The notes beneath the pieces are model-generated. The model made no database searches. It saw nothing but the letters and a program-made list of their open reading frames with translations, and was not told where the DNA came from. A DNA stretch of 64,000 bases from Paludibacter propionicigenes WB4 (lineage in GTDB: Bacteria > Bacteroidota > Bacteroidia > Bacteroidales > Paludibacteraceae): NCBI RefSeq assembly GCF_000183135.1, contig NC_014734.1:3286001-3350000 (forward strand), read 5' to 3'. The position numbers were made by a program, and so were the translations under genes. Of the stretch, positions 1 through 64,000 are shown piece by piece; within the stretch, counting starts at the first letter, position 1; the number at the start of each line of letters is the position of its first letter.

Positions 1-219
1 CTTAACTTCTACTTGCTCGAATATGGCAAAACTCAGGTCGTCCTCAAGTTGGATGTCGAGAAAAATCAAATCGGGGTGTTCATTTTGAGTAAGCCATATT
101 ACAGATTCTTTGACCGATTGTAGTTTAGCCACTACCTGTATGTTGCTGTCACATGCGTAGAGCAGGTTTTCGAGTCTGCGTGCTGCAAACTCCTCATCTT
201 CAATAATAATTGTTCTCAT
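1..219 (-). CDS. Response regulator, receiver domain, LytR-like (partial at window edge)
   Basis: Only the first 73 codons are inside the window. They form the first half of a CheY-like receiver: acidic pocket E7-D8-E9 and phospho-acceptor D55 in the segment LIFLDIQLEDD. The ATG at 217-219 overlaps the TGA of the upstream receiver gene in an ATGA junction, which points to translational coupling. About 50 of the 73 visible residues are identical to that neighbour, so the two genes are tandem duplicates. The output domain lies outside the window. A LytTR DNA-binding domain is likely because the kinase upstream is of the LytS type, but that is inference. Confidence 0.85.
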   Translation of the reverse strand, partial: MRTIIIEDEEFAARRLENLLYACDSNIQVVAKLQSVKESVIWLTQNEHPDLIFLDIQLEDDLSFAIFEQVEVK

Positions 220-632
220 AGATGGGTAGCATTAGTTATTTCGTTGAAAATATGAGCATCGACAGGTTTCTCGTTTGTGGGTTTATTTCTGTATTTCTCA
301 ATCATATTCACTAAGTCAGCTTGCGTAATTGGCTTGAGCATGAAGTCAATTCCCTTAAGCTGAAATGCTCGGGTGGCGAGTTCGTCGGTTGCAGTAGTGA
401 AAACGATAGCACAACTTATGGGAACTTCCTGAAAAATAGCGAAACTTAAATCATCTTCCAGATGAATGTCCAAAAATATAAGGTCAGGGTGCTCGTTGTT
501 TTTAAACCAATCTATTGACTCTTTTACCGACTCCAGTTTGGCAACCACCTCTATCGTTGAATCATATTCATTTATCATATTCTTGAGTCTGCGGGCTGCA
601 AACTCTTCATCTTCAATAATTACTATCTTCAT
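216..632 (-). CDS. Stand-alone response regulator receiver domain, LytR/AgrA-like
   Basis: A 138-residue protein that is essentially a receiver domain. The acidic pocket is E7-D8-E9, the phospho-acceptor D55, the conserved Thr about T79-T80 and the conserved Lys K100 before Pro. After the receiver there are only about 35 residues, too few for the LytTR DNA-binding domain that normally completes this family. It may therefore act as a phosphate sink or relay, or dimerise with the coupled downstream receiver. It sits 33 bp downstream of the multi-PAS histidine kinase and ends in a four-base overlap with the next receiver, so all three look like one operon. Likely partner: the LytS-type kinase at 666-3602 (inference from position). 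Confidence 0.88.
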   Translation of the reverse strand: MKIVIIEDEEFAARRLKNMINEYDSTIEVVAKLESVKESIDWFKNNEHPDLIFLDIHLEDDLSFAIFQEVPISCAIVFTTATDELATRAFQLKGIDFMLKPITQADLVNMIEKYRNKPTNEKPVDAHIFNEITNATHL

Positions 633-665
633 TTTGTGTGTTTTACTCTTTGTTATCTGTCTTAT

Positions 666-3602
666 TTATTCACAAACCAGCGGGACTTTTGCCACAAAGT
701 GTTTATCGGTTTTAGCAAATGTGGGTATGGTATTATTCAGTAGTTTGTATCTGTTTTCTATATTTTTTAGCCCAACACCTGTCGATACCAGTTGCGATGG
801 TCTTTCTTGCAAGTTGTTGATAATGTTCAGATTATTGTCAAAGTCAATAAATATGTCTATGATCAGCGGTTCTGCTTTTGACATGGTATTGTGCTTGATC
901 GCATTTTCAATCAGAAGTTGCATGGCAAGCGGAATAATACGGTCGTTCCGACGTTCTTCCGAGATATTGATGTTTACTCTGAGTTTATCAATAAATCGAA
1001 TATTCAGCAAGAAAATGTAAGCATCAAGGAAGTTTAGCTCAGTCTGTAAATCAACCAGTTCGTTGTCCTTGTTTTCAAGCACATAGCGATATACTTTCGA
1101 TAGTTGTTCCGAGAATTTTTCGGCCAGATCGGGTTCCAGTTTGATAAGTGAAGTCAGCACGTTGAGGCTGTTGAACAGAAAGTGTGGATTAACCTGCTGC
1201 TTAAGTACGTCGTATTGCGATTGCAGGTTTTCTTTTTGGAGGTTAATTAATTGGGTGCGGGCTTCCGTAAGGCGTTTTGAGCTTTCTTTTACCCGTTTTT
1301 CCAGCTGGCTGTTCAGCTTTTCGAGTTCTGTTTTGGCGTGTTGTAACTCGTGTTCAATTTTCAATCGCTCTGTAATATCGCGTATCACTATAAAACCGGC
1401 CGGAGAACCATTGTAGTTGGAAGTGCGGGCATTAAGCTCGACGGTTATCATTTTTTTATCTTTCCGAATAAATTTGCTTCTGAGAATGTTGCTGAACTGT
1501 TCGCCTTTCATGCGTCGGTTGTGAAATTCAGCAAGTATTTCATGATCTTTGTTGTCGATATATTTCAGAAAGGGCTTTTCTTTAAGTTCGTCGAGCGAAT
1601 ATCTCATGATGTCGCACATGGTCTGATTGGCAAATTTCAGAAAGCCATCTTGTACAATAACAATTCCATCTGTAGCATTCTCTATCAATGTGCGGTATTT
1701 TTCTTCGCTTTCTTCAAGCTGTTTCTGCATGAGTCTTGTCTGGGTCAAATCATGTACTGTAATATAACTTACTGTTTGTCCATTGAGCTCCAATACTGAA
1801 GAGTAAACATCAGCGTCAATTTCTGTCCCTTTTTTCGTTCTGAATTTGAACAGGTCATTAAGCGTTTCTTTGTTGCCGCTCTTCCGAAGTTGGTTCACTC
1901 TTTTGGCTTTTTCTACATCTTCGTTGGCAATCAGTTTTACCGCTTCTAATGTATAAAGTTCTTCTAAGGTATATCCCAGCATGTTGCAAAAGGTGTTATT
2001 TGCAAATAATATATCATTGTCAACAACGATAATAATTCCATCCTGCGAGTTTTCTATTAGTGCTTTGTATTTCTCTTCGCTTTCGCGCAAGGTAATTTCC
2101 AACGCTTTCCGTTCGGATATATCAACGAAAATACCTCTTGAGCCGGTAACTGTTCCGTTTTCAATAATGGTTGTTCCGTAGATAATTACCGGAATCTCTG
2201 TTCCATCGGGGCGGCAAATAGTATATTCTACAGGCGGAGATACAATGGGTTCCAGCTTCCCATTATGTTCTTTGGTGCGTCTTGACTCTTCCGAGAGTTT
2301 TGATATCATTACTTCTCGATCAGCCGGTTTAAAATAAGAGAAAGCGGGTCGACAGTCGAAATCGGGTTTTTCCAGCCCTATCAGTTTCAGTCCTGTCTGG
2401 TTCATATAGGTAGGTATTCCGTTCACATCCAGTTCGTAAACGGCTAGTGGCAGCATTTCGGCCAATTCGTGATATCTTAATTCGCTTCTGTACAGCTCAT
2501 TTTGTATGCGTTTATTCTCTGTAGTATCCTGTATGGAGAAAAAACCGGCTTTATCTCCCTGAAAATCGATGATGGATGCTGTAATCTCGCATTCACTCAC
2601 TTTTCCCGATTTTCCTACCAGCCGGATAGATTCATTGATGGTGACATTGTTTTTAAACCGTCGTTCGTCCCCTATGTATTTGGCTTTATAATGATCCTGT
2701 GGATGTATTATTTCAATTGGGGATGTAGCGTGTAGCTCTTTAACAGAGAAATCCAGCATTTTACCTATCGTGTTGTTGGCGAAAAGTATTTTATTCTCGC
2801 GGATAATCAGAATTCCATCCTGCGAATTTTCTACTAAGGTTTTATACTTCTCCTCACTTTCACGCAAGGCATTCTCCATTGTTTTACGTTCAGAAATGTC
2901 AATGATGATTCCCCTGAATCCAATTACTTTATTATTTCCGTAAATATAGTTAAGGTATATGAGTACCGGAAATTCAGATCCATCTTCGCATTTTGCAGTG
3001 TATTCTACCGGAATAGCTACCGGTTCCTGCTCGGCAATAAAATCCATGCTCTTTAGTCGTTCAATTTCAAGCTTGAGATTTTCTCTTACTAAAATACTGT
3101 CGGAGTTAGAAAAAAATGACATAGCCGACGGATTTGTATCTAATCTTGCATCAAAATTAAACAGTTTTTTTCCAGCGTGATTGATATATTTTATATGTCC
3201 TCCCAAATCCAGCTCATATACTCCAATGGGGAGCATCTCCGTTAGTTCGCGATATTTTTGCTCGCTTTTTTTTAGCTCCTGTTCAAAACGGTTGTGTTCG
3301 GTAACATCGTGAATGGTATAGAATGCAGCCCAGTCACCTTCGAACGGTATCATGGTAGAAGTAGCCTCACATTCTTTTATTTCTCCATTGTGTGCAATTA
3401 GTCTCAATGTTTCGTGTATCGTGGATGTGTCACCGCTTCTTCGTAGCTCATTGATAGCAACTATTTTATATCTGTCATCGGGGTGTACTATATCGCCTTG
3501 ATGCTCTGTGAGGCAGTAACCCATCATATTGCAAATCGTATCGTTAGCGTACAGCACTTTGAAATTGCGAATAATCATGATCCCATCATGTGAATTTTCC
3601 AC
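666..3602 (-). CDS. Multi-PAS sensor histidine kinase, LytS type (3' part of a frameshifted gene)
   Basis: This 978-codon frame opens at a GTG in the middle of a PAS domain, so its apparent start is not the real one. It carries about six PAS domains in an alternating order (types A-B-A-B-A-A, roughly residues 1-750). A coiled-coil linker follows, then a His_kinase (LytS/YpdA) domain with H807 in QQVNPHFLFN, and a HATPase domain with the N box LLIENAIKHN near 900 and a glycine box STGVGLKN near 940. No transmembrane segment is visible, so it is probably a cytoplasmic sensor that phosphorylates the downstream receivers. The missing N-terminus is the gene at 3644-4162, from which it is separated by a one-base frameshift at an A7 run. 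Joined, the protein would be about 1,165 residues with seven PAS domains. Confidence 0.85.
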   Translation of the reverse strand: MENSHDGIMIIRNFKVLYANDTICNMMGYCLTEHQGDIVHPDDRYKIVAINELRRSGDTSTIHETLRLIAHNGEIKECEATSTMIPFEGDWAAFYTIHDVTEHNRFEQELKKSEQKYRELTEMLPIGVYELDLGGHIKYINHAGKKLFNFDARLDTNPSAMSFFSNSDSILVRENLKLEIERLKSMDFIAEQEPVAIPVEYTAKCEDGSEFPVLIYLNYIYGNNKVIGFRGIIIDISERKTMENALRESEEKYKTLVENSQDGILIIRENKILFANNTIGKMLDFSVKELHATSPIEIIHPQDHYKAKYIGDERRFKNNVTINESIRLVGKSGKVSECEITASIIDFQGDKAGFFSIQDTTENKRIQNELYRSELRYHELAEMLPLAVYELDVNGIPTYMNQTGLKLIGLEKPDFDCRPAFSYFKPADREVMISKLSEESRRTKEHNGKLEPIVSPPVEYTICRPDGTEIPVIIYGTTIIENGTVTGSRGIFVDISERKALEITLRESEEKYKALIENSQDGIIIVVDNDILFANNTFCNMLGYTLEELYTLEAVKLIANEDVEKAKRVNQLRKSGNKETLNDLFKFRTKKGTEIDADVYSSVLELNGQTVSYITVHDLTQTRLMQKQLEESEEKYRTLIENATDGIVIVQDGFLKFANQTMCDIMRYSLDELKEKPFLKYIDNKDHEILAEFHNRRMKGEQFSNILRSKFIRKDKKMITVELNARTSNYNGSPAGFIVIRDITERLKIEHELQHAKTELEKLNSQLEKRVKESSKRLTEARTQLINLQKENLQSQYDVLKQQVNPHFLFNSLNVLTSLIKLEPDLAEKFSEQLSKVYRYVLENKDNELVDLQTELNFLDAYIFLLNIRFIDKLRVNINISEERRNDRIIPLAMQLLIENAIKHNTMSKAEPLIIDIFIDFDNNLNIINNLQERPSQLVSTGVGLKNIENRYKLLNNTIPTFAKTDKHFVAKVPLVCE

Positions 3603-3643
3603 CAGCGTTTTGTATTTTCCTTCACTTTCGCGAAGGTCAGACT

Positions 3644-4162
3644 CTATTTTTTTCTGTCGGAAACATCCTGCTGAATGATGATATAACCTTCCAGATTTCC
3701 GTTGTCATCTTTAAAAGGTGATGATACGGTGGTAGCCCAGTAGGTAGAGCCATCTTTTTTGTAGGTTTGCATTTCGCCTTCCCATTTCTCGCCGGCTATC
3801 ATGCTTTTTACAATTTCCTCGCGCGGCTCGGTATAATCAGTCTGGGAAAAGATCTCGGTAACAGATTTACCAATTAATTCGGCTTTCGAAAATCCGGATA
3901 ATTTTTCGTAGCCAGGATTAACATATTCAAAGCAGAAATTTGTGTCAAGAATGAATATGGCACCCGGCGTTTGTTCAAATACCAATCGAAGCTTTTTAAG
4001 TTCTTTGATTTCAAGGGCTAAATTATCTTTGTCGCTTTCAGTGCTTTTGTTTTTTACCAATTCTAGATTAGAATTTCGGACAAAAGCTGTAGTTTTAAAC
4101 AAAGAAAGTATTTGCTGTTTAAGCTTGCCGGAACCTGTTTTTCTGTTGTTGGTGTTATCCAT
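3644..4162 (-). CDS. N-terminal PAS fragment of the same sensor kinase
   Basis: A 172-codon frame starting at the ATG 4160-4162. Residues 1-55 form a basic, then charged, leader. A PAS/PAC domain follows (about 58-172), ending in the typical PAC sequence IIQQDVSDRKK immediately before a TAG. A one-base shift backwards at the A7 run just before this stop continues without a break into IESDLRESEGKYKTL, the usual inter-PAS linker, and then into the frame starting at 3602. This is therefore almost certainly the 5' end of one kinase gene, split by a real mutation, by programmed slippage, or by a homopolymer sequencing error. A Bacteroidetes -7 box lies 24 bp upstream of the start. Confidence 0.8.
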   Translation of the reverse strand: MDNTNNRKTGSGKLKQQILSLFKTTAFVRNSNLELVKNKSTESDKDNLALEIKELKKLRLVFEQTPGAIFILDTNFCFEYVNPGYEKLSGFSKAELIGKSVTEIFSQTDYTEPREEIVKSMIAGEKWEGEMQTYKKDGSTYWATTVSSPFKDDNGNLEGYIIIQQDVSDRKK

Positions 4163-4186
4163 ACTATTATGTTGGTTGTTAGCTTA

Positions 4187-4194
4187 CAAAGATA
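4187..4194 (-). promoter_or_regulatory. Candidate -7 box for the multi-PAS kinase operon
   Basis: Read on the minus strand this is TATCTTTG, a match to the Bacteroidetes -7 consensus TAnnTTTG, 24 bp upstream of the ATG at 4162. No clear TTTG -33 element is visible. Confidence 0.55.
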
Positions 4195-4283
4195 TAATAA
4201 ACTTCATTTGCAGCAATCTGTTTATGATTGAATCCTGCGTTTTGAGTAATGAGCGGCTTATTTTATGAGCTGAATGTTGCTCA

Positions 4284-4323
4284 AAAGACAAAAAAAGAGG
4301 CTGTATCATTTTGAAACAGCCTC
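4284..4323 (-). terminator. Rho-independent terminator after the carboxylesterase gene
   Basis: Perfect 8-bp stem GAGGCTGT/ACAGCCTC (4297-4304 and 4316-4323) with an 11-base loop. On the minus strand it is followed by seven T. It lies 24 bp past the stop codon of the esterase gene. Confidence 0.85.
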
Positions 4324-4346
4324 TGTAGTTATGGGATTAATTCGAT

Positions 4347-5813
4347 TTATGGTTTGATAGGTTCGCCCATTGCTGAGTTTTCTTTATCGCTCGCATCGAG
4401 TTTGAATAACATGAATTTAGGATTTTCTTTGGTGTATGGAGTCCATTTTGCAGGGGCTTTCCCGTTTGGATCTCCGTATTTGACAAAGTTCGACCAAGCA
4501 GTCAACATAACTTCCGAAAGCGCCCAATCGCCTTGAGCCCACGGTCTCCAACCATGTTTAAGTGATTTGAATACATACCACAAATCGGAAGAGTGGAATG
4601 CTCCTTTGAGTACGTCACCTCTGCCATCAGTAGGAAGCGGACGTGCAAACTCATAAGCATATGCTTTGCCACCCACTTTTTCGCGGTTCAGACAGAATTC
4701 GGCAATACCCGGAGCCATGCTGCCCATGTCATTTAGGGTGTAACCAATCATGTATGGAATTTGTGGCAGCTTATTTTCTATAGCGGCTGCGTCGAAACTC
4801 TGAAGTGAAACATAACCATCCACGATAGGAGAGCCTGTCATACGGGTACGTTTTCCGGTAGCAGCACCGTACAAACTTCCAACGGTATAAACGGTTTCGG
4901 TAGAAGCAGCACGCATTTTTTCAAGCGTTGTAAGTCCTGCCCAATCCATAATTTCTTTTGTCTGAAGCTCAGATTGTTCAAGAGTCACAGGACCACCAAA
5001 TCCGCCCATGCCCATGCCGCCGGCTGGAGCACCGGTTGGAGTACCTGCAGGTGGAGCAACAGTAATACCGCCACCACTCATAATAACAGCTTTTTTGAAC
5101 AAACCTCTGGCAAGTGGAGATTCGCAAAGTGTTTTTACACTACCAGCGCCAGCGCTTTGTCCGAAGATGGTCACATTATCAGGATCGCCACCAAATTGTG
5201 CGATATTTTTCTTAATCCATTTGAGTGATTCAATTTGGTCGAGGATACCATAGTTTCCAGAAACATGGTTTGGACTTTCTTTCGAAAGTTCAGGATGAGT
5301 CAAAAATCCGAAAACACCAAGACGATAGTTGATAGAAACAAGCACTACGTCTTTGTTTCCCCATTCTTGTCCGTCAAATTCAGGTTCGGAACCCCAACCT
5401 TCGCGGTAACCGCCACCATGAATCCACAGTGCAACAGGCAGTTTTTTGCTAACTTCTCCCGGAGCTTTTGTCCATACGTTTAAGTAAAGACAGTCTTCGC
5501 TGTAAGGAGATTCATCGCCATAACCCCACTCAGTGGTATAACCACCTGGATAGTGAACAGCCTGATAACCGGGGTGTCCGAATTTATCAGCAAGTTTAAT
5601 ACCTTGCCATGGAATAACCGGTTGAGGAGCTTTCCAACGAAGGTTTTTGATGGGAGGTGCTGCGTACGGAATCCCGCGAAAAACAGTCACTCCTTTAATC
5701 TCGGCGTTTACGCCCTGAACCTGTCCGCCTTCGATGGTCAGAACAGGATTTGCTGCTTTGCCGGTACTAAATACAAAGGCAGAAGCAAGCGCTAATAAAA
5801 ACAATTTCTTCAT
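4347..5813 (-). CDS. Secreted type B carboxylesterase
   Basis: A 488-residue alpha/beta hydrolase that would cleave carboxylic ester bonds in the periplasm or outside the cell. A signal peptide with hydrophobic core LFLLALASAFVF ends near residue 20. The family hallmarks are present: the oxyanion segment LWIHGGGYREG, the EDCLYLNVW motif, and the nucleophile elbow FGQSAGAGS with the catalytic Ser. HSSDLWYVF in the last quarter supplies the catalytic His. A Gly/Pro/Met-rich low-complexity insert (about residues 250-275) follows the nucleophile region and is unusual for the family. The gene stands alone with its own -7 box and terminator. The natural substrate cannot be told; many Bacteroidetes homologues act on acylated plant polysaccharides. 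Confidence 0.88.
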   Translation of the reverse strand: MKKLFLLALASAFVFSTGKAANPVLTIEGGQVQGVNAEIKGVTVFRGIPYAAPPIKNLRWKAPQPVIPWQGIKLADKFGHPGYQAVHYPGGYTTEWGYGDESPYSEDCLYLNVWTKAPGEVSKKLPVALWIHGGGYREGWGSEPEFDGQEWGNKDVVLVSINYRLGVFGFLTHPELSKESPNHVSGNYGILDQIESLKWIKKNIAQFGGDPDNVTIFGQSAGAGSVKTLCESPLARGLFKKAVIMSGGGITVAPPAGTPTGAPAGGMGMGGFGGPVTLEQSELQTKEIMDWAGLTTLEKMRAASTETVYTVGSLYGAATGKRTRMTGSPIVDGYVSLQSFDAAAIENKLPQIPYMIGYTLNDMGSMAPGIAEFCLNREKVGGKAYAYEFARPLPTDGRGDVLKGAFHSSDLWYVFKSLKHGWRPWAQGDWALSEVMLTAWSNFVKYGDPNGKAPAKWTPYTKENPKFMLFKLDASDKENSAMGEPIKP

Positions 5814-5840
5814 GATTTTCTTTTAAAGTTAATGATAATG

Positions 5841-5848
5841 CAAATATA
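5841..5848 (-). promoter_or_regulatory. Candidate -7 box for the carboxylesterase gene
   Basis: TATATTTG on the minus strand, 27 bp upstream of the ATG at 5813; matches the Bacteroidetes TAnnTTTG consensus. Confidence 0.5.
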
Positions 5849-5973
5849 AGCAGAAAAATCAGAAATAAGATGAATAATCCATTGACTTTCTGATTTATCA
5901 CGCTATTTTAAATCTCATTGCACTTTGTCCATGTAGAGTATCGTTTCTCAGTTCCTCAACTTAATTTATTATC

Positions 5974-6011
5974 AAAAAAATCGCCCAACCTGAAAATCTC
6001 AGATTGGGCGG
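5974..6011 (-). terminator. Rho-independent terminator after dnaK
   Basis: Stem CGCCCAA/TTGGGCG (5982-5988 and 6004-6010), 15-base loop, followed on the minus strand by a run of seven T. It lies 38 bp beyond the dnaK stop codon. Confidence 0.85.
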
Positions 6012-6021
6012 TTTCTATTAA

Positions 6022-6045
6022 GTCCCCTTTAGGGAATTTAGGGGT
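6022..6045. repeat. Short dispersed repeat CCCCTTTAGGG...AGGGG
   Basis: A CCCCTTTAGGG core followed by AGGGG, lying between dnaK and its terminator. A close relative sits at 16882-16902 before the proposed homoserine kinase. The core is nearly self-complementary, so it can add to a folded 3' end of the dnaK transcript. Confidence 0.5.
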
Positions 6046-6048
6046 CTT

Positions 6049-7956
6049 TTATTTTACTTCTTCAAAATCAACATCCGTAACATCACCTTGTTGACTTCCA
6101 CCTTGAGCTTGTTGTCCACCGGCGTTAGGTTGTGCCTGACCTTCCTGAGCATTTTGAGCATTGTACATTTCCTGACTTGCAGCCTGGAATGCAGCGTTTA
6201 CTTCGTTTGTAGCTTCGTCAATAGCAGCTACATCCTGAGCTTTGTGAGCTTCTTTCAGTTTTGCTAATGCAGCTTCAATTGGACCTTTCTTGTCGGCAGG
6301 CAATTTATCTCCAAACTCACTCAATTGTTTTTCTGTTTGGAAAATCAATGAATCAGCATGGTTCAGCTTATCGATTTTTTCTTTTTCCTTAGCATCGGCT
6401 TCGGCATTGGCTGCGGCTTCGTCTTTCATACGTTTGATTTCTGCGTCGCTCAAACCAGAAGAAGCTTCGATACGGATACTTTGTTGTTTTCCGGTAGCTT
6501 TATCTTTAGCCGAAACATGCAATATACCGTTAGCGTCAATGTCAAAAGTAACTTCAATCTGAGGTTCTCCACGACGGGCAGGCATAATACCATCCAGGTG
6601 GAAACGACCGATTGATTTATTTTGATTAGCCATTGGACGTTCTCCTTGTAGAATGTGAATTTCTACAGAAGGTTGGTTGTCGGCTGCGGTCGTAAACGTT
6701 TCAGATTTTTTAGTCGGGATAGTTGTGTTAGATTCGATCAGACGAGTCATAACACCTCCCATAGTTTCGATACCTAATGAAAGCGGAGTAACATCAAGTA
6801 GCAATACATCGGTAACTTCACCTGTCAACACACCACCTTGTATAGCAGCTCCCACGGCTACTACTTCGTCAGGATTAACACCTTTCGAAGGAGCTTTTCC
6901 AAAGAATTTCTCAACTGCTACCTGAATAGCAGGGATACGTGTAGATCCACCCACGAGAATCACTTCGTCGATATCGCTTATAGATAATCCTGCATTTTTC
7001 AAAGCTGTCTTACATGGCTCAATAGTGCGTTGAATCAAATCGTCAACCAATTGTTCAAATTTAGCACGGGTCAATGTGCGTACCAAGTGACGTGGCACAC
7101 CATCAACAGGCATGATATAAGGCAAATTGATTTCAGAAGAAGTTGTATTCGATAATTCGATTTTTGCTTTTTCTGCTGCTTCTTTCAAACGTTGCAAAGC
7201 CATAGGGTCTTTGCTCAAATCGATACCGCTGTTTTCGTTTTTGAATTCCTGTACCAACCAGTCGATGATACGGTGGTCGAAGTCATCACCACCTAAGTGA
7301 GTATCACCATCGGTCGATTTTACTTCAAATACGCCATCGCCAAGTTCAAGTACCGATACGTCATGCGTACCACCACCGCAGTCGAAGACCACGATTTTCA
7401 TGTCTTTGTTGGTTTTATCCAAACCATAAGCCAAAGCAGCAGCAGTTGGTTCGTTAACGATACGACGAACATTCAAACCTGCAATTTCGCCGGCTTCTTT
7501 TGTTGCCTGACGTTGAGCATCGTTGAAGTATGCAGGAACAGTGATAACTGCATCGGTTACTTCGGTTCCCAGATAATCTTCAGCTGTTTTTTTCATCTTT
7601 TGAAGAATGATAGCTGAGATTTCTTGTGGTGAATACAGACGACCGTCAATATCCACACGGGCAGTGTTGTTATCTCCTTTAGCTACCTTAAATGGTACGC
7701 GTTCAATCTCTTTAGTTAAGCGGTCATAGGTTTCACCCATGAAACGTTTGATAGAAAATACAGTTTTAGTTGGGTTGGTAATGGCTTGACGTTTAGCAGG
7801 ATCACCTACTTTGCGTTCGCCACCATCAATAAATCCAACGACAGAAGGAGTAGTACGTTTGCCTTCGCTGTTGGCAATAACGATTGGTTCGTTACCTTCC
7901 ATTACAGAAACGCACGAGTTTGTGGTTCCTAAGTCAATTCCAATAATTTTTCCCAT
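6049..7956 (-). CDS. dnaK: Molecular chaperone DnaK (Hsp70)
   Basis: A 635-residue Hsp70. It binds exposed hydrophobic peptide segments in the cytoplasm in an ATP-driven cycle with DnaJ and GrpE. The ATPase domain begins with [15 protein letters not shown] and includes the phosphate-binding segment [12 protein letters not shown] (about 194-205) and [10 protein letters not shown] (about 335-344). The canonical bacterial segment has DLGGGT at the second site; here it reads DCGGGT. The substrate-binding domain follows, then a Gln/Gly-rich tail ending [11 protein letters not shown], the usual C-terminus. dnaJ and grpE are not adjacent. The gene has its own terminator. No HrcA-type inverted repeat is visible upstream. 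Confidence 0.98.
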
Positions 7957-8155
7957 AATGTTTTAATTATTTATTTTTTCAGTTGTTTCTGATATGTTTT
8001 TGTTGTACGGTTTCAAAGTTTACAAATGATATGCCAACGGAAATTTATACTCAGACAATCATATTTTGACAGTAAAACGGAAATATCAGCGGACGGATTG
8101 AATTTTTTAGCTGACAAAAGGGCAGTTTTTGGCAGAAAGTTGCTGTGCATTATTC

Positions 8156-8235
8156 GGCTTTGCCGTTATTTATTGTAATTTGCTTACTGCATTATTGGAA
8201 CTTATATAACGCAGTAAGCAAATAACGGCGAAGCC
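8156..8235. repeat. Long imperfect inverted repeat before folK
   Basis: The right arm (8211-8235, starting GCAGTAAGC and ending GGCGAAGCC) is the reverse complement of the left arm (8156-8190), except that the left arm has a 10-base insertion and one T/C change. The loop is 20 bases. The segment AAGCAAATAACG in the right arm also occurs in the repeat region at 26590-26600, so this looks like one member of a dispersed palindromic repeat family. Confidence 0.75.
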
Positions 8236-8252
8236 AACTAACTAAAAAGACT

Positions 8253-8260
8253 TATCTTTG
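8253..8260 (+). promoter_or_regulatory. Candidate -7 box for folK
   Basis: TATCTTTG, 16 bp before the ATG at 8277. The expected -33 position falls at the end of the inverted repeat, where no TTTG is seen. Confidence 0.55.
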
Positions 8261-8276
8261 CCTCAAACTTCACATT

Positions 8277-8732
8277 ATGGCATTGGTATATTTAGGGCTT
8301 GGTACAAATCTGGGAAATAAGGAGTGCAACCTCAATGAGGCAATCGTGGCTTTGTCTGGCGAAGTAGGAGAGGTGCTTTGTCAATCTGCATTTTATGTGT
8401 CCGAACCGTGGGGATTTACATCGGATAATAATTTTCTGAATGCGGTAGTGTTGGTGCAAACCAGCTTAAGCCCTTTTGATGTGCTAAGCAAAACGCAGCA
8501 GATAGAACGTAGTTTGGGGCGCGAAACTAAATCAATGGGTGAATATCTCGACCGTTTGATGGATATAGATATTTTGTTTTATGACAATTTGATTATTGAC
8601 AGCCCGGCATTAAAAATCCCGCATCCGCTTATTGCCGACCGGGATTTTGTACTTATTCCGTTATCAGAGATTGCACCTGATTTGGTACATCCGGTATTAA
8701 ACCGAAAAATCACTGAATTATTGAAGTCCTGA
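8277..8732 (+). CDS. folK: 2-amino-4-hydroxy-6-hydroxymethyldihydropteridine pyrophosphokinase
   Basis: A 151-residue HPPK that transfers pyrophosphate from ATP to 6-hydroxymethyl-7,8-dihydropterin in folate synthesis. The N-terminal YLGLGTNLGNKE and the signature LDRLMDIDILFYDNL (about 88-102), which supplies the Mg-binding acidic residues, are typical, as is the following IPHPLIADRDFVLIPLSEIAP. The length matches the single-domain family. Translation starts 16 bp after the -7 box, leaving a very short leader. The convergent neighbour is a DUF2007 gene whose stop is 5 bp away. Confidence 0.97.
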   Translation: MALVYLGLGTNLGNKECNLNEAIVALSGEVGEVLCQSAFYVSEPWGFTSDNNFLNAVVLVQTSLSPFDVLSKTQQIERSLGRETKSMGEYLDRLMDIDILFYDNLIIDSPALKIPHPLIADRDFVLIPLSEIAPDLVHPVLNRKITELLKS

Positions 8733-8737
8733 TAAAC

Positions 8738-8971
8738 TCATTCGTCAATGGCATTTTTGTAATCCTCCAGTATTTTGGTGGCTTCTTCCAGATCATTTTG
8801 TAAAACAACGATTCTCAGTCCATCATTAATTTCGCCAAACATAGGCAATAGCTCTACTGTATCTTCATTGTATATCGAACTTTCGATATTGTTTTCTCTC
8901 AGTAACTCCTGATCGAACATGGCGTCAACCATAGTTTCGTAATTTTTTAGTGTTACAAGTTTGTCTTCCAT
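8738..8971 (-). CDS. DUF2007-type small protein
   Basis: A 77-residue acidic protein. It has the DUF2007 pattern: an N-terminal strand (LVTLKNYETMVDA), a helix with LLRENNIESSIYNED, and a C-terminal IVVLQNDLEEATKILEDY. Family members are described as putative signal-transducing proteins with a ferredoxin-like fold, but no molecular function is established. The gene has its own -7 box at 9026-9033 and is convergent with folK, so it appears independently transcribed. Confidence 0.75.
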   Translation of the reverse strand: MEDKLVTLKNYETMVDAMFDQELLRENNIESSIYNEDTVELLPMFGEINDGLRIVVLQNDLEEATKILEDYKNAIDE

Positions 8972-9025
8972 AGGGCTTCTTTTTAAAAGGTTTACAGAGT
9001 AGTTTGTGTTGTGTTTTTCTGCTTA

Positions 9026-9033
9026 CAAAGATA
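9026..9033 (-). promoter_or_regulatory. Candidate -7 box for the DUF2007 gene
   Basis: TATCTTTG on the minus strand, 54 bp upstream of the ATG at 8971. Confidence 0.5.
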
Positions 9034-9166
9034 ACATTTCTAACTATGCTTTGTTCTGATTTCAGGAGACTTTTCGGAAAATAATTATTCATCTCTCTTA
9101 TGGATTATTATTGGAAGTTGTCGGTCAGACAGGGTGATTTTATAAGAGAAAGTGGATATTTTTTCT

Positions 9167-9174
9167 TACTTTTG
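9167..9174 (+). promoter_or_regulatory. Candidate -7 box for the DUF5063/exonuclease operon
   Basis: TACTTTTG, 28 bp before the ATG at 9203; matches the Bacteroidetes -7 consensus. Confidence 0.6.
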
Positions 9175-9202
9175 CAACTGTTTATTAAATAATTTCATTT
9201 CA

Positions 9203-9835
9203 ATGGATTTAGACCAATTACCAGATCATGTGGTTTACAGCAAAAGCGTTATTGAATTTGTAACTGTAGCTGCCGAAACCTGTTTGTTTCTGGAACATGC
9301 AGCCGAATTCTCACAAACGGATTTCATTCAAAAAGCGGTTAAAATATTACCGCTTCTATACCTCAATGCATCATTGGTGGAGGCTCCGGCTCCGGTTTTT
9401 GATGATCCTACAGAGAAATTTGTTTCCGAAGAGGATTATTTGTTTGTTCGTGAGCAAATTGAGCAATTGCTTGGGGCGGATGACTCATACCTTGAGGTTT
9501 TCCATCCGGATATGGCTATAAGCGATACGCCTATTGCCGCTTTTATTTCTGAAAATCTGGCGGACATATACCAGGAACTAAAAGACTTTGCAGCCAGTTA
9601 TCAATTGGCCGATGTGGATATTATGAACGATGCGCTGGTGGCTTGTATCGAAGCTTTTGGCGAGCATTGGGGGCAGAAACTGTTGAATGCGCTTCGGGCT
9701 TTGCATGCACTTCGTTACAGCGATGGTTTTGGACTGGATGATGAAGATGTTTCTACCGCGAAACAAGCTCTAGACCGGAATTCTTTCCTGAATTTTCAAC
9801 ATGACGACGACGAGGAGTTGACAAATTTATTGTAA
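9203..9835 (+). CDS. DUF5063 domain protein
   Basis: About 210 residues starting MDLDQLPDHVVYSK. The ATG at 9203 is chosen because the open frame further upstream begins inside the promoter. The protein is acidic and predicted helical, ends in an Asp/Glu-rich tail (HDDDEELTNLL), and has no signal peptide or membrane segment. It resembles the DUF5063 proteins that Bacteroidetes carry beside a 3'-5' exonuclease, and here the exonuclease gene starts 4 bp after its stop. A role as partner or regulator of the exonuclease is inferred from this conserved pairing only. Confidence 0.7.
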   Translation: MDLDQLPDHVVYSKSVIEFVTVAAETCLFLEHAAEFSQTDFIQKAVKILPLLYLNASLVEAPAPVFDDPTEKFVSEEDYLFVREQIEQLLGADDSYLEVFHPDMAISDTPIAAFISENLADIYQELKDFAASYQLADVDIMNDALVACIEAFGEHWGQKLLNALRALHALRYSDGFGLDDEDVSTAKQALDRNSFLNFQHDDDEELTNLL

Positions 9836-9839
9836 TTAA

Positions 9840-10541
9840 ATGTCTATGTTTAGAACCAAAATAACTAAAGATGAGGTAAATCTGATGCCGGTTGTTCTTT
9901 TTGAAGGAAAGATAACACTGGTCGATGATTTGTCGAAAATACAGCCGGCCATTGCAGAGCTTCGAAAGAGCAAGGTTGTCGGGATTGATACGGAGACAAA
10001 ACCATCATTTACGCGCGGAACATATCATAAGGTTTCGTTGGTTCAGATTTCGACATTGGATCATTGCTTCCTCTTCAGATTAAATAAAATAGACTTTCCG
10101 GCTGCTTTGGCCGAATTTCTGTCCGATGAAAATATAAAGAAAATCGGACTTTCGCTTAGAGATGATTTAAATGGACTGAATAAGCATCACGCTTTCAAAC
10201 CTGCTAACTGCGTTGATATACAGACTATAGTGCAAAGCTATGGGATACTGGAGCTAGGCTTGCAGAAAATATACGCCATTCTCTTCGGAAAAAAAATATC
10301 TAAATCGCAGCGTCTGACAAATTGGGAGAATCCTGAATTGACAGAGCAGCAACAACGTTATGCTGCTACCGATGCCTGGGCCAGCCTACAAATATATTTA
10401 CAGTTGATGAGCGAGAAAAAACTGACAAAAAAACAGATCGATAAAATATTACAACAGCATGCGCTCGAACAGCGCGAACTCAGAGAACAACAAATGGCCA
10501 GCAGAGAAGCGGCTGCCAATCAAGAAGATACTTCGATTTAA
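9840..10541 (+). CDS. DEDDy-type 3'-5' exonuclease (RNase D-like)
   Basis: A 233-residue exonuclease domain protein. The DEDD motifs are visible: Exo I VVGIDTETKPSF (about 45-56), Exo II in IGLSLRDDLNGL (about 101-112), and Exo III YAATDAWASLQIY (about 178-190), whose Tyr places it in the DEDDy class. It lacks the HRDC domains of true RNase D and has a Gln-rich basic C-terminal tail. It probably trims nucleic acid 3' ends in the cytoplasm with two metal ions; whether the substrate is RNA or DNA cannot be told. It follows the DUF5063 gene with a 4-bp gap and precedes the methyltransferase. Confidence 0.88.
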   Translation: MSMFRTKITKDEVNLMPVVLFEGKITLVDDLSKIQPAIAELRKSKVVGIDTETKPSFTRGTYHKVSLVQISTLDHCFLFRLNKIDFPAALAEFLSDENIKKIGLSLRDDLNGLNKHHAFKPANCVDIQTIVQSYGILELGLQKIYAILFGKKISKSQRLTNWENPELTEQQQRYAATDAWASLQIYLQLMSEKKLTKKQIDKILQQHALEQRELREQQMASREAAANQEDTSI

Positions 10542-10560
10542 ATTAATTACCAACGAATCT

Positions 10561-10596
10561 GCTCGTGACTCGTAACAAAAAACTCGTAACTAAACA
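10561..10596 (+). repeat. Short direct repeats of ACTCGTAAC
   Basis: CTCGTGACTCGTAAC and ACTCGTAAC lie in the leader of the methyltransferase gene. The same word recurs at 28888-28917 before another gene. It looks like a small dispersed repeat typical of intergenic DNA in this genome. Confidence 0.5.
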
Positions 10597-10597
10597 C

Positions 10598-11785
10598 ATG
10601 ATTATCATACAACTCAAACCAAAGAAAGAAGAAAGTTTACAACGTTTTCATCCCTGGGTTTTTTCCGGGGCTATACATCGCATCGAGGGAAAGCCGACAG
10701 AAGGTGATTTGGTAGAAGTGCTGGATAGTAATCGTAACTTTCTGGCTATCGGTCATTATCAGATTGGCAGCATTGCAGTGAGGGTGGTATCATTTGATAA
10801 TGTTCCGGTTACAGACGATTTTTGGAGCAGAAAAATACAGTGGGCTTATGCTATGCGCAAATCGCTGGGTTTAGTAGCTCCGGGCAATAATAATACTTAC
10901 CGACTGGTGCATGGAGAGGGCGATTCATTGCCCGGATTGATTGTTGACGTATATGATGAAACTGCTGTGATGCAGGCGCATTCTATCGGTATGCACGAGA
11001 TTCGGGAAGTGTTGGCAAAAGCCATTGTGGCCAATGTGCCCGAAGTAAAGAATGTGTACTATAAATCGGAAACGACTTTGCCATTCAAGGCAGCTATTGA
11101 ACCGGAGGATGGATACCTGATAGGAGCCGAAACAGCTCAACTGACAGCCCTTGAAAACGGATTGAAGTTTCATGTGGACTGGCTGCGCGGTCAGAAAACA
11201 GGTTTCTTTGTTGACCAACGTGAAAATCGCTCGTTGCTTGAGCGTTATTCGGCGGGTAAATCGGTTCTGAATATGTTTTGCTATACGGGAGGATTCTCTG
11301 TGTATGCCTTGCGGGGCAATGCTAAATTGGTTCACTCTGTCGATAGCTCGGCAAAAGCCATTGATCTGACGGATAAAAATGTTGAAGCTAACTATCCTAA
11401 CGATCCGCGACACGCATCCTTTGCCGAAGATGCCTTTAAGTACCTGAATAACCTTCATACACTCGATCAGAAATACGACTTAATAATTCTTGATCCGCCG
11501 GCTTTTGCGAAGCATAGGGAAGCTCTACGCAATGCTTTGAAAGGTTATAAACGCCTAAATGCAAAAGCTTTTGAGCAAATTAAACCGGGTGGAATTCTGT
11601 TTACTTTTTCGTGTTCGCAGGTGGTTTCAAAAGAACAGTTCCGGCTTGCCGTGTTCAGTGCAGCAGCCGAAAGTAAACGCAATGTACGGATTTTACACCA
11701 GCTATCTCAGCCTGCCGATCATCCAATCAATATCTATCATCCTGAAGGAGAATATCTGAAAGGTTTGGTGCTTTGGGTAGAGTAA
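10598..11785 (+). CDS. Class I SAM-dependent rRNA methyltransferase, RlmI family
   Basis: About 395 residues from the ATG at 10598. An upstream GTG in the same frame lies inside the ACTCGTAAC repeat and is not favoured. An N-terminal PUA-like RNA-binding domain (FHPWVFSGAIHRIEG, about 15-85) is followed by the Rossmann methyltransferase: VLNMFCYTGGFSVYAL with the SAM-binding glycine loop, HSVDSSAKAID, and the catalytic LIILDPPAFAKHR motif. The RlmI family methylates C5 of a cytosine in 23S rRNA (C1962 in E. coli). Assignment to that exact site is by family only. Confidence 0.9.
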   Translation: MIIIQLKPKKEESLQRFHPWVFSGAIHRIEGKPTEGDLVEVLDSNRNFLAIGHYQIGSIAVRVVSFDNVPVTDDFWSRKIQWAYAMRKSLGLVAPGNNNTYRLVHGEGDSLPGLIVDVYDETAVMQAHSIGMHEIREVLAKAIVANVPEVKNVYYKSETTLPFKAAIEPEDGYLIGAETAQLTALENGLKFHVDWLRGQKTGFFVDQRENRSLLERYSAGKSVLNMFCYTGGFSVYALRGNAKLVHSVDSSAKAIDLTDKNVEANYPNDPRHASFAEDAFKYLNNLHTLDQKYDLIILDPPAFAKHREALRNALKGYKRLNAKAFEQIKPGGILFTFSCSQVVSKEQFRLAVFSAAAESKRNVRILHQLSQPADHPINIYHPEGEYLKGLVLWVE

Positions 11786-11851
11786 AATATACGTTATTTC
11801 CAGTTTATTGCCTTTGATTGCTATTTTTTTTGATAAATTTTTGCGGAAAAA

Positions 11852-11882
11852 TTTGTATTTTTGAATACTATCGCTATATTTG
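11852..11882 (+). promoter_or_regulatory. Complete Bacteroidetes promoter for the ECF sigma gene
   Basis: TTTG at 11852-11855 and TATATTTG at 11875-11882, separated by 19 bp, match the -33/-7 consensus of the Bacteroidetes primary sigma factor. The leader to the ATG at 11962 is about 75 bp. Confidence 0.75.
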
Positions 11883-11961
11883 CAGTCTAAACATATCTAT
11901 TAACCCCTAAAAATTATACGCCTATTGCCGACAATTACTTTTAAACTATAAAAAAGAAGTA

Positions 11962-12555
11962 ATGAAAAATCTGAATCAACTAACCGATGATGAATTGGTT
12001 AAATTGTATGAGATTGGTAATAATCAGGCGTTTGAAATTTTATTGTTGCGGTATAAATCAAAAGTGTACACCTACATTTATTTGATAGTTCGCAATCGGG
12101 AACTCACCGAAGATATTTTTCAAGACACTTTTATTAAAGCTATTGCTACCATTCAACAGGGTCGTTATATCGAGTCAGGAAAGTTTCTGGCTTGGGTAAA
12201 TCGTATCGCTCATAACCTGATTATCGACCATTTCCGTCGCGAAAAGAATGAAAATACATTTTCTGCCGATGCGGTAGATTATGATATTGTGAATAATTCT
12301 ACGATGATAGAAAAAAGTGTAGAAGATACCATGTCGAATGAGCAGGTGTTGGCTGATGTTGTTCATCTCATCGACTTGCTGCCACATTCACAGCAAAAGG
12401 TAATTCGTATGCGTTTTTTCGAAGATCTGAGTTTCAAGGAAATAGCTGAAAGGACCGATGTGAGTATTAATACTGCTCTGGGTCGTATGCGCTACGCTCT
12501 GCTCAATATGCGAAGAATTGCTGCCGAAAATGATGTTTATCTTGAAATAAAATAA
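11962..12555 (+). CDS. ECF-type RNA polymerase sigma factor
   Basis: A 197-residue sigma-70 family protein with region 2 (about 25-95; FQDTFIKAIATI and the -10 recognition helix ending FLAWVNRIAHNLIIDHFRR) and region 4 (about 135-190; SQQKVIRMRFFEDLSFKEIAERTDVSINTALGRMRYAL, a helix-turn-helix). There is no region 1 or 3. No anti-sigma gene is adjacent; the next gene encodes a 64-residue basic protein. With a strong housekeeping promoter and no visible anti-sigma partner it may be controlled by level rather than by sequestration (inference). Confidence 0.93.
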   Translation: MKNLNQLTDDELVKLYEIGNNQAFEILLLRYKSKVYTYIYLIVRNRELTEDIFQDTFIKAIATIQQGRYIESGKFLAWVNRIAHNLIIDHFRREKNENTFSADAVDYDIVNNSTMIEKSVEDTMSNEQVLADVVHLIDLLPHSQQKVIRMRFFEDLSFKEIAERTDVSINTALGRMRYALLNMRRIAAENDVYLEIK

Positions 12556-12696
12556 TTATTTAGCTAATTGTTTTTAAATCAACGGTGTAGTCGTTGTTGC
12601 GGATGATTGTGTGCGTGATTGATTGAAAAAAAGAAAAAATATTTATTCAAATATATACTATTTTGAATCGGGCTGCGTTTTAGATATATTACTAAA

Positions 12697-12891
12697 ATGT
12701 ATAAAAGGCCTATGATAAAAATTTCTACTCAATCAAAAAAAACTGATAAAAATTCAGGTAAAAAAAAGTTTGAAAATCGTCAACAATTGCAGCCAAGCTC
12801 TGCAACACTACAAAATATTCTGCAATTCGCTTCTTCTTACAGAGTTCAGCAGATAACAGAAAATCAGTCAGTTGAATGGTATTTGAATTAA
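12697..12891 (+). CDS. Conserved small basic protein downstream of the ECF sigma gene
   Basis: 64 residues. A lysine-rich N-terminal half (KISTQSKKTDKNSGKKKFE) is followed by a structured-looking half (LQNILQFASSYRVQQITENQ) ending VEWYLN. There is no signal peptide. A similar small ORF with the QPS..T..NIL.FA pattern near the C-terminus is a familiar hypothetical protein of Bacteroidales, from memory. A strong terminator follows 5 bp after the stop, supporting a real gene. Function unknown. Confidence 0.7.
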   Translation: MYKRPMIKISTQSKKTDKNSGKKKFENRQQLQPSSATLQNILQFASSYRVQQITENQSVEWYLN

Positions 12892-12895
12892 AAAA

Positions 12896-12927
12896 AAGGC
12901 TTCCAATTTTTTGGAAGTCTTTTTTTT
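12896..12927 (+). terminator. Rho-independent terminator after the small basic protein gene
   Basis: Stem GGCTTCCAA/TTGGAAGTC with a short T loop, followed by eight T. It separates the sigma-factor unit from rpe. Confidence 0.88.
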
Positions 12928-12929
12928 AG

Positions 12930-12937
12930 TATATTTG
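12930..12937 (+). promoter_or_regulatory. Candidate -7 box for rpe
   Basis: TATATTTG directly after the terminator T-run, 49 bp before the rpe ATG. Confidence 0.6.
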
Positions 12938-12986
12938 CACAATAAAGAAACCTCTTTGTTTCTTAGACGAAAACCACTCAACTCTC

Positions 12987-13637
12987 ATGACTAAAATAAT
13001 TTCTCCATCCATTTTGGCTGCTGATTTTGGCAATTTGCAAGCTGCTTGCGAAATGATTAACGGCAGCGAAGCTCAATGGTTGCATATAGATATAATGGAT
13101 GGAAGTTTTGTTCCTAATATTTCTTTTGGCTTTCCGGTGTTGGAGGCTGTGAAGAAACACAGTACCAAACCTCTTGATGTGCATTTAATGATTGTGAATC
13201 CGGAGAAATATATCTCACGTTTTGCAAAAGCAGGTGCTGATATACTCACTTTTCACTACGAAACCGTCGAAAATCCATTGTCGGTGATAGAGCTGATCAG
13301 AGCGGAAGGTATCAAGGTTGGTATCACCATCAATCCGGATGTACCTGTCAGCGTACTCGAACCATTTGTTGATAAAGTAGATTTAGTGCTTTTGATGACC
13401 GTTTTTGCAGGTTATGGAGGTCAGAAATTTATGGATAACAGTTATGACCGAATAGCTGAATTGAAAGAAATTATCGAGCGCAAGAAAGCTCATTGTCTGA
13501 TAGAAGTAGACGGTGGTGTAAATGAAGATAATGCTTCTATACTTTTCGAAAGTGGTGTAAATGTGCTGGTTGCCGGTAGTGCGGTTTTTGGTGCCCCTGA
13601 TCCCCTGAAGACAATACATAATATGCTGAATACTTAG
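12987..13637 (+). CDS. rpe: Ribulose-phosphate 3-epimerase
   Basis: A 216-residue TIM-barrel enzyme interconverting ribulose-5-phosphate and xylulose-5-phosphate in the pentose phosphate pathway. Hallmarks: ISPSILAADFGNL at the N-terminus, LHIDIMDGSFVPNISFG (metal His and catalytic Asp), DVHLMI, MTVFAGYGGQKF, EVDGGVNEDNA (second catalytic Asp) and VAGSAVFGA (phosphate site). Family members usually read MSVNPGFGGQ where this one has MTVFAGYGGQ. comEC begins 3 bp after the stop, so the two are probably co-transcribed. It would also serve the arabinose pathway at 38-47 kb. Confidence 0.96.
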   Translation: MTKIISPSILAADFGNLQAACEMINGSEAQWLHIDIMDGSFVPNISFGFPVLEAVKKHSTKPLDVHLMIVNPEKYISRFAKAGADILTFHYETVENPLSVIELIRAEGIKVGITINPDVPVSVLEPFVDKVDLVLLMTVFAGYGGQKFMDNSYDRIAELKEIIERKKAHCLIEVDGGVNEDNASILFESGVNVLVAGSAVFGAPDPLKTIHNMLNT

Positions 13638-13640
13638 CCT

Positions 13641-15698
13641 ATGAACTTTCTGCAACGAACTCCTTTTTTCAGATTGTTGCTACCCTTTATTCTTGGTATT
13701 ATTTTATACCAGTTTGTGGAGTTAGCTCAATGGAGTTTGTATGCTATGTTCGTTTTGTCGGCTTTGCTTATTCTGATATCCTTTGTTATTCGTATTCCCA
13801 AACAACAATTTCAATTCCGTTGGCTTTTCGGCTGCGGAATTTTTTTATTGATGCTGTCGATGGCTTATGCCTTAAGTGGCATACGTGAGAAGAGTACTGC
13901 CTTTGACCATCTCCACCAAAAGGGTGTTTACCGCGTAGAACTTATCTCGGCGCCCATCGAAAAGGCTAAATCCTATCTTTGCAAGGTAGAAGTTCTTCAG
14001 TATTTAGATAAAGACTGGAAGCCCGCTCAGGGTCAGGCTATTCTTTATTTGCAAAAAGATGATGCAGCCTCCAGATTGCTATTCGGTGATCGTTTGCTGG
14101 TGGGAGCTGAGTTTACAGAGCCGGAAAAGGCATTAAATCCCGATGGGTTTGATTATGCAGCTTATCTGAAGCGCCAGGGGGTAGGAGCGACGTGCTATAT
14201 TCCGTCCGGAACCTGGCAGATGACCGATAGAAGTACTGATTTCTCTGTCAGGAGAGAGGCGGATAAATGTAGAAATTACTTGCTGGATGTGTATAGAAAA
14301 TTCAATATTCAGGGAGATGAGTTTGCAGTGCTTGCTGCTTTGACGCTTGGCTATACCGATGATTTAAATCCGGATTTGAGAGCCAGTTATAGTGCTACCG
14401 GAGCAATGCATATTCTTTCGGTGAGTGGTATGCATGTGGGTGTGGTGTACATTATTATTGCTTTTTTGCTTGGTTTTCTGGATAAATCGCAGCGAAAAAA
14501 AGTGTTGAAAGCCATTCTTATTATTCTGTTTTTGTGGATTTATGCTTTTCTCTCCGGCTTATCGGCGGCGGTTATCAGAGCTGCACTCATGTTCTCCTTT
14601 GTGGCCTTAGCAAATTGCACCGGGCGTAAATCGCAGATTTACAACACAATTTTTATGTCGATGTTCCTCATGCTGCTGTATAACCCTTTCTTCCTGTACG
14701 ATGTTGGTTTTCAGTTGAGTTATGCTGCGGTGTTGAGCATCATTTTCTTTCAACCGATTGTCGATAAACTATACCAGCCTACGAATAAAATTACCCGCAT
14801 GGTGTGGGAGATTTTTTCAGTATCGATAGCAGCTCAGCTTGGAACTACACCATTTACGCTGTATTATTTTCAACAATTTCCCTCTTATTTTTTATTGACT
14901 AACTTTATTGCTATTCCCCTTTCCAGTTTGGTTATTTATTTGGCAATATTTCTTTTTATGGTGTCTTCCATTGCGTATCTGTCAGATTTTGTGGGGTTGT
15001 TGTTGAAGTGGTCCCTGTGGTTACTCAATCATTTTATTGTATGGATTGAAAATTTGCCTTACTCGGTATGGCATATTTCACTGGATGTAAGGCAAACAAT
15101 TGTATTGTTTCTGGCTATTTTCTGCTTTTCAGGCTATTATCTCAATAGAAAATTTACTCCATTGGTAGTCGGTCTGACTGCTTTGTTGGTTGCGTGTGTA
15201 TTCAATTTGGAGACAAATTATCATACGCTAACATCCAAACGATTGATAGTATATGCAGGACAAAAAGGAACTCATGTAAGCTTCATAAATCGTGACAAAA
15301 ATTATGTGTATTCTGCTGATACTGTTGAGGTAGAACGAATTGCAAAAACTTTCTGGCAAAATCAAAAGTTGAAGAAACCTTGTTATATAAAGAAAGAGAA
15401 ATGGTTTGCCGATGGATTTGCATACTTTGAAGGCTCAAGGATTTTGATCCTAACAACAGATTTTCTGAAAAGAAAAACTACAATTGAGCCTATCAAACTC
15501 GATTATCTGATTATAGGTAATCACCTCAAACCCAAGATCGGGCAAATTCTGGAATGCATTCAATCCCGAAAAATTATAGTGGATAAAAGCATTTCAAAAT
15601 GGTATACTGAAGATATTAAACATGCCTGCTCAGCCCGACGTATCGGATTTTACTCGGTACGAGAGCAAGGTGCTTATGTGCTGGATATTAAAGATTAA
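13641..15698 (+). CDS. ComEC/Rec2-family competence membrane protein
   Basis: A 685-residue polytopic membrane protein. N-terminal hydrophobic segments (about 10-75) lead into a DUF4131-like extracytoplasmic domain (about 85-190). The Competence domain with many membrane helices follows (about 235-530), starting at the motif GAMHILSVSGMHVGVVY. The last 120 residues form a soluble tail, too short for a full metallo-beta-lactamase-like nuclease domain. ComEC forms the inner-membrane channel for single-stranded DNA in natural transformation, and most Bacteroidetes encode one. It overlaps no neighbour and follows rpe by 3 bp. Confidence 0.9.
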   Translation: MNFLQRTPFFRLLLPFILGIILYQFVELAQWSLYAMFVLSALLILISFVIRIPKQQFQFRWLFGCGIFLLMLSMAYALSGIREKSTAFDHLHQKGVYRVELISAPIEKAKSYLCKVEVLQYLDKDWKPAQGQAILYLQKDDAASRLLFGDRLLVGAEFTEPEKALNPDGFDYAAYLKRQGVGATCYIPSGTWQMTDRSTDFSVRREADKCRNYLLDVYRKFNIQGDEFAVLAALTLGYTDDLNPDLRASYSATGAMHILSVSGMHVGVVYIIIAFLLGFLDKSQRKKVLKAILIILFLWIYAFLSGLSAAVIRAALMFSFVALANCTGRKSQIYNTIFMSMFLMLLYNPFFLYDVGFQLSYAAVLSIIFFQPIVDKLYQPTNKITRMVWEIFSVSIAAQLGTTPFTLYYFQQFPSYFLLTNFIAIPLSSLVIYLAIFLFMVSSIAYLSDFVGLLLKWSLWLLNHFIVWIENLPYSVWHISLDVRQTIVLFLAIFCFSGYYLNRKFTPLVVGLTALLVACVFNLETNYHTLTSKRLIVYAGQKGTHVSFINRDKNYVYSADTVEVERIAKTFWQNQKLKKPCYIKKEKWFADGFAYFEGSRILILTTDFLKRKTTIEPIKLDYLIIGNHLKPKIGQILECIQSRKIIVDKSISKWYTEDIKHACSARRIGFYSVREQGAYVLDIKD

Positions 15699-15740
15699 CT
15701 TTGACAGAATTGAAAAACTCTCAAAATCGTATTTTTTTGC

Positions 15741-15748
15741 TACTTTTG
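15741..15748 (+). promoter_or_regulatory. Candidate -7 box for the DHH phosphoesterase gene
   Basis: TACTTTTG, 22 bp before the ATG at 15771. Confidence 0.6.
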
Positions 15749-15770
15749 TAACCAATTTAAAACCTGATAA

Positions 15771-16796
15771 ATGATTTCTAAAATTATAGCAGAAGACCTG
15801 ATAACAAAGGCAAAGAAGGCCATTGATAGTGTTGATAAAATTGTGATTGTTGCTCATGTTGGTCCGGATGGCGATGCTATGGGTTCAACACTCGCTTTGT
15901 GGCATTATCTGATGACTATTGAAAAAGAGCCTGTTGTGATTGTGCCTACACCTTTCCCCAACTTCCTCTCGTGGATGCCCGGATCGGAATGTGTGCTTGA
16001 TTACGAAAATAACAAAGAACAATCGGATAAACTGATAGCTGAAGCAGAATTGATTTTTGCGTTGGATTTCAATCAGGCAAGTCGTATGGCTAAAATGGCT
16101 GATGTTATTGTTAATGCCTCTGCACCCAAAATACTGGTCGATCACCATTTACATCCTGATAATTTTGCAAATATCACCATTTCCTATCCGGAAATATCTT
16201 CTACCAGTGAATTGATTTTCAGATTAATCTGTCGCTTGGGTGATTTTTCGATGATTAATCTGGCTTGTGCTGAATGTATTTATACAGGGATGATGACCGA
16301 TACGGGTGCATTTACGTATAATTCCAATGGTCAGGAAATTTATATAATTATTGCTGAACTAATTAAGATCGGAGTAGATAAGGATGCTATCTATCGTAAA
16401 GTGTTTAATACTTACTCTGCTGATAGACTGCGTTTAATGGGACTCTGTCTGTATGAGAAGATGAAAATTTACCCTGAATATCGTGCGGCTTTGATTACGC
16501 TGAGCCAGCAGGAAATGAGTAAGTTTAATTATGTGAATGGTGATGCGGAAGGCTTTGTTAATATTCCTCTTTCAATAGCAGGAGTCGATTTCTCTGTTTT
16601 TATGCGTGAAGATACTGACAAGATTAAGATTTCGCTGCGGTCGCAAGGAACTTTCCCGGCCAACAAAGTGTCTGCCGATTTGTTTAATGGTGGCGGGCAC
16701 CTAAATGCAGCGGGTGGAGAAAGCTATCTCACTTTGACCGAAACGGTGAAGAAGTTTGAAGATGCCTTGCCTAATTATAAAGATTTTTTGGAATAG
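15771..16796 (+). CDS. DHH/DHHA1 phosphoesterase (NrnA-like nanoRNase/pAp phosphatase)
   Basis: A 341-residue cytoplasmic phosphoesterase. The DHH domain shows HVGPDGDAMGSTLAL (about 31-45), ALDFNQASRM and the name-giving VDHHLHPD (about 122-129), which bind two Mn ions. The DHHA1 domain has the substrate loop FNGGGHLNAAGGES near 305-318. NrnA-type enzymes degrade very short RNAs and 3'-phosphoadenosine 5'-phosphate; which activity dominates here is not visible. It has its own -7 box and precedes the threonine genes. Confidence 0.9.
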   Translation: MISKIIAEDLITKAKKAIDSVDKIVIVAHVGPDGDAMGSTLALWHYLMTIEKEPVVIVPTPFPNFLSWMPGSECVLDYENNKEQSDKLIAEAELIFALDFNQASRMAKMADVIVNASAPKILVDHHLHPDNFANITISYPEISSTSELIFRLICRLGDFSMINLACAECIYTGMMTDTGAFTYNSNGQEIYIIIAELIKIGVDKDAIYRKVFNTYSADRLRLMGLCLYEKMKIYPEYRAALITLSQQEMSKFNYVNGDAEGFVNIPLSIAGVDFSVFMREDTDKIKISLRSQGTFPANKVSADLFNGGGHLNAAGGESYLTLTETVKKFEDALPNYKDFLE

Positions 16797-16881
16797 ACCT
16801 CTAACCTCTAAAAGGGAATATGTTGGTCTGTTTTTGAAAATTTGCTTTAGCAGAAAAACAATAATAAAAAAAGTAACCTAA

Positions 16882-16902
16882 TTCCCCTTTAGGGGTTAGG
16901 GG
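16882..16902. repeat. Short dispersed repeat CCCCTTTAGGGG
   Basis: TTCCCCTTTAGGGG followed by TTAGGGG, directly before the proposed homoserine kinase. The related copy at 6022-6045 shares CCCCTTTAGGG. The core is a perfect small palindrome. Confidence 0.5.
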
Positions 16903-16909
16903 TAATAAT

Positions 16910-18115
16910 ATGAAGTACTTAATAATACTTGGCGACGGCATGGCGGACGAACCCATTGCTTCGCTTGGAAATAAAACCTGCTTGCAGGCTGCAAACAAAC
17001 CTAATATAGACAAACTAGCTGCACTTGGGCGGAGCGGATTATTGGATACTATCCCCGAAGGTTATGCGCCCGGAAGTGAAATAGCCAATATGAGTGTGCT
17101 TGGTTACGATGTAGCTAAAGTGTTCGAAGGGCGCGGATCGTTGGAAGCTGCAAGTATGGGTGTGTCCATAGACGATGGCGAAATGGCCATGCGTTGCAAT
17201 ATTATTTGCATTGAAGATAAAAAGATAAAGAATCACTCGGCCGGGCACATAAGCAATGAAGAAGCCACCGAACTGATTCTTTTTTTGCAAAAAGAACTTG
17301 GCAGCGACATTATCAATTTTTTCCCCGGTGTTTCGTACCGTCATTTGTTGAAGATAAAAGGCGGAATTAAACAACTAAATTGTACAGCACCACACGATGT
17401 TCCGGGAACGCCTTTTGCCGATGTAATGATTAAAGCAGAAACACCCGAGGCTCAGGAAACTGCTGATTTGCTGAATAACCTGATTTTGCGCTCGCAGGAA
17501 TTGCTGGAAAACCATCCGGTAAACCTGAAACGTGCAGCGGCAGGCAAGGATAAAGCTAACAGCATTTGGCCCTGGTCTCCGGGCTACAAACCAGAAATGA
17601 AAACCCTGCTAGAAACTTACAACCTTACAAGCGGTTCGGTAATTTCGGCTGTTGATCTGATTCGTGGTATAGGTGTTTATGCGGGTTTGAAGGTGATTCA
17701 TGTAGAAGGAGCTACAGGGCTCTATAATACAAATTATGAGGGGAAAGCGCAAGCTGCGATAGAAGCTCTTCGTACTGATGACTTTGTGTATTTGCATATC
17801 GAAGCCAGCGATGAAGCCGGTCACGAAGGCGATATAGAGTTGAAAATTAAAACGATAGAATATCTGGATAACCGCGTCGTGAAACCGATTTTGGACGAAG
17901 TATCCACCTGGGACGAACCGGTTACTATAGCTATTTTGCCCGATCATCCTACACCTTGTGTGTATAAAACGCATACTAATTCTCCTGTTCCGTTCATTAT
18001 TTACCGTCCCGGTGAAAAGGCGGACGATGTGATGGTTTACGATGAATTCGCAGCCGAAAATGGAAGCTATGGATTGCTGAAAGGTAGAGAGTTTATGCAA
18101 GAACTTATTAAATAG
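16910..18115 (+). CDS. Proposed homoserine kinase of the ApgM (cofactor-independent phosphoglycerate mutase) family
   Basis: A 401-residue member of the archaeal-type phosphoglycerate mutase/alkaline phosphatase superfamily. The start MKYLIILGDGMADEPI carries the first metal Asp. The nucleophile region is EGYAPGSEIANMSVLGYD, and HIEASDEAGHEG (about 296-307) and ILPDHPTPC (about 342-350) supply further metal ligands. TIGR02535 defines a clade of this family as a proposed homoserine kinase because it sits beside threonine genes. Here threonine synthase starts 10 bp after the stop, and no classical GHMP-type thrB is in the window. Conversion of homoserine to O-phosphohomoserine is therefore the favoured role, with phosphoglycerate mutase as the alternative. 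Confidence 0.83.
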   Translation: MKYLIILGDGMADEPIASLGNKTCLQAANKPNIDKLAALGRSGLLDTIPEGYAPGSEIANMSVLGYDVAKVFEGRGSLEAASMGVSIDDGEMAMRCNIICIEDKKIKNHSAGHISNEEATELILFLQKELGSDIINFFPGVSYRHLLKIKGGIKQLNCTAPHDVPGTPFADVMIKAETPEAQETADLLNNLILRSQELLENHPVNLKRAAAGKDKANSIWPWSPGYKPEMKTLLETYNLTSGSVISAVDLIRGIGVYAGLKVIHVEGATGLYNTNYEGKAQAAIEALRTDDFVYLHIEASDEAGHEGDIELKIKTIEYLDNRVVKPILDEVSTWDEPVTIAILPDHPTPCVYKTHTNSPVPFIIYRPGEKADDVMVYDEFAAENGSYGLLKGREFMQELIK

Positions 18116-18125
18116 TGTCATCTCA

Positions 18126-19427
18126 ATGAAATATTACAGTACAAACAAGAAAATAAGTGGCGTTAGTTTACAGGATGCCGTTGTAAAGGGTTTAGCAGAA
18201 GATAAAGGTTTGTTTATGCCTGACTCGATTAAACGTTTGCCTCAATCGTTTTTCGACAGTATTGAGACTTTGTCGTTTCAGGAAATAGCTTACACCGTAG
18301 CCGATGCCTTTTTCGGTGCAGATGTGGAAGCCGAAGCGCTGAAGAAGATAGTGTATGAAACGCTGAACTTTGATGTTCCGGTAGTTCCGGTAAACGATAA
18401 TATTTACAGTCTGGAATTGTATCATGGACCAACTCTGGCATTCAAAGATGTGGGTGGACGGTTTATGTCGCGCTTGTTGGGATATTTCATTCAAAAACAG
18501 GGTCAGAAAAATGTGAAGGTACTGGTTGCTACTTCCGGCGATACGGGAAGTGCGGTGGCTAACGGCTTTCTGGGCGTGGAAGGTATTCATGTATATGTGC
18601 TTTACCCAAAAGGCTTGGTGAGCCCTATTCAGGAGTGTCAGTTTACCACGTTGGGTCAGAATATTACGGCATTGGAAGTGGACGGAACTTTCGACGATTG
18701 TCAGGCGTTGGTAAAATCTGCTTTCATGGACGAGGAACTGAATGCCAAACTGAAGTTAACTTCGGCTAATTCGATCAACGTGGCGCGTTTTCTGCCACAA
18801 TCCTTTTATTATTTCTATGCTTACGCTCAATTGAAAAAGATGGGCAAGGCCGATAATGTAGTTATGTGTGTACCAAGTGGTAATTTTGGTAATATCACGG
18901 CCGGATTGTTTGGTAAACGTATGGGATTGCCGATTAAACGTTTTATAGCGGCCAATAACCGTAACGATATTTTCTTGCAATATCTTCAAACCGGAGTTTA
19001 TACTCCGCGCCCGTCGGTTTCAACCATTGCCAATGCTATGGATGTGGGTGACCCAAGTAACTTTGCCCGTGTGCTGGATTTGTACGGTGCTTCGCACGAG
19101 GCTATCACAGCGGAGATAAGTGGCGTGAGCTACAACGATGAGCAAATTGCCGAAACCCTGAAAGCCTGCAAACAACAAACAGGCTACTTGCTCGATCCGC
19201 ATGGAGCCGTAGGTTACCGTGCATTGCAGGTAGGCTTGGCTGCTGATGAAACCGGAGTATTCCTTGAAACGGCGCACCCGGCTAAATTCCTCGAAACAGT
19301 TGAAGGAATTATCGGAGAGAAAGTCGAAATTCCACAAAAACTACAGGAATTTATGAAAGGAGAGAAGAAAAGTCTGCCAATGTCCAAAGACTTCGAATCG
19401 TTCAAAAGCTATTTAATGACCATCTAA
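18126..19427 (+). CDS. thrC: Threonine synthase
   Basis: A 433-residue PLP enzyme that converts O-phospho-L-homoserine to L-threonine. The PLP-binding lysine is in LYHGPTLAFKDVGGRFM (about 98-114). VATSGDTGSAVANGF (about 133-147) binds the phosphate, VPSGNFGNITAG is typical, and the N-terminal YYSTNKK with the LAEDKGLFMPD motif are family features. It is the second gene of a likely two-gene operon with the proposed homoserine kinase and is closed by a strong hairpin terminator. No threonine leader peptide is seen. Confidence 0.97.
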   Translation: MKYYSTNKKISGVSLQDAVVKGLAEDKGLFMPDSIKRLPQSFFDSIETLSFQEIAYTVADAFFGADVEAEALKKIVYETLNFDVPVVPVNDNIYSLELYHGPTLAFKDVGGRFMSRLLGYFIQKQGQKNVKVLVATSGDTGSAVANGFLGVEGIHVYVLYPKGLVSPIQECQFTTLGQNITALEVDGTFDDCQALVKSAFMDEELNAKLKLTSANSINVARFLPQSFYYFYAYAQLKKMGKADNVVMCVPSGNFGNITAGLFGKRMGLPIKRFIAANNRNDIFLQYLQTGVYTPRPSVSTIANAMDVGDPSNFARVLDLYGASHEAITAEISGVSYNDEQIAETLKACKQQTGYLLDPHGAVGYRALQVGLAADETGVFLETAHPAKFLETVEGIIGEKVEIPQKLQEFMKGEKKSLPMSKDFESFKSYLMTI

Positions 19428-19448
19428 TCGGTATTCGAAATAGAAAAG

Positions 19449-19485
19449 AAAGCGGGTAAATCAACAAATCTGATTTACCCGCTTT
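19449..19485. terminator. Bidirectional terminator between thrC and the amidase gene
   Basis: Perfect 15-bp stem AAAGCGGGTAAATCA/TGATTTACCCGCTTT (19449-19463 and 19471-19485) with a 7-base loop and T-rich flanks. It serves thrC on the plus strand; the converging amidase gene's stop codon is 4 bp away. Confidence 0.88.
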
Positions 19486-19488
19486 TTG

Positions 19489-20049
19489 TTATTCTTCCAA
19501 TCTTCTCAGAAACGCCTCCCAGTTCATATTCCATGGATCGGTTTTGCGTCCGGGAGCTATGTCGCTGTGGCGAAGTACATATTTTATTTTGTAACGGCTT
19601 TTTATGTCTTTCACCAACGCAGTCAAAGCTTGAATTTGCTTCTCCGTAGGTGAATCAATGCTGTCGTTTGTTGTAATTAATTCAATGCCTATTGAGCAGG
19701 AGTTTACTCCCGTTCGTCCATCCGGTAGGCTACTTCTTCCTGCATGATATGAAATATCTTTTTCACTTACCAGTTGATAAATATCACCTTTACGGCCAAT
19801 GACGTAGTGCGAACTTACATGGTAACGCGAAAACTGTTTGAGAACTAAATCAATATCGTATTTATCGCCCTCAGAAGCATTATATACGGAGTGTACAATG
19901 ACAACATCAATTTTCCGGTTATGGGCTTGATGCATGCCGATACGTACGGTTTTATCTATTACCTTATACTTGTTTTGACCACACACCGGATAACTCAGGA
20001 TGAAAAATAAACCGGTAAGCAGTAATCTGATTTTTAATTTAGTTTCCAT
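19489..20049 (-). CDS. N-acetylmuramoyl-L-alanine amidase (Amidase_2 / AmpD-like), exported
   Basis: A 186-residue zinc amidase that cleaves the bond between N-acetylmuramic acid and the stem peptide. A signal peptide with core IRLLLTGLFFILSYPVCG precedes the catalytic domain. VVIVHSVYNAS supplies the first Zn His, SSHYVIGRKGDIYQLV is the family strand, AGRSSLPDGRTGVNSCSIGI follows, and LRHSDIAPGRKTDPW supplies the second Zn His and the Asp ligand. The Ser after the first His is unusual, since many members have His-His or His-Tyr there. Role in cell-wall turnover is inferred from the family. Confidence 0.88.
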   Translation of the reverse strand: METKLKIRLLLTGLFFILSYPVCGQNKYKVIDKTVRIGMHQAHNRKIDVVIVHSVYNASEGDKYDIDLVLKQFSRYHVSSHYVIGRKGDIYQLVSEKDISYHAGRSSLPDGRTGVNSCSIGIELITTNDSIDSPTEKQIQALTALVKDIKSRYKIKYVLRHSDIAPGRKTDPWNMNWEAFLRRLEE

Positions 20050-20083
20050 ATGTATTGACTTTATGAATTACTTACCCCGATAA

Positions 20084-20524
20084 TTACATAAATAGCCCGT
20101 TGAAATACATCCATGCCAGGTATCGGGCAAACTTTCCTATCAGCATTGAAATGGCTACTTTCCACCACTTACAACGGAAAAAGCCTGTTGCTACTGCAAT
20201 TACATCGCCGATAAAAGGTACAAAGGAGAAAAATGCAATCCAGTCGCCATATTTTTGTATTCTGACGGTAAATGTCTCTATTTTTTCTTTCTTAATGTGG
20301 AAGTATTTTTCAATCCACTCCACTTTTCCCAGCAAACCGACGTGGTAACTGGTCATACCTCCTAACCAATTGCCCAACGTTGCTACCCACACGCAGGTCC
20401 ACGCATCAAGCCCTCCAAAAACCATAGCCGAGAAAATAACTTCCGAACTAAAAGGTACAACAGTTGCCGCAAGAAATGAAGCAATAAAGAGGCCTATATA
20501 GCCGAGTTCCATTAATCCTGTCAT
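20084..20524 (-). CDS. YqaA/DedA-like small membrane protein (VTT domain)
   Basis: A 146-residue polytopic protein. The N-terminal hydrophobic segment LGYIGLFIASFLAATVVPFSSE matches the start of YqaA-type VTT proteins. The conserved NWLGGMTSYHVG and the FFSFVPFIGDVIAVATGFF segments with embedded Pro and Asp are typical of the superfamily. YqaA/DedA proteins include lipid carriers and scramblases, but no substrate can be assigned here. Its start is 2 bp from the stop of the upstream membrane-protein gene, indicating one transcript. Confidence 0.8.
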   Translation of the reverse strand: MTGLMELGYIGLFIASFLAATVVPFSSEVIFSAMVFGGLDAWTCVWVATLGNWLGGMTSYHVGLLGKVEWIEKYFHIKKEKIETFTVRIQKYGDWIAFFSFVPFIGDVIAVATGFFRCKWWKVAISMLIGKFARYLAWMYFNGLFM

Positions 20525-20525
20525 C

Positions 20526-21518
20526 TTAGGTCAGAATGTATTTTGAAACAGCGTAAACTAGATTTATAACGCAAAAAACAATAAAAAGGATGCTGTGGAA
20601 ATTATTCTGTTTCAGTGTGAGTGGATGAGAAAATAACAGGGCGTAAACCAATGCAATAATTGGCAGAAAAGATACAAACTGGTTAATGAAAATAAAGCAT
20701 ATCACACACAACGAAATAAGCAGAAAAACGAGAAAGTTTAATTTATTGCGTGTATCGATAGCGTCGCTGTGAGCTGTTGAATATAAACCAACAATGCCCA
20801 TAATTATAATTATCGACATCAGTGCAAAATAAACCAAATCGGGCAATGAATATGTTGAAATATCAAGGACGAAGTTTGGATTTAGAATTAATGCCTGTAA
20901 AACATTGAAGTGCGGATTGATGATGAAATTAAGAGCCAGATAAAGAATCCAGGGAGTTAAACCTCCCATCAGTGAAGCCAGAAAAGTTTTTAAAGACAAA
21001 CTCTGAAACATACCGAACCCAATCCAACAAACCGGTATAAGGAAGATAAGCGGATTGATAAGAATGCTGCTGATACTAATGAGGAAACTACCCATAAAAG
21101 CTTGTTCAGACGAATTTCTGTTGCGGGACATGCTAAAGAAAGAGAATAAGCTAAGAATAAAAAGTGTTAGCGATATGTGCGAGCCGTTTGCAAGGTGAGT
21201 CTCATTCCAGGTTCCCATTAATGTCATGAATACCAGAATCGGCAAAAACGTTCGGGTACGAATGATAGTGAACTTATTATTGATTTGAGCCAGCAAAAAA
21301 GCATTCAGTAGAGTTAAGAAAAAACTGATTATCTCTGACAGAAGCGTATTCGGAACTATAATCTTTTGCAGATGGTTGACAATCTCTGTAGTCTGATTTG
21401 GAAACAGCGCTAAACGTGCTCCCCAATAAGACGAGAACCATAAACCACTGCACGCGATAACTAATAAAGCGGCCAATGGAATACTTGGTACAGTTACACT
21501 CTTTAAAGTTACTCTCAT
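20526..21518 (-). CDS. Polytopic membrane protein (DUF6427-like), function unknown
   Basis: 330 residues from the ATG at 21516-21518. An upstream in-frame TTG at 21545 lies in the terminator hairpin of the preceding gene and is rejected as start. The protein contains about eight to ten hydrophobic helices, no soluble domain and no recognised catalytic motif. Composition and placement beside a YqaA gene resemble DUF6427 family proteins of Bacteroidales; this family name is from memory and uncertain. Possible roles include lipid or polymer handling in the inner membrane, but nothing in the sequence decides this. Confidence 0.65.
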   Translation of the reverse strand: MRVTLKSVTVPSIPLAALLVIACSGLWFSSYWGARLALFPNQTTEIVNHLQKIIVPNTLLSEIISFFLTLLNAFLLAQINNKFTIIRTRTFLPILVFMTLMGTWNETHLANGSHISLTLFILSLFSFFSMSRNRNSSEQAFMGSFLISISSILINPLIFLIPVCWIGFGMFQSLSLKTFLASLMGGLTPWILYLALNFIINPHFNVLQALILNPNFVLDISTYSLPDLVYFALMSIIIIMGIVGLYSTAHSDAIDTRNKLNFLVFLLISLCVICFIFINQFVSFLPIIALVYALLFSHPLTLKQNNFHSILFIVFCVINLVYAVSKYILT

Positions 21519-21539
21519 TGATTCTTTGTTGTTTAAAAT

Positions 21540-21585
21540 AGTCAATTGCGGGTACGTTTTATTTCTGTTATACCCGCAATTGACT
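21540..21585 (-). terminator. Hairpin terminator after the M3 peptidase gene
   Basis: 15-bp perfect stem AGTCAATTGCGGGTA/TACCCGCAATTGACT (21540-21554 and 21571-21585), 16-base loop, followed on the minus strand by ATTTTAAA. The T-run is weak but the stem is long. It separates the peptidase from the membrane-protein pair. Confidence 0.7.
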
Positions 21586-21605
21586 TTAGAATTTGTTTAC
21601 AGGAG

Positions 21606-23699
21606 CTATTTCAGTCCTCTCTTTTTCAATAATGCATCCGGATTTGGATTTGCACCTCTGAAATCGCGATAAAGTTTCATTGGATCTTCCGAGTCTCCTT
21701 TTTCCAGAAGTTTTTTTCTGAATGCTGTTGCCACTTTTGGGTTGTAGATATCTCCTGTTTCCTTGAATGCCTGAAATGCGTCGGCATCCAATACGGCAGC
21801 CCATGTGTAGCTGTAATATCCGGCAGAGTAGCCTCCTCCAAAGATGTGATTAAAATACGAACTGCGATAACGTACGATAATTTCAGGAATCATACCCATC
21901 CGCGCCAACGATGCCTTTTCAAACGCGTCAACATCAAAATTGGTGGTGTCTTTAATCATGTGATAATCCATGTCCAGAAGTGATGCGGCCAGTAACTCTG
22001 TATTCACAAAACCCTGATTGAATGTGCCTGCTTTTTGAATTTTATCCATCAATGCTTTGGGCATTATCTCATTGGTTTTATAATGACGGGCGTAAGTTTT
22101 CATCACTTCAGGTTCCCAACACCAGTTTTCCATTACCTGTGAAGGCAATTCTACAAAGTCACGAGATACATTGGTTCCTGACATGGAAGGGTAAGTACAT
22201 TTTGTAAGCAATCCATGTAGTGCATGACCGAATTCGTGGAAAAGTGTTTCCACTTCATCCATATTGAGCAATGATGGCTTATCGGCAGTAGGTTTCGTAA
22301 AATTACCTATGTTGCAGATAATCGGGCGGTGATCCACGCCGTCTTTCACATATTGTTCGGTAATGTTATTCATCCATGCACCTGCGCGTTTACCCGCACG
22401 TGGAAAATAGTCGGTATACAGTATGCCAACGAGCGAACCATCGGCATTATCCACCTCGAAAACTTCAACATCGGGATGATAAACAGGCATGTTCTTCAGT
22501 TTTTTGAACTTAAGTCCGTAGAGCTTAGAAGCTAAGTCGAATACGCCCTGACGTACATTTTCTAACTTGAAGTATGGTTTAAGAGATTCTTCATCCAGAT
22601 TATATTTGGCTTTTCTCAGTTTTTCCGAGTAATACCACCAGTCCCACGCTTCCAGCTTTTCTCCCTTTCCTTCGGCATCCATTAGTTTCTGAAGTTCGGC
22701 AGCTTCTTCCTTGGCTTTAGCCAGTGCCGGAGTCCATACCGTAGCGAGGAAGTCATACACAGTTTTTGGAGTTTTAGCCATGGTATCGTCCAGTATGAAT
22801 TCTGCTGAGTTGGCAAATCCCAGAAGCTGTGCTTTTTGAGTACGAAGCTTCATTATTTTGTTGATAACGGCTTTGTTGTCTTTGGCATTGTTGTGGTTGG
22901 CTCTGGTCGAGTAAGCCATCAATAATTCTTTGCGTAGCTCGCGGTTCTCGCTGTATTGAAGCACCGGGATAAAACTGGCTTTCTGCGTGGTGAAAATCCA
23001 TTTTCCTTCTTTCTTGGCTTCTTTAGCGGCTTCGGCTGCTGCCTGACGTACGCTTTCGGGTAGTCCGGCCAAATCATCCTCATTGTCTACCACCTTTTGG
23101 TAACTATTTGTTTCTTCCAGCACGTTTTGACCAAAGGCAATTTCAGCCAATCCCAGTTCTTTATTTATTTCGCGTAGCTTAGCTTTCTGGTCGGGGTTCA
23201 GTGCTGCTCCGCTGCGAATAAAGTTGCGATGATATTTTTCCAGCAAACGGTTTTGCTCGGCTGTGAGCCCCAGCTTGCTGCGGTTATCGTATAGTGTTTT
23301 TACCCTTGCGAACAATTTCTCGTTGAGGTATATATTGTCGTTGTGCTCAGAGAGGATTGGCGAAATTTCGTTGGCTATTTTGTCCATCTCTTTATTCGTA
23401 TTGCTGGAATAAAGGTTGAAAAATACTGAAGATACTTTTTTAAGCAACTCACCGCTGAAGTCCATTGCGGCTATTGTATTGTCGAAAGTAGGTGCATCTT
23501 TGCTTTCGGCGATGGAGTCAATTTCTGCCTGATGTTTTTTAATGCCTTCTTTGAAAGCAGGCATATAATGCTCGTTCTTGATTTTATCAAAAGGCGGAGC
23601 ACCGTATTTATTTTTATACGTTTCGAAAAACGGATTGTCATTTTTTGCACATCCCATAAGGAGTATCCCCATTGTTAGAGTTAATAAAATTTTCTTCAT
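21606..23699 (-). CDS. M3 family zinc oligopeptidase, lipoprotein (peptidyl-dipeptidase Dcp-like)
   Basis: A 697-residue metallopeptidase of the thimet oligopeptidase family that degrades short peptides. A lipoprotein signal peptide (MKKILLTLTMGILLMGC; lipidated Cys17) places it in the envelope, probably the periplasm. The helical N-terminal half is followed by the HEFGHALHG zinc motif (about 490-498); the third ligand Glu lies in the downstream segment VELPSQVMENW. The length matches Dcp-type enzymes. The gene has its own -7 box and terminator. Confidence 0.93.
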   Translation of the reverse strand: MKKILLTLTMGILLMGCAKNDNPFFETYKNKYGAPPFDKIKNEHYMPAFKEGIKKHQAEIDSIAESKDAPTFDNTIAAMDFSGELLKKVSSVFFNLYSSNTNKEMDKIANEISPILSEHNDNIYLNEKLFARVKTLYDNRSKLGLTAEQNRLLEKYHRNFIRSGAALNPDQKAKLREINKELGLAEIAFGQNVLEETNSYQKVVDNEDDLAGLPESVRQAAAEAAKEAKKEGKWIFTTQKASFIPVLQYSENRELRKELLMAYSTRANHNNAKDNKAVINKIMKLRTQKAQLLGFANSAEFILDDTMAKTPKTVYDFLATVWTPALAKAKEEAAELQKLMDAEGKGEKLEAWDWWYYSEKLRKAKYNLDEESLKPYFKLENVRQGVFDLASKLYGLKFKKLKNMPVYHPDVEVFEVDNADGSLVGILYTDYFPRAGKRAGAWMNNITEQYVKDGVDHRPIICNIGNFTKPTADKPSLLNMDEVETLFHEFGHALHGLLTKCTYPSMSGTNVSRDFVELPSQVMENWCWEPEVMKTYARHYKTNEIMPKALMDKIQKAGTFNQGFVNTELLAASLLDMDYHMIKDTTNFDVDAFEKASLARMGMIPEIIVRYRSSYFNHIFGGGYSAGYYSYTWAAVLDADAFQAFKETGDIYNPKVATAFRKKLLEKGDSEDPMKLYRDFRGANPNPDALLKKRGLK

Positions 23700-23736
23700 T
23701 TGGCCATTGACTTAGTGTGATACATTAATTTTGTGA

Positions 23737-23744
23737 CAAAGATA
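23737..23744 (-). promoter_or_regulatory. Candidate -7 box for the M3 peptidase gene
   Basis: TATCTTTG on the minus strand, 37 bp upstream of the ATG at 23699. Confidence 0.55.
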
Positions 23745-23782
23745 ATTAATTAAGTATTTAACAGTGAATAATTCTCAATTAT

Positions 23783-24724
23783 TTATTCATTTTTTGTATT
23801 TAAATTCGTATCAATGACAAATTGCTTATCTTTTCCTAGTTGTTCTATCAATTCGTCCACGCCGTTAAACTTTTTCTCATCCCTGATTTTCTGAATAAAT
23901 TCAATACGGATGAGCTGATTGTAAATATCTTCGTCGAAATCGATGATATGTACTTCCAGGCTCGTGTGATATCCGTTGTTCAACGTAGGTCGGGTGCCGA
24001 TATTCATCATGCCTTTGTAAACCTCATTTTGCCAGTACACAAGAACTGCGTACACACCGAATGGCGGTATAAGTTTTTCGCTGTTTTCCGGTACCAGGTT
24101 GGCTGTTGGGAATCCGATTTTACGTCCGATTTTGAATCCGTTAGTGACCTTTCCGGTAAAGCTGTAGTTGTACGTCAGTATATCATTGGCCGCCCCAATC
24201 TCTCCCCGATGCAGTGCCAGGCGAATTTGCGACGAACTGATATGCTGTATCTCGGAGGTGGAGAAGCGCTTAGCCTGTGTAACTTTCATGCCGAGTTTTT
24301 CGCCGTATGCTTTGTATTCCGGAAATCCATCTTGTCGGTTATGGCCGAACCTGTGATCGTGTCCCACAAGCAACGAACGAACATTATACTGCCCGGACAA
24401 CACTAGCTTCAGAAAATCAAAAGCCGACAAGGCAGCCATTTCTTTCGTAAAATTCAGCACAATGCAGTAGTCAATTCCGGTGCTTTCAAGCAGCTGCAGT
24501 TTTTCGGCTAAGGTGCTTAATAATTCCGGTGTGAAATCATCATTCAGCACTTTATGCGGATGAGTGGCAAAGGTGACTACCACACTTTTCAGCTTCTCGG
24601 CACTGGCTCTCTCCTTCAGCTCATTTATAAGAAACCGGTGCCCGGCATGCACTCCATCAAAAAAACCAACGGTGGCTATACAGGGAGGCAAAGAAATTTT
24701 ATCTGAAGAATATATGATGTCCAT
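23783..24724 (-). CDS. ribF: Bifunctional riboflavin kinase / FAD synthetase
   Basis: A 313-residue enzyme that phosphorylates riboflavin to FMN and then adenylates FMN to FAD. The N-terminal nucleotidyltransferase domain has ATVGFFDGVHAGHRFLI (about 19-35, GxFDGxHxGH) and VVVTFATHPHKVL, then SLLVGHDHRFGHNR and ISSSQIRLAL. The C-terminal flavokinase domain has IGFPTANL (about 203-210) and GMMNIGTRPT (about 238-247). Order and length match the family. A HAD hydrolase gene lies upstream on the same strand. Confidence 0.96.
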   Translation of the reverse strand: MDIIYSSDKISLPPCIATVGFFDGVHAGHRFLINELKERASAEKLKSVVVTFATHPHKVLNDDFTPELLSTLAEKLQLLESTGIDYCIVLNFTKEMAALSAFDFLKLVLSGQYNVRSLLVGHDHRFGHNRQDGFPEYKAYGEKLGMKVTQAKRFSTSEIQHISSSQIRLALHRGEIGAANDILTYNYSFTGKVTNGFKIGRKIGFPTANLVPENSEKLIPPFGVYAVLVYWQNEVYKGMMNIGTRPTLNNGYHTSLEVHIIDFDEDIYNQLIRIEFIQKIRDEKKFNGVDELIEQLGKDKQFVIDTNLNTKNE

Positions 24725-24788
24725 ACTACATTTACTATTTTGTCACAGGGTATTGTTTTTTCTACAGGGATTCGTAAACCGTTCGGAT

Positions 24789-25436
24789 TTAGTTCAGGGA
24801 GCAACGCCAGGTTTCGGGCTTTAAAAGAAAGCTCAAATCTTCACGCGGGTCTACCAGATAGGTTTGTATACCCAGTTGACCGGCTTGTTCAATGTTTTTC
24901 GGTCCATCGTCCAGAAAAAGGCATTCTTCAGCCTGAACTCCCGCGTCCGACAGCAATGCTTCAAAGATATCAGCATTGGGCTTGGCCATTCCCATTTCGT
25001 AAGACAAATAACACTTGTCGAAAATATCTGAAACTTTTTTCCCGATTTTGGCAAATTCGGCAGGTACCGTACCTTCAACGTGTATGGGATTGGTGTTGCT
25101 AAGCAGTAAAAGTCGGAATTTATCTTTCAGTTCGGCCAGCATTTTCAGCTTTTCAATGGGAATTTCGCCCAAAAAAGAGCTCCATGCTGCATCTATTTGT
25201 TCGTCGGAAAGGGTCTGAGTGCTTAGTTTTCTTATCTCATCGCGGAATTCTTCTTTGGATAACCGGCCTTTTTCAAACTCCAGAAAAAAACCTTTTTGGC
25301 CGAAATTACCCATGAGTTGTTCAAAATTTTTCAGGCCTAATTGTTTGAGATTCATTATACATCGATCGATGTCCAGGTCTACAAGTACGCCCCCAAGGTC
25401 GAATATAAGAGTGGTAATGTTGTTGAAATGTTTCAT
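24789..25436 (-). CDS. HAD-superfamily hydrolase, subfamily IA
   Basis: A 215-residue phosphatase-like protein. Motif I is LIFDLGGVLVDLDID (about 10-24) with the catalytic Asp. Motif II is LLLLSNTNPIHV, motif III is the Lys in MAKPNADIFEALL, and motif IV is CLFLDDGPKNIEQA. A helical cap lies between motifs I and II. Several small-molecule phosphatases share this pattern (for example haloacid dehalogenase-like or alpha-D-glucose-1-phosphate phosphatase types), so the substrate is open. It precedes ribF with a 64-bp gap on the same strand. Confidence 0.88.
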   Translation of the reverse strand: MKHFNNITTLIFDLGGVLVDLDIDRCIMNLKQLGLKNFEQLMGNFGQKGFFLEFEKGRLSKEEFRDEIRKLSTQTLSDEQIDAAWSSFLGEIPIEKLKMLAELKDKFRLLLLSNTNPIHVEGTVPAEFAKIGKKVSDIFDKCYLSYEMGMAKPNADIFEALLSDAGVQAEECLFLDDGPKNIEQAGQLGIQTYLVDPREDLSFLLKPETWRCSLN

Positions 25437-25463
25437 TTATGACTAAAAAAGTGGCTTAGAATT

Positions 25464-25493
25464 TTTGCAGTATAGCAAAATTTATTACTTTTG
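25464..25493 (+). promoter_or_regulatory. Candidate promoter for the tRNA gene
   Basis: TTTG at 25464-25467 and TACTTTTG at 25486-25493, spaced by 18 bp, about 40 bp before the mature tRNA start. Confidence 0.6.
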
Positions 25494-25532
25494 CATTCGC
25501 TTTGCAAAGATACAAAAATATCTGCAAAAGTG

Positions 25533-25607
25533 GGGCCTATAGCTCAGTTGGTTAGTAGCACCTGACTCATAATCAGGGGGTCACTGGTTCAAGCCCAGTT
25601 GGGCCCA
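25533..25607 (+). tRNA. tRNA with anticodon CAU (elongator Met or Ile2)
   Basis: A 75-nt cloverleaf. The acceptor stem is GGGCCTA/TGGGCCC (one G-U pair) with discriminator A. The anticodon stem CCTGA/TCAGG holds loop CTCATAA with CAT at 25568-25570. The T arm is ACTGG-TTCAAGC-CCAGT. The D arm pairs GCT with AGC and has an extra base compared with the usual GGTTAGAGC form. CCA is not encoded, as usual in Bacteroidetes. The anticodon stem lacks the GGG/CCC pairs of initiator tRNA. CAU is used by both elongator Met and by Ile2 after lysidine modification, and sequence reading alone does not separate them. Confidence 0.92.
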
Positions 25608-25620
25608 CAAATGTAAATCA

Positions 25621-25657
25621 AGCACTTACACGATACAATGTGTAGGTGCTTTTTTTG
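25621..25657 (+). terminator. Terminator after the tRNA gene
   Basis: Stem AGCACTTACAC/GTGTAGGTGCT (one G-U pair), 8-base loop, followed by seven T. Confidence 0.88.
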
Positions 25658-25698
25658 TGCTTTTACTTGCCGAAAGTGAAATGATGCAGGAGTAGTGC

Positions 25699-26382
25699 TT
25701 ACCTGATGGTTAGTTTCCAACCTACTTTTGGGATTGTTTCAATCGAAATAGCGCTGTCGTTGCTGAGTTTGGAGCGAAGTGAAAACAGGATATTATTAAG
25801 CGATGGCTCTTTGCTTTTTAAATCGGGTTCGTTCCACACCGTTTCCAGAATCTCTTTTTTGGAGAGTACTCTGCCCCGATTTTTGAACAGCATGTTTAGT
25901 ACAGCGCATTCATTTTTCGGTAAGTGGATCTTTTCGGTCTCCAGTTGCAGGCTTTGTTCGCTGGCGGAAAACAGGTAGTTACCAATACGGCTTACTTCGT
26001 CACAAATGGTTTTGCGTTCGTTGCGCTGCAGTAGCTCATTAATGCGTAGCACCAACTCGCGCATACCGAAGGGTTTTTTCAGATAATCTACGTTGCCCAA
26101 CTGAAAGCCGGTCTGCAGGTCTTCTGCCTGAGTGCGCGAGGTGATAAATATGATGGGTAACTGAGCCGTTTGCCGTATTTTAGCTCCTGTTTCGAATCCA
26201 TTCATTACGCCTTTCAGGTTTACATCCAGCAGTATGATGCATGGACAAAAGCGTGTCATTGTTTGCAACACTTTCTCGCCTTCATCCACATGCTGTACTT
26301 CAAATCCTTCCGCTTCCAACCCATCGGTCAGCATAAAGGCCAAATTCGCATCATCTTCAACCAAGAGTACTTTTGTCTTCAT
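25699..26382 (-). CDS. OmpR-family response regulator
   Basis: A 227-residue two-domain regulator. The receiver has acidic residues E9-D10-D11, phospho-acceptor Asp in IILLDVNLKG near 54, FITSR and the Lys in LKKPFGMREL. The C-terminal winged helix (about 130-227) includes LPKNECAVLNMLFKNRGRVLSKKEILETVW and the recognition region LNNILFSLRSKLSND. It would bind DNA as a phosphorylated dimer. The kinase at 26690-28033 is its likely partner. The pair resembles the RprX/RprY type of Bacteroidales (RprY-like), but the two genes are separated by about 300 bp of repeats. Confidence 0.93.
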   Translation of the reverse strand: MKTKVLLVEDDANLAFMLTDGLEAEGFEVQHVDEGEKVLQTMTRFCPCIILLDVNLKGVMNGFETGAKIRQTAQLPIIFITSRTQAEDLQTGFQLGNVDYLKKPFGMRELVLRINELLQRNERKTICDEVSRIGNYLFSASEQSLQLETEKIHLPKNECAVLNMLFKNRGRVLSKKEILETVWNEPDLKSKEPSLNNILFSLRSKLSNDSAISIETIPKVGWKLTIR

Positions 26383-26402
26383 TTCTTTTTACTGTTATTT
26401 GT

Positions 26403-26578
26403 TCGCTTTGCTCACGATATTTACTCGCTACGCTCATGATATTAGCTCACGTTGTTCGCGATATTTACTCGCTACGCTCGTGATATTTACTCGCTTTGCT
26501 CGTGATATTAATTCGCTACGCTCACGATATTAACTTGCTTCGCTCGTGATATTTGTTCGCTACGCTCACGTTATTATT
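26403..26578. repeat. Tandem array of eight 22-bp units
   Basis: Units start exactly every 22 bases from 26403 (26403, 26425, 26447 and so on to 26557). The consensus is TCGCTACGCTCGTGATATTTAC, shown here only as the motif GCTACGCTC plus GATATTTAC. Variation is mostly CTACG/CTTTG and CGTG/CACG, changes that keep partial self-complementarity. 22 is not a multiple of three, so the array is not coding. Confidence 0.92.
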
Positions 26579-26593
26579 TACTATCGAGAAGCA

Positions 26594-26665
26594 AATAACG
26601 CCCGAAGGGCAAATATCGCGCAGCTAATATCAACGAAGTTTAATAACGCCCGAAGGGCAAATATC
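26594..26665. repeat. 24-bp direct repeat, two copies, complementary in part to the 22-bp array
   Basis: Identical 24-base copies at 26594-26617 and 26642-26665 contain AATAACGCCCGAAGGGC followed by AAATATC. GATATTT in the array pairs with AAATATC here, and GCCCGAAGGGC is itself a small palindrome. AAGCAAATAACG just before the first copy is shared with the hairpin at 8211-8235. Confidence 0.8.
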
Positions 26666-26689
26666 AACGAAGTAAATCCCCCGCAGGGC

Positions 26690-28033
26690 TTATACCGGAA
26701 GGCTTAGGATAAATTCGCTCCCTTTGCCGGGTTCGCTTTGCACTTCTATGTGTCCGGCGTGTTTTTCTACTACGGTTTTCACGTAGCTGAGTCCTATTCC
26801 AAAACCCGAAGGCGATCCGGATGCGGTGTTGAGCCGGGTATATTTTTCAAACACGCTCGATAGTTTTTCGGGATTGATCCCTATGCCGTTATCCTGTACC
26901 GAGAGCCTGAGCAAATCTTTCATTCGGTTGATACGAATCAATATATTCACCGACACACCCGAATATTTAATGGCATTGTCAATCAGGTTGGCAATGCATT
27001 GCCGCAGGTGGTCTTTATCGGCCTTAATCTGTATATCGGCGTCCGTGTTTTCTATTTCTATGCTGATGTCTTTCTCGGTGATGGCAGAGAATTGTTCTTT
27101 CAGTTTCCGGACTTCTTCCACCAGATTGAAGTCAGAATAATTCAGCTTGAAAACTCCTTCTTCGGCCATGGACAGGGTCATGATCATGGTAATTTTCTCC
27201 GACATATCTTTGGTCGCTTCTTTCGAAATAGCCAGATAGCGTTCCTTCTTGGCTTTGTTTTCATCAATCCCCGGTCTGGACAGGGCTTCCAGCGCCAAAT
27301 GCAGTTGAGCCACGGGGCGCTTGAGCTCGTGAGCGGTGTGTCCGAAAAAGTCGTTCTTCACTTTCATCAGCATTTTTTGGCGTGCCTGCGAGCGGAACAG
27401 AAACCAGAGCCCATAGAAACAAAACAGCGCTACCAGTACCGAGCTGGCCAACAGAATCCCCATGCGCTTGAAAATGATGGCAAAAGGATTGATCAGTACC
27501 AACTGCAAGCTTATCTTTTTGTCCAAATCTATGTCCTGTATCTGCGACGGAATCTGAAATACCGATAGCGCCGGCTGTTGTGCGGAGTGTTCTTTTACCT
27601 TCCCCGTTTTACAATCTATTATCCTCACTACATATTTCGACTCGATATTTTTTGCCTTCAGTATGGCGCCAGTTATGCTGTCCAGCTTGTGTAGGTTCAT
27701 GGGTACTGTATTACTTACAAATCGGTTTAAAATCAATGTTGTAAGTAATGTTAGGTTGTCTTTATACGCCTTTGCTTCGCTCATGGTGTATTGCGTTGAG
27801 TTCTGCTTCGTGCGTGGGGGAGGCGTTTTGAGTGTGTCTTCGCCGGATTGGTGCTTGTAAAACGTGTTCCGTTGGTTGAGTTCGGTACGAAAAGCCTCAT
27901 CAATCACCGCGTCCGACTCGTGTGTGAGGTAGCTGCGTGCTTGCTTGTAGTTGGTGTAAACAAGATAGGCCTGCATAGACAGGATAAGACCTATTCCAAG
28001 CAAGGACAGATACATAATTACACGGGTTTTCAT
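26690..28033 (-). CDS. Membrane sensor histidine kinase (HisKA type)
   Basis: A 447-residue kinase. TM1 lies at about 5-27 and TM2 at about 190-212, enclosing a periplasmic sensor region with no recognised domain. There is no HAMP domain. The HisKA box is FFGHTAHELKRPVAQLHLAL (phospho-His near 236). The ATPase domain has IANLIDNAIKYS (N box), LSVQDNGIGI (G1) and SGFGIGLSYVKTVVEKHAG (G2). It is the presumed partner of the OmpR-type regulator downstream. Similar short kinases with KRPVAQL after the His are common in Bacteroidales. Confidence 0.93.
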   Translation of the reverse strand: MKTRVIMYLSLLGIGLILSMQAYLVYTNYKQARSYLTHESDAVIDEAFRTELNQRNTFYKHQSGEDTLKTPPPRTKQNSTQYTMSEAKAYKDNLTLLTTLILNRFVSNTVPMNLHKLDSITGAILKAKNIESKYVVRIIDCKTGKVKEHSAQQPALSVFQIPSQIQDIDLDKKISLQLVLINPFAIIFKRMGILLASSVLVALFCFYGLWFLFRSQARQKMLMKVKNDFFGHTAHELKRPVAQLHLALEALSRPGIDENKAKKERYLAISKEATKDMSEKITMIMTLSMAEEGVFKLNYSDFNLVEEVRKLKEQFSAITEKDISIEIENTDADIQIKADKDHLRQCIANLIDNAIKYSGVSVNILIRINRMKDLLRLSVQDNGIGINPEKLSSVFEKYTRLNTASGSPSGFGIGLSYVKTVVEKHAGHIEVQSEPGKGSEFILSLPV

Positions 28034-28098
28034 ATTCGATTTTAGGGATAATACAGGTTCAAAAGTCTCTTCTCCGTTTTATTGAGAATTATTAACTC

Positions 28099-28106
28099 CA
28101 AAAGTA
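28099..28106 (-). promoter_or_regulatory. Candidate -7 box for the HisKA kinase gene
   Basis: TACTTTTG on the minus strand, 65 bp upstream of the kinase start. Confidence 0.5.
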
Positions 28107-28210
28107 CGAAAAATTAGAACTTAATTAGAAAAAAATGATAAAAAAATTATAACTACCTGAAAATAAATGGTATAATATTGTGGCTTCATTCATCTTTAAA
28201 TACAAAATAT

Positions 28211-28339
28211 ATGAAAAAGATTACAGAAGCTACGGGAAATTACCTTCAAACGGACTTGCTCCAAGGTAGACAAATGATGAAAGAGATATGGGTACTCATA
28301 CCAAATGCGGATGGAACATCAACATGGGTTTGGGTATAG
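28211..28339 (+). CDS. Possible 42-residue peptide gene
   Basis: ATG at 28211, TAG at 28337-28339. The product begins MKKITEATGNYLQTDLL, has no signal peptide or membrane helix, and ends in an aromatic tail TSTWVWV. In favour: a good start context, sensible amino acid composition and a hairpin terminator 70 bp downstream. Against: short length and no recognised family. It is the only ORF in the first half of this intergenic region. Confidence 0.4.
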   Translation: MKKITEATGNYLQTDLLQGRQMMKEIWVLIPNADGTSTWVWV

Positions 28340-28410
28340 AAAAAAAGTTATGTTTTGCATTTTTTCTGTTGTTTAAGAGAAGTAGTATAGTGAACAATAT
28401 CTTCTTCCAA

Positions 28411-28446
28411 ATCCGGCAAGCGCTAAACCTCGTTTGCCGGATATTT
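28411..28446 (+). terminator. Terminator-like hairpin after the peptide ORF
   Basis: 12-bp stem ATCCGGCAAGCG/CGTTTGCCGGAT (28411-28422 and 28431-28442; one G-U pair), 8-base loop, followed by ATTTTG. Confidence 0.6.
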
Positions 28447-28587
28447 TGAAAAAATAAGCGAGAGAATTACAATAGAGCAGGGTCACTTAGAAACTAGTGA
28501 AAGCCCGAGAACCAAAAATAATTGCTGCCGGGCATAAAGCAGCTTTGCCGGTGACTGCGGGAGTCCGATTCCGACTGAACGAAAGGC

Positions 28588-28816
28588 GGCGCAGCCCACG
28601 CAAGCTTAACCACGATTGCAGGAATAGTGGCGCAGCGCTCGCAAGCTTAATCGCAGCTGCGGGATAAGTGGCGCAGCCCGCGCAAGTTCAATCGCAGTTG
28701 CAGGAAAGGCGGCGAGGAGCCCGCAAGCTTAACCACCATTGCAGGCAAAGTGGCGCTGTCCCCGCAAGCTTAACCGCAGTTGTGGGCAAGGTGGGGAGGA
28801 GCCCGCAAGCTTACAT
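28588..28816. repeat. GC-rich tandem array of a 41-bp unit, 5.6 copies
   Basis: Units start at 28588, 28629, 28670, 28711, 28752 and 28793. Each has GGCG-(C/A)AG..C.CGCAAGCTTAA, then a variable middle with GCAGTTGCAGG, then AAAGT or AAGGC. CGCAAGCTT is nearly invariant. The unit is richer in G+C than its surroundings. 41 is not divisible by three and no ORF spans it. Confidence 0.92.
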
Positions 28817-28887
28817 GTTAAATAGGTTATCTAAGCAATAAAATATTCACTGATATTTTATCCTGAAATAACATTCAGAAAATAAGA

Positions 28888-28917
28888 CTTGTAACTCGTA
28901 ACTTGTAACTCGTAACT
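28888..28917 (+). repeat. Direct repeats of CTCGTAAC / CTTGTAAC
   Basis: CTTGTAACTCGTAACTTG followed by TAACTCGTAAC, immediately before the DUF6261-like gene. Shares ACTCGTAAC with 10561-10596. Confidence 0.6.
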
Positions 28918-28967
28918 ATTTATCTCAACGATTGAAAGAACTAACTTTAAATTGAATATAACAAATT

Positions 28968-29678
28968 ATGAAAAGACATCTTACTGCTTTGAATGTAGAT
29001 ACGCTCGGTCAGTTGGGCGTACGCGTCAGCGAAATTTCGGCTCCATACGGGTTTGCAAGCGGCAATCCTCTGTTGGAGCGGGTAAATACCGTAAAAAACG
29101 TATATGTGGAAGTGCTGGATAAGAATACTTACAGCGGACACGGGAAACTGGTACGTCAAGCCGATGGAGTGTTCGACAACCGTTTTCTGCGCATGCGCGA
29201 TTTACTTACTTCTTTTATTGATATCGACGGATTGGCGGCGCATCAGGATGCGGTAGATCTGTATGCCGTTTTCGATACTCACGGGCTCGACCTGTATCAC
29301 ATGAGCTATGGCGACGAACTGATACATGCCGATGCGCTGATAGCTGACCTTGATAAACGCGAAAATCAGGGACGCATAGCTCGTCTGAATCTGCAGGAAG
29401 TATACGCATTGCTGAAAGAAGCATACCAGGTGCTTAAAAGTCTGACAAACGAACAGACTACGGCCAATGCAGCCTTGCGCGCCATGGAGTCGTCCACATC
29501 GCTCCGTCGGAACCTGGAAGATGCCCTGCGCAGCTACCTCGATTATGTGGATATAATGGCTCAGATAGATGCCAACTGGAAACCTATGCAACTGGAGCTG
29601 ATCGAAGCCGTGAAAGCTGCCGTGAACAGCAAAAGAAATTCTCCCAAGAAAGACGATAAAACCACAAAAACTAAATAA
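28968..29678 (+). CDS. Helical protein of unknown function (DUF6261-like)
   Basis: 236 residues, predicted mostly helical, soluble, no signal peptide, with a Lys-rich tail (SPKKDDKTTKTK). The N-terminal RHLTALNVDTLGQL and the RFLRMRDLLTSF region resemble DUF6261 proteins, a family nearly confined to Bacteroidetes and often present in several copies per genome; this is from memory. Codon use is closer to the core genes than to the AT-rich small genes that follow. A terminator follows. No function known. Confidence 0.6.
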   Translation: MKRHLTALNVDTLGQLGVRVSEISAPYGFASGNPLLERVNTVKNVYVEVLDKNTYSGHGKLVRQADGVFDNRFLRMRDLLTSFIDIDGLAAHQDAVDLYAVFDTHGLDLYHMSYGDELIHADALIADLDKRENQGRIARLNLQEVYALLKEAYQVLKSLTNEQTTANAALRAMESSTSLRRNLEDALRSYLDYVDIMAQIDANWKPMQLELIEAVKAAVNSKRNSPKKDDKTTKTK

Positions 29679-29693
29679 GATCACTTAAAAATG

Positions 29694-29725
29694 CAAAACC
29701 TCTGACGAAGGTCGGAGGTTTTGTT
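29694..29725 (+). terminator. Terminator after the DUF6261-like gene
   Basis: Stem CAAAACCTCTGAC/GTCGGAGGTTTTG with a 4-base GAAG loop (one mismatch), 15 bp after the stop codon. Confidence 0.75.
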
Positions 29726-29758
29726 CTCTGATTGCAGCCAATGGGCAATCATTCTGTT

Positions 29759-29965
29759 ATGGAAAACTTTTACGTAAATATAGATGCACAACCCAACGGC
29801 GACCACGAGGTACACAGTGCCAAATGTCTCTACTTCCATACACTCGAAAACAGAAAGTACCTGGGCATATTCCGCACCTGTACCGACGCTGTAGCATTTG
29901 CCAAAAATATTTATCCACAAGCCAACGGTTGCTATTATTGCTGCAGGGCGGCTCATAAGAGGTAG
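29759..29965 (+). CDS. Small Cys/His-rich protein, probable metal binder (copy 1)
   Basis: 68 residues from the ATG at 29759. The open frame begins nine codons earlier, but the paralogue at 30023 starts at the equivalent Met. Conserved with the paralogue: NGDHEVH, a Cys four residues later, CTDAV..AK, and NGCYYCCRA.H near the C-terminus. The spaced His and Cys residues look like a treble-clef or Ada-type zinc site, but the fold is inference. It is one of a tandem pair directly upstream of an HNH nuclease gene. Confidence 0.7.
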   Translation: MENFYVNIDAQPNGDHEVHSAKCLYFHTLENRKYLGIFRTCTDAVAFAKNIYPQANGCYYCCRAAHKR

Positions 29966-30022
29966 GGGGAGAAGAGAGATGATATTTTACTTATTACAAA
30001 TAAACTTTAAAATCTAATTATT

Positions 30023-30229
30023 ATGGACTATTATTATGTGAACACAAAAGAACAATCCAATGGAGATCATGAAGTGCACAAAAGTACTTGTAGTTATTTA
30101 CCAGCAGCCGAAAATAAATTGGCTCTAGGTTATTTTGATTCATGCACTGATGCAGTGAAAGAAGCAAAGAAAACTTATCAACAGTCCAACGGATGTTATT
30201 ATTGCTGTAGAGCATGTCATACGAGCTAA
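30023..30229 (+). CDS. Small Cys/His-rich protein, probable metal binder (copy 2)
   Basis: 68 residues, MDYYYVNTKEQSNGDHEVHK onward, clearly paralogous to the gene at 29759. It shares SNGDHEVH, C at the same spacing, LGYFDSCTDAVKEAKKTY and NGCYYCCRACH. The DNA of the two copies has diverged strongly: copy 2 is much more AT-rich than copy 1, so they probably arrived separately or are an old duplication. The HNH gene starts 32 bp downstream. No function known. Confidence 0.72.
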   Translation: MDYYYVNTKEQSNGDHEVHKSTCSYLPAAENKLALGYFDSCTDAVKEAKKTYQQSNGCYYCCRACHTS

Positions 30230-30261
30230 AAATATGAAATAAACTATTAAATTTTTGAGAT

Positions 30262-30564
30262 ATGGTAAGAAGACATAATACAGATCGAAATGGTAATAGC
30301 TGGTCAGAAGCAACTAAAAAGGTAGTATGGAATAAAGGAGCAATTATTCCTGGTTATCCTTCAGAGGTTTGGAGGAGTGATAAATGTGGTAAGGTTATGA
30401 AATACTCTGAACATGGAAATAGAAGTTCAGATTATGGTTGGGAAATAGATCATATAACTCCAGTTGCATATGGCGGGTCTGATGATTTAAATAACTTACA
30501 ACCTTTAAATTGGAGTAATAACGTTGATAAAAGTGATAAATTATATTGGACTTGTCCCCGCTAG
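30262..30564 (+). CDS. Small HNH endonuclease
   Basis: 100 residues. The beta-beta-alpha-metal motif is in the C-terminal half: YGWEIDHITPVAYGGSDDL with the catalytic His (about 73), then NNLQPLNWSNNVDKSD. The third position, often His, is occupied by Asn/Asp in WSNNVDKSD. The N-terminal half lacks the CxxC pair common in HNH proteins; it has a single Cys in DKCGKVM. It is likely a DNA nuclease, but its biological target (defence, mobile element or repair) is not visible. It follows the paired Cys/His proteins and is AT-rich. Confidence 0.8.
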   Translation: MVRRHNTDRNGNSWSEATKKVVWNKGAIIPGYPSEVWRSDKCGKVMKYSEHGNRSSDYGWEIDHITPVAYGGSDDLNNLQPLNWSNNVDKSDKLYWTCPR

Positions 30565-30677
30565 TCCTATTTTCTATCAATATAAGACAAGTTTCTTAAT
30601 CTGAATTACGAACTAAGAATCAATGAAAAAAGTAAAACTGAAGATAGCATAACAACTAAAGGTTTCAATAATTACTT

Positions 30678-31121
30678 ATGGGCAAGAAATATTCAAAAGA
30701 TTTAGACGAACTAATAGCATTAGTTTCTTATTTGTCAATGACTAAGTATAAAAGTATGCGTCCATCTCGCTTGGCTCAAAGGCTTTCACTTGATAAAAGC
30801 AATGTTTTGAGAATACTTAATGAATACAAGGCTATCTTCCGAAAATCTCAAGTCATAAGTCATACTTCTGGAGAACATTATTATACATTACATTTGAGAT
30901 ATGCCTTGAGATGGGTTAATGAAGATATAAACCAAGATAACGATGATACAGTTCAAGAAAATTTACCTCCAGAGTATCTTACTACTCTTTTAAACTTTGT
31001 TGTTGATAGGGCTGCTTTAGAAGAGACGACTAAAAATACTCAGATAAAGAATATAGTTACCATGATTGCTGCTATTATAGCCGCATTAGCCGCTATAACA
31101 GCAGCTGTTTTATCTGCATGA
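30678..31121 (+). CDS. Winged-helix protein with a C-terminal membrane anchor
   Basis: 147 residues. Residues about 8-75 look like a winged helix (YKSMRPSRLAQRLSLDKSNVLRILNEYKAIFRKS, with a Ser/Asp-rich recognition helix), and SGEHYYTLHLRYALRW would be the wing. A linker with several acidic residues leads to residues 110-124. The last 23 residues (NIVTMIAAIIAALAAITAAV) form one Ala/Ile-rich membrane helix. The arrangement suggests a tail-anchored regulator or sensor. It is strongly AT-rich with no close neighbour on the same transcript. No family recognised. Confidence 0.6.
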   Translation: MGKKYSKDLDELIALVSYLSMTKYKSMRPSRLAQRLSLDKSNVLRILNEYKAIFRKSQVISHTSGEHYYTLHLRYALRWVNEDINQDNDDTVQENLPPEYLTTLLNFVVDRAALEETTKNTQIKNIVTMIAAIIAALAAITAAVLSA

Positions 31122-31433
31122 GTAAGAATAAATACAATACAAAATTAAAACTAAAATTGAAATTCAGTTCTTCCTTGTATATATGTTTGAGTTAGTTTTT
31201 TGCTGAAAATTTAAAACTTTGTCTTACTAGATTGAAAGTTCTTGCTTTCTATATTGAAAAATACAGAGTACTAATCTCCTCCGCTCCCGCTCGATTGTAT
31301 CGCCTAGGTGTGAAGAAATAAGGTTTTGAATGGGTTGCCACGCGTTGCGATCTAACGGCATCAAGGGCTAAAACACAAAGTCCAAAACAATAAATAATTA
31401 CGCACTATTAATGCAAATTTAAAACAACAACAA
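31122..31433. other. Intergenic region holding intergenic element copy 1
   Basis: 312 bp. The left half (31122-31275) is AT-rich with nothing recognised. The right half holds the 92-bp element at 31276-31367, followed by a 66-bp AT-rich leader of the PLAT gene. Confidence 0.6.
31276..31367 (+). repeat. Cassette-region intergenic element, copy 1 (92 bp)
   Basis: Begins CTCCTCCGCTCCCGC, contains CGATTGTATCG, the invariant core AATAAGGTTTTGAATG, and a terminal hairpin TGCC...CGTT/AACG...GGCA followed by TCAAGGG. Matches copies at 31921-32013 and 34125-34215 in order of motifs and length. Confidence 0.85.
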
Positions 31434-31892
31434 ATGGAATCAAAAATCAATGATGAGCAATTATTAGCAAGAACAAAATGTCAGTACAAGATTGAAGTAA
31501 AAACAGCAAACGTAAAAAATGCTGGTACCGATGACAATGTTTATATACAGATATTTGGAGAGGTAAAAGGAAAAGGAGCAACAGAAAAAAGAGAAACAAA
31601 AAGCTTTAAACTTGATAACTCTTCAGATAATTTTGAAAAAAATCAGATTGATACATTCTTTAAGGATGAAGATAATGTAGGAGAATTGACTCACATCATA
31701 GTTGTTGCGGATAAAAAAGGGGACAAACCAGGTTGGTTAATCGATTTTATAAGAATTATTGTTAACGATAAAGTTTCGACATTTACGAATACGAAGAAAA
31801 TCTGGCTGACAGCTGATGATCATGGTAATTTGACAGAACTCTTATTGAAAGTTGACAAAAAAATAGTAGAAGATAAAGATGTTGTGAGCTGA
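31434..31892 (+). CDS. Stand-alone PLAT/LH2 domain protein
   Basis: 152 residues. After a short acidic leader the whole protein matches the PLAT beta-sandwich: YKIEVKTANVKNAGTDDNVYIQIFG (about 19-43), a charged mid-segment with SFKLDNSSDNFEKNQIDTF, and VGELTHIIVVADKKGDKPGWLIDFIRI (about 83-109), the characteristic strand with Trp. PLAT domains mediate lipid or protein contacts in lipoxygenases, polycystins and alpha-toxins, usually joined to another domain. Here it is alone and without a signal peptide. AT-rich, flanked by two copies of the intergenic element. Confidence 0.78.
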   Translation: MESKINDEQLLARTKCQYKIEVKTANVKNAGTDDNVYIQIFGEVKGKGATEKRETKSFKLDNSSDNFEKNQIDTFFKDEDNVGELTHIIVVADKKGDKPGWLIDFIRIIVNDKVSTFTNTKKIWLTADDHGNLTELLLKVDKKIVEDKDVVS

Positions 31893-31920
31893 GATATGTT
31901 TTGTTGAGCCGGATCAAAAG

Positions 31921-32013
31921 TTCCTCCGCTCCCGCGCGATTGTATCGCGTGGGTGTGAAGAAATAAGGTTTTGAATGTATTGCCGCACGATGTAATTCGT
32001 GCGGCAGCAAGGG
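31921..32013 (+). repeat. Cassette-region intergenic element, copy 2 (93 bp)
   Basis: The most symmetrical copy: CGCGATTGTATCGCG is a palindrome with a 3-base loop, and TGCCGCACGA/TCGTGCGGCA is a perfect 10-bp hairpin with a 6-base loop. Between them lies the invariant core AATAAGGTTTTGAATG. Starts 28 bp after the PLAT stop codon. Confidence 0.88.
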
Positions 32014-32032
32014 AAAAAGAAAACAGATTATT

Positions 32033-32265
32033 ATGGAATTACAAATCATACAGAATAAAATTTATGAAATACGGGGTTTGAAAAATTATTCTAGACAAAT
32101 AACCTTGCGGCCATGTATGAAGTTACCGCCGGCAATTTAAATAAAGCTGTGAAACGAAACGCGGATAGATTTCCGGATGATTTTATGTTTCAGCTCACGA
32201 ACGAAGAATTTGATTTGATATTCCAAAATGGAACATCAAGTTTTGGGGGTACCTGCGCAAGATAG
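32033..32265 (+). pseudogene. Remnant of an ORF6N-domain gene
   Basis: It starts ATGGAATTACAAATC (MELQIIQNKIYEIRGLK) but the frame soon closes. Shifting frame restores [20 protein letters not shown] and then [19 protein letters not shown], the ORF6N signature normally found in 150-300 residue proteins. It ends after about 70 residues at a TAG (32263-32265). It is therefore both frameshifted and truncated. ORF6N domains occur in phage antirepressors and mobile-element proteins, so this is a trace of mobile DNA. Confidence 0.82.
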
Positions 32266-32355
32266 GGCTATTTATGAGTAAAGAATATTTTTGCATTAAA
32301 GACAATCCTTCATGTCTTAGGTTGAAGGATATTTATTAATTTGATCATTAATAAC

Positions 32356-32487
32356 ATGCCAACCACAGGTCAAAAACCAGGGAGAGGAACTTATTATTGT
32401 ACTAACTGCGGTCAGTCAGTGACGCTAGACGATGATTCAGATATTTTACCTCCATGCCCCAAATGTAGTCATACCAATTTTAGGTAG
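32356..32487 (+). CDS. 43-residue zinc-ribbon protein
   Basis: ATG at 32356, TAG at 32485-32487. The product MPTTGQKPGRGTYYCTNCGQ... has YYCTNCGQ and PPCPKCSHTNF, two CxxC knuckles 21 residues apart, a rubredoxin or zinc-ribbon pattern. The acidic stretch LDDDSD lies between them. Small proteins of this form (CxNCG...PPCPKC) recur in many bacterial genomes. Binding of zinc is expected; the role is unknown. The next hairpin (32524-32545) may end its transcript. Confidence 0.75.
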   Translation: MPTTGQKPGRGTYYCTNCGQSVTLDDDSDILPPCPKCSHTNFR

Positions 32488-32523
32488 ACAGAATGCTGGT
32501 CCCTCAGGGATTGAAACTAATTA

Positions 32524-32545
32524 ACCACGGGCGAGAGCTCGTGGT
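32524..32545. other. Hairpin ACCACGGGC / GCTCGTGGT
   Basis: 9-bp stem with a GAGA tetraloop and one G-T pair (32524-32532, 32537-32545), 37 bp after the zinc-ribbon gene. No T-run follows, so it may be a weak terminator or another structured intergenic element. Confidence 0.5.
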
Positions 32546-32590
32546 ATAATTCTCACTTGGAGATAATCAACAGCTTAATTAATTCCCAAT

Positions 32591-33046
32591 ATGAAAAAAA
32601 AATTACTCCTTTTTGTCAACCTTCTGATAGTTTTTTCTGCTATTGCACAAAATAGCGTCAGATATACAACCGTTAGACTCAATTTACGCGAAGATGCTAA
32701 TGCGTCATCAAATGTCATAGCTGTTCTGCCACGAGGTACAGTTGTAAATGTAGCTAAAGAATGTGACTGTGCATGGATACTCGTATCGTATGAAGGTAAG
32801 GAAGGGTATGTAAGCTCAAAATACCTATCATACACACAGCCTGCACAAACTAAACACAGCATTGTAAAGCATCAGCAACGCACAAAGTATTATATCAATT
32901 CAGCAGGTGAAAGGGTTCAGTCTCCAACTCATTATCAGTCTGTTCCTGCAGGTGCCACAGCCCTGTGTTGGGATGGAACTTATAGTTTTAGCCAAAGTCG
33001 GCGGGGTACTTGTTCACATCACGGGGGAGTAAAGATCTGGCTTTGA
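32591..33046 (+). CDS. Exported SH3-domain protein with a C-terminal DUF3761 domain
   Basis: 151 residues. Signal peptide MKKKLLLFVNLLIVFSAIAQ, then a bacterial SH3 domain (about 24-80; TVRLNLREDANASSNVIAVL and GYVSSKYL). A C-terminal DUF3761 domain (about 98-151) carries YYINSAGERVQSP, ATALCWDGTYSFS and GTCSHHGGVKIWL with its Cys and paired His. SH3 domains of this type bind cell-wall peptides. The second domain has no established function; its conserved Cys/His suggest metal binding or a catalytic role. Family assignment of both parts is by motif. Confidence 0.85.
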   Translation: MKKKLLLFVNLLIVFSAIAQNSVRYTTVRLNLREDANASSNVIAVLPRGTVVNVAKECDCAWILVSYEGKEGYVSSKYLSYTQPAQTKHSIVKHQQRTKYYINSAGERVQSPTHYQSVPAGATALCWDGTYSFSQSRRGTCSHHGGVKIWL

Positions 33047-33080
33047 TAATCTAAGTTTGATAAAATATGACTAGAACTAT

Positions 33081-33110
33081 CTCCTCTGCTCCCGCGTGAA
33101 TTACATCATC
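33081..33110 (+). repeat. Cassette-region intergenic element, partial copy 3
   Basis: CTCCTCTGCTCCCGCG matches the first 16 bases of copies 1 and 2. After that the sequence diverges and the AATAAGGTTTTGAATG core is absent. It lies 34 bp after the SH3-DUF3761 stop codon. Confidence 0.6.
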
Positions 33111-33184
33111 TATATTGTCTGGAATTTTAAATAATACATAAGTAGTATAGAAATTATTACGATAAATATAAACTTTCTCAAACC

Positions 33185-33190
33185 AGGAGG
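33185..33190 (+). promoter_or_regulatory. Unusually perfect Shine-Dalgarno site
   Basis: AGGAGG, 6 bp before the ATG at 33197. Bacteroidetes genes rarely use such sites and no other gene in this window shows one as strong, which hints at foreign origin or high translation. Confidence 0.75.
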
Positions 33191-33196
33191 ATCATT

Positions 33197-34120
33197 ATGT
33201 CTAAATCAAAAAACATAACTGTTATTGTAAACAAGAGTTGGGAAACTGAACCCTTGCTGAACGCCATGACCAATCAGGCACTTACGGCTAAAGCTCCGCT
33301 TGTATCTCATTTATTGCCCTTTCCGTTGGTATTCAATAGTCCCAAAAATCTGAAGGATGCTAATGCAGATAACAGAGCTTCTGTGCGAGCACGCTTTCAG
33401 TTGTTTAATGCAAGTACCTGTTTGAACGTATCAGTTTGGTGCATCGAGGATTTAATGGATCCAACCAAAAATCCTTCGAGTTCGGAAGAAAAGTTTCGGG
33501 TTTTGCCTACTGCATTGGTTGATAATCCGGACCTGGTAGTGAGTGTAAGTACAGCCAATTGTCCTTATGATAAATCAATGAATGGTTCAGTGCTTATAGG
33601 CGCAAATTCTTTTCTTTATAATGGTTGCCCCGGCAATCCGGCGAGTAATCTGCAGCCACAGCAAATTAATCAATTGATGCCGTCAAATGTAAATGCTGAT
33701 CTGTTTGCATTAATTGACGAAACGTTTAATGCGATAGTCACTGCGGATTTCCTGATACCTCCTCATTCCCCAGCCGATCCATTTGTATGCTTAGCTTCCG
33801 ATGTTATATCGGTAGTTAGTTCCATCAATGTAACCGATTATACCATGTACACGCAAGTAGATGAGGCTGCCCGAACAGAATTCAAAGCAGTGGTGGGGAA
33901 AGATCCCGACACGATAGAAACAACTCACGGAGTAGTGAAAATAAGTACTGATGCTCCCATCATTTTTATTTCGCCGGTGACAGATCGATTTGGACATTTT
34001 GATGATGACGTATCGTCTGTACAAAATTATGTAGCAGCCTTTAATGGGGGCGTGGTTCTTCGGGAGTTGTTGTGGTCGCTAAGCTCTTTTGTGGACAAAG
34101 GAAATGAATTCGCTGAATAA
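33197..34120 (+). CDS. Protein of unknown function, possible nucleoside-phosphorylase fold
   Basis: 307 residues with no signal peptide. The segment PDLVVSVSTANC...NGSVLIGANSF (about 111-139) resembles the PDLVISVG...GDVVIG strand-loop pattern of purine nucleoside phosphorylases and MTA/SAH nucleosidases. The C-terminal FISPVTDRFGHFDDDV...QNYVAAFNGGVVLRELL could be the last strand and helix of that fold. The usual glycine and catalytic Asp signatures are not convincing, so this is only a suggestion. The gene has an AGGAGG ribosome site and a G+C content nearer the core genes than its small neighbours. Intergenic element copy 4 begins 5 bp after its stop. Confidence 0.45.
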   Translation: MSKSKNITVIVNKSWETEPLLNAMTNQALTAKAPLVSHLLPFPLVFNSPKNLKDANADNRASVRARFQLFNASTCLNVSVWCIEDLMDPTKNPSSSEEKFRVLPTALVDNPDLVVSVSTANCPYDKSMNGSVLIGANSFLYNGCPGNPASNLQPQQINQLMPSNVNADLFALIDETFNAIVTADFLIPPHSPADPFVCLASDVISVVSSINVTDYTMYTQVDEAARTEFKAVVGKDPDTIETTHGVVKISTDAPIIFISPVTDRFGHFDDDVSSVQNYVAAFNGGVVLRELLWSLSSFVDKGNEFAE

Positions 34121-34124
34121 TCAA

Positions 34125-34215
34125 TCCTCTGTTTCTGCACTATTATATCGCGTGGTGTGCAGCAATAAGGTTTTGAATGGATTTTATACGATGCAATTGT
34201 GCGACTGCAATAGGG
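34125..34215 (+). repeat. Cassette-region intergenic element, copy 4 (91 bp)
   Basis: TCCTCTGTTTCTGC, then TATATCGCG, the invariant core AATAAGGTTTTGAATG and a diverged terminal part with ACGATGCAATTGTGCGA ending AATAGGG. The order and spacing of motifs match copies 1 and 2. Confidence 0.78.
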
Positions 34216-34317
34216 AGTCTTAACTCCTATACAAAAGAACAAGAAAATACAATCACAATTATAAATGATCAAATCTTTTACAGACGTAGTTTTTATAATA
34301 ATCAAAAAACAAGAAAA

Positions 34318-34650
34318 ATGAAAAAATTATTAGTATTAAGTTTTATTTTATTTGCTGCTATATCAAGCAGCTATGCTTCCGGTTATTTTTATTTTGATAA
34401 TGCTAACCCAATTTATCAGGAAATTTCTGTTAATGAGACCTGTAATTACTCTATTGCAGCTCACTTAGATTGGGTTGATAATAGTAACGGTCAGGTGATT
34501 CTCTATGATTTGACAAATAACACAACCCTTTTTTCGTATGTTGGACATGATTTAGAAGTAGGGTATTCATCTTCCGGTACTTTGGGAGATGTAGCTGTAT
34601 ATGTTGCAATGCCTAATGGTTATTGCTCTGTTATATTTGGCTGGTGGTAA
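34318..34650 (+). CDS. Small secreted protein (A), unknown function
   Basis: 110 residues from the ATG at 34318, chosen because it opens a clear signal peptide (KKLLVLSFILFAAISSSYAS). The frame is open 47 codons further upstream, but that part overlaps the intergenic element. The mature part is about 90 residues, rich in Tyr, Asn and Gly with beta-strand character and two Cys, and ends CSVIFGWW. It is comparable in design with the secreted protein at 36553-36957, which also ends in aromatic residues. The two flank a parvulin-like lipoprotein gene. No family recognised. Confidence 0.68.
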   Translation: MKKLLVLSFILFAAISSSYASGYFYFDNANPIYQEISVNETCNYSIAAHLDWVDNSNGQVILYDLTNNTTLFSYVGHDLEVGYSSSGTLGDVAVYVAMPNGYCSVIFGWW

Positions 34651-34696
34651 TAATGATATCCATGTTTTTGAATAATTTATAATTGTTGATTGTAAT

Positions 34697-34720
34697 GCCC
34701 GGACAATAAAATGTCCGGGT
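34697..34720 (+). terminator. Hairpin after secreted protein A
   Basis: 8-bp stem CCCGGACA/TGTCCGGG (34698-34705 and 34712-34719), 6-base loop, followed by TAATTT. Weak T-run. Confidence 0.65.
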
Positions 34721-34787
34721 AATTTAAAAGATATGATTCATTCCCGGATACTAATCCACGGATACTAACCACCTGATATTTATTAAT

Positions 34788-36503
34788 ATGAGATATACAT
34801 CTGAACCGCAGTGTTTTGTTGGAAAATCACTTTTTCATTCCATTTTCCTGATTTCCCTTTTAGGATTTATTCTTCTTATTGAAAGTTGCACCGGATACGG
34901 TAGCAATGATACCTTGCTGCAAATAGGTGACTATAAAGTTACAGTTGCCGATTATGAATACATGCGCAACGAAAACAACGAAAGATATAAACTTACCGAT
35001 GCCGATCTCAAGAAAAAAATAATTGATGAAGGGTATATCAATGCCTATGCTCTGGAGAATAAATACGATACAATAGCATCGCTAAAGACAAGATTAGACT
35101 ATGCCATCAGGTTTTATGCCGCAGTTCAGGATGGATATATGTGGAATAAGAAATATAAACAGGCTTTGGTTGTGAGCGAAACTCAATTGCGTGAGGCTTA
35201 CGAAAAACAAAAGTTAGAATATAATATTGAGTTTATTCTTTTTCCTGACAAGGGACTCCTTGACAAATACTGCTCGTCGCATTCAGCTGGCCTATCGTCG
35301 TCTGACTTTAATTCAATAAAATCTAGAATTGGTTCTAAATCCGGAGTTTATTCCAGCAGTACTTATCAACGATATCCTTTCAATCTTCCCGGACTTGATT
35401 ATGATAAGCTAATTCAGTGCAAAAAAGGTGATGTATGGGGACCCGTGCAAACGCCCGAAGGCTATTTTATATATCGTATGGTCGAAAGCCGAAATACATT
35501 TAAAGTTCCATATAATACCCTGAAACCGAATCTTCAAAAGATACTGGAACATAAGCTCGCACAGAAATATGACAACGAACGTAAGAAAGAGGTTCTGCAA
35601 AAAGCCAAACCTGTCATGTCGGACGAAACAATAAATTATATGCTTTCTGTATGCGATATGAAAGCCAGAAAATGGAATTATGTGGATAGGAGCAAGGTGC
35701 TTATGAACTATTCATTGGATGGCAAAACCAAGGCATTCACCATCGCCGATTTTATAGGATTTGTAGAAAATGAACCGCTCTTTTTTGGTTCGCTGACTCA
35801 ATTGTCGGGCATAAAAGGGATGTTGGAAAGCAATATATTAGATATTTACTTGTACAGTGAAGCATTGAAGATAGGCATGCTCAACGACCCCGAATTTCTT
35901 ACATTCAAACGAAACCGACAGTTTAAAATTTATACGCAGCACTACAAGGAAACTAATGTTATACCTAAAGTGGTGGTCACAGAAGCCGAAAGTCGGAAAT
36001 TTTATAACCAAAATATAGACAAATTCAAGACATTCGGATCTTGCGAAGTGCTAATTTATAAATTTAAAGATAGTCAGACAGCCGGAAACAGCATGCCTCC
36101 TATTGCAGTGCGCTATACGCAAAAACCCGTACCCCAGGAAATACAGGATCGGGCAAAAAGCATAAAGATACCTGAACCAACCCCAGCAACATTAAAAATA
36201 AGTGATAAAACTTTATCCGCAAATATCAAATCAGCAATTATCCGGCTTATGCCCACTCAAGTTTCAATGCCGATTCAAATGAATAATGGATATTGGGTTA
36301 TTTATCTCAAATCAAAAAGCGACCTCATTATTATTCCATACGAAGAGGTGAAGAGCGAGATAGCAGCTAAGTTACCGGAGATATTAAGTAATCAAATCCT
36401 CGAACAGCAAATCAGCAAGCTCAAGCTCAGCTATAAAATAAAAACAGACAAGATAGATGACTATCTGACTGAAAAGGGGAAAGCAGTAATTAAACAGAAA
36501 TAG
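34788..36503 (+). CDS. Parvulin/SurA-like peptidyl-prolyl isomerase lipoprotein
   Basis: 571 residues. A basic N-terminus and hydrophobic stretch HSIFLISLLGFILLIESC give a lipobox with Cys near residue 34, so it is probably an envelope lipoprotein. Two SurA-like parts can be seen: an N-terminal helical region, then a PPIC-type domain (about 140-240; IEFILFPDKG, GDVWGPVQTPEGYFIYRMVE), and a second similar part (about 400-545; CEVLIYKFKD, QMNNGYWVIYLKS). Such proteins fold or escort exported proteins. It lies between two genes for small secreted proteins. It is much shorter than PpiD, and not part of a surA operon. Confidence 0.75.
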   Translation: MRYTSEPQCFVGKSLFHSIFLISLLGFILLIESCTGYGSNDTLLQIGDYKVTVADYEYMRNENNERYKLTDADLKKKIIDEGYINAYALENKYDTIASLKTRLDYAIRFYAAVQDGYMWNKKYKQALVVSETQLREAYEKQKLEYNIEFILFPDKGLLDKYCSSHSAGLSSSDFNSIKSRIGSKSGVYSSSTYQRYPFNLPGLDYDKLIQCKKGDVWGPVQTPEGYFIYRMVESRNTFKVPYNTLKPNLQKILEHKLAQKYDNERKKEVLQKAKPVMSDETINYMLSVCDMKARKWNYVDRSKVLMNYSLDGKTKAFTIADFIGFVENEPLFFGSLTQLSGIKGMLESNILDIYLYSEALKIGMLNDPEFLTFKRNRQFKIYTQHYKETNVIPKVVVTEAESRKFYNQNIDKFKTFGSCEVLIYKFKDSQTAGNSMPPIAVRYTQKPVPQEIQDRAKSIKIPEPTPATLKISDKTLSANIKSAIIRLMPTQVSMPIQMNNGYWVIYLKSKSDLIIIPYEEVKSEIAAKLPEILSNQILEQQISKLKLSYKIKTDKIDDYLTEKGKAVIKQK

Positions 36504-36552
36504 AACCACCGGGAAAATCTAAATAATTTACTAATTTTTAAATTTATATGTT

Positions 36553-36957
36553 ATGAAAAAAATATTTATAATCGTCTTTTTATGCATTTTTGCATTTGTA
36601 GGTAAGAGTTATGCTGGAGATATAGGTTGGGATTTTGGATTCTCTAACCCCAATGATAATATGAGAAATGAGGCTCATTCTTTGGGCTACTATGGAATAG
36701 GTAGTAGTGTTTCTATGCAAGTAACCGCTTATAGTTGGCCTGGAATTATTGGAGATTATTGGGGTTATAATATGCAATTGATTAATACTAATAATGGTAG
36801 CGTTGCAGCAACTCTTATAGATGGAAGATATAATGGAGAAGAGTATGCGAACTCTAATGGTTATAGTAATAAATCAATAACAATTAGTAACGCCGAGTTT
36901 AATATGATTTGGATTCGGACTTATTATGTTCAAGGTTGGGTAGGATTATACTGGTAA
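36553..36957 (+). CDS. Small secreted protein (B), unknown function
   Basis: 134 residues with a signal peptide (KKIFIIVFLCIFAFVGKSYAG). The mature part is about 113 residues, rich in Gly, Asn, Tyr and Trp, without Cys, and ends WVGLYW. It starts 49 bp after the lipoprotein stop codon, so co-transcription is likely. It has no clear sequence identity with protein A beyond length, composition and aromatic C-terminus. AT-rich. No family recognised. Confidence 0.68.
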   Translation: MKKIFIIVFLCIFAFVGKSYAGDIGWDFGFSNPNDNMRNEAHSLGYYGIGSSVSMQVTAYSWPGIIGDYWGYNMQLINTNNGSVAATLIDGRYNGEEYANSNGYSNKSITISNAEFNMIWIRTYYVQGWVGLYW

Positions 36958-37221
36958 TTTCAACAATATAGTGATTTTCCTGGTGGTATTTTAAAAGAGG
37001 TTGTTCGATTGAATCGTCAGCTTCAAATTTGGAATTACTAATAATTGCTCTTATCGGGCTGATTAATTACATTAAACCTTAAAACAAAAAACAGCTGTAC
37101 GGACTGACATGGTGCGCAACATGGAATGAAGCTATAGCCGGACGTTAGTGGCAACAACGTGCAAAATGCCATCGCGAAAACCGAAAAGCGTTATGAGTAG
37201 GTAACCCTAAAGATTAATATA

Positions 37222-37599
37222 ATGACAAATGAACTATTTGCGGAACCTGTGTTCGTAGACCAGGAAATTTCAACGTTCTCGTGTTATGCAAAAACCGGCA
37301 TTGGTTATGCATTCTGGATGAGAATTGATTTTAGAAAGCCCAGAGAACTCTCGTGGCATAGGTCGGACAGAGGTCAATCAGTGACAGTTTGGTTTACAGG
37401 TGACTATGACATTAGCAAAGCTACCGGTATTGAAGAAGGAGACTATGTTAGACTGAACATAGAGGTCAAAGTCGGTAGCAACAATGTAAAAGCCGGTCAG
37501 TACTTCATCTATAAGAAGGACGCAGGCAAAACCGCACATTACGAAGCTTCGGGATCGGTACGCGATGCTGCTGTAACGTATAAGGGAATAAAGCCGTGA
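37222..37599 (+). CDS. Protein of unknown function
   Basis: 125 residues, no signal peptide. Beta-rich with aromatic and charged segments: YAFWMRIDFRKPRELSWHRSD, SVTVWFTGDYD, and YVRLNIEVKVGSNNVKAGQYFIY. No family recognised. It is a single-gene unit with a strong hairpin 20 bp past the stop and a 264-bp upstream gap. Confidence 0.6.
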   Translation: MTNELFAEPVFVDQEISTFSCYAKTGIGYAFWMRIDFRKPRELSWHRSDRGQSVTVWFTGDYDISKATGIEEGDYVRLNIEVKVGSNNVKAGQYFIYKKDAGKTAHYEASGSVRDAAVTYKGIKP

Positions 37600-37619
37600 T
37601 AACGGAGAAATAAATATGT

Positions 37620-37655
37620 ACACGGGTCAGGTGAAGTCATCTGACCCGTGTTATT
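37620..37655 (+). terminator. Terminator after the 37222-37599 gene
   Basis: Perfect stem ACACGGGTCAG/CTGACCCGTGT (37620-37630 and 37641-37651), 10-base loop, then TATTA. Confidence 0.78.
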
Positions 37656-37702
37656 ACACGTACAGAATATTACTAATAAAGCATTAAATCAGACAGAATA
37701 AT

Positions 37703-38071
37703 ATGAATGAATCGAATTATAAATATACAGCTACTCTGCTACTTCCCGAGGACGGAAAACAATACTGGACAGATATCATGCAGGGTAGAGCCGCTGTGCC
37801 CGAAGATATAACGGTAGGCAGTCCGGTGGTAATGGCTACGGCACTTTATACCGATGGTACATTTGTGGTGGCAGGCGTATCCAAAAGCAAAGATCCTACC
37901 GATTATAATATCGTATTTGCATGGGTGTACGATCAGGATGGCAATAAATATCCCGGCTGGCCGATTGACCTGAGTGACAACGAAGATTTCTTTGTTAATT
38001 CCATCGCATTTTCACCCACGGATGCCGACGAAGCGGATTATCTGCTCATTGTGTCGGAAGCCAAGGTATAG
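37703..38071 (+). CDS. Protein of unknown function
   Basis: 122 residues, acidic, no signal peptide. It has repeated short strands (VVMATALYTDGTFVVAGVS; IVFAWVYDQDGNKYPGWPI; VNSIAFSPTDADEADYLLIV) suggestive of a small beta-sheet or part of a propeller blade. No family recognised. A very strong bidirectional terminator follows, which marks the right end of the accessory region. Confidence 0.6.
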   Translation: MNESNYKYTATLLLPEDGKQYWTDIMQGRAAVPEDITVGSPVVMATALYTDGTFVVAGVSKSKDPTDYNIVFAWVYDQDGNKYPGWPIDLSDNEDFFVNSIAFSPTDADEADYLLIVSEAKV

Positions 38072-38079
38072 GCAGGTAT

Positions 38080-38121
38080 AAAAAATCCGTCAGACTAATT
38101 CGTAAGTCTGACGGATTTTTT
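38080..38121. terminator. Bidirectional terminator between the accessory region and the arabinose cluster
   Basis: Stem AAAAATCCGTCAGACT/AGTCTGACGGATTTTT with an 8-base loop, A-rich on the left and T-rich on the right. It can end the 37703 gene and, on the minus strand, the mutarotase gene. Confidence 0.88.
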
Positions 38122-38170
38122 GTTGCCGTATAAGTCGGATAATGACTTTTAAGCCTGTAGCTTCACGGAT

Positions 38171-39313
38171 TTATTTCTTTACCTCAAATGCGTAAATAGC
38201 CACTTGTTTGTAAGTTTCACCCGGTTTTAGTACCGAAGTTGGGAAATTGGCATGGTTTGGAGCATCTGGATAGTTTTGAGTTTCCAGTGCTATTCCACAA
38301 CGGTAGTTGTGTTTGTCACCACGTTTTCCGGTATCTACACCATCCATAAAGTTACCACTGTAGAACTGAAGTGCAGGTTGGTTTGTGCTTACTTTCATCA
38401 CAATACCTGTTGCAGGTTCGTATACTTCGGCAGCCAGAGTCACTTCGCCTGCTTTTTTATTCAGCACAAAGTTGTGGTCATAACCTTTACCGTATTTCAA
38501 TGCTACGAAGTCAGTTTTGATACGTTCACCGATAACGGTTGGTTTTCTGAAATCAAGCGGAGTATTGGTCAGGTCGGCAACTTCGCCTGTTGGGATCAAC
38601 AACGAATCTGTCGGGGTATATTTATCGGCATAAATGGTAAGGATATGCGAATTGGTAGATTGTGCGGTAGTACCGTGCAAATTAAAATATGCATGTGAAG
38701 TTGGGTTCAGTACTGTAGCCGAATCTGTAGTAGCCGAATAGTTTATGGCTAATTCGTTTTTGGCGGTAATGGTGTAGGTAACTTTGATAGTCAGGTTGCC
38801 GGGATAACCTTCTTCGCCTGCAGGAGATAAGTAGGTCATTTCTACAGCATCTTCGCCTTTATCGTTTTTAAACGGACGAGCATCCCACACTTTGGTGAAA
38901 AATCCTTTTGCTCCACCATGAAGTTGATTGCCATGATCATTTAATGTTAGCTGGTAAGCTTTTCCGTCGAGAGAAAACTGACCTTTACCGATTCTGTTTC
39001 CGTAACGACCTACGATAGGACCGGCAAACAAATCTTTTGCAGTAAGATATCCTTTAATAGTTTCGAATCCCCATACTACATCTTTGAATTCGCCTTTGTT
39101 ATCAGGCACCCATAAACTTACAAGACGAGCACCGTAATTAGTGATTTGAGCGGTTACGCCGTTGGCGTTTTTCAATGTGTATACACTCACTTTCTTGCCA
39201 TCAACGATGGTGTCGAAATTACTTTGAGGAAAAACCTGAGCAGCTTTTTTGTTGCTTGAGCAACTTGTTATAAAAAGAGCTACAACAATAAATGATAAAA
39301 ATATATTTTTCAT
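38171..39313 (-). CDS. Aldose 1-epimerase (mutarotase) lipoprotein
   Basis: 380 residues from the ATG at 39311-39313. An open frame ten codons upstream is rejected because the Met at 39313 opens a lipoprotein signal (MKNIFLSFIVVALFITSC). The enzyme interconverts alpha and beta anomers of sugars. Signatures: NYGARLVSLWVPD, GPIVGRYGNRIGKGQFSLDGK, NDHGNQLHGGAKGFF with the catalytic His, SHAYFNLHG, KGYDHNFVLNK and GIALETQNYPDAPNH with the catalytic Glu. As the last gene of the arabinose cluster it probably acts on arabinose in the periplasm before uptake. A hairpin separates it from the symporter gene. Confidence 0.93.
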   Translation of the reverse strand: MKNIFLSFIVVALFITSCSSNKKAAQVFPQSNFDTIVDGKKVSVYTLKNANGVTAQITNYGARLVSLWVPDNKGEFKDVVWGFETIKGYLTAKDLFAGPIVGRYGNRIGKGQFSLDGKAYQLTLNDHGNQLHGGAKGFFTKVWDARPFKNDKGEDAVEMTYLSPAGEEGYPGNLTIKVTYTITAKNELAINYSATTDSATVLNPTSHAYFNLHGTTAQSTNSHILTIYADKYTPTDSLLIPTGEVADLTNTPLDFRKPTVIGERIKTDFVALKYGKGYDHNFVLNKKAGEVTLAAEVYEPATGIVMKVSTNQPALQFYSGNFMDGVDTGKRGDKHNYRCGIALETQNYPDAPNHANFPTSVLKPGETYKQVAIYAFEVKK

Positions 39314-39397
39314 GATTTTGCAAATTAAATTACTAAAATTCAAAGTACTATATAGCGTGTTTGATAGATTGTATTGGTTGTGTTTTCAATATATAAG

Positions 39398-39445
39398 TCT
39401 TCCAAACAACAGTATTTCTAACTTGGAAAAACCGTGTTTGGAAGA
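39398..39445 (-). terminator. Intercistronic hairpin between symporter and mutarotase genes
   Basis: Perfect 11-bp arms TCTTCCAAACA/TGTTTGGAAGA (39398-39408 and 39435-39445) with a 26-base loop, 26 bp after the symporter stop. No T-run follows on the minus strand, so it may attenuate rather than end transcription. Confidence 0.6.
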
Positions 39446-39471
39446 ACTATTTTATGTTGAATAAATGCTGA

Positions 39472-41217
39472 TTACCAGAAATACCAGTAGAATGCAGCAC
39501 AAATAGCTACTACACCTAGTGAAGCAATAACATCCCACTTATTCCAACTGTTTTTTATAAGTGCTTTGTAATCGCCTTTAAAACTAATTGCATCAACCTG
39601 TTGAGCTGAAGGTTTCGCAGTAACGAAAGAAACAAGCACCATCATTACCATGATGAAAACAAGCAACCAGATTTCAAAGATCAGCCAGTTAGTATGCCAG
39701 AACCATCTGGTTGATTCCCAGAATGTGCCTGTCATCACGTCTTTACCTGTATTGGTGAATACGTTGGTCAACAAGCGAGCCATACCAATCAGGAATCCGA
39801 TAATCAAACCGGCTTCACCAGCTTTAGGTGTAATCTTTTTAGAGAATATACCCATTACGAATACAGCTACCATGGCTGGAGCCAACAGTGACTGAATACC
39901 TTGCAGGTATGAATACAGACTACCCAGGCTCATCATTACCGGAATCCAGATAATTCCAAGTACTACTACTACAACTGTTGCAGCACGACCTACAAAAACA
40001 TATCTGGCTTCACTCTTATCCTTAAACATTGGTTTGTAAAAGTCTTCGGTGAACAGTGTAGCACAAGAGTTGAAGAATGCCGCCAACGAAGCAACCAGTG
40101 CCGATACGAAACCGATGGTTACAATACCTTTTACACCGGCAGGCAATACAAACTTAACCATAGAACCAAATGCAGTATCCGGATTGTCTAATGAGAAACC
40201 ACTGCCCGGACGTGCTGCCAATGCTGCGGCAACCATACCCGGAATAAGGAACATAAATACAGGAAGAATTTTGAAGTAACCTGCAGCGATAGTACCTCTA
40301 CGGGCACGTTTCATTACCACATCATTAGCTTCACCTTTTGTTTGTCCCAATACACGTTGAACGATATGTTGGTCGGTAGCCCAATACCAGAAACCGATAA
40401 TGGAAGCTCCGATAAATACCCAGAAACCGGGATAATCGTCATACAATGGGTCACCTGTTTCGAGGTGGAACATGTGGTTTGTACCATAAGCATGTCCGTC
40501 TGCTCCGATGCTCATTGCTCTGGCGTGATCCATCATAGCAGTCCATCCGTGAGCAACATTACCATCGCCCAAGGCTGATAATCCTAAGAAAAGTACCAGG
40601 AATGAACCAATGATAAGAATAGGCGTTTGGATAGCCGACAGTGTCATTACACCTTTCATACCTCCAAATACTGTAAATATACCTGTTAGCACGATCAGAC
40701 CGATAGCTCCGTACCAGAAAGGTAAGCCAAGCAGACTTTCCATAAAGATACCTCCGGTAAATGCTGTTACACTCACTTTGGTCAATACGTATGCAATCAG
40801 TGTAATGATTGACAACCAAGAACCTGTGCGGGGTGTGTAACGGTTTTTAAGAAAATCGGGCATGGTAATGATTTTTCCCAACTTCATATTCATGTGTTGG
40901 TAGAATGGCACAAATAACCAACCCAGGATAAGAATCATCCAACCCTGCATTTCCCAGTGAGCCATACCTACACCCGATTTTGCACCGGTTCCGGCAAGAC
41001 CTACAAGGTGTTCTGAACCAATGTTTGCTGCAAAGATAGCCGCACCAATGATATACCATGGTTCGCCTTTACCGAACAGGTAATCTTCGCTGTTTGCTCC
41101 TTGTTGCAAACGCTTGTCTTTTTGTACCGAGCGCCATACTGCCCAGGCTACGCCCAAAATCCCAACGGCTAGTATCAGCCAGTCGAGCCAAATAAATTCA
41201 TGTGAACTCCAATTCAT
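39472..41217 (-). CDS. Sodium:solute symporter (SSS family), likely L-arabinose uptake
   Basis: A 581-residue membrane protein with about 14 helices. Family motifs: GEPWYIIGAAIFAANIGSEH near residues 50-70, WLFVPFYQHMNMKLGKIITMPDFL, GGMKGVMTLSAIQTPILIIG, FNSCATLFTEDFYKP and GSLYSYLQGIQSLLAP. It closely resembles Bacteroidetes sodium/glucose-galactose cotransporters. The position between ribulokinase and mutarotase genes indicates L-arabinose as the substrate, driven by the sodium gradient. It starts 20 bp after the araB stop. Confidence 0.92.
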   Translation of the reverse strand: MNWSSHEFIWLDWLILAVGILGVAWAVWRSVQKDKRLQQGANSEDYLFGKGEPWYIIGAAIFAANIGSEHLVGLAGTGAKSGVGMAHWEMQGWMILILGWLFVPFYQHMNMKLGKIITMPDFLKNRYTPRTGSWLSIITLIAYVLTKVSVTAFTGGIFMESLLGLPFWYGAIGLIVLTGIFTVFGGMKGVMTLSAIQTPILIIGSFLVLFLGLSALGDGNVAHGWTAMMDHARAMSIGADGHAYGTNHMFHLETGDPLYDDYPGFWVFIGASIIGFWYWATDQHIVQRVLGQTKGEANDVVMKRARRGTIAAGYFKILPVFMFLIPGMVAAALAARPGSGFSLDNPDTAFGSMVKFVLPAGVKGIVTIGFVSALVASLAAFFNSCATLFTEDFYKPMFKDKSEARYVFVGRAATVVVVVLGIIWIPVMMSLGSLYSYLQGIQSLLAPAMVAVFVMGIFSKKITPKAGEAGLIIGFLIGMARLLTNVFTNTGKDVMTGTFWESTRWFWHTNWLIFEIWLLVFIMVMMVLVSFVTAKPSAQQVDAISFKGDYKALIKNSWNKWDVIASLGVVAICAAFYWYFW

Positions 41218-41237
41218 GATTTTTTATTATTATTGAT

Positions 41238-42905
41238 TTAAGAAAATAGTTCTTTTTCAGTAAACTGACCAAGTTTGATGTAGTTTTTGTATAACTCTTT
41301 GTACAGTTCTACATTTTCTTTGTTCGGGAAATATTCAGAAGCAAATCCCATACCCATAGCTTTTTGAGCATCTTCCACTTTGTCATAAACGCCTGCTACT
41401 ACAGCAGCAAACATCGATGTTCCGAAAGCACAAGCCTGTTCGGCTCTGGCAACTTTAATAGGCATATTCAGTACATCGGCCAGTGTTTGCATTACGAAAG
41501 GAGATTTCAATGCGATACCACCGATACCGATGATTTCTTTGATTTCAACACCATTTTCGATAAAGCGATCAACGATAGCTTTTGATCCGTAAGCTGTTGC
41601 TTCAACCAAAGCACGGAAAATAAGAGGAGCTGAGCTTCCCAGATTTAATCCGGTGATAGTTCCTTTTACCAGTTGGTTAGCGTCAGGAGTACGACGTCCA
41701 TTCATCCAGTCGGTAGCCAAAACAGTTGATTCGGAAACAGGCACCTTAGCAGCTTCAACAGAAAGTGCAGGAATGATTTGATCTATCGATTCTTCAATAA
41801 GTTTTTTCTTGGTTTCAGCATCAATTAACGTACTCTTAGAAAGTATGTTTTCAATTGGCCATGCTAAAACGTTTTTGAACCAGGCATATACATCACCGAA
41901 GGCCGATTGTCCGGCTTCCAGTCCAATCATGCCGGGGATAACTGATCCATCAACTTGTCCGCAAATACCCGGAATAAGTTTATGACCCATTTCTTCGTAA
42001 CTGGAAACCATAATGTCGCAGGTAGAAGTTCCGATAACGCGTACCAAAGCACCCGGTTTAACTTCGGCACCTACTGCACCCATGTGGCAATCGAATGCAC
42101 CTACAGCAACAGCAACATTGGTTGTTAAGCCTAAACGAGCTGCCCATTCTTCTGTTAAGTTTCCTACTTTTTTATCGCTTGGACATGTGTCAGTATACAG
42201 ACGTTGACGATAGCCGGCCAATAATGGATCAAGTGTAGTCAGGAATTGTTCTGAAGGTAAGCCACCCCATTTTTCCAACCACATAGCTTTGTGACCGGAA
42301 GCACAACGGCTGCGGCAAATAACAGATGGATCGGTTTTGTCGGTAATCAAGCCCGGCAACCAATCGCAGTGTTCAACGATAGAATATGCGGCATTACGTA
42401 CTTTTTCGTCAACACGAAGTACGTGCAATGCTTTTGCCCAAAACCATTCGGATGAATAGATACCTCCTTCGTAAGAAGTATAGTCAATATCCCATTTTGA
42501 AGCTAAGTCATTAATTTCCTGGGCTTCTTTAATGGCGGTATGATCTTTCCACAATACGAACATTGCATTTGGATTTTCTGCAAATTCAGGTAGTAATGAA
42601 AGTGGTGTACCGTTTTTGTCGGTAAATACTGGAGTACTTCCGGTGGTGTCAAATGCAATACCAACTACTTTTTCGGCAGTTCCGGCAGGGCATTTTGATA
42701 AGGCAGTTTTTACGGTATATTCCAATCCTTCAATATAATCAAGCGGGTGCTGACGATATTGATTTGCTGTTGGAACACAATATTTTCCTTCCATCCAACG
42801 TGGATAATATTTTACTGCTGAAGCCATTTCCTCACCTGTGGCAGCGTTTACTACTACTGCGCGACAAGAATCGCTTCCATAATCTAAACCTATAACGTAT
42901 TTCAT
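41238..42905 (-). CDS. araB: Ribulokinase
   Basis: A 555-residue FGGY-family kinase phosphorylating L-ribulose to L-ribulose-5-phosphate with ATP. The N-terminal VIGLDYGSDSCRAVVVNA is the ATP-phosphate loop. DTTGSTPVFTD and LWKDHTA follow, VGAFDCHMGAVGAEVKPG (about 290) includes the catalytic Asp region, and DWMNGRRTPDAN and the C-terminal IGGIALKSPFVMQTLADVL are ribulokinase-type FGGY signatures. The length fits araB. It lies between araA and the symporter. A repeat-rich hairpin occupies the 78-bp gap from araA. Confidence 0.97.
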   Translation of the reverse strand: MKYVIGLDYGSDSCRAVVVNAATGEEMASAVKYYPRWMEGKYCVPTANQYRQHPLDYIEGLEYTVKTALSKCPAGTAEKVVGIAFDTTGSTPVFTDKNGTPLSLLPEFAENPNAMFVLWKDHTAIKEAQEINDLASKWDIDYTSYEGGIYSSEWFWAKALHVLRVDEKVRNAAYSIVEHCDWLPGLITDKTDPSVICRSRCASGHKAMWLEKWGGLPSEQFLTTLDPLLAGYRQRLYTDTCPSDKKVGNLTEEWAARLGLTTNVAVAVGAFDCHMGAVGAEVKPGALVRVIGTSTCDIMVSSYEEMGHKLIPGICGQVDGSVIPGMIGLEAGQSAFGDVYAWFKNVLAWPIENILSKSTLIDAETKKKLIEESIDQIIPALSVEAAKVPVSESTVLATDWMNGRRTPDANQLVKGTITGLNLGSSAPLIFRALVEATAYGSKAIVDRFIENGVEIKEIIGIGGIALKSPFVMQTLADVLNMPIKVARAEQACAFGTSMFAAVVAGVYDKVEDAQKAMGMGFASEYFPNKENVELYKELYKNYIKLGQFTEKELFS

Positions 42906-42915
42906 ATTTTTTTAA

Positions 42916-42980
42916 GTAAGTAAGAGGCAAGAGGTAAGAGGTAAGTACTTGCGGCTTACCTCTTACTCCTTACTCCTGAT
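42916..42980 (-). repeat. Hairpin of GTAAGAGG repeats between araA and araB
   Basis: AAGAGGTAAG (42936-42945) and CTTACCTCTT (42955-42964) form a perfect 10-bp stem with a 9-base loop. Additional AAGAGG and CTTACTCC copies extend the symmetry. It lies wholly inside the operon, 20 bp after the araA stop. Confidence 0.75.
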
Positions 42981-42983
42981 TAT

Positions 42984-44486
42984 TTATCTAAGTGCTTTAT
43001 TCAACATGTAATAAACTTCGTTATTGCGAATGTCTTGTTTGAAAGTGCGGATGGTAGTGTCCTTATCGATAACCAATAATTCAACATCCAGAATTTCTGC
43101 ATAGTCTTCCAACATTTCGGTGGTAACAGCAAACGAGAAGCTTGAGTGGTGTGTTCCTCCTGCAGTAATCCATGCACCGGCACCAACTTCAAGGTTAGGT
43201 TGTGGAATCCACAATGCACAAGCTACAGGTAATTTTGGAAGTGGTTGCGGTTTGATAACTTTCACTTCGTTCACAATCATACGGAAACGGTTACCCATGT
43301 CAATGATTGTAGCTGCAACTCCTTCGCCTTCGTGAGCCTGGAAGATGAGACGAGCACAAACACCAGCATCGCCAATACCTAAGAAATGTACTTCAACACG
43401 TGGCTTGTTAGCGGTGATTTCCGGGCTGATTTCCAACATGTGAGCCTGAAGAATAGAGCTGTTAGCTCCATCAAAGTTCAATACATAATCTTCGAGGAAT
43501 GAAGATCCGCCTGGTAGACCCTGAGCCATAACCCACATGGTACGGCAAAGAGCAGCTGTTTTCCAGTCGCCTTCTGCACCGAATCCGTAACCTTCTGCCA
43601 TCAGACGTTGTGATGCAAAGCCCATCAACTGGCTCATGCCTTCCAACTCATTAAAGCTGGTGGTGAAACCTTTAGCACCTTTGTCTTGCAAGAAACGACG
43701 TAAACCGATTTCCTGAGCAGCTGCTTTACGAACAACATCGTATTTATCAGTCCCTTTTTTGCAGTCATCAGCAAAGTCATACTGTTTTTCGTATTCAGCA
43801 ACCAATGCGTCAATTTCAGCTTCGGTTACAGCTTCTACGTAAGGCACAAGCTTAGCAATCGGAGCGTTATCAACGTGGTAACCCAAACGGATTTCAGCTT
43901 CCACTTTATCTCCATCGGTTACGGCTACATTGTTCATGTTATCACCAAAACGGATAATCAACAAGTCCTGAGCATCGTTATGAGCTGCAGCAACGCGCAT
44001 CCAAGTTGCAATTTTATCGTGAGTAGACTTATCTTTCCAGTAACCTACAACGATTTTACGAGGTTTGCGAAGACGACTTGTGATATGACCAAATTCACGG
44101 TCACCGTGAGCCGATTGATTAAGGTTCATGAAGTCCATGTCAATTTCCGACCATGGAATTACTTCATTAAATTGAGTGTGAAGGTGCAATAATGGTTTTT
44201 TGTAATCCATCAAGCCATGAATCCACATTTTAGCAGGAGAGAAAGTATGCATCCATGTTATCAAACCGATACATTTTGTATCACCGTTGGCAGCACGCAT
44301 AATTTCTGATATTTCAGAAGAAGAATTAGCTGTTCCTTTATATACTACTTTTACAGGTAGATTGCCTGAGGCGTTTAATCCTGCAACCATTTCGTTTGAG
44401 TGTGCGTCTACTTTTACAACTGCATCACCACCGTACAGCAGCTGAGCTCCTGTTACGAACCATACTTCTAAATTTTCGAATGCCAT
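42984..44486 (-). CDS. araA: L-arabinose isomerase
   Basis: A 500-residue enzyme converting L-arabinose to L-ribulose. Typical segments: LEVWFVTGAQLLYGGDAVVK at the start, TWMHTFSPAKMWI, LHLHTQFNEVIPW, FTTSFNELEGMSQLMGFASQRLMAEGYGFGAEGDWKTAAL (metal Glu residues), and GTHHSSFSF near the C-terminus. It is the central catabolic gene of the cluster. It starts 37 bp after the arabinofuranosidase stop. Confidence 0.98.
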   Translation of the reverse strand: MAFENLEVWFVTGAQLLYGGDAVVKVDAHSNEMVAGLNASGNLPVKVVYKGTANSSSEISEIMRAANGDTKCIGLITWMHTFSPAKMWIHGLMDYKKPLLHLHTQFNEVIPWSEIDMDFMNLNQSAHGDREFGHITSRLRKPRKIVVGYWKDKSTHDKIATWMRVAAAHNDAQDLLIIRFGDNMNNVAVTDGDKVEAEIRLGYHVDNAPIAKLVPYVEAVTEAEIDALVAEYEKQYDFADDCKKGTDKYDVVRKAAAQEIGLRRFLQDKGAKGFTTSFNELEGMSQLMGFASQRLMAEGYGFGAEGDWKTAALCRTMWVMAQGLPGGSSFLEDYVLNFDGANSSILQAHMLEISPEITANKPRVEVHFLGIGDAGVCARLIFQAHEGEGVAATIIDMGNRFRMIVNEVKVIKPQPLPKLPVACALWIPQPNLEVGAGAWITAGGTHHSSFSFAVTTEMLEDYAEILDVELLVIDKDTTIRTFKQDIRNNEVYYMLNKALR

Positions 44487-44523
44487 GATAGTCTAATTTT
44501 ATTATTTGTTATTTAGTTTTTAT

Positions 44524-46056
44524 TTATAATTCAAGCGATATTATTGATTTTGCCGGTACATTCACCGTCAAACCTGTTTTTGTTATTTTAGCGTCTTTGA
44601 AAACTGCCGGAACCACTACGTTCGGATTTTCAAATGTATTGTGCGAATCAATCGTTTTAGCCGTCAAAATCTTACCTTCAACCTTTGTGATTTTTACATT
44701 AGGAAGATCTATTGTCACTTTTTGATCTTTGTCCAAATCAACATTTGTCAGCGTTATATGAATCAACCCTTTTGAATCTTTGGATGCTGATGCATTTACA
44801 ATCGGGAATTTTGTTTTGTTATATGTCAACGAATCACTTGTAACCTCAAGTGGTAAGTATGTAGCGCCCATATGAACTTTGTACATGTTGAAAACATGAT
44901 ACGTCGGTGTAAGCACCATTTTTGGTCCTTCGGTAAGAATCATTGCTTGCAATACATTCACTACTTGCGCAATGTTTGTCATTTTTACACGCTCTGCATA
45001 TTTGTTGAAAATATTCAAATTTAATGCTGCTACAAAAGCATCACGCAACGTATTTTGTTGATAAAGGGCTGTATGATTTCCGGGCTCTTGATCCCACCAT
45101 GTTCCCCATTCATCTACCATTAACGCAACTTTGTTTTTCGGATCATATTTATCCATGATAGCAATATGTTTTTTAATCATATCATCAATCTCAAGAGTCT
45201 TGCTTATGGTCCACAAATAATCGTTCTTGTCAAATTTAGTAGCAGAGCCTTTGCTTCCTTCCCAGCCTTTACAAGTGTAATAATGCAATGAAATGCCTTC
45301 CATTTTATTGCCGATATTCTTCATCAGTGTTTCTGTCCAGTTATAATCTACATCGCTGGCACCACTGGCAATTTTGAACAGTTTATTACCGTCATATTCA
45401 CGACAATAAGTAGAATATCTTTTGTAAACGTCCGAATAGAATTGTGCAGTCATATTTCCTCCACAACCCCAGCTTTCGTTACCAACACCTAAGTATTTCA
45501 GTTTCCATGGTTTTTCACGTCCGTTTTGACGACGTAAATTAGCCATTGGACTATTTCCTGCAGAGGTAATATACTCAACCCATTTAGCCAATTCCTCAAC
45601 GGTTCCACTACCAACGTTACCACTCAAATAAGGTTCGCAATCAAGCATTTCGCACAGATTGAAAAACTCATTCGTTCCGAAACTATTGTCTTCGATTACA
45701 CCACCCCAGTTGTTGTTCGATATGGTTGGACGTTTTTCACGAGGACCAACTCCATCCATCCAGTGGTATTCATCGGCAAAACAACCGCCCGGCCAACGCA
45801 ATACAGGTACTTTAAGCTCCTTAATTGCATTAAAAACATCGGTTCTATAACCTTTGATATTCGGAATGGGCGAATTTTCGCCAACCCAAATACCTCCATA
45901 AATACAGCTACCCAAATGTTCTGAGAACTGGCCGTAAATTTCTTTACTAATTTGCGTTTTGCCCTGATCGGCATGGATCGTAATTTTAGAAGCTCCTGTT
46001 TGAGCAGAGATTGTCATTGCTGACAATAAAGATGCGACTAAGAATATTTTTTTCAT
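44524..46056 (-). CDS. Secreted alpha-L-arabinofuranosidase (GH51)
   Basis: 510 residues with a signal peptide (MKKIFLVASLLSAMTISAQ). The GH51 catalytic barrel shows GQFSEHLGSCIYGGIW, RWPGGCFADEYHWMDGVGPR, and the acid/base Glu in YLGVGNESWGCGGNMTA (near 195). The nucleophile Glu is in ALMVDEWGTWWDQEPG (near 315). A C-terminal beta-sandwich follows. It removes terminal arabinofuranosyl residues from arabinan or arabinoxylan oligosaccharides in the periplasm, supplying arabinose for the other products of the cluster. Confidence 0.95.
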   Translation of the reverse strand: MKKIFLVASLLSAMTISAQTGASKITIHADQGKTQISKEIYGQFSEHLGSCIYGGIWVGENSPIPNIKGYRTDVFNAIKELKVPVLRWPGGCFADEYHWMDGVGPREKRPTISNNNWGGVIEDNSFGTNEFFNLCEMLDCEPYLSGNVGSGTVEELAKWVEYITSAGNSPMANLRRQNGREKPWKLKYLGVGNESWGCGGNMTAQFYSDVYKRYSTYCREYDGNKLFKIASGASDVDYNWTETLMKNIGNKMEGISLHYYTCKGWEGSKGSATKFDKNDYLWTISKTLEIDDMIKKHIAIMDKYDPKNKVALMVDEWGTWWDQEPGNHTALYQQNTLRDAFVAALNLNIFNKYAERVKMTNIAQVVNVLQAMILTEGPKMVLTPTYHVFNMYKVHMGATYLPLEVTSDSLTYNKTKFPIVNASASKDSKGLIHITLTNVDLDKDQKVTIDLPNVKITKVEGKILTAKTIDSHNTFENPNVVVPAVFKDAKITKTGLTVNVPAKSIISLEL

Positions 46057-46103
46057 TTGCGAGTAATATGTGTTTTGTTTTTCAGATTTTTATAGGTAAA
46101 ACA

Positions 46104-46787
46104 TTATTGTCCGTAATACGCTCCGGGTCCGTGTTTGCGGTAAAAGTGTTTTTTTACCAGATGCTTATCCATTGTCAGCTCCGGATTGATATTGAAAGAG
46201 ATGTAAGCCATTTTGGCAACTTGCTCCATCACTGCGGCATTATGTACAGCATCGTGTGCGTCTTTGCCCCAAGAGAACGGTCCATGATTTTTTACAATGA
46301 CTCCAGGAATATAATCAGGATTCAATCCATAGAAACGGGTAATAATCACTTTGCCGGTTTCGGCTTCATATTCACCCTCTACTTCTTGTTGCGTAAGTCC
46401 ACGGGTACATGGTATCGCAGCGCTAAAATAGTCTGAGTGAGTAGTTCCAATGTTTGGAATATCTTTACCTGCCTGAGCCCACGAAGTAGCATACGTTGAA
46501 TGTGTGTGAACAACTCCGCCGATATTGGGAAAAGCTCTGTAAAGAGCCACGTGGGTAGGAGTGTCCGAAGATGGTTTTAGTTTTCCTTCCACCACTTTGC
46601 CGAATAAGTCTACCACTACCATATCGTCGGCAGTCATAGTATCGTATGATACGCCTGAAGGTTTAATAACTACTAACCCTGTTTCACGGTCGATACCGCT
46701 TACATTTCCCCAGGTAAATATTACCAATCCATGTTTTACCAAGTCAAGATTTGCTTTGAAAACTTCTTCTTTTAATTGCTCTAACAT
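46104..46787 (-). CDS. araD: L-ribulose-5-phosphate 4-epimerase
   Basis: A 227-residue class II aldolase-fold enzyme converting L-ribulose-5-phosphate to D-xylulose-5-phosphate. Motifs: [23 protein letters not shown] (about 24-46), [18 protein letters not shown] with two Zn His (about 93-99), the third Zn His in [20 protein letters not shown] (about 170-190), and the C-terminal HGPGAYYGQ. It is the first enzyme gene after araR in the cluster. The product enters the pentose phosphate pathway. Confidence 0.97.
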
Positions 46788-46849
46788 AAGTTTTTGAATA
46801 ATTTATAAAGTAATATATGTGAATTAAACAGACAATTCTTATAGCTTTG

Positions 46850-47542
46850 TTACAACGAGAAATGCAATCCCTGCTCTATTAGCTGATCGTATTTCTCTTT
46901 GTTGAATCGATAATAGAAAGCTCCTCTTTTGGATGAGCTTTTATCTTTCTCTTCCATTTTTTCCAAAATATCCATTGTTAATAATTTCTTTCTGAAATTA
47001 CGTTTGTCGATGCGTTCCTGATAAATCGATTCGTACAAACTCTGCAACGTTGGCAAGGTAAATTGATCGCCCAGCAGGTTGAAGCCAATTGGCTTAATGG
47101 CTGCTTTTCGCTGAAGGATATTGATTGTATTATCTACCATTTTTTTATGGTCGAAAATAAGTTCCGGCAATTGAGTAATTCTGACCCAGCGGGTATTGTG
47201 CTTTTCGATAAGCGACGAATCAAACAAATCCATATCAACTAAAGCAAAATAAGCAATGGAGATAACGCGGTCGGCCAAATCACGGTTGAGCTCGCCATAG
47301 GCTCCTACTTGTTCCATGAAGATATTATCAATGCCGGTGTATTCTTCAACCACCCTTTTGGCTGCTTCATTTATACTCTCAGTCGCGTTTACGAACCCTC
47401 CCATCAGCGACCATCCTCCTTTTAGCGGCTCCATTCGACGGCGGGCAATAAGAATTTGTAGTTCATTGTCCCGAAAGCCCATAATTATACAGTCGACAGC
47501 TACAAGAAATGTGTCTTTATTTTGATAAAATGTAGAATTCAT
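46850..47542 (-). CDS. araR: Nudix-type transcriptional regulator of arabinose utilisation (AraR)
   Basis: 230 residues: a Nudix domain (about 10-145) followed by a winged helix (about 160-230; DQFTLPTLQSLYESIYQERIDKRNFRKKLL). The Nudix box GGFVNATESINEAAKRVVEE has lost key catalytic Glu residues (the Arg-Glu pair reads Arg-Val, and a Tyr replaces a later Glu), as expected for a sensor rather than a hydrolase. AraR of Bacteroides is a Nudix-family repressor released by arabinose, and position at the head of the cluster fits that. Palindromes upstream (47635-47657, 47731-47761) are candidate operators. Confidence 0.88.
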   Translation of the reverse strand: MNSTFYQNKDTFLVAVDCIIMGFRDNELQILIARRRMEPLKGGWSLMGGFVNATESINEAAKRVVEEYTGIDNIFMEQVGAYGELNRDLADRVISIAYFALVDMDLFDSSLIEKHNTRWVRITQLPELIFDHKKMVDNTINILQRKAAIKPIGFNLLGDQFTLPTLQSLYESIYQERIDKRNFRKKLLTMDILEKMEEKDKSSSKRGAFYYRFNKEKYDQLIEQGLHFSL

Positions 47543-47634
47543 TCAGTATTAAATAAGGAAAAACATCAAGTTGCAAATCACTAATATCCAAATGTGTATA
47601 TTTATTTCGTTTGAAAAGTAACATTCTTTTACAA

Positions 47635-47657
47635 ACAAGTGTAAAGAAAACACTTGT
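47635..47657. promoter_or_regulatory. Candidate AraR operator 1
   Basis: Perfect 8-bp inverted repeat ACAAGTGT/ACACTTGT with a 7-base spacer (23 bp in all), 92 bp upstream of araR. Position and symmetry fit a dimeric regulator. Confidence 0.5.
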
Positions 47658-47730
47658 TAGGTAATTATCGATAGGTAAAAACATGTTTTACAACACGATT
47701 TTGAAAAAATCGAATTATTAACTGATTTGC

Positions 47731-47761
47731 AATATTATTGAGTCGGTTTTGCAATAATATT
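47731..47761. promoter_or_regulatory. Candidate operator 2 or hairpin
   Basis: Perfect 10-bp arms AATATTATTG/CAATAATATT with an 11-base spacer, between araR and the terminator of the peptidase gene. All A/T-rich, so it could arise by composition. Confidence 0.35.
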
Positions 47762-47764
47762 CAA

Positions 47765-47798
47765 GAAAAAAGGCACTCACATTATTTGCGAGTGCCTT
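47765..47798 (-). terminator. Terminator after the S46 peptidase gene
   Basis: Stem GGCACTC/GAGTGCC (47772-47778 and 47790-47796), 11-base loop, followed on the minus strand by six T. Confidence 0.85.
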
Positions 47799-47820
47799 TC
47801 CATATTCTGAAAATGGGTTG

Positions 47821-49944
47821 TTACTTTATGCTTAATTCATTAATCAAACGTTGTGCTCCACCAATTTTGTCCATAACAAAAAGAATATAGCGAACATCCA
47901 CGTTGATTGTTCTTTGCAGGTCTGGTTCGAACACTATATCGCCGCTCATGGCTTCCCAGTTTCCATCAAAAGCCAAACCGAGTAATTCTCCTTTGGCATT
48001 GAAAATCGGACTTCCAGAATTGCCGCCGGTGATGTCATTGTTGCTGAGGAATGCCACGTGCATTTCGCCGGTTTTCTTGTCGATATAAGCTCCATAGTTT
48101 TTCTCAAGAATGGCTGTTTTTAATTTTGGCGATACATCAAACTCTTCGTCTCCGGGAACTTCTTTTTCCAAGATTCCTTTGGTGGTAGTGTAGTATTTAT
48201 AAGTTACAGCGTCAGCAGGATTGTAACCGCCTACTTTACCAAATGTCAGACGCATGGTTGAGTTGGCATCAGGATACATAGGTTTACCTGTTTCAGCCGA
48301 CATGGCTTTAATGCCGCTCTCGTATAAGCGTTCTGCATCCTTAATTCGTTCTGAGTTCTTGTTGAACTCCTGGCTTCGGATAGACTCCAACGTTTTTCTA
48401 ACTTCCTGCGAGAAAATGATGGCAGGATCTTTTGAAAAGTCAACCTTTTTATTTTTAATGGCTTTAGTGATTTTATCTAACGAAGTAAAATCAGATTTGC
48501 CGAACAAATATTCGGCAAATTTTGTATAATCACCCTTGTATTTCTTTTGAATTGTGTTGTAAAATTCAGGTAATGCATCAGCATCAACCGATTTTTTATA
48601 AACATTCAACATGGCCACTAATGTAGCCTGATCTACTGTAGGATAATAATCTTTGTAAATTGCTTCAATTTGGGTTTGTAGCTCTTTTTCACCAAGATTT
48701 TTGCTTATTATTCTCTCTACCTGAGTTGCAATACGTGGCATTTCTACACCGTTCAAGAGTGATTCATTGAGGTAGTTCAGCGCTCTGTTGTAAGGATAGT
48801 TTTTTGTATATCCATCTTCAAGAGTTCTCAGTACATTCTTATACTTGGCTTCTCGTTCGGGCGATTGTTTAACCCACGCGGCAAAAGCTTTTTCCTCTGC
48901 TTTTTTCTCGTTGATAATGCCTAATTTGGTAACGGCTTTATTCATACCGATACTGTTTTTCCAGTAATTGGAGCTGCGGGCAAACTTACTGGCATAAGCA
49001 ATATTAATGGCTTCATCTACGCGCATAAACGAATGCCATACATCTTGCTTTGCTCCGCGTACATCAATACGTGCCTGATTAGTAGAATTCATTCTGTTGT
49101 TGATTCCCCAGGATGACAGGTAGCGGCTTGTTGTTCCCGGGTTTCCCATGATCATAGCGTAATCTCCCGGTTGATAGCCTTGGTTTGAAATAGACGCAAA
49201 TCGCTTAGGAGAATATGGTACATTGTCTTTAGAGTATTTAGCGGGCTTACCATCGGGCGAGCAGTAAACACGAAATACAGAAAAGTCGCCTGTGTGACGA
49301 GGCCACATCCAGTTGTCGGTGTCGCCGCCAAATTTACCTATCGAAGTAGGAGGGGCGTAGGCAAACCGGACATCGGTGAATTCCTCATAAACAAACAGGT
49401 AGTATTCGTTGCCGGAATAAAACGGTTTTACACGAGCAGAATAATTGGTTCCTTTTTCTGTTTCTTTTTCTATCACTCTTATCAACGAATCCTGTTTTTC
49501 CGTGCGTTTATGCCCAAGCAAAGTGTCGGGAAGTTGAGATATTATTCGCTCAGTGACATCCTGAATTTTTACTAAGAACTTCACAGAAAGACCCGGAGTA
49601 GGAATTTCGTCGGTTAGTTTTTCGGCAGTAAATCCATCTTTCAGATAATTATGATCTACAGAGCTGTGTTGTTGAATGGCGTCAAAGCCGCAGTGGTGAT
49701 TGGTAAATACAAGTCCCTGATTAGAAACCATTACACCTGTGCAACCATTTCCGAAAACCACAACTGCATCTTTCAGGCTTACCTGCTGATCGCTGTAAAT
49801 ATCTTCAGCTGTAAGCGTTAAACCCATGCCATTCATTTTTTGAATGTTCAGTTTTTGGATTAAAGGTAGCATCCACATGCCTTCGTCGGCTTTAACCCCA
49901 ACAAATGTGCAGAGCGTGAGCAGTACAATAAATAGTTTTTTCAT
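47821..49944 (-). CDS. Family S46 dipeptidyl-peptidase, DPP7-like
   Basis: 707 residues from the ATG at 49942-49944, which opens a signal peptide (KKLFIVLLTLCTFVGVKA); 52 further open codons upstream are not used. It releases dipeptides from the N-terminus of peptides in the periplasm. The catalytic His is in NQGLVFTNHHCGFDAIQ (about 85), Asp in the following region, and the catalytic Ser in DITGGNSGSPIFNAKGELLGL (about 655). Eighteen residues after the Ser the sequence is FDGNWE. Gly at this place is the DPP7 hallmark (hydrophobic P1), whereas DPP11 (acidic P1) has Arg. The gene has its own -7 box and terminator. Confidence 0.93.
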   Translation of the reverse strand: MKKLFIVLLTLCTFVGVKADEGMWMLPLIQKLNIQKMNGMGLTLTAEDIYSDQQVSLKDAVVVFGNGCTGVMVSNQGLVFTNHHCGFDAIQQHSSVDHNYLKDGFTAEKLTDEIPTPGLSVKFLVKIQDVTERIISQLPDTLLGHKRTEKQDSLIRVIEKETEKGTNYSARVKPFYSGNEYYLFVYEEFTDVRFAYAPPTSIGKFGGDTDNWMWPRHTGDFSVFRVYCSPDGKPAKYSKDNVPYSPKRFASISNQGYQPGDYAMIMGNPGTTSRYLSSWGINNRMNSTNQARIDVRGAKQDVWHSFMRVDEAINIAYASKFARSSNYWKNSIGMNKAVTKLGIINEKKAEEKAFAAWVKQSPEREAKYKNVLRTLEDGYTKNYPYNRALNYLNESLLNGVEMPRIATQVERIISKNLGEKELQTQIEAIYKDYYPTVDQATLVAMLNVYKKSVDADALPEFYNTIQKKYKGDYTKFAEYLFGKSDFTSLDKITKAIKNKKVDFSKDPAIIFSQEVRKTLESIRSQEFNKNSERIKDAERLYESGIKAMSAETGKPMYPDANSTMRLTFGKVGGYNPADAVTYKYYTTTKGILEKEVPGDEEFDVSPKLKTAILEKNYGAYIDKKTGEMHVAFLSNNDITGGNSGSPIFNAKGELLGLAFDGNWEAMSGDIVFEPDLQRTINVDVRYILFVMDKIGGAQRLINELSIK

Positions 49945-50034
49945 GAAAATAATAATTGTATATGTTATTGATAAAAGAAACGTGCGAAAAGATATAAGGT
50001 AGGAGGCTGCAAAATCTTGTATATTAATGCAGCA

Positions 50035-50042
50035 CAAATGTA
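50035..50042 (-). promoter_or_regulatory. Candidate -7 box for the S46 peptidase gene
   Basis: TACATTTG on the minus strand, 90 bp upstream of the ATG at 49944 and 70 bp from the edge of the tandem array. Confidence 0.5.
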
Positions 50043-50109
50043 AGAAATAATTTTGTATTTTAAAGCGCTGTTTTTCAATATGAGCGAGTTGGGTAGTCAA
50101 ATTGTCAAT

Positions 50110-50500
50110 CCTTTTAGATGGTTTCGCGGTTGTCGAGATGACTTATACGGTTGTCGAGATGCTTTCGCGGTTGTTGAGATGGCTTATACGTTTGTCGAGA
50201 TGGTTTCGCGGTTGTCGAGATGACTTATACGTTTGTCGAGATGGTTTCGCGGTTGTAAAGATGGCTTATACATTTGTCGAGATGGTTTCGCGGTTGTTGA
50301 GATGACTTATACGTTTGTCGAGATGGTTTCGCGGTTGTCGAGATGGCTTATACGATTGTCGAGATGGTTTCGCGGTTGTTGAGATGGCTTATACGTTTGT
50401 CGAGATGGTTTCGCGGTTGTCGAGATGACTTATACGATTGTCGAGATGGTTTCGCGGTTGTAAAGATGACTTATACGATTGTCGAGATGACTTATTCAAC
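50110..50500. repeat. Tandem array of a 41-bp unit, about nine copies
   Basis: TTTCGCGG recurs exactly every 41 bases at 50122, 50163, 50204, 50245, 50286, 50327, 50368, 50409 and 50450. Each unit contains two related half-units of about 20 and 21 bp, both built on TTGTCGAGATG: one followed by a TTTCGCGG form, the other by CTTATACG. Variation is limited to a few positions (TCGAG/TTGAG/TAAAG; ACG/ACA). It lies between the terminator of the ABC-F gene and the promoter of the peptidase gene. Confidence 0.95.
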
Positions 50501-50509
50501 AGCTAAAAA

Positions 50510-50544
50510 CAAAAAAAGCTGTCGCGCTTTGGCTGACAGCTTTT
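50510..50544 (-). terminator. Terminator after the ABC-F gene
   Basis: Stem AAAAGCTGTC/GACAGCTTTT (50514-50523 and 50535-50544), 11-base loop; the minus strand then runs into seven T. Confidence 0.88.
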
Positions 50545-50564
50545 CATATATCGTGCATCTGGTT

Positions 50565-52208
<1,644 letters not shown>

Positions 52209-52320
52209 TTAGCAGGTGTCTTTGAGTTTTGGCTCAATATAAAGTTATACAAAAAAAATTAACTAAACTTACCTGTTTTAGCCCTTTGTAGAGCCGTAAT
52301 ATCTTTTGTTGTTTAAACGA

Positions 52321-52359
52321 AGAATAGAACTAGTCTGATTCACAGACTCGTTCTATTCT
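52321..52359. terminator. Hairpin between the serine palmitoyltransferase and ABC-F genes
   Basis: 17-base arms AGAATAGAAC-T-AGTCTG and CAGACT-C-GTTCTATTCT with one mismatch and a 5-base loop. T-rich DNA lies on the plus-strand side, so orientation is unclear. It probably ends the serine palmitoyltransferase transcript. Confidence 0.7.
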
Positions 52360-52433
52360 TGTGTTTTTCAAAATAAAGTTACCTTTATCTGTTGTTTTGT
52401 GCTCAAATTCTTTTCTGCGAATTCGATCTATAA

Positions 52434-53621
52434 TTATTCAATAATCCCCAATGTGCGGGCATCTCTTGATATTTTCTCAATGGATTCGTCAATTTGATCG
52501 AATGTGTGAGTTGCCATCAGAGAATATCGAATTAACGAATCTTCTGAACGCACTGCAGGCGAAACTACGGGGTTAACAAAAACTCCATCGTCCATCAACA
52601 TACGTGTCAGTTTAAATGTGTTAGTGTTATCACGCACATAAAGAGGAATAATAGGAGTTTCGGTAGGTCCGATTTCGAACCCTGCTTTCAAAAATCCTTC
52701 TTTTGCACGAGCTGTGTTTGCCCATAATGCATCTTTACGCCATGTTTCTTCCGCCATAACATCTAAAGCTGCCAATACACAACCGGTTGAGGCTGGAGTA
52801 ATAGATGCACTAAAGATCAATGTGCGCGAATTATGTTTCAAATAATTGATAATGTTGTTGTCAGATGCAACGAATCCACCAATGGTTCCCAACGATTTAC
52901 TGAATGTACCCATGATTAAATCAACATCTTTCGAAGCTCCGAAGTGTTCGCAGATGCCGGCACCGGTTTTTCCGAAAACACCCAATGAGTGCGCTTCATC
53001 AACATAGATCGATGCATTGTATTTTTTGGAAAGTTCAACAATTTCAGGTAGTTTCGCTACATCGCCTTCCATGCTGAAAACTCCGTCAACTACAATAAGT
53101 TTAAGTTTGTCCGGTTCGCATTTTTGTAGTAGTTTTTCTAAAGCATCCATATCGTTGTGACGATATTTTAGTTGTTTAGAAAATGATAAGCGTTTTCCTT
53201 CGATAATAGAAGCATGATCAAACTCATCAAAAATCAGATAATCTTCACGTCCTGTAATGCATGGTACTACGCCTGAATTGACTGTAAAACCGGTAGCATA
53301 AATCAAAGCGGCTTCTTTGTGAACTAATTTAGCTAAACGTTCTTCTAGTTCAATATGAATGTCCAATGTTCCGTTTAAAAAACGAGATCCGGCACAACCT
53401 GTTCCGTATTTTTCAACGGCTTTGATAGCTCCTTCTTTGAGACGAGGATGATTTGTTAATCCAAGGTAACTGTTTGATCCAAACATAAGAACCGGTTTGC
53501 CATCAATTGTTACCACTGTATCCTGATCGGATTCGATGGGACGAAAATAAGGATATACACCCATCGCTTTTGCTTGCTGGGGTGCATCATACTGTCCCAA
53601 CACATCACTTAGTTGACTCAT
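52434..53621 (-). CDS. spt: Serine palmitoyltransferase
   Basis: A 395-residue PLP-dependent alpha-oxoamine synthase that condenses L-serine with a fatty acyl-CoA to 3-ketodihydrosphingosine, the first step of sphingolipid synthesis. The family parts are FGSNSYLGLTNHPRL, GTGCAGSRFLNGTLDIH, YATGFTVNSGV, DGVFSMEGDVAKLPEIV, VDEAHSLGVFGKTG and GTFSKSLGTIGGF (PLP Lys near 238). The N-terminal GVYPYFRPIES distinguishes the Bacteroidetes SPT from glycine C-acetyltransferase (Kbl) and BioF, although close homology leaves Kbl as an alternative. Confidence 0.85.
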   Translation of the reverse strand: MSQLSDVLGQYDAPQQAKAMGVYPYFRPIESDQDTVVTIDGKPVLMFGSNSYLGLTNHPRLKEGAIKAVEKYGTGCAGSRFLNGTLDIHIELEERLAKLVHKEAALIYATGFTVNSGVVPCITGREDYLIFDEFDHASIIEGKRLSFSKQLKYRHNDMDALEKLLQKCEPDKLKLIVVDGVFSMEGDVAKLPEIVELSKKYNASIYVDEAHSLGVFGKTGAGICEHFGASKDVDLIMGTFSKSLGTIGGFVASDNNIINYLKHNSRTLIFSASITPASTGCVLAALDVMAEETWRKDALWANTARAKEGFLKAGFEIGPTETPIIPLYVRDNTNTFKLTRMLMDDGVFVNPVVSPAVRSEDSLIRYSLMATHTFDQIDESIEKISRDARTLGIIE

Positions 53622-53652
53622 AAATTTATGTGTTTGTAAATAAAAACGGCTG

Positions 53653-53660
53653 CAAAGATA
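53653..53660 (-). promoter_or_regulatory. Candidate -7 box for spt
   Basis: TATCTTTG on the minus strand, 31 bp upstream of the ATG at 53621. Confidence 0.55.
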
Positions 53661-53751
53661 CGATTTTTTTTTGTTGAAACAAGTTTTTCTTTTGTGTCCT
53701 AATGTTTAAATCAATACATTTGTAAGCTAAAAAAACACAATAATTTTACCC

Positions 53752-54237
53752 GTGAATAAACAAATTGATTACAAATTATTGCCTGCGTTGGCGGCTAAAT
53801 CTGAACCCGATTGGAAGCGATTTTTAGTAAAAAATAAGAAGAAGCTTGAGGGCATGGATGTGCAGGTGCATGCACTGCATGATAAAATTTCAGAACAGAC
53901 TGATTGTCTGGCTTGTGCAAACTGCTGTCGATCACTGGGTCCCCGCATAATCGACAAGGATTTGGAGCGTATGGCTAAGGTTTTGCGACTAAAAACGACT
54001 GATGTTATTGCTAAATATCTACGAATAGATGAGGATGGTGATATGGTCTTTCAGTCAATGCCATGTCCTTTTTTGGGAGCTGATAATTATTGTTCAATAT
54101 ATGAGTCCCGACCTAAAGCTTGCCGAGAATATCCGCACACAGATCGTAAACGTTTTTATCAGATTTTTAACCTATCCGTTAAAAATGCTTACACGTGTCC
54201 CATTGTGTATAAAGTGCTGGATAGTCTGACTAAATAG
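53752..54237 (+). CDS. YkgJ-family cysteine-cluster protein
   Basis: A 161-residue protein with eight Cys in two groups: TDCLACANCCRSLGP (about 42-56) and PCPFLGADNYCSIYESRPKACREYP (about 101-125), then CPIVY near the C-terminus. This CxxCxxCC...C...C...C pattern is the YkgJ family (zinc or iron-sulfur cluster binding). The function is not established. The apparent start codon is a GTG at 53752, since no ATG precedes the conserved region. It is convergent with the fetB gene, the two stop codons being adjacent. Confidence 0.85.
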   Translation: MNKQIDYKLLPALAAKSEPDWKRFLVKNKKKLEGMDVQVHALHDKISEQTDCLACANCCRSLGPRIIDKDLERMAKVLRLKTTDVIAKYLRIDEDGDMVFQSMPCPFLGADNYCSIYESRPKACREYPHTDRKRFYQIFNLSVKNAYTCPIVYKVLDSLTK

Positions 54238-55032
54238 TTATTTGTCGGCAATAACGGACTTCAATAATACACCATACTTATTAAACGACTTTCCGACGGT
54301 AAAAATAATACTCAGCGAAATACTTATAATGGTTGATGCAAGAATTGCTATCATGATGGCAATCTGGTACTTAATAGCAATTAATGGAACTGAACCACCG
54401 AGTATCTGACCGGTCATCATTCCCGGTAGCGATACGATTCCCATTGTGGCCATAGAAGCAATTGTAGGACTCATAGCTGCTGTAAAGCTTTTCTTTGCAA
54501 AGCTGCGCAATGCTTCAAAACGGGTTGCGCCTAATGATAGCTTGTAGAAATACAGTTGCTCATCTTTACAGATGGACTTGTAAAAATCACCCAGCCCAAC
54601 TATATTGGCGCGTAAAGAATTACCCAAAATCATACCGCCTATAGCAATCATGTATTTGGCGTCCAGAATAAAATTCAGGTTGACAATGAAATAGTTGAAA
54701 TAGAGGACAACAAAGAAATTGGCAAGTATAAATGAGAATAACACAGGAAAGAGAAAATGCTTTAACCGTAAATTTGAGTTTTTGATTACGGATAATACGG
54801 CTACAGTTATCATGGTTAGAAACCACACTGAGTTCAACAGCCAGTTATTTAGCTGAAATACAAATTCCAGAAAAAAACCTACAAGAACCAATTGTACTAT
54901 CATTCGGATGGTGGAAATGAGCATGCTCTTTACCATGCCCAGTTTTAAGTACCAAATGCCCAATAGCGGAATGAGCAGTAAAAGACCGCACATCAGCATC
55001 GAAAATTCCGAAAGATTCTGAGCTCCATGCAT
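54238..55032 (-). CDS. fetB: Iron-export ABC transporter permease, FetB family
   Basis: A 264-residue polytopic protein of the UPF0014/YbbM family with about seven helices. Typical parts: MIVQLVLVGFFLEFVF, GGMILGNSLRANIVGL and the intracellular coupling segment LGATRFEALRSFAKKSFTAAMSPTIASMATMGIVSLPGMMTGQILGG. With FetA it forms an ABC exporter linked in E. coli to iron export and oxidative stress resistance. The transported substrate here is inferred from the family. Starts 2 bp after the fetA stop. Confidence 0.88.
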   Translation of the reverse strand: MHGAQNLSEFSMLMCGLLLLIPLLGIWYLKLGMVKSMLISTIRMIVQLVLVGFFLEFVFQLNNWLLNSVWFLTMITVAVLSVIKNSNLRLKHFLFPVLFSFILANFFVVLYFNYFIVNLNFILDAKYMIAIGGMILGNSLRANIVGLGDFYKSICKDEQLYFYKLSLGATRFEALRSFAKKSFTAAMSPTIASMATMGIVSLPGMMTGQILGGSVPLIAIKYQIAIMIAILASTIISISLSIIFTVGKSFNKYGVLLKSVIADK

Positions 55033-55034
55033 AA

Positions 55035-55658
55035 TCAGTCTAGTTTTAAAATTCTTGTTTGGGCATTCTCTGGCACATAATTGTCGTGCGATATCAAAAG
55101 CACTGTAAAATCAGGATTAAGCAGGAAGTAATCCAAAACCTTTATTTTTAAAGATTTGTCCAGTGCCGAGGTAATTTCATCCAGAAGAAAAATATCTCTT
55201 TTCAGGAGTAAAGCATTGATGATGGCTACCCGTTGTTTTTCTCCGCCGGATAATTCTTCAATATTTTTCAGTAACAAGGAGTCCGGGAGTTCAAAATAAG
55301 CCATCAGTTCAGTTAGTCTGCTTAACGAATCGGTTTTGTGATTGATATTGGCTTTAAGCGATAATGTCTCGTTGAAAAATGCTTGCAAATTACCTCGTCC
55401 GATGTTTAAGTCCTGACTCACATAAGCCACGCGGCGACGAAGATCCCAAATGTTGGTCTCAGTCAATAGTTGATCTTCGAAGAATAAGTTGCCGTTGTCA
55501 GGTTGTTCAAATCCTAATAACAAACGAAACAAGGTGGTTTTGCCAATGCCTGAGCGACCTGATACAATTATTTTTTCGCCCTGCAGGATTTCAAACGAAA
55601 AATCCTGCAGAACATACTGGTCTGAAAACTGCTTGGTTATATGTTCCAGTTTAAACAT
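55035..55658 (-). CDS. fetA: ABC transporter ATP-binding protein, FetA-like
   Basis: A 207-residue ATPase: Walker A VSGRSGIGKTTLFRL (about 32-46), Q loop YVSQDLNIGRGNLQAFF, signature IEELSGGEKQRVAIINALLL, Walker B IFLLDEITSALD and H loop VLLISHD. It is short, as for the YbbL/FetA subfamily. It drives the FetB permease encoded directly downstream. aroA ends 5 bp upstream, so it is part of a longer operon. Confidence 0.9.
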   Translation of the reverse strand: MFKLEHITKQFSDQYVLQDFSFEILQGEKIIVSGRSGIGKTTLFRLLLGFEQPDNGNLFFEDQLLTETNIWDLRRRVAYVSQDLNIGRGNLQAFFNETLSLKANINHKTDSLSRLTELMAYFELPDSLLLKNIEELSGGEKQRVAIINALLLKRDIFLLDEITSALDKSLKIKVLDYFLLNPDFTVLLISHDNYVPENAQTRILKLD

Positions 55659-55663
55659 AAAGG

Positions 55664-56875
55664 CTAAGCCAGTAGTTTTTCAATGTCGTTCCAAAAGCTT
55701 GGGTAAGATTTGCTTACCACCTGCGGTTCTTCAATAGAAACAGGCATTACCAAAGCTGCCGGGGCAAAAGCCATGGCCATGCGATGATCTTCGTAAGTGG
55801 CAATTCTGATATCTTCTTCCTGTTTACACCGTTCTCCGCTCCAGGCCAATTCTCCTTCGGCGGGTTCAAAAAGTATGAATCCAAGTTTCGCCAGCTCATT
55901 AATCAGTGCTGCTATGCGATTGGTTTCTTTAATCTTGAGGCTCTGTACGCCTTTGAAATGAAATGCGATGCCTTTCAGACAGCAAGTTACAGCGAAAGTT
56001 TGTGCCAAATCAGGTTGATCTACAAAATCGTATTCAAATTTTGATACATAATTTCCGTTTGGAGTCAGCAATACGCCTTCGGGTTTATATTCTGCTTTTA
56101 CGCCTAACTGTTCGAAGAGTTCTGCTACTTTGCTGTCGCCCTGATAGCTGTTCTGATAAAGTCCTTCCAACATAATTCTGCCTTTGCCGGCTATGGATAG
56201 TACTTCAAACCAATAAGATGCTGCAGACCAATCGGATTCAACTTTATACTGAATTGGGCTATAAACCTGCGGTTTTACGTCAATAGTATTGTTTTCAAAT
56301 AAAACATCAACACCAAATTCTTTCATCATTTGCATTGTCATGCGGATGTAAGGAACAGAAATGACATTTCCCTCCAGTATAATTTTCAATCCGTTTTGCA
56401 TGTAGGGTGCAATCATCATTAGAGCAGAAATGTACTGACTGCTAACGCCACCATTCAGCCGTATTTCACCACCAGTCAAAGCACTTCCTAAAATTCGTAG
56501 CGGAGGATATCCTTCATTTTCAATGTATTCAATACGAGCACCAAGGCTGTTGAGCGCATCTACCAATAACTTTATAGGGCGTTGCTTCATACGTTCACTG
56601 CCTGTAATAACCCATTCTCCAACTGTTTTTGCCAGAAAAGCGGTCAGAAATCGCATGGCAGTTCCGGCAGCACCAATGTCAAAACTCCGGTCGTTCGAAT
56701 CCAGTGCTTTGATAGTAACACGTGTATCATCACAGTCCGAAAGATTCTGAATGTCATACGGACTGTAGGATAACGCATTTAAAATGAGCGCACGATTACT
56801 TATGCTTTTGGATGCAGGAAGTTTTATTTTAAGGTCTATTGTGTTTGGTGTAATGTGTAATTTCTTTAACTCCAT
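55664..56875 (-). CDS. aroA: 3-phosphoshikimate 1-carboxyvinyltransferase (EPSP synthase)
   Basis: A 403-residue enzyme joining phosphoenolpyruvate to shikimate-3-phosphate in aromatic amino acid synthesis. The substrate-binding segments are LPASKSISNRALILNAL (about 19-35), FDIGAAGTAMRFLTAFLA (about 65-82), RPIKLLVDALNSLGA, NGGVSSQYISALMMIAP, DWSAASYWFEV and ETNRIAALINELAKLG, ending in YEDHRMAMAFAPAAL with the catalytic Asp/Arg cluster. It has the usual split shikimate pathway context, with no other aro gene in the window. Confidence 0.96.
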   Translation of the reverse strand: MELKKLHITPNTIDLKIKLPASKSISNRALILNALSYSPYDIQNLSDCDDTRVTIKALDSNDRSFDIGAAGTAMRFLTAFLAKTVGEWVITGSERMKQRPIKLLVDALNSLGARIEYIENEGYPPLRILGSALTGGEIRLNGGVSSQYISALMMIAPYMQNGLKIILEGNVISVPYIRMTMQMMKEFGVDVLFENNTIDVKPQVYSPIQYKVESDWSAASYWFEVLSIAGKGRIMLEGLYQNSYQGDSKVAELFEQLGVKAEYKPEGVLLTPNGNYVSKFEYDFVDQPDLAQTFAVTCCLKGIAFHFKGVQSLKIKETNRIAALINELAKLGFILFEPAEGELAWSGERCKQEEDIRIATYEDHRMAMAFAPAALVMPVSIEEPQVVSKSYPSFWNDIEKLLA

Positions 56876-56923
56876 AAATGATTTAATGATATTTTCTTCG
56901 AAAGCTGGTAGTACAATGCTGTT

Positions 56924-58090
56924 TTACACGGCAAGCTCGTAAATTTTAGTTACATCTTCGGTAGTTAGTTTTACGAAACTGCCTAATGTGCCTGTGCCCA
57001 GTCCCATTGTTTTTGCCAACGTAGGAATGTCCTCTGCTTTAGCGCCGAGTTCTGAGAATCTGATAGGCATTCCGATAGAAGTTAAGAACTGTTCAAACTT
57101 CAGGATTCCTTCTTTTGCGGTGTTTTCCGGGTTTTGGAAATCCATTTGGCAACCCCAAACCCGCACGGCAAACTGAGCGAAACGCATTACATCGTGCTTC
57201 ATTACATATTTCATCCAGGCAGGAAACATTACAGCCAGTCCTGCTCCGTGCGCCACATCGTACAGGCCTGAAAGTTCGTGCTCAATTTGATGAGTTGACC
57301 AGTCCTGTTCACGTCCCACACCACAAATATCGTTGTGAGCTACCGTACCTGCCCACATAATATTGGCTCTGGCTTCGTAATCATTCGGATTAGCCAGTGC
57401 TTTTGGGGTTTCTTTTATTACGGTTAGCAACACGGCTTCGCAAAGTCTATCCGTTATTTCAACATCCTTTGTGTTAGTAAAGTATCTTTCCAATACGTGT
57501 GCCATCATGTCGGTAGCTCCGCAAGCGGTTTGGAATGGTGGTAGCGAGCAGGTTAATTCGGGATTCAATACCGAAAATACCGGGCGCAGTGCATCACTGT
57601 TTGCGGCTCGTTTCAGCATGCCGTCTTCGTGTGTAATCACTGAGCCGGTGGATCCTTCGCTTCCGGCAGCGGATATTGTAAGAATAGTAGCGACCGGTAA
57701 TGCGTTTTCAACACGTTTTCCGGTGTAGAAGTCCCAGAAATCACCGTCGTACAAAGCACCGATGGCAATGGCTTTTGCCGAGTCAATAGCACTTCCACCT
57801 CCAACTGCCAGTATAAAGTCGATTTTTTCGCGTTTACAGATTTCAACACCTTCGTAAACTAATCCACTACGAGGATTCGGAACAACACCTCCTAATTCGG
57901 TAAAACTGATATTTTCTTTTGTTAATGATTCTTTTACCCGATCAAGCAAACCGCTTTTAATTACAGAACCTCCTCCAAAATGGATTAAAACCTTGCTGCC
58001 TCCGAATCGTTTTACGTATTTACCGGTTTCTGATTCTCTGTTCTTTCCGAAAACGAAATGTGTAGGACTATAAAAATTGAAATTATTCAT
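56924..58090 (-). CDS. Iron-containing alcohol dehydrogenase
   Basis: A 388-residue group III dehydrogenase, NAD(P)H-dependent, interconverting alcohols and aldehydes or ketones. The nucleotide site is LIHFGGGSVIKSGLLDRV and ILAVGGGSAIDSAKAIAIG (about 90-108). Iron ligands are in the DMMAHVLERYF segment and in STHQIEHELSGLYDVAHGAGLAVMFPAWMKYVM (about 250-285). Closest remembered relatives are butanol dehydrogenases and YqhD, which detoxify aldehydes. It is 12 bp downstream of the DUF4954 gene and 48 bp upstream of aroA. Confidence 0.92.
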   Translation of the reverse strand: MNNFNFYSPTHFVFGKNRESETGKYVKRFGGSKVLIHFGGGSVIKSGLLDRVKESLTKENISFTELGGVVPNPRSGLVYEGVEICKREKIDFILAVGGGSAIDSAKAIAIGALYDGDFWDFYTGKRVENALPVATILTISAAGSEGSTGSVITHEDGMLKRAANSDALRPVFSVLNPELTCSLPPFQTACGATDMMAHVLERYFTNTKDVEITDRLCEAVLLTVIKETPKALANPNDYEARANIMWAGTVAHNDICGVGREQDWSTHQIEHELSGLYDVAHGAGLAVMFPAWMKYVMKHDVMRFAQFAVRVWGCQMDFQNPENTAKEGILKFEQFLTSIGMPIRFSELGAKAEDIPTLAKTMGLGTGTLGSFVKLTTEDVTKIYELAV

Positions 58091-58102
58091 GATTGTGTAA
58101 TG

Positions 58103-60076
58103 TTAATTGTTTAATTTGGCAAGTATTTTATTCGCCAATTCTATATCTGTTTTTAATCTATTAGTGGTTTCTATAACAAAGGCATTCTCTTCAAAATTTC
58201 CCCGAACATTTTCAAAATCGAGTTGTTTGTCAGAGTCGTCTCCATCAAGCCCAAATCCTGTTTTAGAGATACTGTTGAACTCCTTTTTTGCGTCGCGAAG
58301 TATCATATCTTCAAAGGTTTGTACTGCTTTTTTCCAATTTTCAATGCTGGAAATAATTACTTCTTTTTCATGGATTGGTTTTCCAACCTGTTTTTCCAGT
58401 ATACTTTTTACCCAAACAAATGAATACGCGGCATAGTTTGCATGCAATTCATTTATTCTGTTTTGGATTTCATCGAGCGAAAGCTTTTTATCGGAAATGT
58501 CTTTGAGCAGTCGGTTTATTTCCGACTTAGGTGCTATCAATCCCGCCATATCCGACCACTCACCGATTCCTGTATCAGTTTTCGTTGACAATAGTTTGTG
58601 TAGATTATCTTTCGAAAAGATTTCCAACTGACTGAGCTTTTCAATTATCTTATCACCTATAAACTGATTGATAGCCATTTCGTACAGTTCTATACCTTTT
58701 TTGATGGATGAACGTTTGATTTTGCAGTTTTGATACCAGACGAAAGAGGCTCCGGCTTCCATGTTTTCTAATAATCCGTTCAGAATGTTAATTCCTTTCA
58801 GTGCTTTTGACAAGGTGTAAGGAGAAAGAAAATCAAAATTTATCGGATCAAGTTTTATTTCGTCGGTGCGGATATCTCGTTTTTGCCATTTTTGTACATC
58901 GCGCTTTGTTCCGGCGCTGTGCAGGTTTATCGCAGGCAGAAGATTGCTTTCTCCTTCGTTTTCCAATAAATATGAAAATGGTAATTCTGAGATATCAGGA
59001 TTGCCTTTATGACGCCCCAATACTACGGTAAAAGCTCCGATTTTTGCTGGCCACATGATGTAAGAACCACTCGAAGTTTTTACTCCTCGTTCTGTAATTC
59101 CCTGATGAACAGGGCCGAGTTTGTACATGTGGTTGCTGAAATTGGTGCCGCTGCCGGCATTCATAAACGAATATAAAGCAGTGAGCATCAAAGTCGATTT
59201 GTGATGTGTAACGGTGTACGGACCGGCAAATATTGAAACTGCTTCACCATGCAATCCCTGACAATTGGCAAAAAATACAGAATCGATCGCCGAAAATTGT
59301 TTGTCGATTATGCAGGCCTGTCCTACAAAACAATTCGAAATAAGAGCCGATTCAGTTATATTTGTTCCGGAACAGATAATAAAATTTTTACACTGAACGC
59401 CTTGTCCTATATAAACAGGTGCTTGTTTGTTGCTGCTTATTGTTCCGTTTTCCAGTCGCAAAGTGCCTTCAATAGTAGCAAAATCGTCGATGCGCACATT
59501 TCGTATAACATCACTGTTCATAATACGGACATTCTTCCCGATGCGACCTTTGTCGGATTTTTGTGAGTTGGCGTAATCTGAAATTTGATGCTCTAAGTTG
59601 TTGACGGCTTCTTTATCATGGCGATAAAAGGCCATCATATAAGCAAGTGGAGCTGATAGTTGATCGAAAACTGGAATTTCGCGTCCGCCGGCTTCAATCA
59701 TAACCGGTATTTTTATTCCGTTCCCAAAAGAAGATTCGCCTTCAGTAAGAATTAAATTTACGTTTTCAATGTAGGTACCATCACCAATTTCGTAATTGGC
59801 GATATAATTATTAATCTTGTCAATGAAGACATTGTTACCTATCGTGCAGTTATGCAGATGGCAGTTGTATATTCCGGCATGTTTTTTTATGCCTCCAGCC
59901 AATTCAAAAACCTCAGTATAGTTCCCTAAAAAAACTGTACCGGAGAAATGGACATTGTAAAAATACGAAGGCGAGAATTCTTCTGTCACTTGCACCTCTT
60001 TCCAGTTTTCGGCCGAGCAGCCATAAACGGTTAGAGTAGCTATTTCTTTATCTAAAAGCGGACGATATTTTGTCAT
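58103..60076 (-). CDS. DUF4954 protein with left-handed beta-helix repeats
   Basis: 657 residues. The first two-thirds contains many hexapeptide-like turns (IGNNVFI, IGDGTYI, IGKNVRI, IGQGVQC, CIIDKQF), the pattern of a left-handed beta helix as in acyl- or nucleotidyl-sugar transferases. The middle has YSFMNAGSGTNFSNHMYKLGPVHQGITERG and WPAKIGAFTVVLGRHKGNPD, regions conserved in DUF4954. The last 150 residues are helical. Bacteroidetes carry one copy. A sugar-modifying activity is suggested by the fold but unproven. Confidence 0.78.
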   Translation of the reverse strand: MTKYRPLLDKEIATLTVYGCSAENWKEVQVTEEFSPSYFYNVHFSGTVFLGNYTEVFELAGGIKKHAGIYNCHLHNCTIGNNVFIDKINNYIANYEIGDGTYIENVNLILTEGESSFGNGIKIPVMIEAGGREIPVFDQLSAPLAYMMAFYRHDKEAVNNLEHQISDYANSQKSDKGRIGKNVRIMNSDVIRNVRIDDFATIEGTLRLENGTISSNKQAPVYIGQGVQCKNFIICSGTNITESALISNCFVGQACIIDKQFSAIDSVFFANCQGLHGEAVSIFAGPYTVTHHKSTLMLTALYSFMNAGSGTNFSNHMYKLGPVHQGITERGVKTSSGSYIMWPAKIGAFTVVLGRHKGNPDISELPFSYLLENEGESNLLPAINLHSAGTKRDVQKWQKRDIRTDEIKLDPINFDFLSPYTLSKALKGINILNGLLENMEAGASFVWYQNCKIKRSSIKKGIELYEMAINQFIGDKIIEKLSQLEIFSKDNLHKLLSTKTDTGIGEWSDMAGLIAPKSEINRLLKDISDKKLSLDEIQNRINELHANYAAYSFVWVKSILEKQVGKPIHEKEVIISSIENWKKAVQTFEDMILRDAKKEFNSISKTGFGLDGDDSDKQLDFENVRGNFEENAFVIETTNRLKTDIELANKILAKLNN

Positions 60077-60107
60077 GAATCAATAAGTTGCTGAAAATTG
60101 GTTTTGG

Positions 60108-61322
60108 TTATTCGTTTTCCGGTTCGATTTCTGTATAGTCTTGAAACAGAAAGTCGTTGTATGGATAACGTTCTACATGTATAGCTTTGATTTTTTCATA
60201 CATTAATGCCTTTAAGCTATCAATGTTTTGCTTTTCGCGGGCTGAGATAAAGATACAGTTGTCGTGCATTTTCCCCATCCAGGTTTTCTTTAGTTCTTCG
60301 AGGCTCAGATTTTCTCTTTTTATCGGAGCCAGATCATCCTCATCTTTTGGTGTATAGGTAAATGCATCGATCTTGTTAAAAATCAAAATCATGGGTTTCT
60401 CCAACGGGTCAATTTCCTTCAGCGTCTGATTTACCACTTCCAACTGCTCTTCAAAGTTAGGGTGCGAAACGTCCACCACATGAAGCAATAAATCAGCTTC
60501 ACGCACTTCATCCAGGGTAGATTTAAACGACTGAACCAGATGATGCGGTAACTTGCGGATAAAACCGACAGTGTCGGACAGCAAGAAAGGCAGATTGTCG
60601 ATAATGACCTTTCTTACGGTAGTGTCCAGCGTTGCGAAGAGTTTGTTTTCGGCAAAGATTTCTGATTTGCTAATCAGGTTCATTAGTGTTGATTTGCCTA
60701 CGTTGGTGTATCCAACCAGCGCCACTCTCACCATTTTACCGCGGTTTTTACGCTGTGTACTCATTTGCTTGTCAATATCTTTCAGATTTTGCTTTAGCAA
60801 CGAAATCTTGGTCAGAATAATACGGCGGTCGGTTTCAATCTGAGTCTCACCGGGTCCACGCATACCGATACCCCCTTGTTGGCGTTCGAGGTGAGTCCAC
60901 AAACGCGTTAAACGTGGCAATGTGTATTGCAATTGGGCCAGTTCTACCTGAGTTTTAGCACTGGCTGTTTGAGCGCGTTTAGCAAAAATATCCAGAATCA
61001 AACTTGTTCGGTCCAGAATCAGCACTTTTAGTTCAGCTTCAATGTTCCGAAGTTGCTTAGGCGATAGTTCATCATCAAAAATGACTACTCCTATTTCGTT
61101 TTCGTCGACAAATGCTTTAATCTCAATTAATTTTCCGGGTCCAACGTATGTTTTAGGATTCGGGTAGTCAAGTCGCTGGAAATAAAGTTTTTCGGGCGAA
61201 GCTCCGGCTGTCTCGGCCAGAAAAGCCAATTCGTTTAAGTATTCTTTTGCCTTTTCCTCGCTTTGCAATTGAGTAATTACGCCTACCAGAACGGCTTTTT
61301 CTTCGTATATCTCTGTCTTCAT
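60108..61322 (-). CDS. hflX: Ribosome-associated GTPase HflX
   Basis: A 404-residue GTPase that splits stalled ribosomes, acting on the large subunit. The N-terminal HflX domain has RLDYPNPKTYVGPGKLIEIKAF and FDDELSPKQLRNIEAEL (about 40-95), then the GPGETQIETDRR motif (about 155-166). The G domain has GYTNVGKSTLMNL (G1, about 205), a T in the switch region, DTVGFIRKLPHHLV (G3) and FNKID (G4). It is the first gene of a minus-strand run that continues with DUF4954, an alcohol dehydrogenase, aroA and fetAB. Confidence 0.95.
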   Translation of the reverse strand: MKTEIYEEKAVLVGVITQLQSEEKAKEYLNELAFLAETAGASPEKLYFQRLDYPNPKTYVGPGKLIEIKAFVDENEIGVVIFDDELSPKQLRNIEAELKVLILDRTSLILDIFAKRAQTASAKTQVELAQLQYTLPRLTRLWTHLERQQGGIGMRGPGETQIETDRRIILTKISLLKQNLKDIDKQMSTQRKNRGKMVRVALVGYTNVGKSTLMNLISKSEIFAENKLFATLDTTVRKVIIDNLPFLLSDTVGFIRKLPHHLVQSFKSTLDEVREADLLLHVVDVSHPNFEEQLEVVNQTLKEIDPLEKPMILIFNKIDAFTYTPKDEDDLAPIKRENLSLEELKKTWMGKMHDNCIFISAREKQNIDSLKALMYEKIKAIHVERYPYNDFLFQDYTEIEPENE

Positions 61323-61524
61323 TTATTTAGTTTTATTACTCTACAAACGGCTTTGTTTTGAACAATTTGTATGGGTTCAGGTTTTGAATAGCAGCATACA
61401 ATGACTTTCATGTTGTACTATGATGCCTTCCGGATTATTCTATTCGATTGGTCTTAAAATTCCTGTGAAAACCAAAAGATAATCAGGTTGTTAATCTTGC
61501 TGTTGCTCTTGTTTTTTAAACAAG

Positions 61525-61532
61525 CAAATGTA
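61525..61532 (-). promoter_or_regulatory. Candidate -7 box for the hflX operon
   Basis: TACATTTG on the minus strand, about 200 bp upstream of the ATG at 61322, so the leader would be long. Confidence 0.35.
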
Positions 61533-61700
61533 CTATTTATTTTTCAAAACTGCATTTTATGGCATCCAAAAAATAAATAATAGTTCTGCGAATGCGTAAA
61601 ACGATAAATTCTACGGAACTGAAATAGAGATGTCGGCGCAAATTTTACGATTGAGTCGGCATAAATTCTGAGTTCAGACTTCCGATATGCAAAAATAGAG

Positions 61701-61708
61701 TATCTTTG
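61701..61708 (+). promoter_or_regulatory. Candidate -7 box for porQ-cmk
   Basis: TATCTTTG, 74 bp before the ATG at 61783. Confidence 0.5.
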
Positions 61709-61782
61709 GGTGTTTTTTTGAAAATACAGAAACAATATTGGTTGTGCTTTATTTTGCTCTGTATTACAGTAAATTATGATTC

Positions 61783-62832
61783 ATGTTGAAAAGAATCTTC
61801 ATATTTTCGTTGTTTGTAATGTTCGCATTTGCTGCGTTTTCACAAGCGGGATACGGGGTTTATCGGTTTTTGGATTTGCCGGTTTCATCTCGTTTGGCGG
61901 CTTTGGGAAGTAGTAATGTGTCGTTGCGTGATAATGATATAAATTTTTCTTTTCAAAATCCGGCTTTGTTGTCAGTTGAAACGAACAATGTAATCAGTCT
62001 GAATATGGCTAATTATCTGGCTGATATAAAATTCGGATCGGCTGTTTATGGTAAAAATTTTGGCGGAAAACATTATTTTGCTGTTGGTATACAATATGTT
62101 GACTATGGTACATTTCAGGAAGCAACTGATTTGAATGTGCTTACCGGACAAACTTTTACGGCGAAAGATTTTGCATTAAACATAATGTATGCCAGGCCTA
62201 TAACGCATCAGATTATAGTAGGTGCCACTTTGAAACCAATTTATTCTGCTTACGAAACTTATACAAGCTATGGTTTGGCTATGGATGCGGGTGTGAGCTA
62301 TAATGATTCGGCCAATCTTTTTTCGGCTGGTTTTGTGCTGAGAAATATCGGTACGCAATTAAAAGGATATTACTCGGACACTGATGGGCAGCATTTGGAA
62401 CCGTTGCCGTTTAATATCGAATTGGGTATGTCCAAGAAACTGGCACATGCTCCGCTTCGTTTTTCGATGACATTGCATAATTTACAACACTGGAATTTAA
62501 ACTATCAGTCTACAAATCAGCCGGGCACTGACCTTCAGGCTCCTGCTGAAGTGAGTACAAAGCAAGCCGGTTTTGTGGATATGGCTTTTCGGCATGCTAT
62601 TTTTGCTGCTGAGTTTGTTCCAAGTAAGAACTTCTATTTATCCGTCGGATATAATCATCGTCGTCAGCAAGAATTAAACATGACAGGCTTCAAGAGCATG
62701 TCAGGTTTCTCGTTTGGGGGCGGTGTAAAGCTATATAAATTTCATGTGGGATTCGGCATGACTCCGTTCCAGGTTGGAAATTACTCATACCAGTTTTCCA
62801 TTAGTACATCGTTGAATGAATTTAGATTATGA
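61783..62832 (+). CDS. porQ: Type IX secretion system protein PorQ
   Basis: 349 residues with a signal peptide (KRIFIFSLFVMFAFAAFSQA). The mature protein is an outer-membrane beta barrel of the PorV/PorQ/FadL type: YRFLDLPVSSRLAALGSSNVSLRDNDINFSFQNPALL near the N-terminus, many alternating strands, and an aromatic strand ending FSISTSLNEFRL. PorQ works with PorZ, PorU and PorV in the attachment complex that releases type IX secreted cargo to the cell surface. Pairing with cmk, whose start overlaps its stop by four bases, is common in Bacteroidales. Confidence 0.88.
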   Translation: MLKRIFIFSLFVMFAFAAFSQAGYGVYRFLDLPVSSRLAALGSSNVSLRDNDINFSFQNPALLSVETNNVISLNMANYLADIKFGSAVYGKNFGGKHYFAVGIQYVDYGTFQEATDLNVLTGQTFTAKDFALNIMYARPITHQIIVGATLKPIYSAYETYTSYGLAMDAGVSYNDSANLFSAGFVLRNIGTQLKGYYSDTDGQHLEPLPFNIELGMSKKLAHAPLRFSMTLHNLQHWNLNYQSTNQPGTDLQAPAEVSTKQAGFVDMAFRHAIFAAEFVPSKNFYLSVGYNHRRQQELNMTGFKSMSGFSFGGGVKLYKFHVGFGMTPFQVGNYSYQFSISTSLNEFRL

Positions 62833-63515
62833 AAAAAATTGTTGTAGCCATTGATGGCTTTTCTTCTTGTGGTAAAAGTACTATGGCTAAAGAGTTAGCG
62901 CGCGAAGCGGGTTATATTTACGTCGATACGGGAGCAATGTACAGAGCGGTTTCGCTGTATTGTATTCAAAATGGCTGGATGACAGATTCTGAAATTAATG
63001 CCGAAGAGCTCGAAAAACACATACATTCTATTCGGATTGAGTTTAAACCGAATGCCGAAGGTAAAGCGGATACATACCTGAACGGGCAAAATGTAGAAAA
63101 TGAGATAAGAACTCTTGAAGTGGCTAACGGAGCCAGCCGGGTGAGCACCTTGGGTTTTGTGCGGAGGGAACTGGTTCGTCAGCAGCAGTTAATGGGTGTT
63201 GAGAAAGGAATCGTAATGGATGGACGGGATATTGGTACAGTTGTTTTTCCTCAGGCCGAGTTGAAGATTTTTCTGACAGCCTCGCCCGAAATACGTGCTC
63301 AACGCAGGCTTGATGAAATGGCTGCAAAAGGAGAAAAAGTGGATTTTGAGGAAGTGCTGGCTAATGTAAAAGAACGCGATGAAAGAGACCAGACCAGAGC
63401 AGAAAGTCCGCTGAGGAAAGCTGATGATGCAATCGTTATTGATAACTCGGCGCTGAGCCGCTCCGAGCAAACGGAAATTTTACGAACTTTGTTTGCCGAA
63501 AAAACGTTAGACTGA
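62829..63515 (+). CDS. cmk: Cytidylate kinase
   Basis: A 228-residue nucleoside-monophosphate kinase phosphorylating CMP and dCMP. P loop AIDGFSSCGKSTMAKELA (about 6-23), then VDTGAMYRAVSLYC, and VMDGRDIGTVVFPQAELKIFLTASPEIRAQRR. LID and Arg residues (RDERDQTRAESPL) follow near 185-195, and VIDNS near the C-terminus. It starts in an ATGA overlap with the porQ stop codon, indicating coupling. Confidence 0.97.
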   Translation: MKKIVVAIDGFSSCGKSTMAKELAREAGYIYVDTGAMYRAVSLYCIQNGWMTDSEINAEELEKHIHSIRIEFKPNAEGKADTYLNGQNVENEIRTLEVANGASRVSTLGFVRRELVRQQQLMGVEKGIVMDGRDIGTVVFPQAELKIFLTASPEIRAQRRLDEMAAKGEKVDFEEVLANVKERDERDQTRAESPLRKADDAIVIDNSALSRSEQTEILRTLFAEKTLD

Positions 63516-63632
63516 ACTACTGCTTGGTTTTTCAAATTGAACTTGCTGAATTACATCGTTGAGTGATTTGTGAACGGTTTATTTGATTAAAACCAGTGTA
63601 GGTGTAAAGTAACTAACTTAAAAGAAAACAAT

Positions 63633-64000
63633 ATGTTGAATATAGAAATTGATAAAAAATCAGGGTTTTGTTTCGGAGTTGTAAAAGCTATAACAAAAGC
63701 TGAAGAAGAATTAGCAAAAGGTGAGACATTATATTGTTTGGGTGATATAGTTCATAACGGACAAGAAGTAGAACGACTCACCAAGATGGGGCTGATAACG
63801 ATAGATCATGAGCAGTTTGCCTTACTGCATGATGCTAAAGTGTTGCTCAGAGCGCACGGTGAACCACCCAAAACTTATGATATAGCAAAGGAAAACAATC
63901 TGACGCTAATTGACGCATCGTGTCCTGTGGTTTTGAAACTTCAAAATCGTATTAAGAAAGCTTATCAGAATGCTCCGTCGCCCGATACTCAAATAGTGAT
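63633..64000 (+). CDS. ispH: 4-hydroxy-3-methylbut-2-enyl diphosphate reductase (partial, cut by window end)
   Basis: The first 122 codons are inside the window. The enzyme catalyses the last step of the MEP isoprenoid pathway, giving IPP and DMAPP. The first Fe-S cluster Cys is in KSGFCFGVVKAI (about 12). LGDIVHNGQEVERL (about 43-56) and RAHGEPPKTY (about 83-92) supply substrate-binding His residues, and the second cluster Cys is in IDASCPVVLKLQ (about 106). It begins about 117 bp after cmk. Confidence 0.95.
   Translation, partial: MLNIEIDKKSGFCFGVVKAITKAEEELAKGETLYCLGDIVHNGQEVERLTKMGLITIDHEQFALLHDAKVLLRAHGEPPKTYDIAKENNLTLIDASCPVVLKLQNRIKKAYQNAPSPDTQIV

Follow-up and report, generated by a model that had tools for sequence, protein, structure and literature searches.

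A stop codon after an A7 run splits a multi-PAS sensor kinase gene of Paludibacter propionicigenes WB4 and is most likely a single-genome lesion

Paludibacter propionicigenes WB4 is a soil bacterium. On the minus strand of the 64,000-nucleotide stretch of its genome analysed here ("the window"), a gene for a multi-PAS sensor histidine kinase is broken by a stop codon that directly follows a run of seven A's. Is this a site of programmed -1 frameshifting, as the title of the original prediction proposed, or one of the other options listed there, namely a phase-variable tract, a mutation or a sequencing error?

The minus strand from 3658 to 3644 reads GAC AGA AAA AAA TAG, as predicted, with exactly seven A's and the upstream context ...GTT TCC GAC AGA AAA AAA TAG AGT.... 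The parts of the split gene are as follows.

3644 to 4162, minus strand: 5' part of the broken kinase gene, an open frame of 172 codons with a leader and one PAS domain (Pfam PAS_9, 8.8e-22, residues 68-169), ending AAA AAA TAG; the N-terminus of the orthologs aligns here
3647 to 3653, minus strand: run of seven A's (A AAA AAA as the first frame reads it) at which the frame changes; the ortholog L039/L062 has A8 here
3644 to 3646, minus strand: TAG that closes the first frame; read at -1 it falls within ATA GAG
666 to 3646, minus strand: 3' piece, read in the -1 frame, carrying six PAS domains and a His_kinase domain of the LytS type (open frame, Pfam, motifs)

Translated through the A's in the -1 frame, the sequence gives ...QQDVSDRKK-IESDLRESEGKYKTLVENS..., a normal inter-PAS linker, and the protein at the junction is DRKK-IESDLRESEGKYK. 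The first usable start in the -1 frame is a GTG at 3602, 42 nt past the TAG stop, from which 978 codons run to 666. A -1 shift therefore joins the 172-codon frame to the 978-codon frame through the linker, and the product would be the seven-PAS kinase that had been claimed, since Pfam finds a single PAS domain in the 5' piece, and in the 3' piece six PAS_9 stretches and a His_kinase domain (PF06580, 4.2e-22). The kinase motifs of the 3' piece are intact (H-box NPHFLFN, N-box ENAIKHN within LLIENAIKHN, and GVGL), and the kinase piece of this ~3.5-kb gene shows no other sign of decay. With its kinase motifs intact, the lesion is recent, leaky or erroneous.

Ahead of the gene, TATCTTTG at 4182-4194 (minus strand), some 30 nt upstream of the gene's ATG (4162), is similar to the -7 promoter element of Bacteroidota, TAnnTTTG. 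This suggests that the kinase gene may start its own transcript. Directly downstream of the kinase, the same locus carries a response regulator.

216 to 632, minus strand: REC-only response regulator downstream of the kinase (Pfam Response_reg, 1.9e-13)

The PF06580 domain of the kinase and the Response_reg domain of its neighbour together make up the pairing of a LytS-type kinase with an adjacent regulator, and in five relatives (L029, L030, L031, L033 and L039) the kinase also has a similar regulator frame close by. The REC-only regulator has 138 amino acids, which leaves no room for an output domain. It is the first of two similar tandem regulators that follow the kinase, and it overlaps the second, a longer 257-codon frame (positions 3458-4231 of locus L034, minus strand), by ATGA. 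The relatives inspected have a single regulator each, and the tandem pair looks like a partial duplication of the regulator gene.

To establish the state of the gene in relatives, 358 genomes of the family and a named collection were searched for orthologs. An alignment query recovered those orthologs that carry organism names; the single window protein run against the genome contigs gave no match. Six of the 358 family genomes match the 5' piece strongly, and the named collection adds one more (L063). All seven orthologs, from seven related species, carry the same N-terminal PAS domain (52-65% identity) in a single uninterrupted frame of 620-1132 codons.

G005/L029/L059: one frame, 1036 codons
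G002/L031/L060: one frame, 997 codons
G025/L030/L061: one frame, 856 codons
G011/L032/L064: one frame, 901 codons, ended by the contig edge
G031/L033: one frame, 754 codons
G302/L039/L062, Paludibacter sp. Bin2_4 (a MAG): one frame, 620 codons
L063: one frame, 1132 codons

The N-terminal PAS aligns across the orthologs without a break, and the kinase H-box is present in those examined for it. The only TAA noted in G025 lies upstream of its open frame. The number of PAS domains varies by species, and frame length ranges from 620 to 1132 codons in L029-L033, L039 and L063, yet the first PAS and the kinase end are kept; this spread suggests that PAS repeats may be frequently gained and lost by recombination.

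Because all orthologs carry both pieces as one frame, the two pieces belong together and did not come to lie side by side by chance. It would also be possible to read the locus as two genuine genes, a short PAS protein followed by a kinase whose translation begins, through coupling, at a start of its own. The GTG 42 nt past the stop would allow this; however, that start lies inside the second PAS domain and would remove its beginning, and no ortholog has two frames. We consider this reading so improbable that it carries almost no weight.

At the site itself, the codons in six of the orthologs are (i) GAC AGG AAG AAA ATG GAA, (ii) GAT AAA AAA AGA GTA GAA, (iii) GAC CGG AAG CAA ATG GAG, (iv) GAA AAA AGA CGC ATG CAA, (v) GAC CGG AAA AAG ATG GAA and (vi) GAT CGC AAA GCC ATT GAA. 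Paludibacter sp. Bin2_4 has GAC AGA AAA AAA ATG GAA, that is, A8 in frame with no stop and one A more than the window. A7-TAG is absent from the site in all seven, most of which have no long A run there. The ancestral state is thus one frame, with A7-TAG private to WB4 among the genomes searched. The comparison with sister strains had been proposed as a way to tell the options apart: the A8 found in one relative speaks for mutation or phase variation, and the conserved A7-TAG that would have spoken for programmed frameshifting occurs nowhere. With seven intact frames and A7-TAG in no ortholog, the title claim of programmed -1 frameshifting is left without support, and of the listed options it is mutation (or sequencing error) that gains, at the expense of both programmed frameshifting and a maintained phase-variable tract.

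An indel found in one genome, in a gene that is intact in its relatives, is what a frameshift mutation or pseudogene (or a sequencing error) looks like. Our preferred reading, with a probability of roughly 0.6, is that the kinase gene was broken by the loss of a single base in an A8 run. Its observed basis is the one frame in seven orthologs and the A8 at the same site in one of them. The ancestral gene for a multi-PAS LytS-type sensor histidine kinase would have been a single reading frame, and the A8 run that lies in the linker behind the first PAS would have lost one A, probably by strand slippage during replication. The resulting A7 would bring TAG into frame, so that the main product would be a 172-residue fragment with a single PAS domain. 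The kinase part would then be made at a low level only, through occasional slippage on A7 or by an internal restart, for example at the GTG at 3602. Three points are our inference: that the strain truly carries the deletion, the way in which it arose, and that little kinase leaks through. The absence of further decay fits a recent lesion, but it fits equally a sequencing error or a gene that is rescued.

Could the strain instead have A8 and an intact kinase gene, with one A dropped from the finished sequence? Reads of the 454 type miscall homopolymers, and short reads cope well with A7 and A8 runs. The WB4 genome (3,685,504 bases in one contig, 99.99% complete) was assembled from 454 and Illumina reads, with 337.6x Illumina coverage and Illumina-based base correction (PMC3072083). 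The assembly thus began from reads prone to this kind of miscall. The stated error rate of less than 1 in 100,000 allows up to ~37 errors genome-wide, a number comparable to the 34 pseudogenes reported (PMC3072083). The 3.5-kb gene without other decay also fits an error, and the authors of GeneTack anticipate that singletons validated by BLAST are errors and not mutations (PMC3711429). Against an error stand the depth of the Illumina data used for base correction, to which a choice between A7 and A8 poses little difficulty, and the behaviour of comparable runs elsewhere in the genome.

For the latter we sampled 444 kb (the window and 19 further regions of 20 kb each). The 288 kb of long open frames in this sample contain 95 A and 36 T runs of at least 7, about 131 in total and all intact, including 18 A8 and one A9. 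Within the kinase gene itself there are three A7 runs (at 3653, 3171 and 1457), an A8 and a T7. Runs of A7 and A8 are common across the long frames of this genome, and the A7 heptamer is ordinary here. Mechanical flagging of the sample gave 44 same-strand frame changes, of which the seven that looked most like split genes were read and judged by eye; these were adjacent genes, artefacts of start regions or probably non-coding. In many of the other flagged changes an ATG coincides with the stop or lies close to it, but several lack one. A second gene split at a homopolymer was not confirmed among the seven of 44 flagged changes read in the 444 kb, which is not an exhaustive census. Since no other split was confirmed and about 131 runs are intact, homopolymer miscalls are not common here, and a single miscall is still possible. 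Mutation and sequencing error are only partly separable, and an error is possible but doubtful; we do not favour it over the deletion. The deletion is favoured because the orthologs are uninterrupted, A7-TAG occurs in one genome, the genome paper lists 34 pseudogenes and deep polishing with Illumina reads, and miscalls are uncommon. The A7-stop is thus most likely a lesion of a single genome and would best be read as an A8-to-A7 deletion.

The finding of A8 in one species and A7 in this one at the same site could also mean that the tract alternates between A7 and A8 within the population, turning the kinase on and off. At this site, though, the majority of orthologs lack a run, so this is not a tract kept across relatives; a length of A8 is nothing unusual in this genome, and no relative was found with a second, switched-off copy. 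Phase variation by a maintained tract thus lacks support, and we regard switching of this kind as very unlikely.

A further alternative is adventitious or lineage-specific recoding, in which -1 ribosomal slippage on A AAA AAA, perhaps aided by a hairpin, or the addition of an A by RNA polymerase would yield some full kinase in addition to the short PAS protein. Where the two frames overlap, a heptamer of the form X XXY YYZ does lie in the 0 frame, AG[A AAA AAA] TAG. Without stimulators, the A_AA.A_AA.A heptamer shows low but measurable frameshifting in E. coli (>0.10%), and it is one of the usual heptamers of IS1 and IS3 elements (PMC4066793). The kinase part is intact, and a candidate stimulator lies downstream.

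3619 to 3636, minus strand: 7-bp hairpin CCTTCGC-GAAA-GTGAAGG with a GAAA tetraloop, 10 nt past the A7 (MFE -10.4 kcal/mol); a possible stimulator, not conserved

That a local hairpin lies near where a frameshift stimulator would be counts against a simple deletion. Within that distance, a hairpin at least as stable was found at 8 of 1279 sampled coding positions (top 0.6%), and the hairpin is the most stable among 29 linkers of the 'LRESE' type in this and related genes, unmatched in the 28 others. Linkers of the LRESE type tend to fold into a smaller core, CGC-GAAA-GYG, and the hairpin may thus come partly from the coding sequence. Moreover, it starts at 10 nt, beyond the 5-8 nt past the heptamer at which stimulators usually start (PMC4066793), the fold of the wider 79-nt region is unremarkable (z = -1.46), and the hairpin test was post hoc.

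The arrangement occurs in no ortholog: a conserved frame change with a slippery site was looked for in the homologs and is absent from the seven uninterrupted orthologs. Nor is there the conserved A or T run of ~8-9 or more expected of programmed transcriptional slippage, the site being A7 only and not conserved. Longer runs give more transcriptional slippage, which is usually taken into account from lengths of about 8-9 (PMC1088944, PMC3711429), selection against slippage is often evident at a run length of 9 (PMC1088944), and the rescue of tssM uses A11 (PMC4256274). It is plausible that the site leaks to some degree, possibly by a few percent, but no feature marks the A7 site as evolved for recoding, which we consider an unlikely explanation of the locus. 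In a more specific and highly speculative form, a recoding site of this lineage alone would have been born when an A8 run lost a base beside a chance hairpin; the lone PAS protein would then be made together with a little full seven-PAS kinase by -1 slippage, and selection would keep the kinase frame open.

If the split is a mutation or an error, its importance is chiefly one of annotation: the locus should be annotated as one frameshifted kinase gene, not as two genes. If a full kinase is made despite the stop, slippage would here be buffering a recent indel in a gene that belongs neither to an endosymbiont nor to a mobile element, and the locus could serve as a modest test case for how recoding sites arise.

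Several known systems share features with this site. In the -1 programmed frameshifting of IS1 and IS3 elements (PMC4066793) the same heptamer is used in the same phase, with a downstream hairpin and possible short and long products; the kinase site differs in that it is not conserved, does not belong to a mobile element and has its hairpin at 10 nt rather than 5-8. For transcriptional slippage the best parallel is tssM1 of Citrobacter rodentium (PMC4256274), where a stop also follows a poly-A run and slippage gives a short and a full product. There the run is A11 and frameshifting was measured at ~20%, whereas the kinase site has A7 and its stop abuts the run. The 'pseudo pseudogenes' (PMC1088944) likewise have a frame disrupted at an A run and restorable by slippage, but the A9/T9 runs studied there are longer. 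In the GeneTack survey (PMC3711429), singleton frameshifted genes and pseudogenes show the frame change in one genome, intact homologs and a poly-A run of at least 7 nearby. From these the kinase gene shows no notable difference, and its split belongs to this ordinary class.
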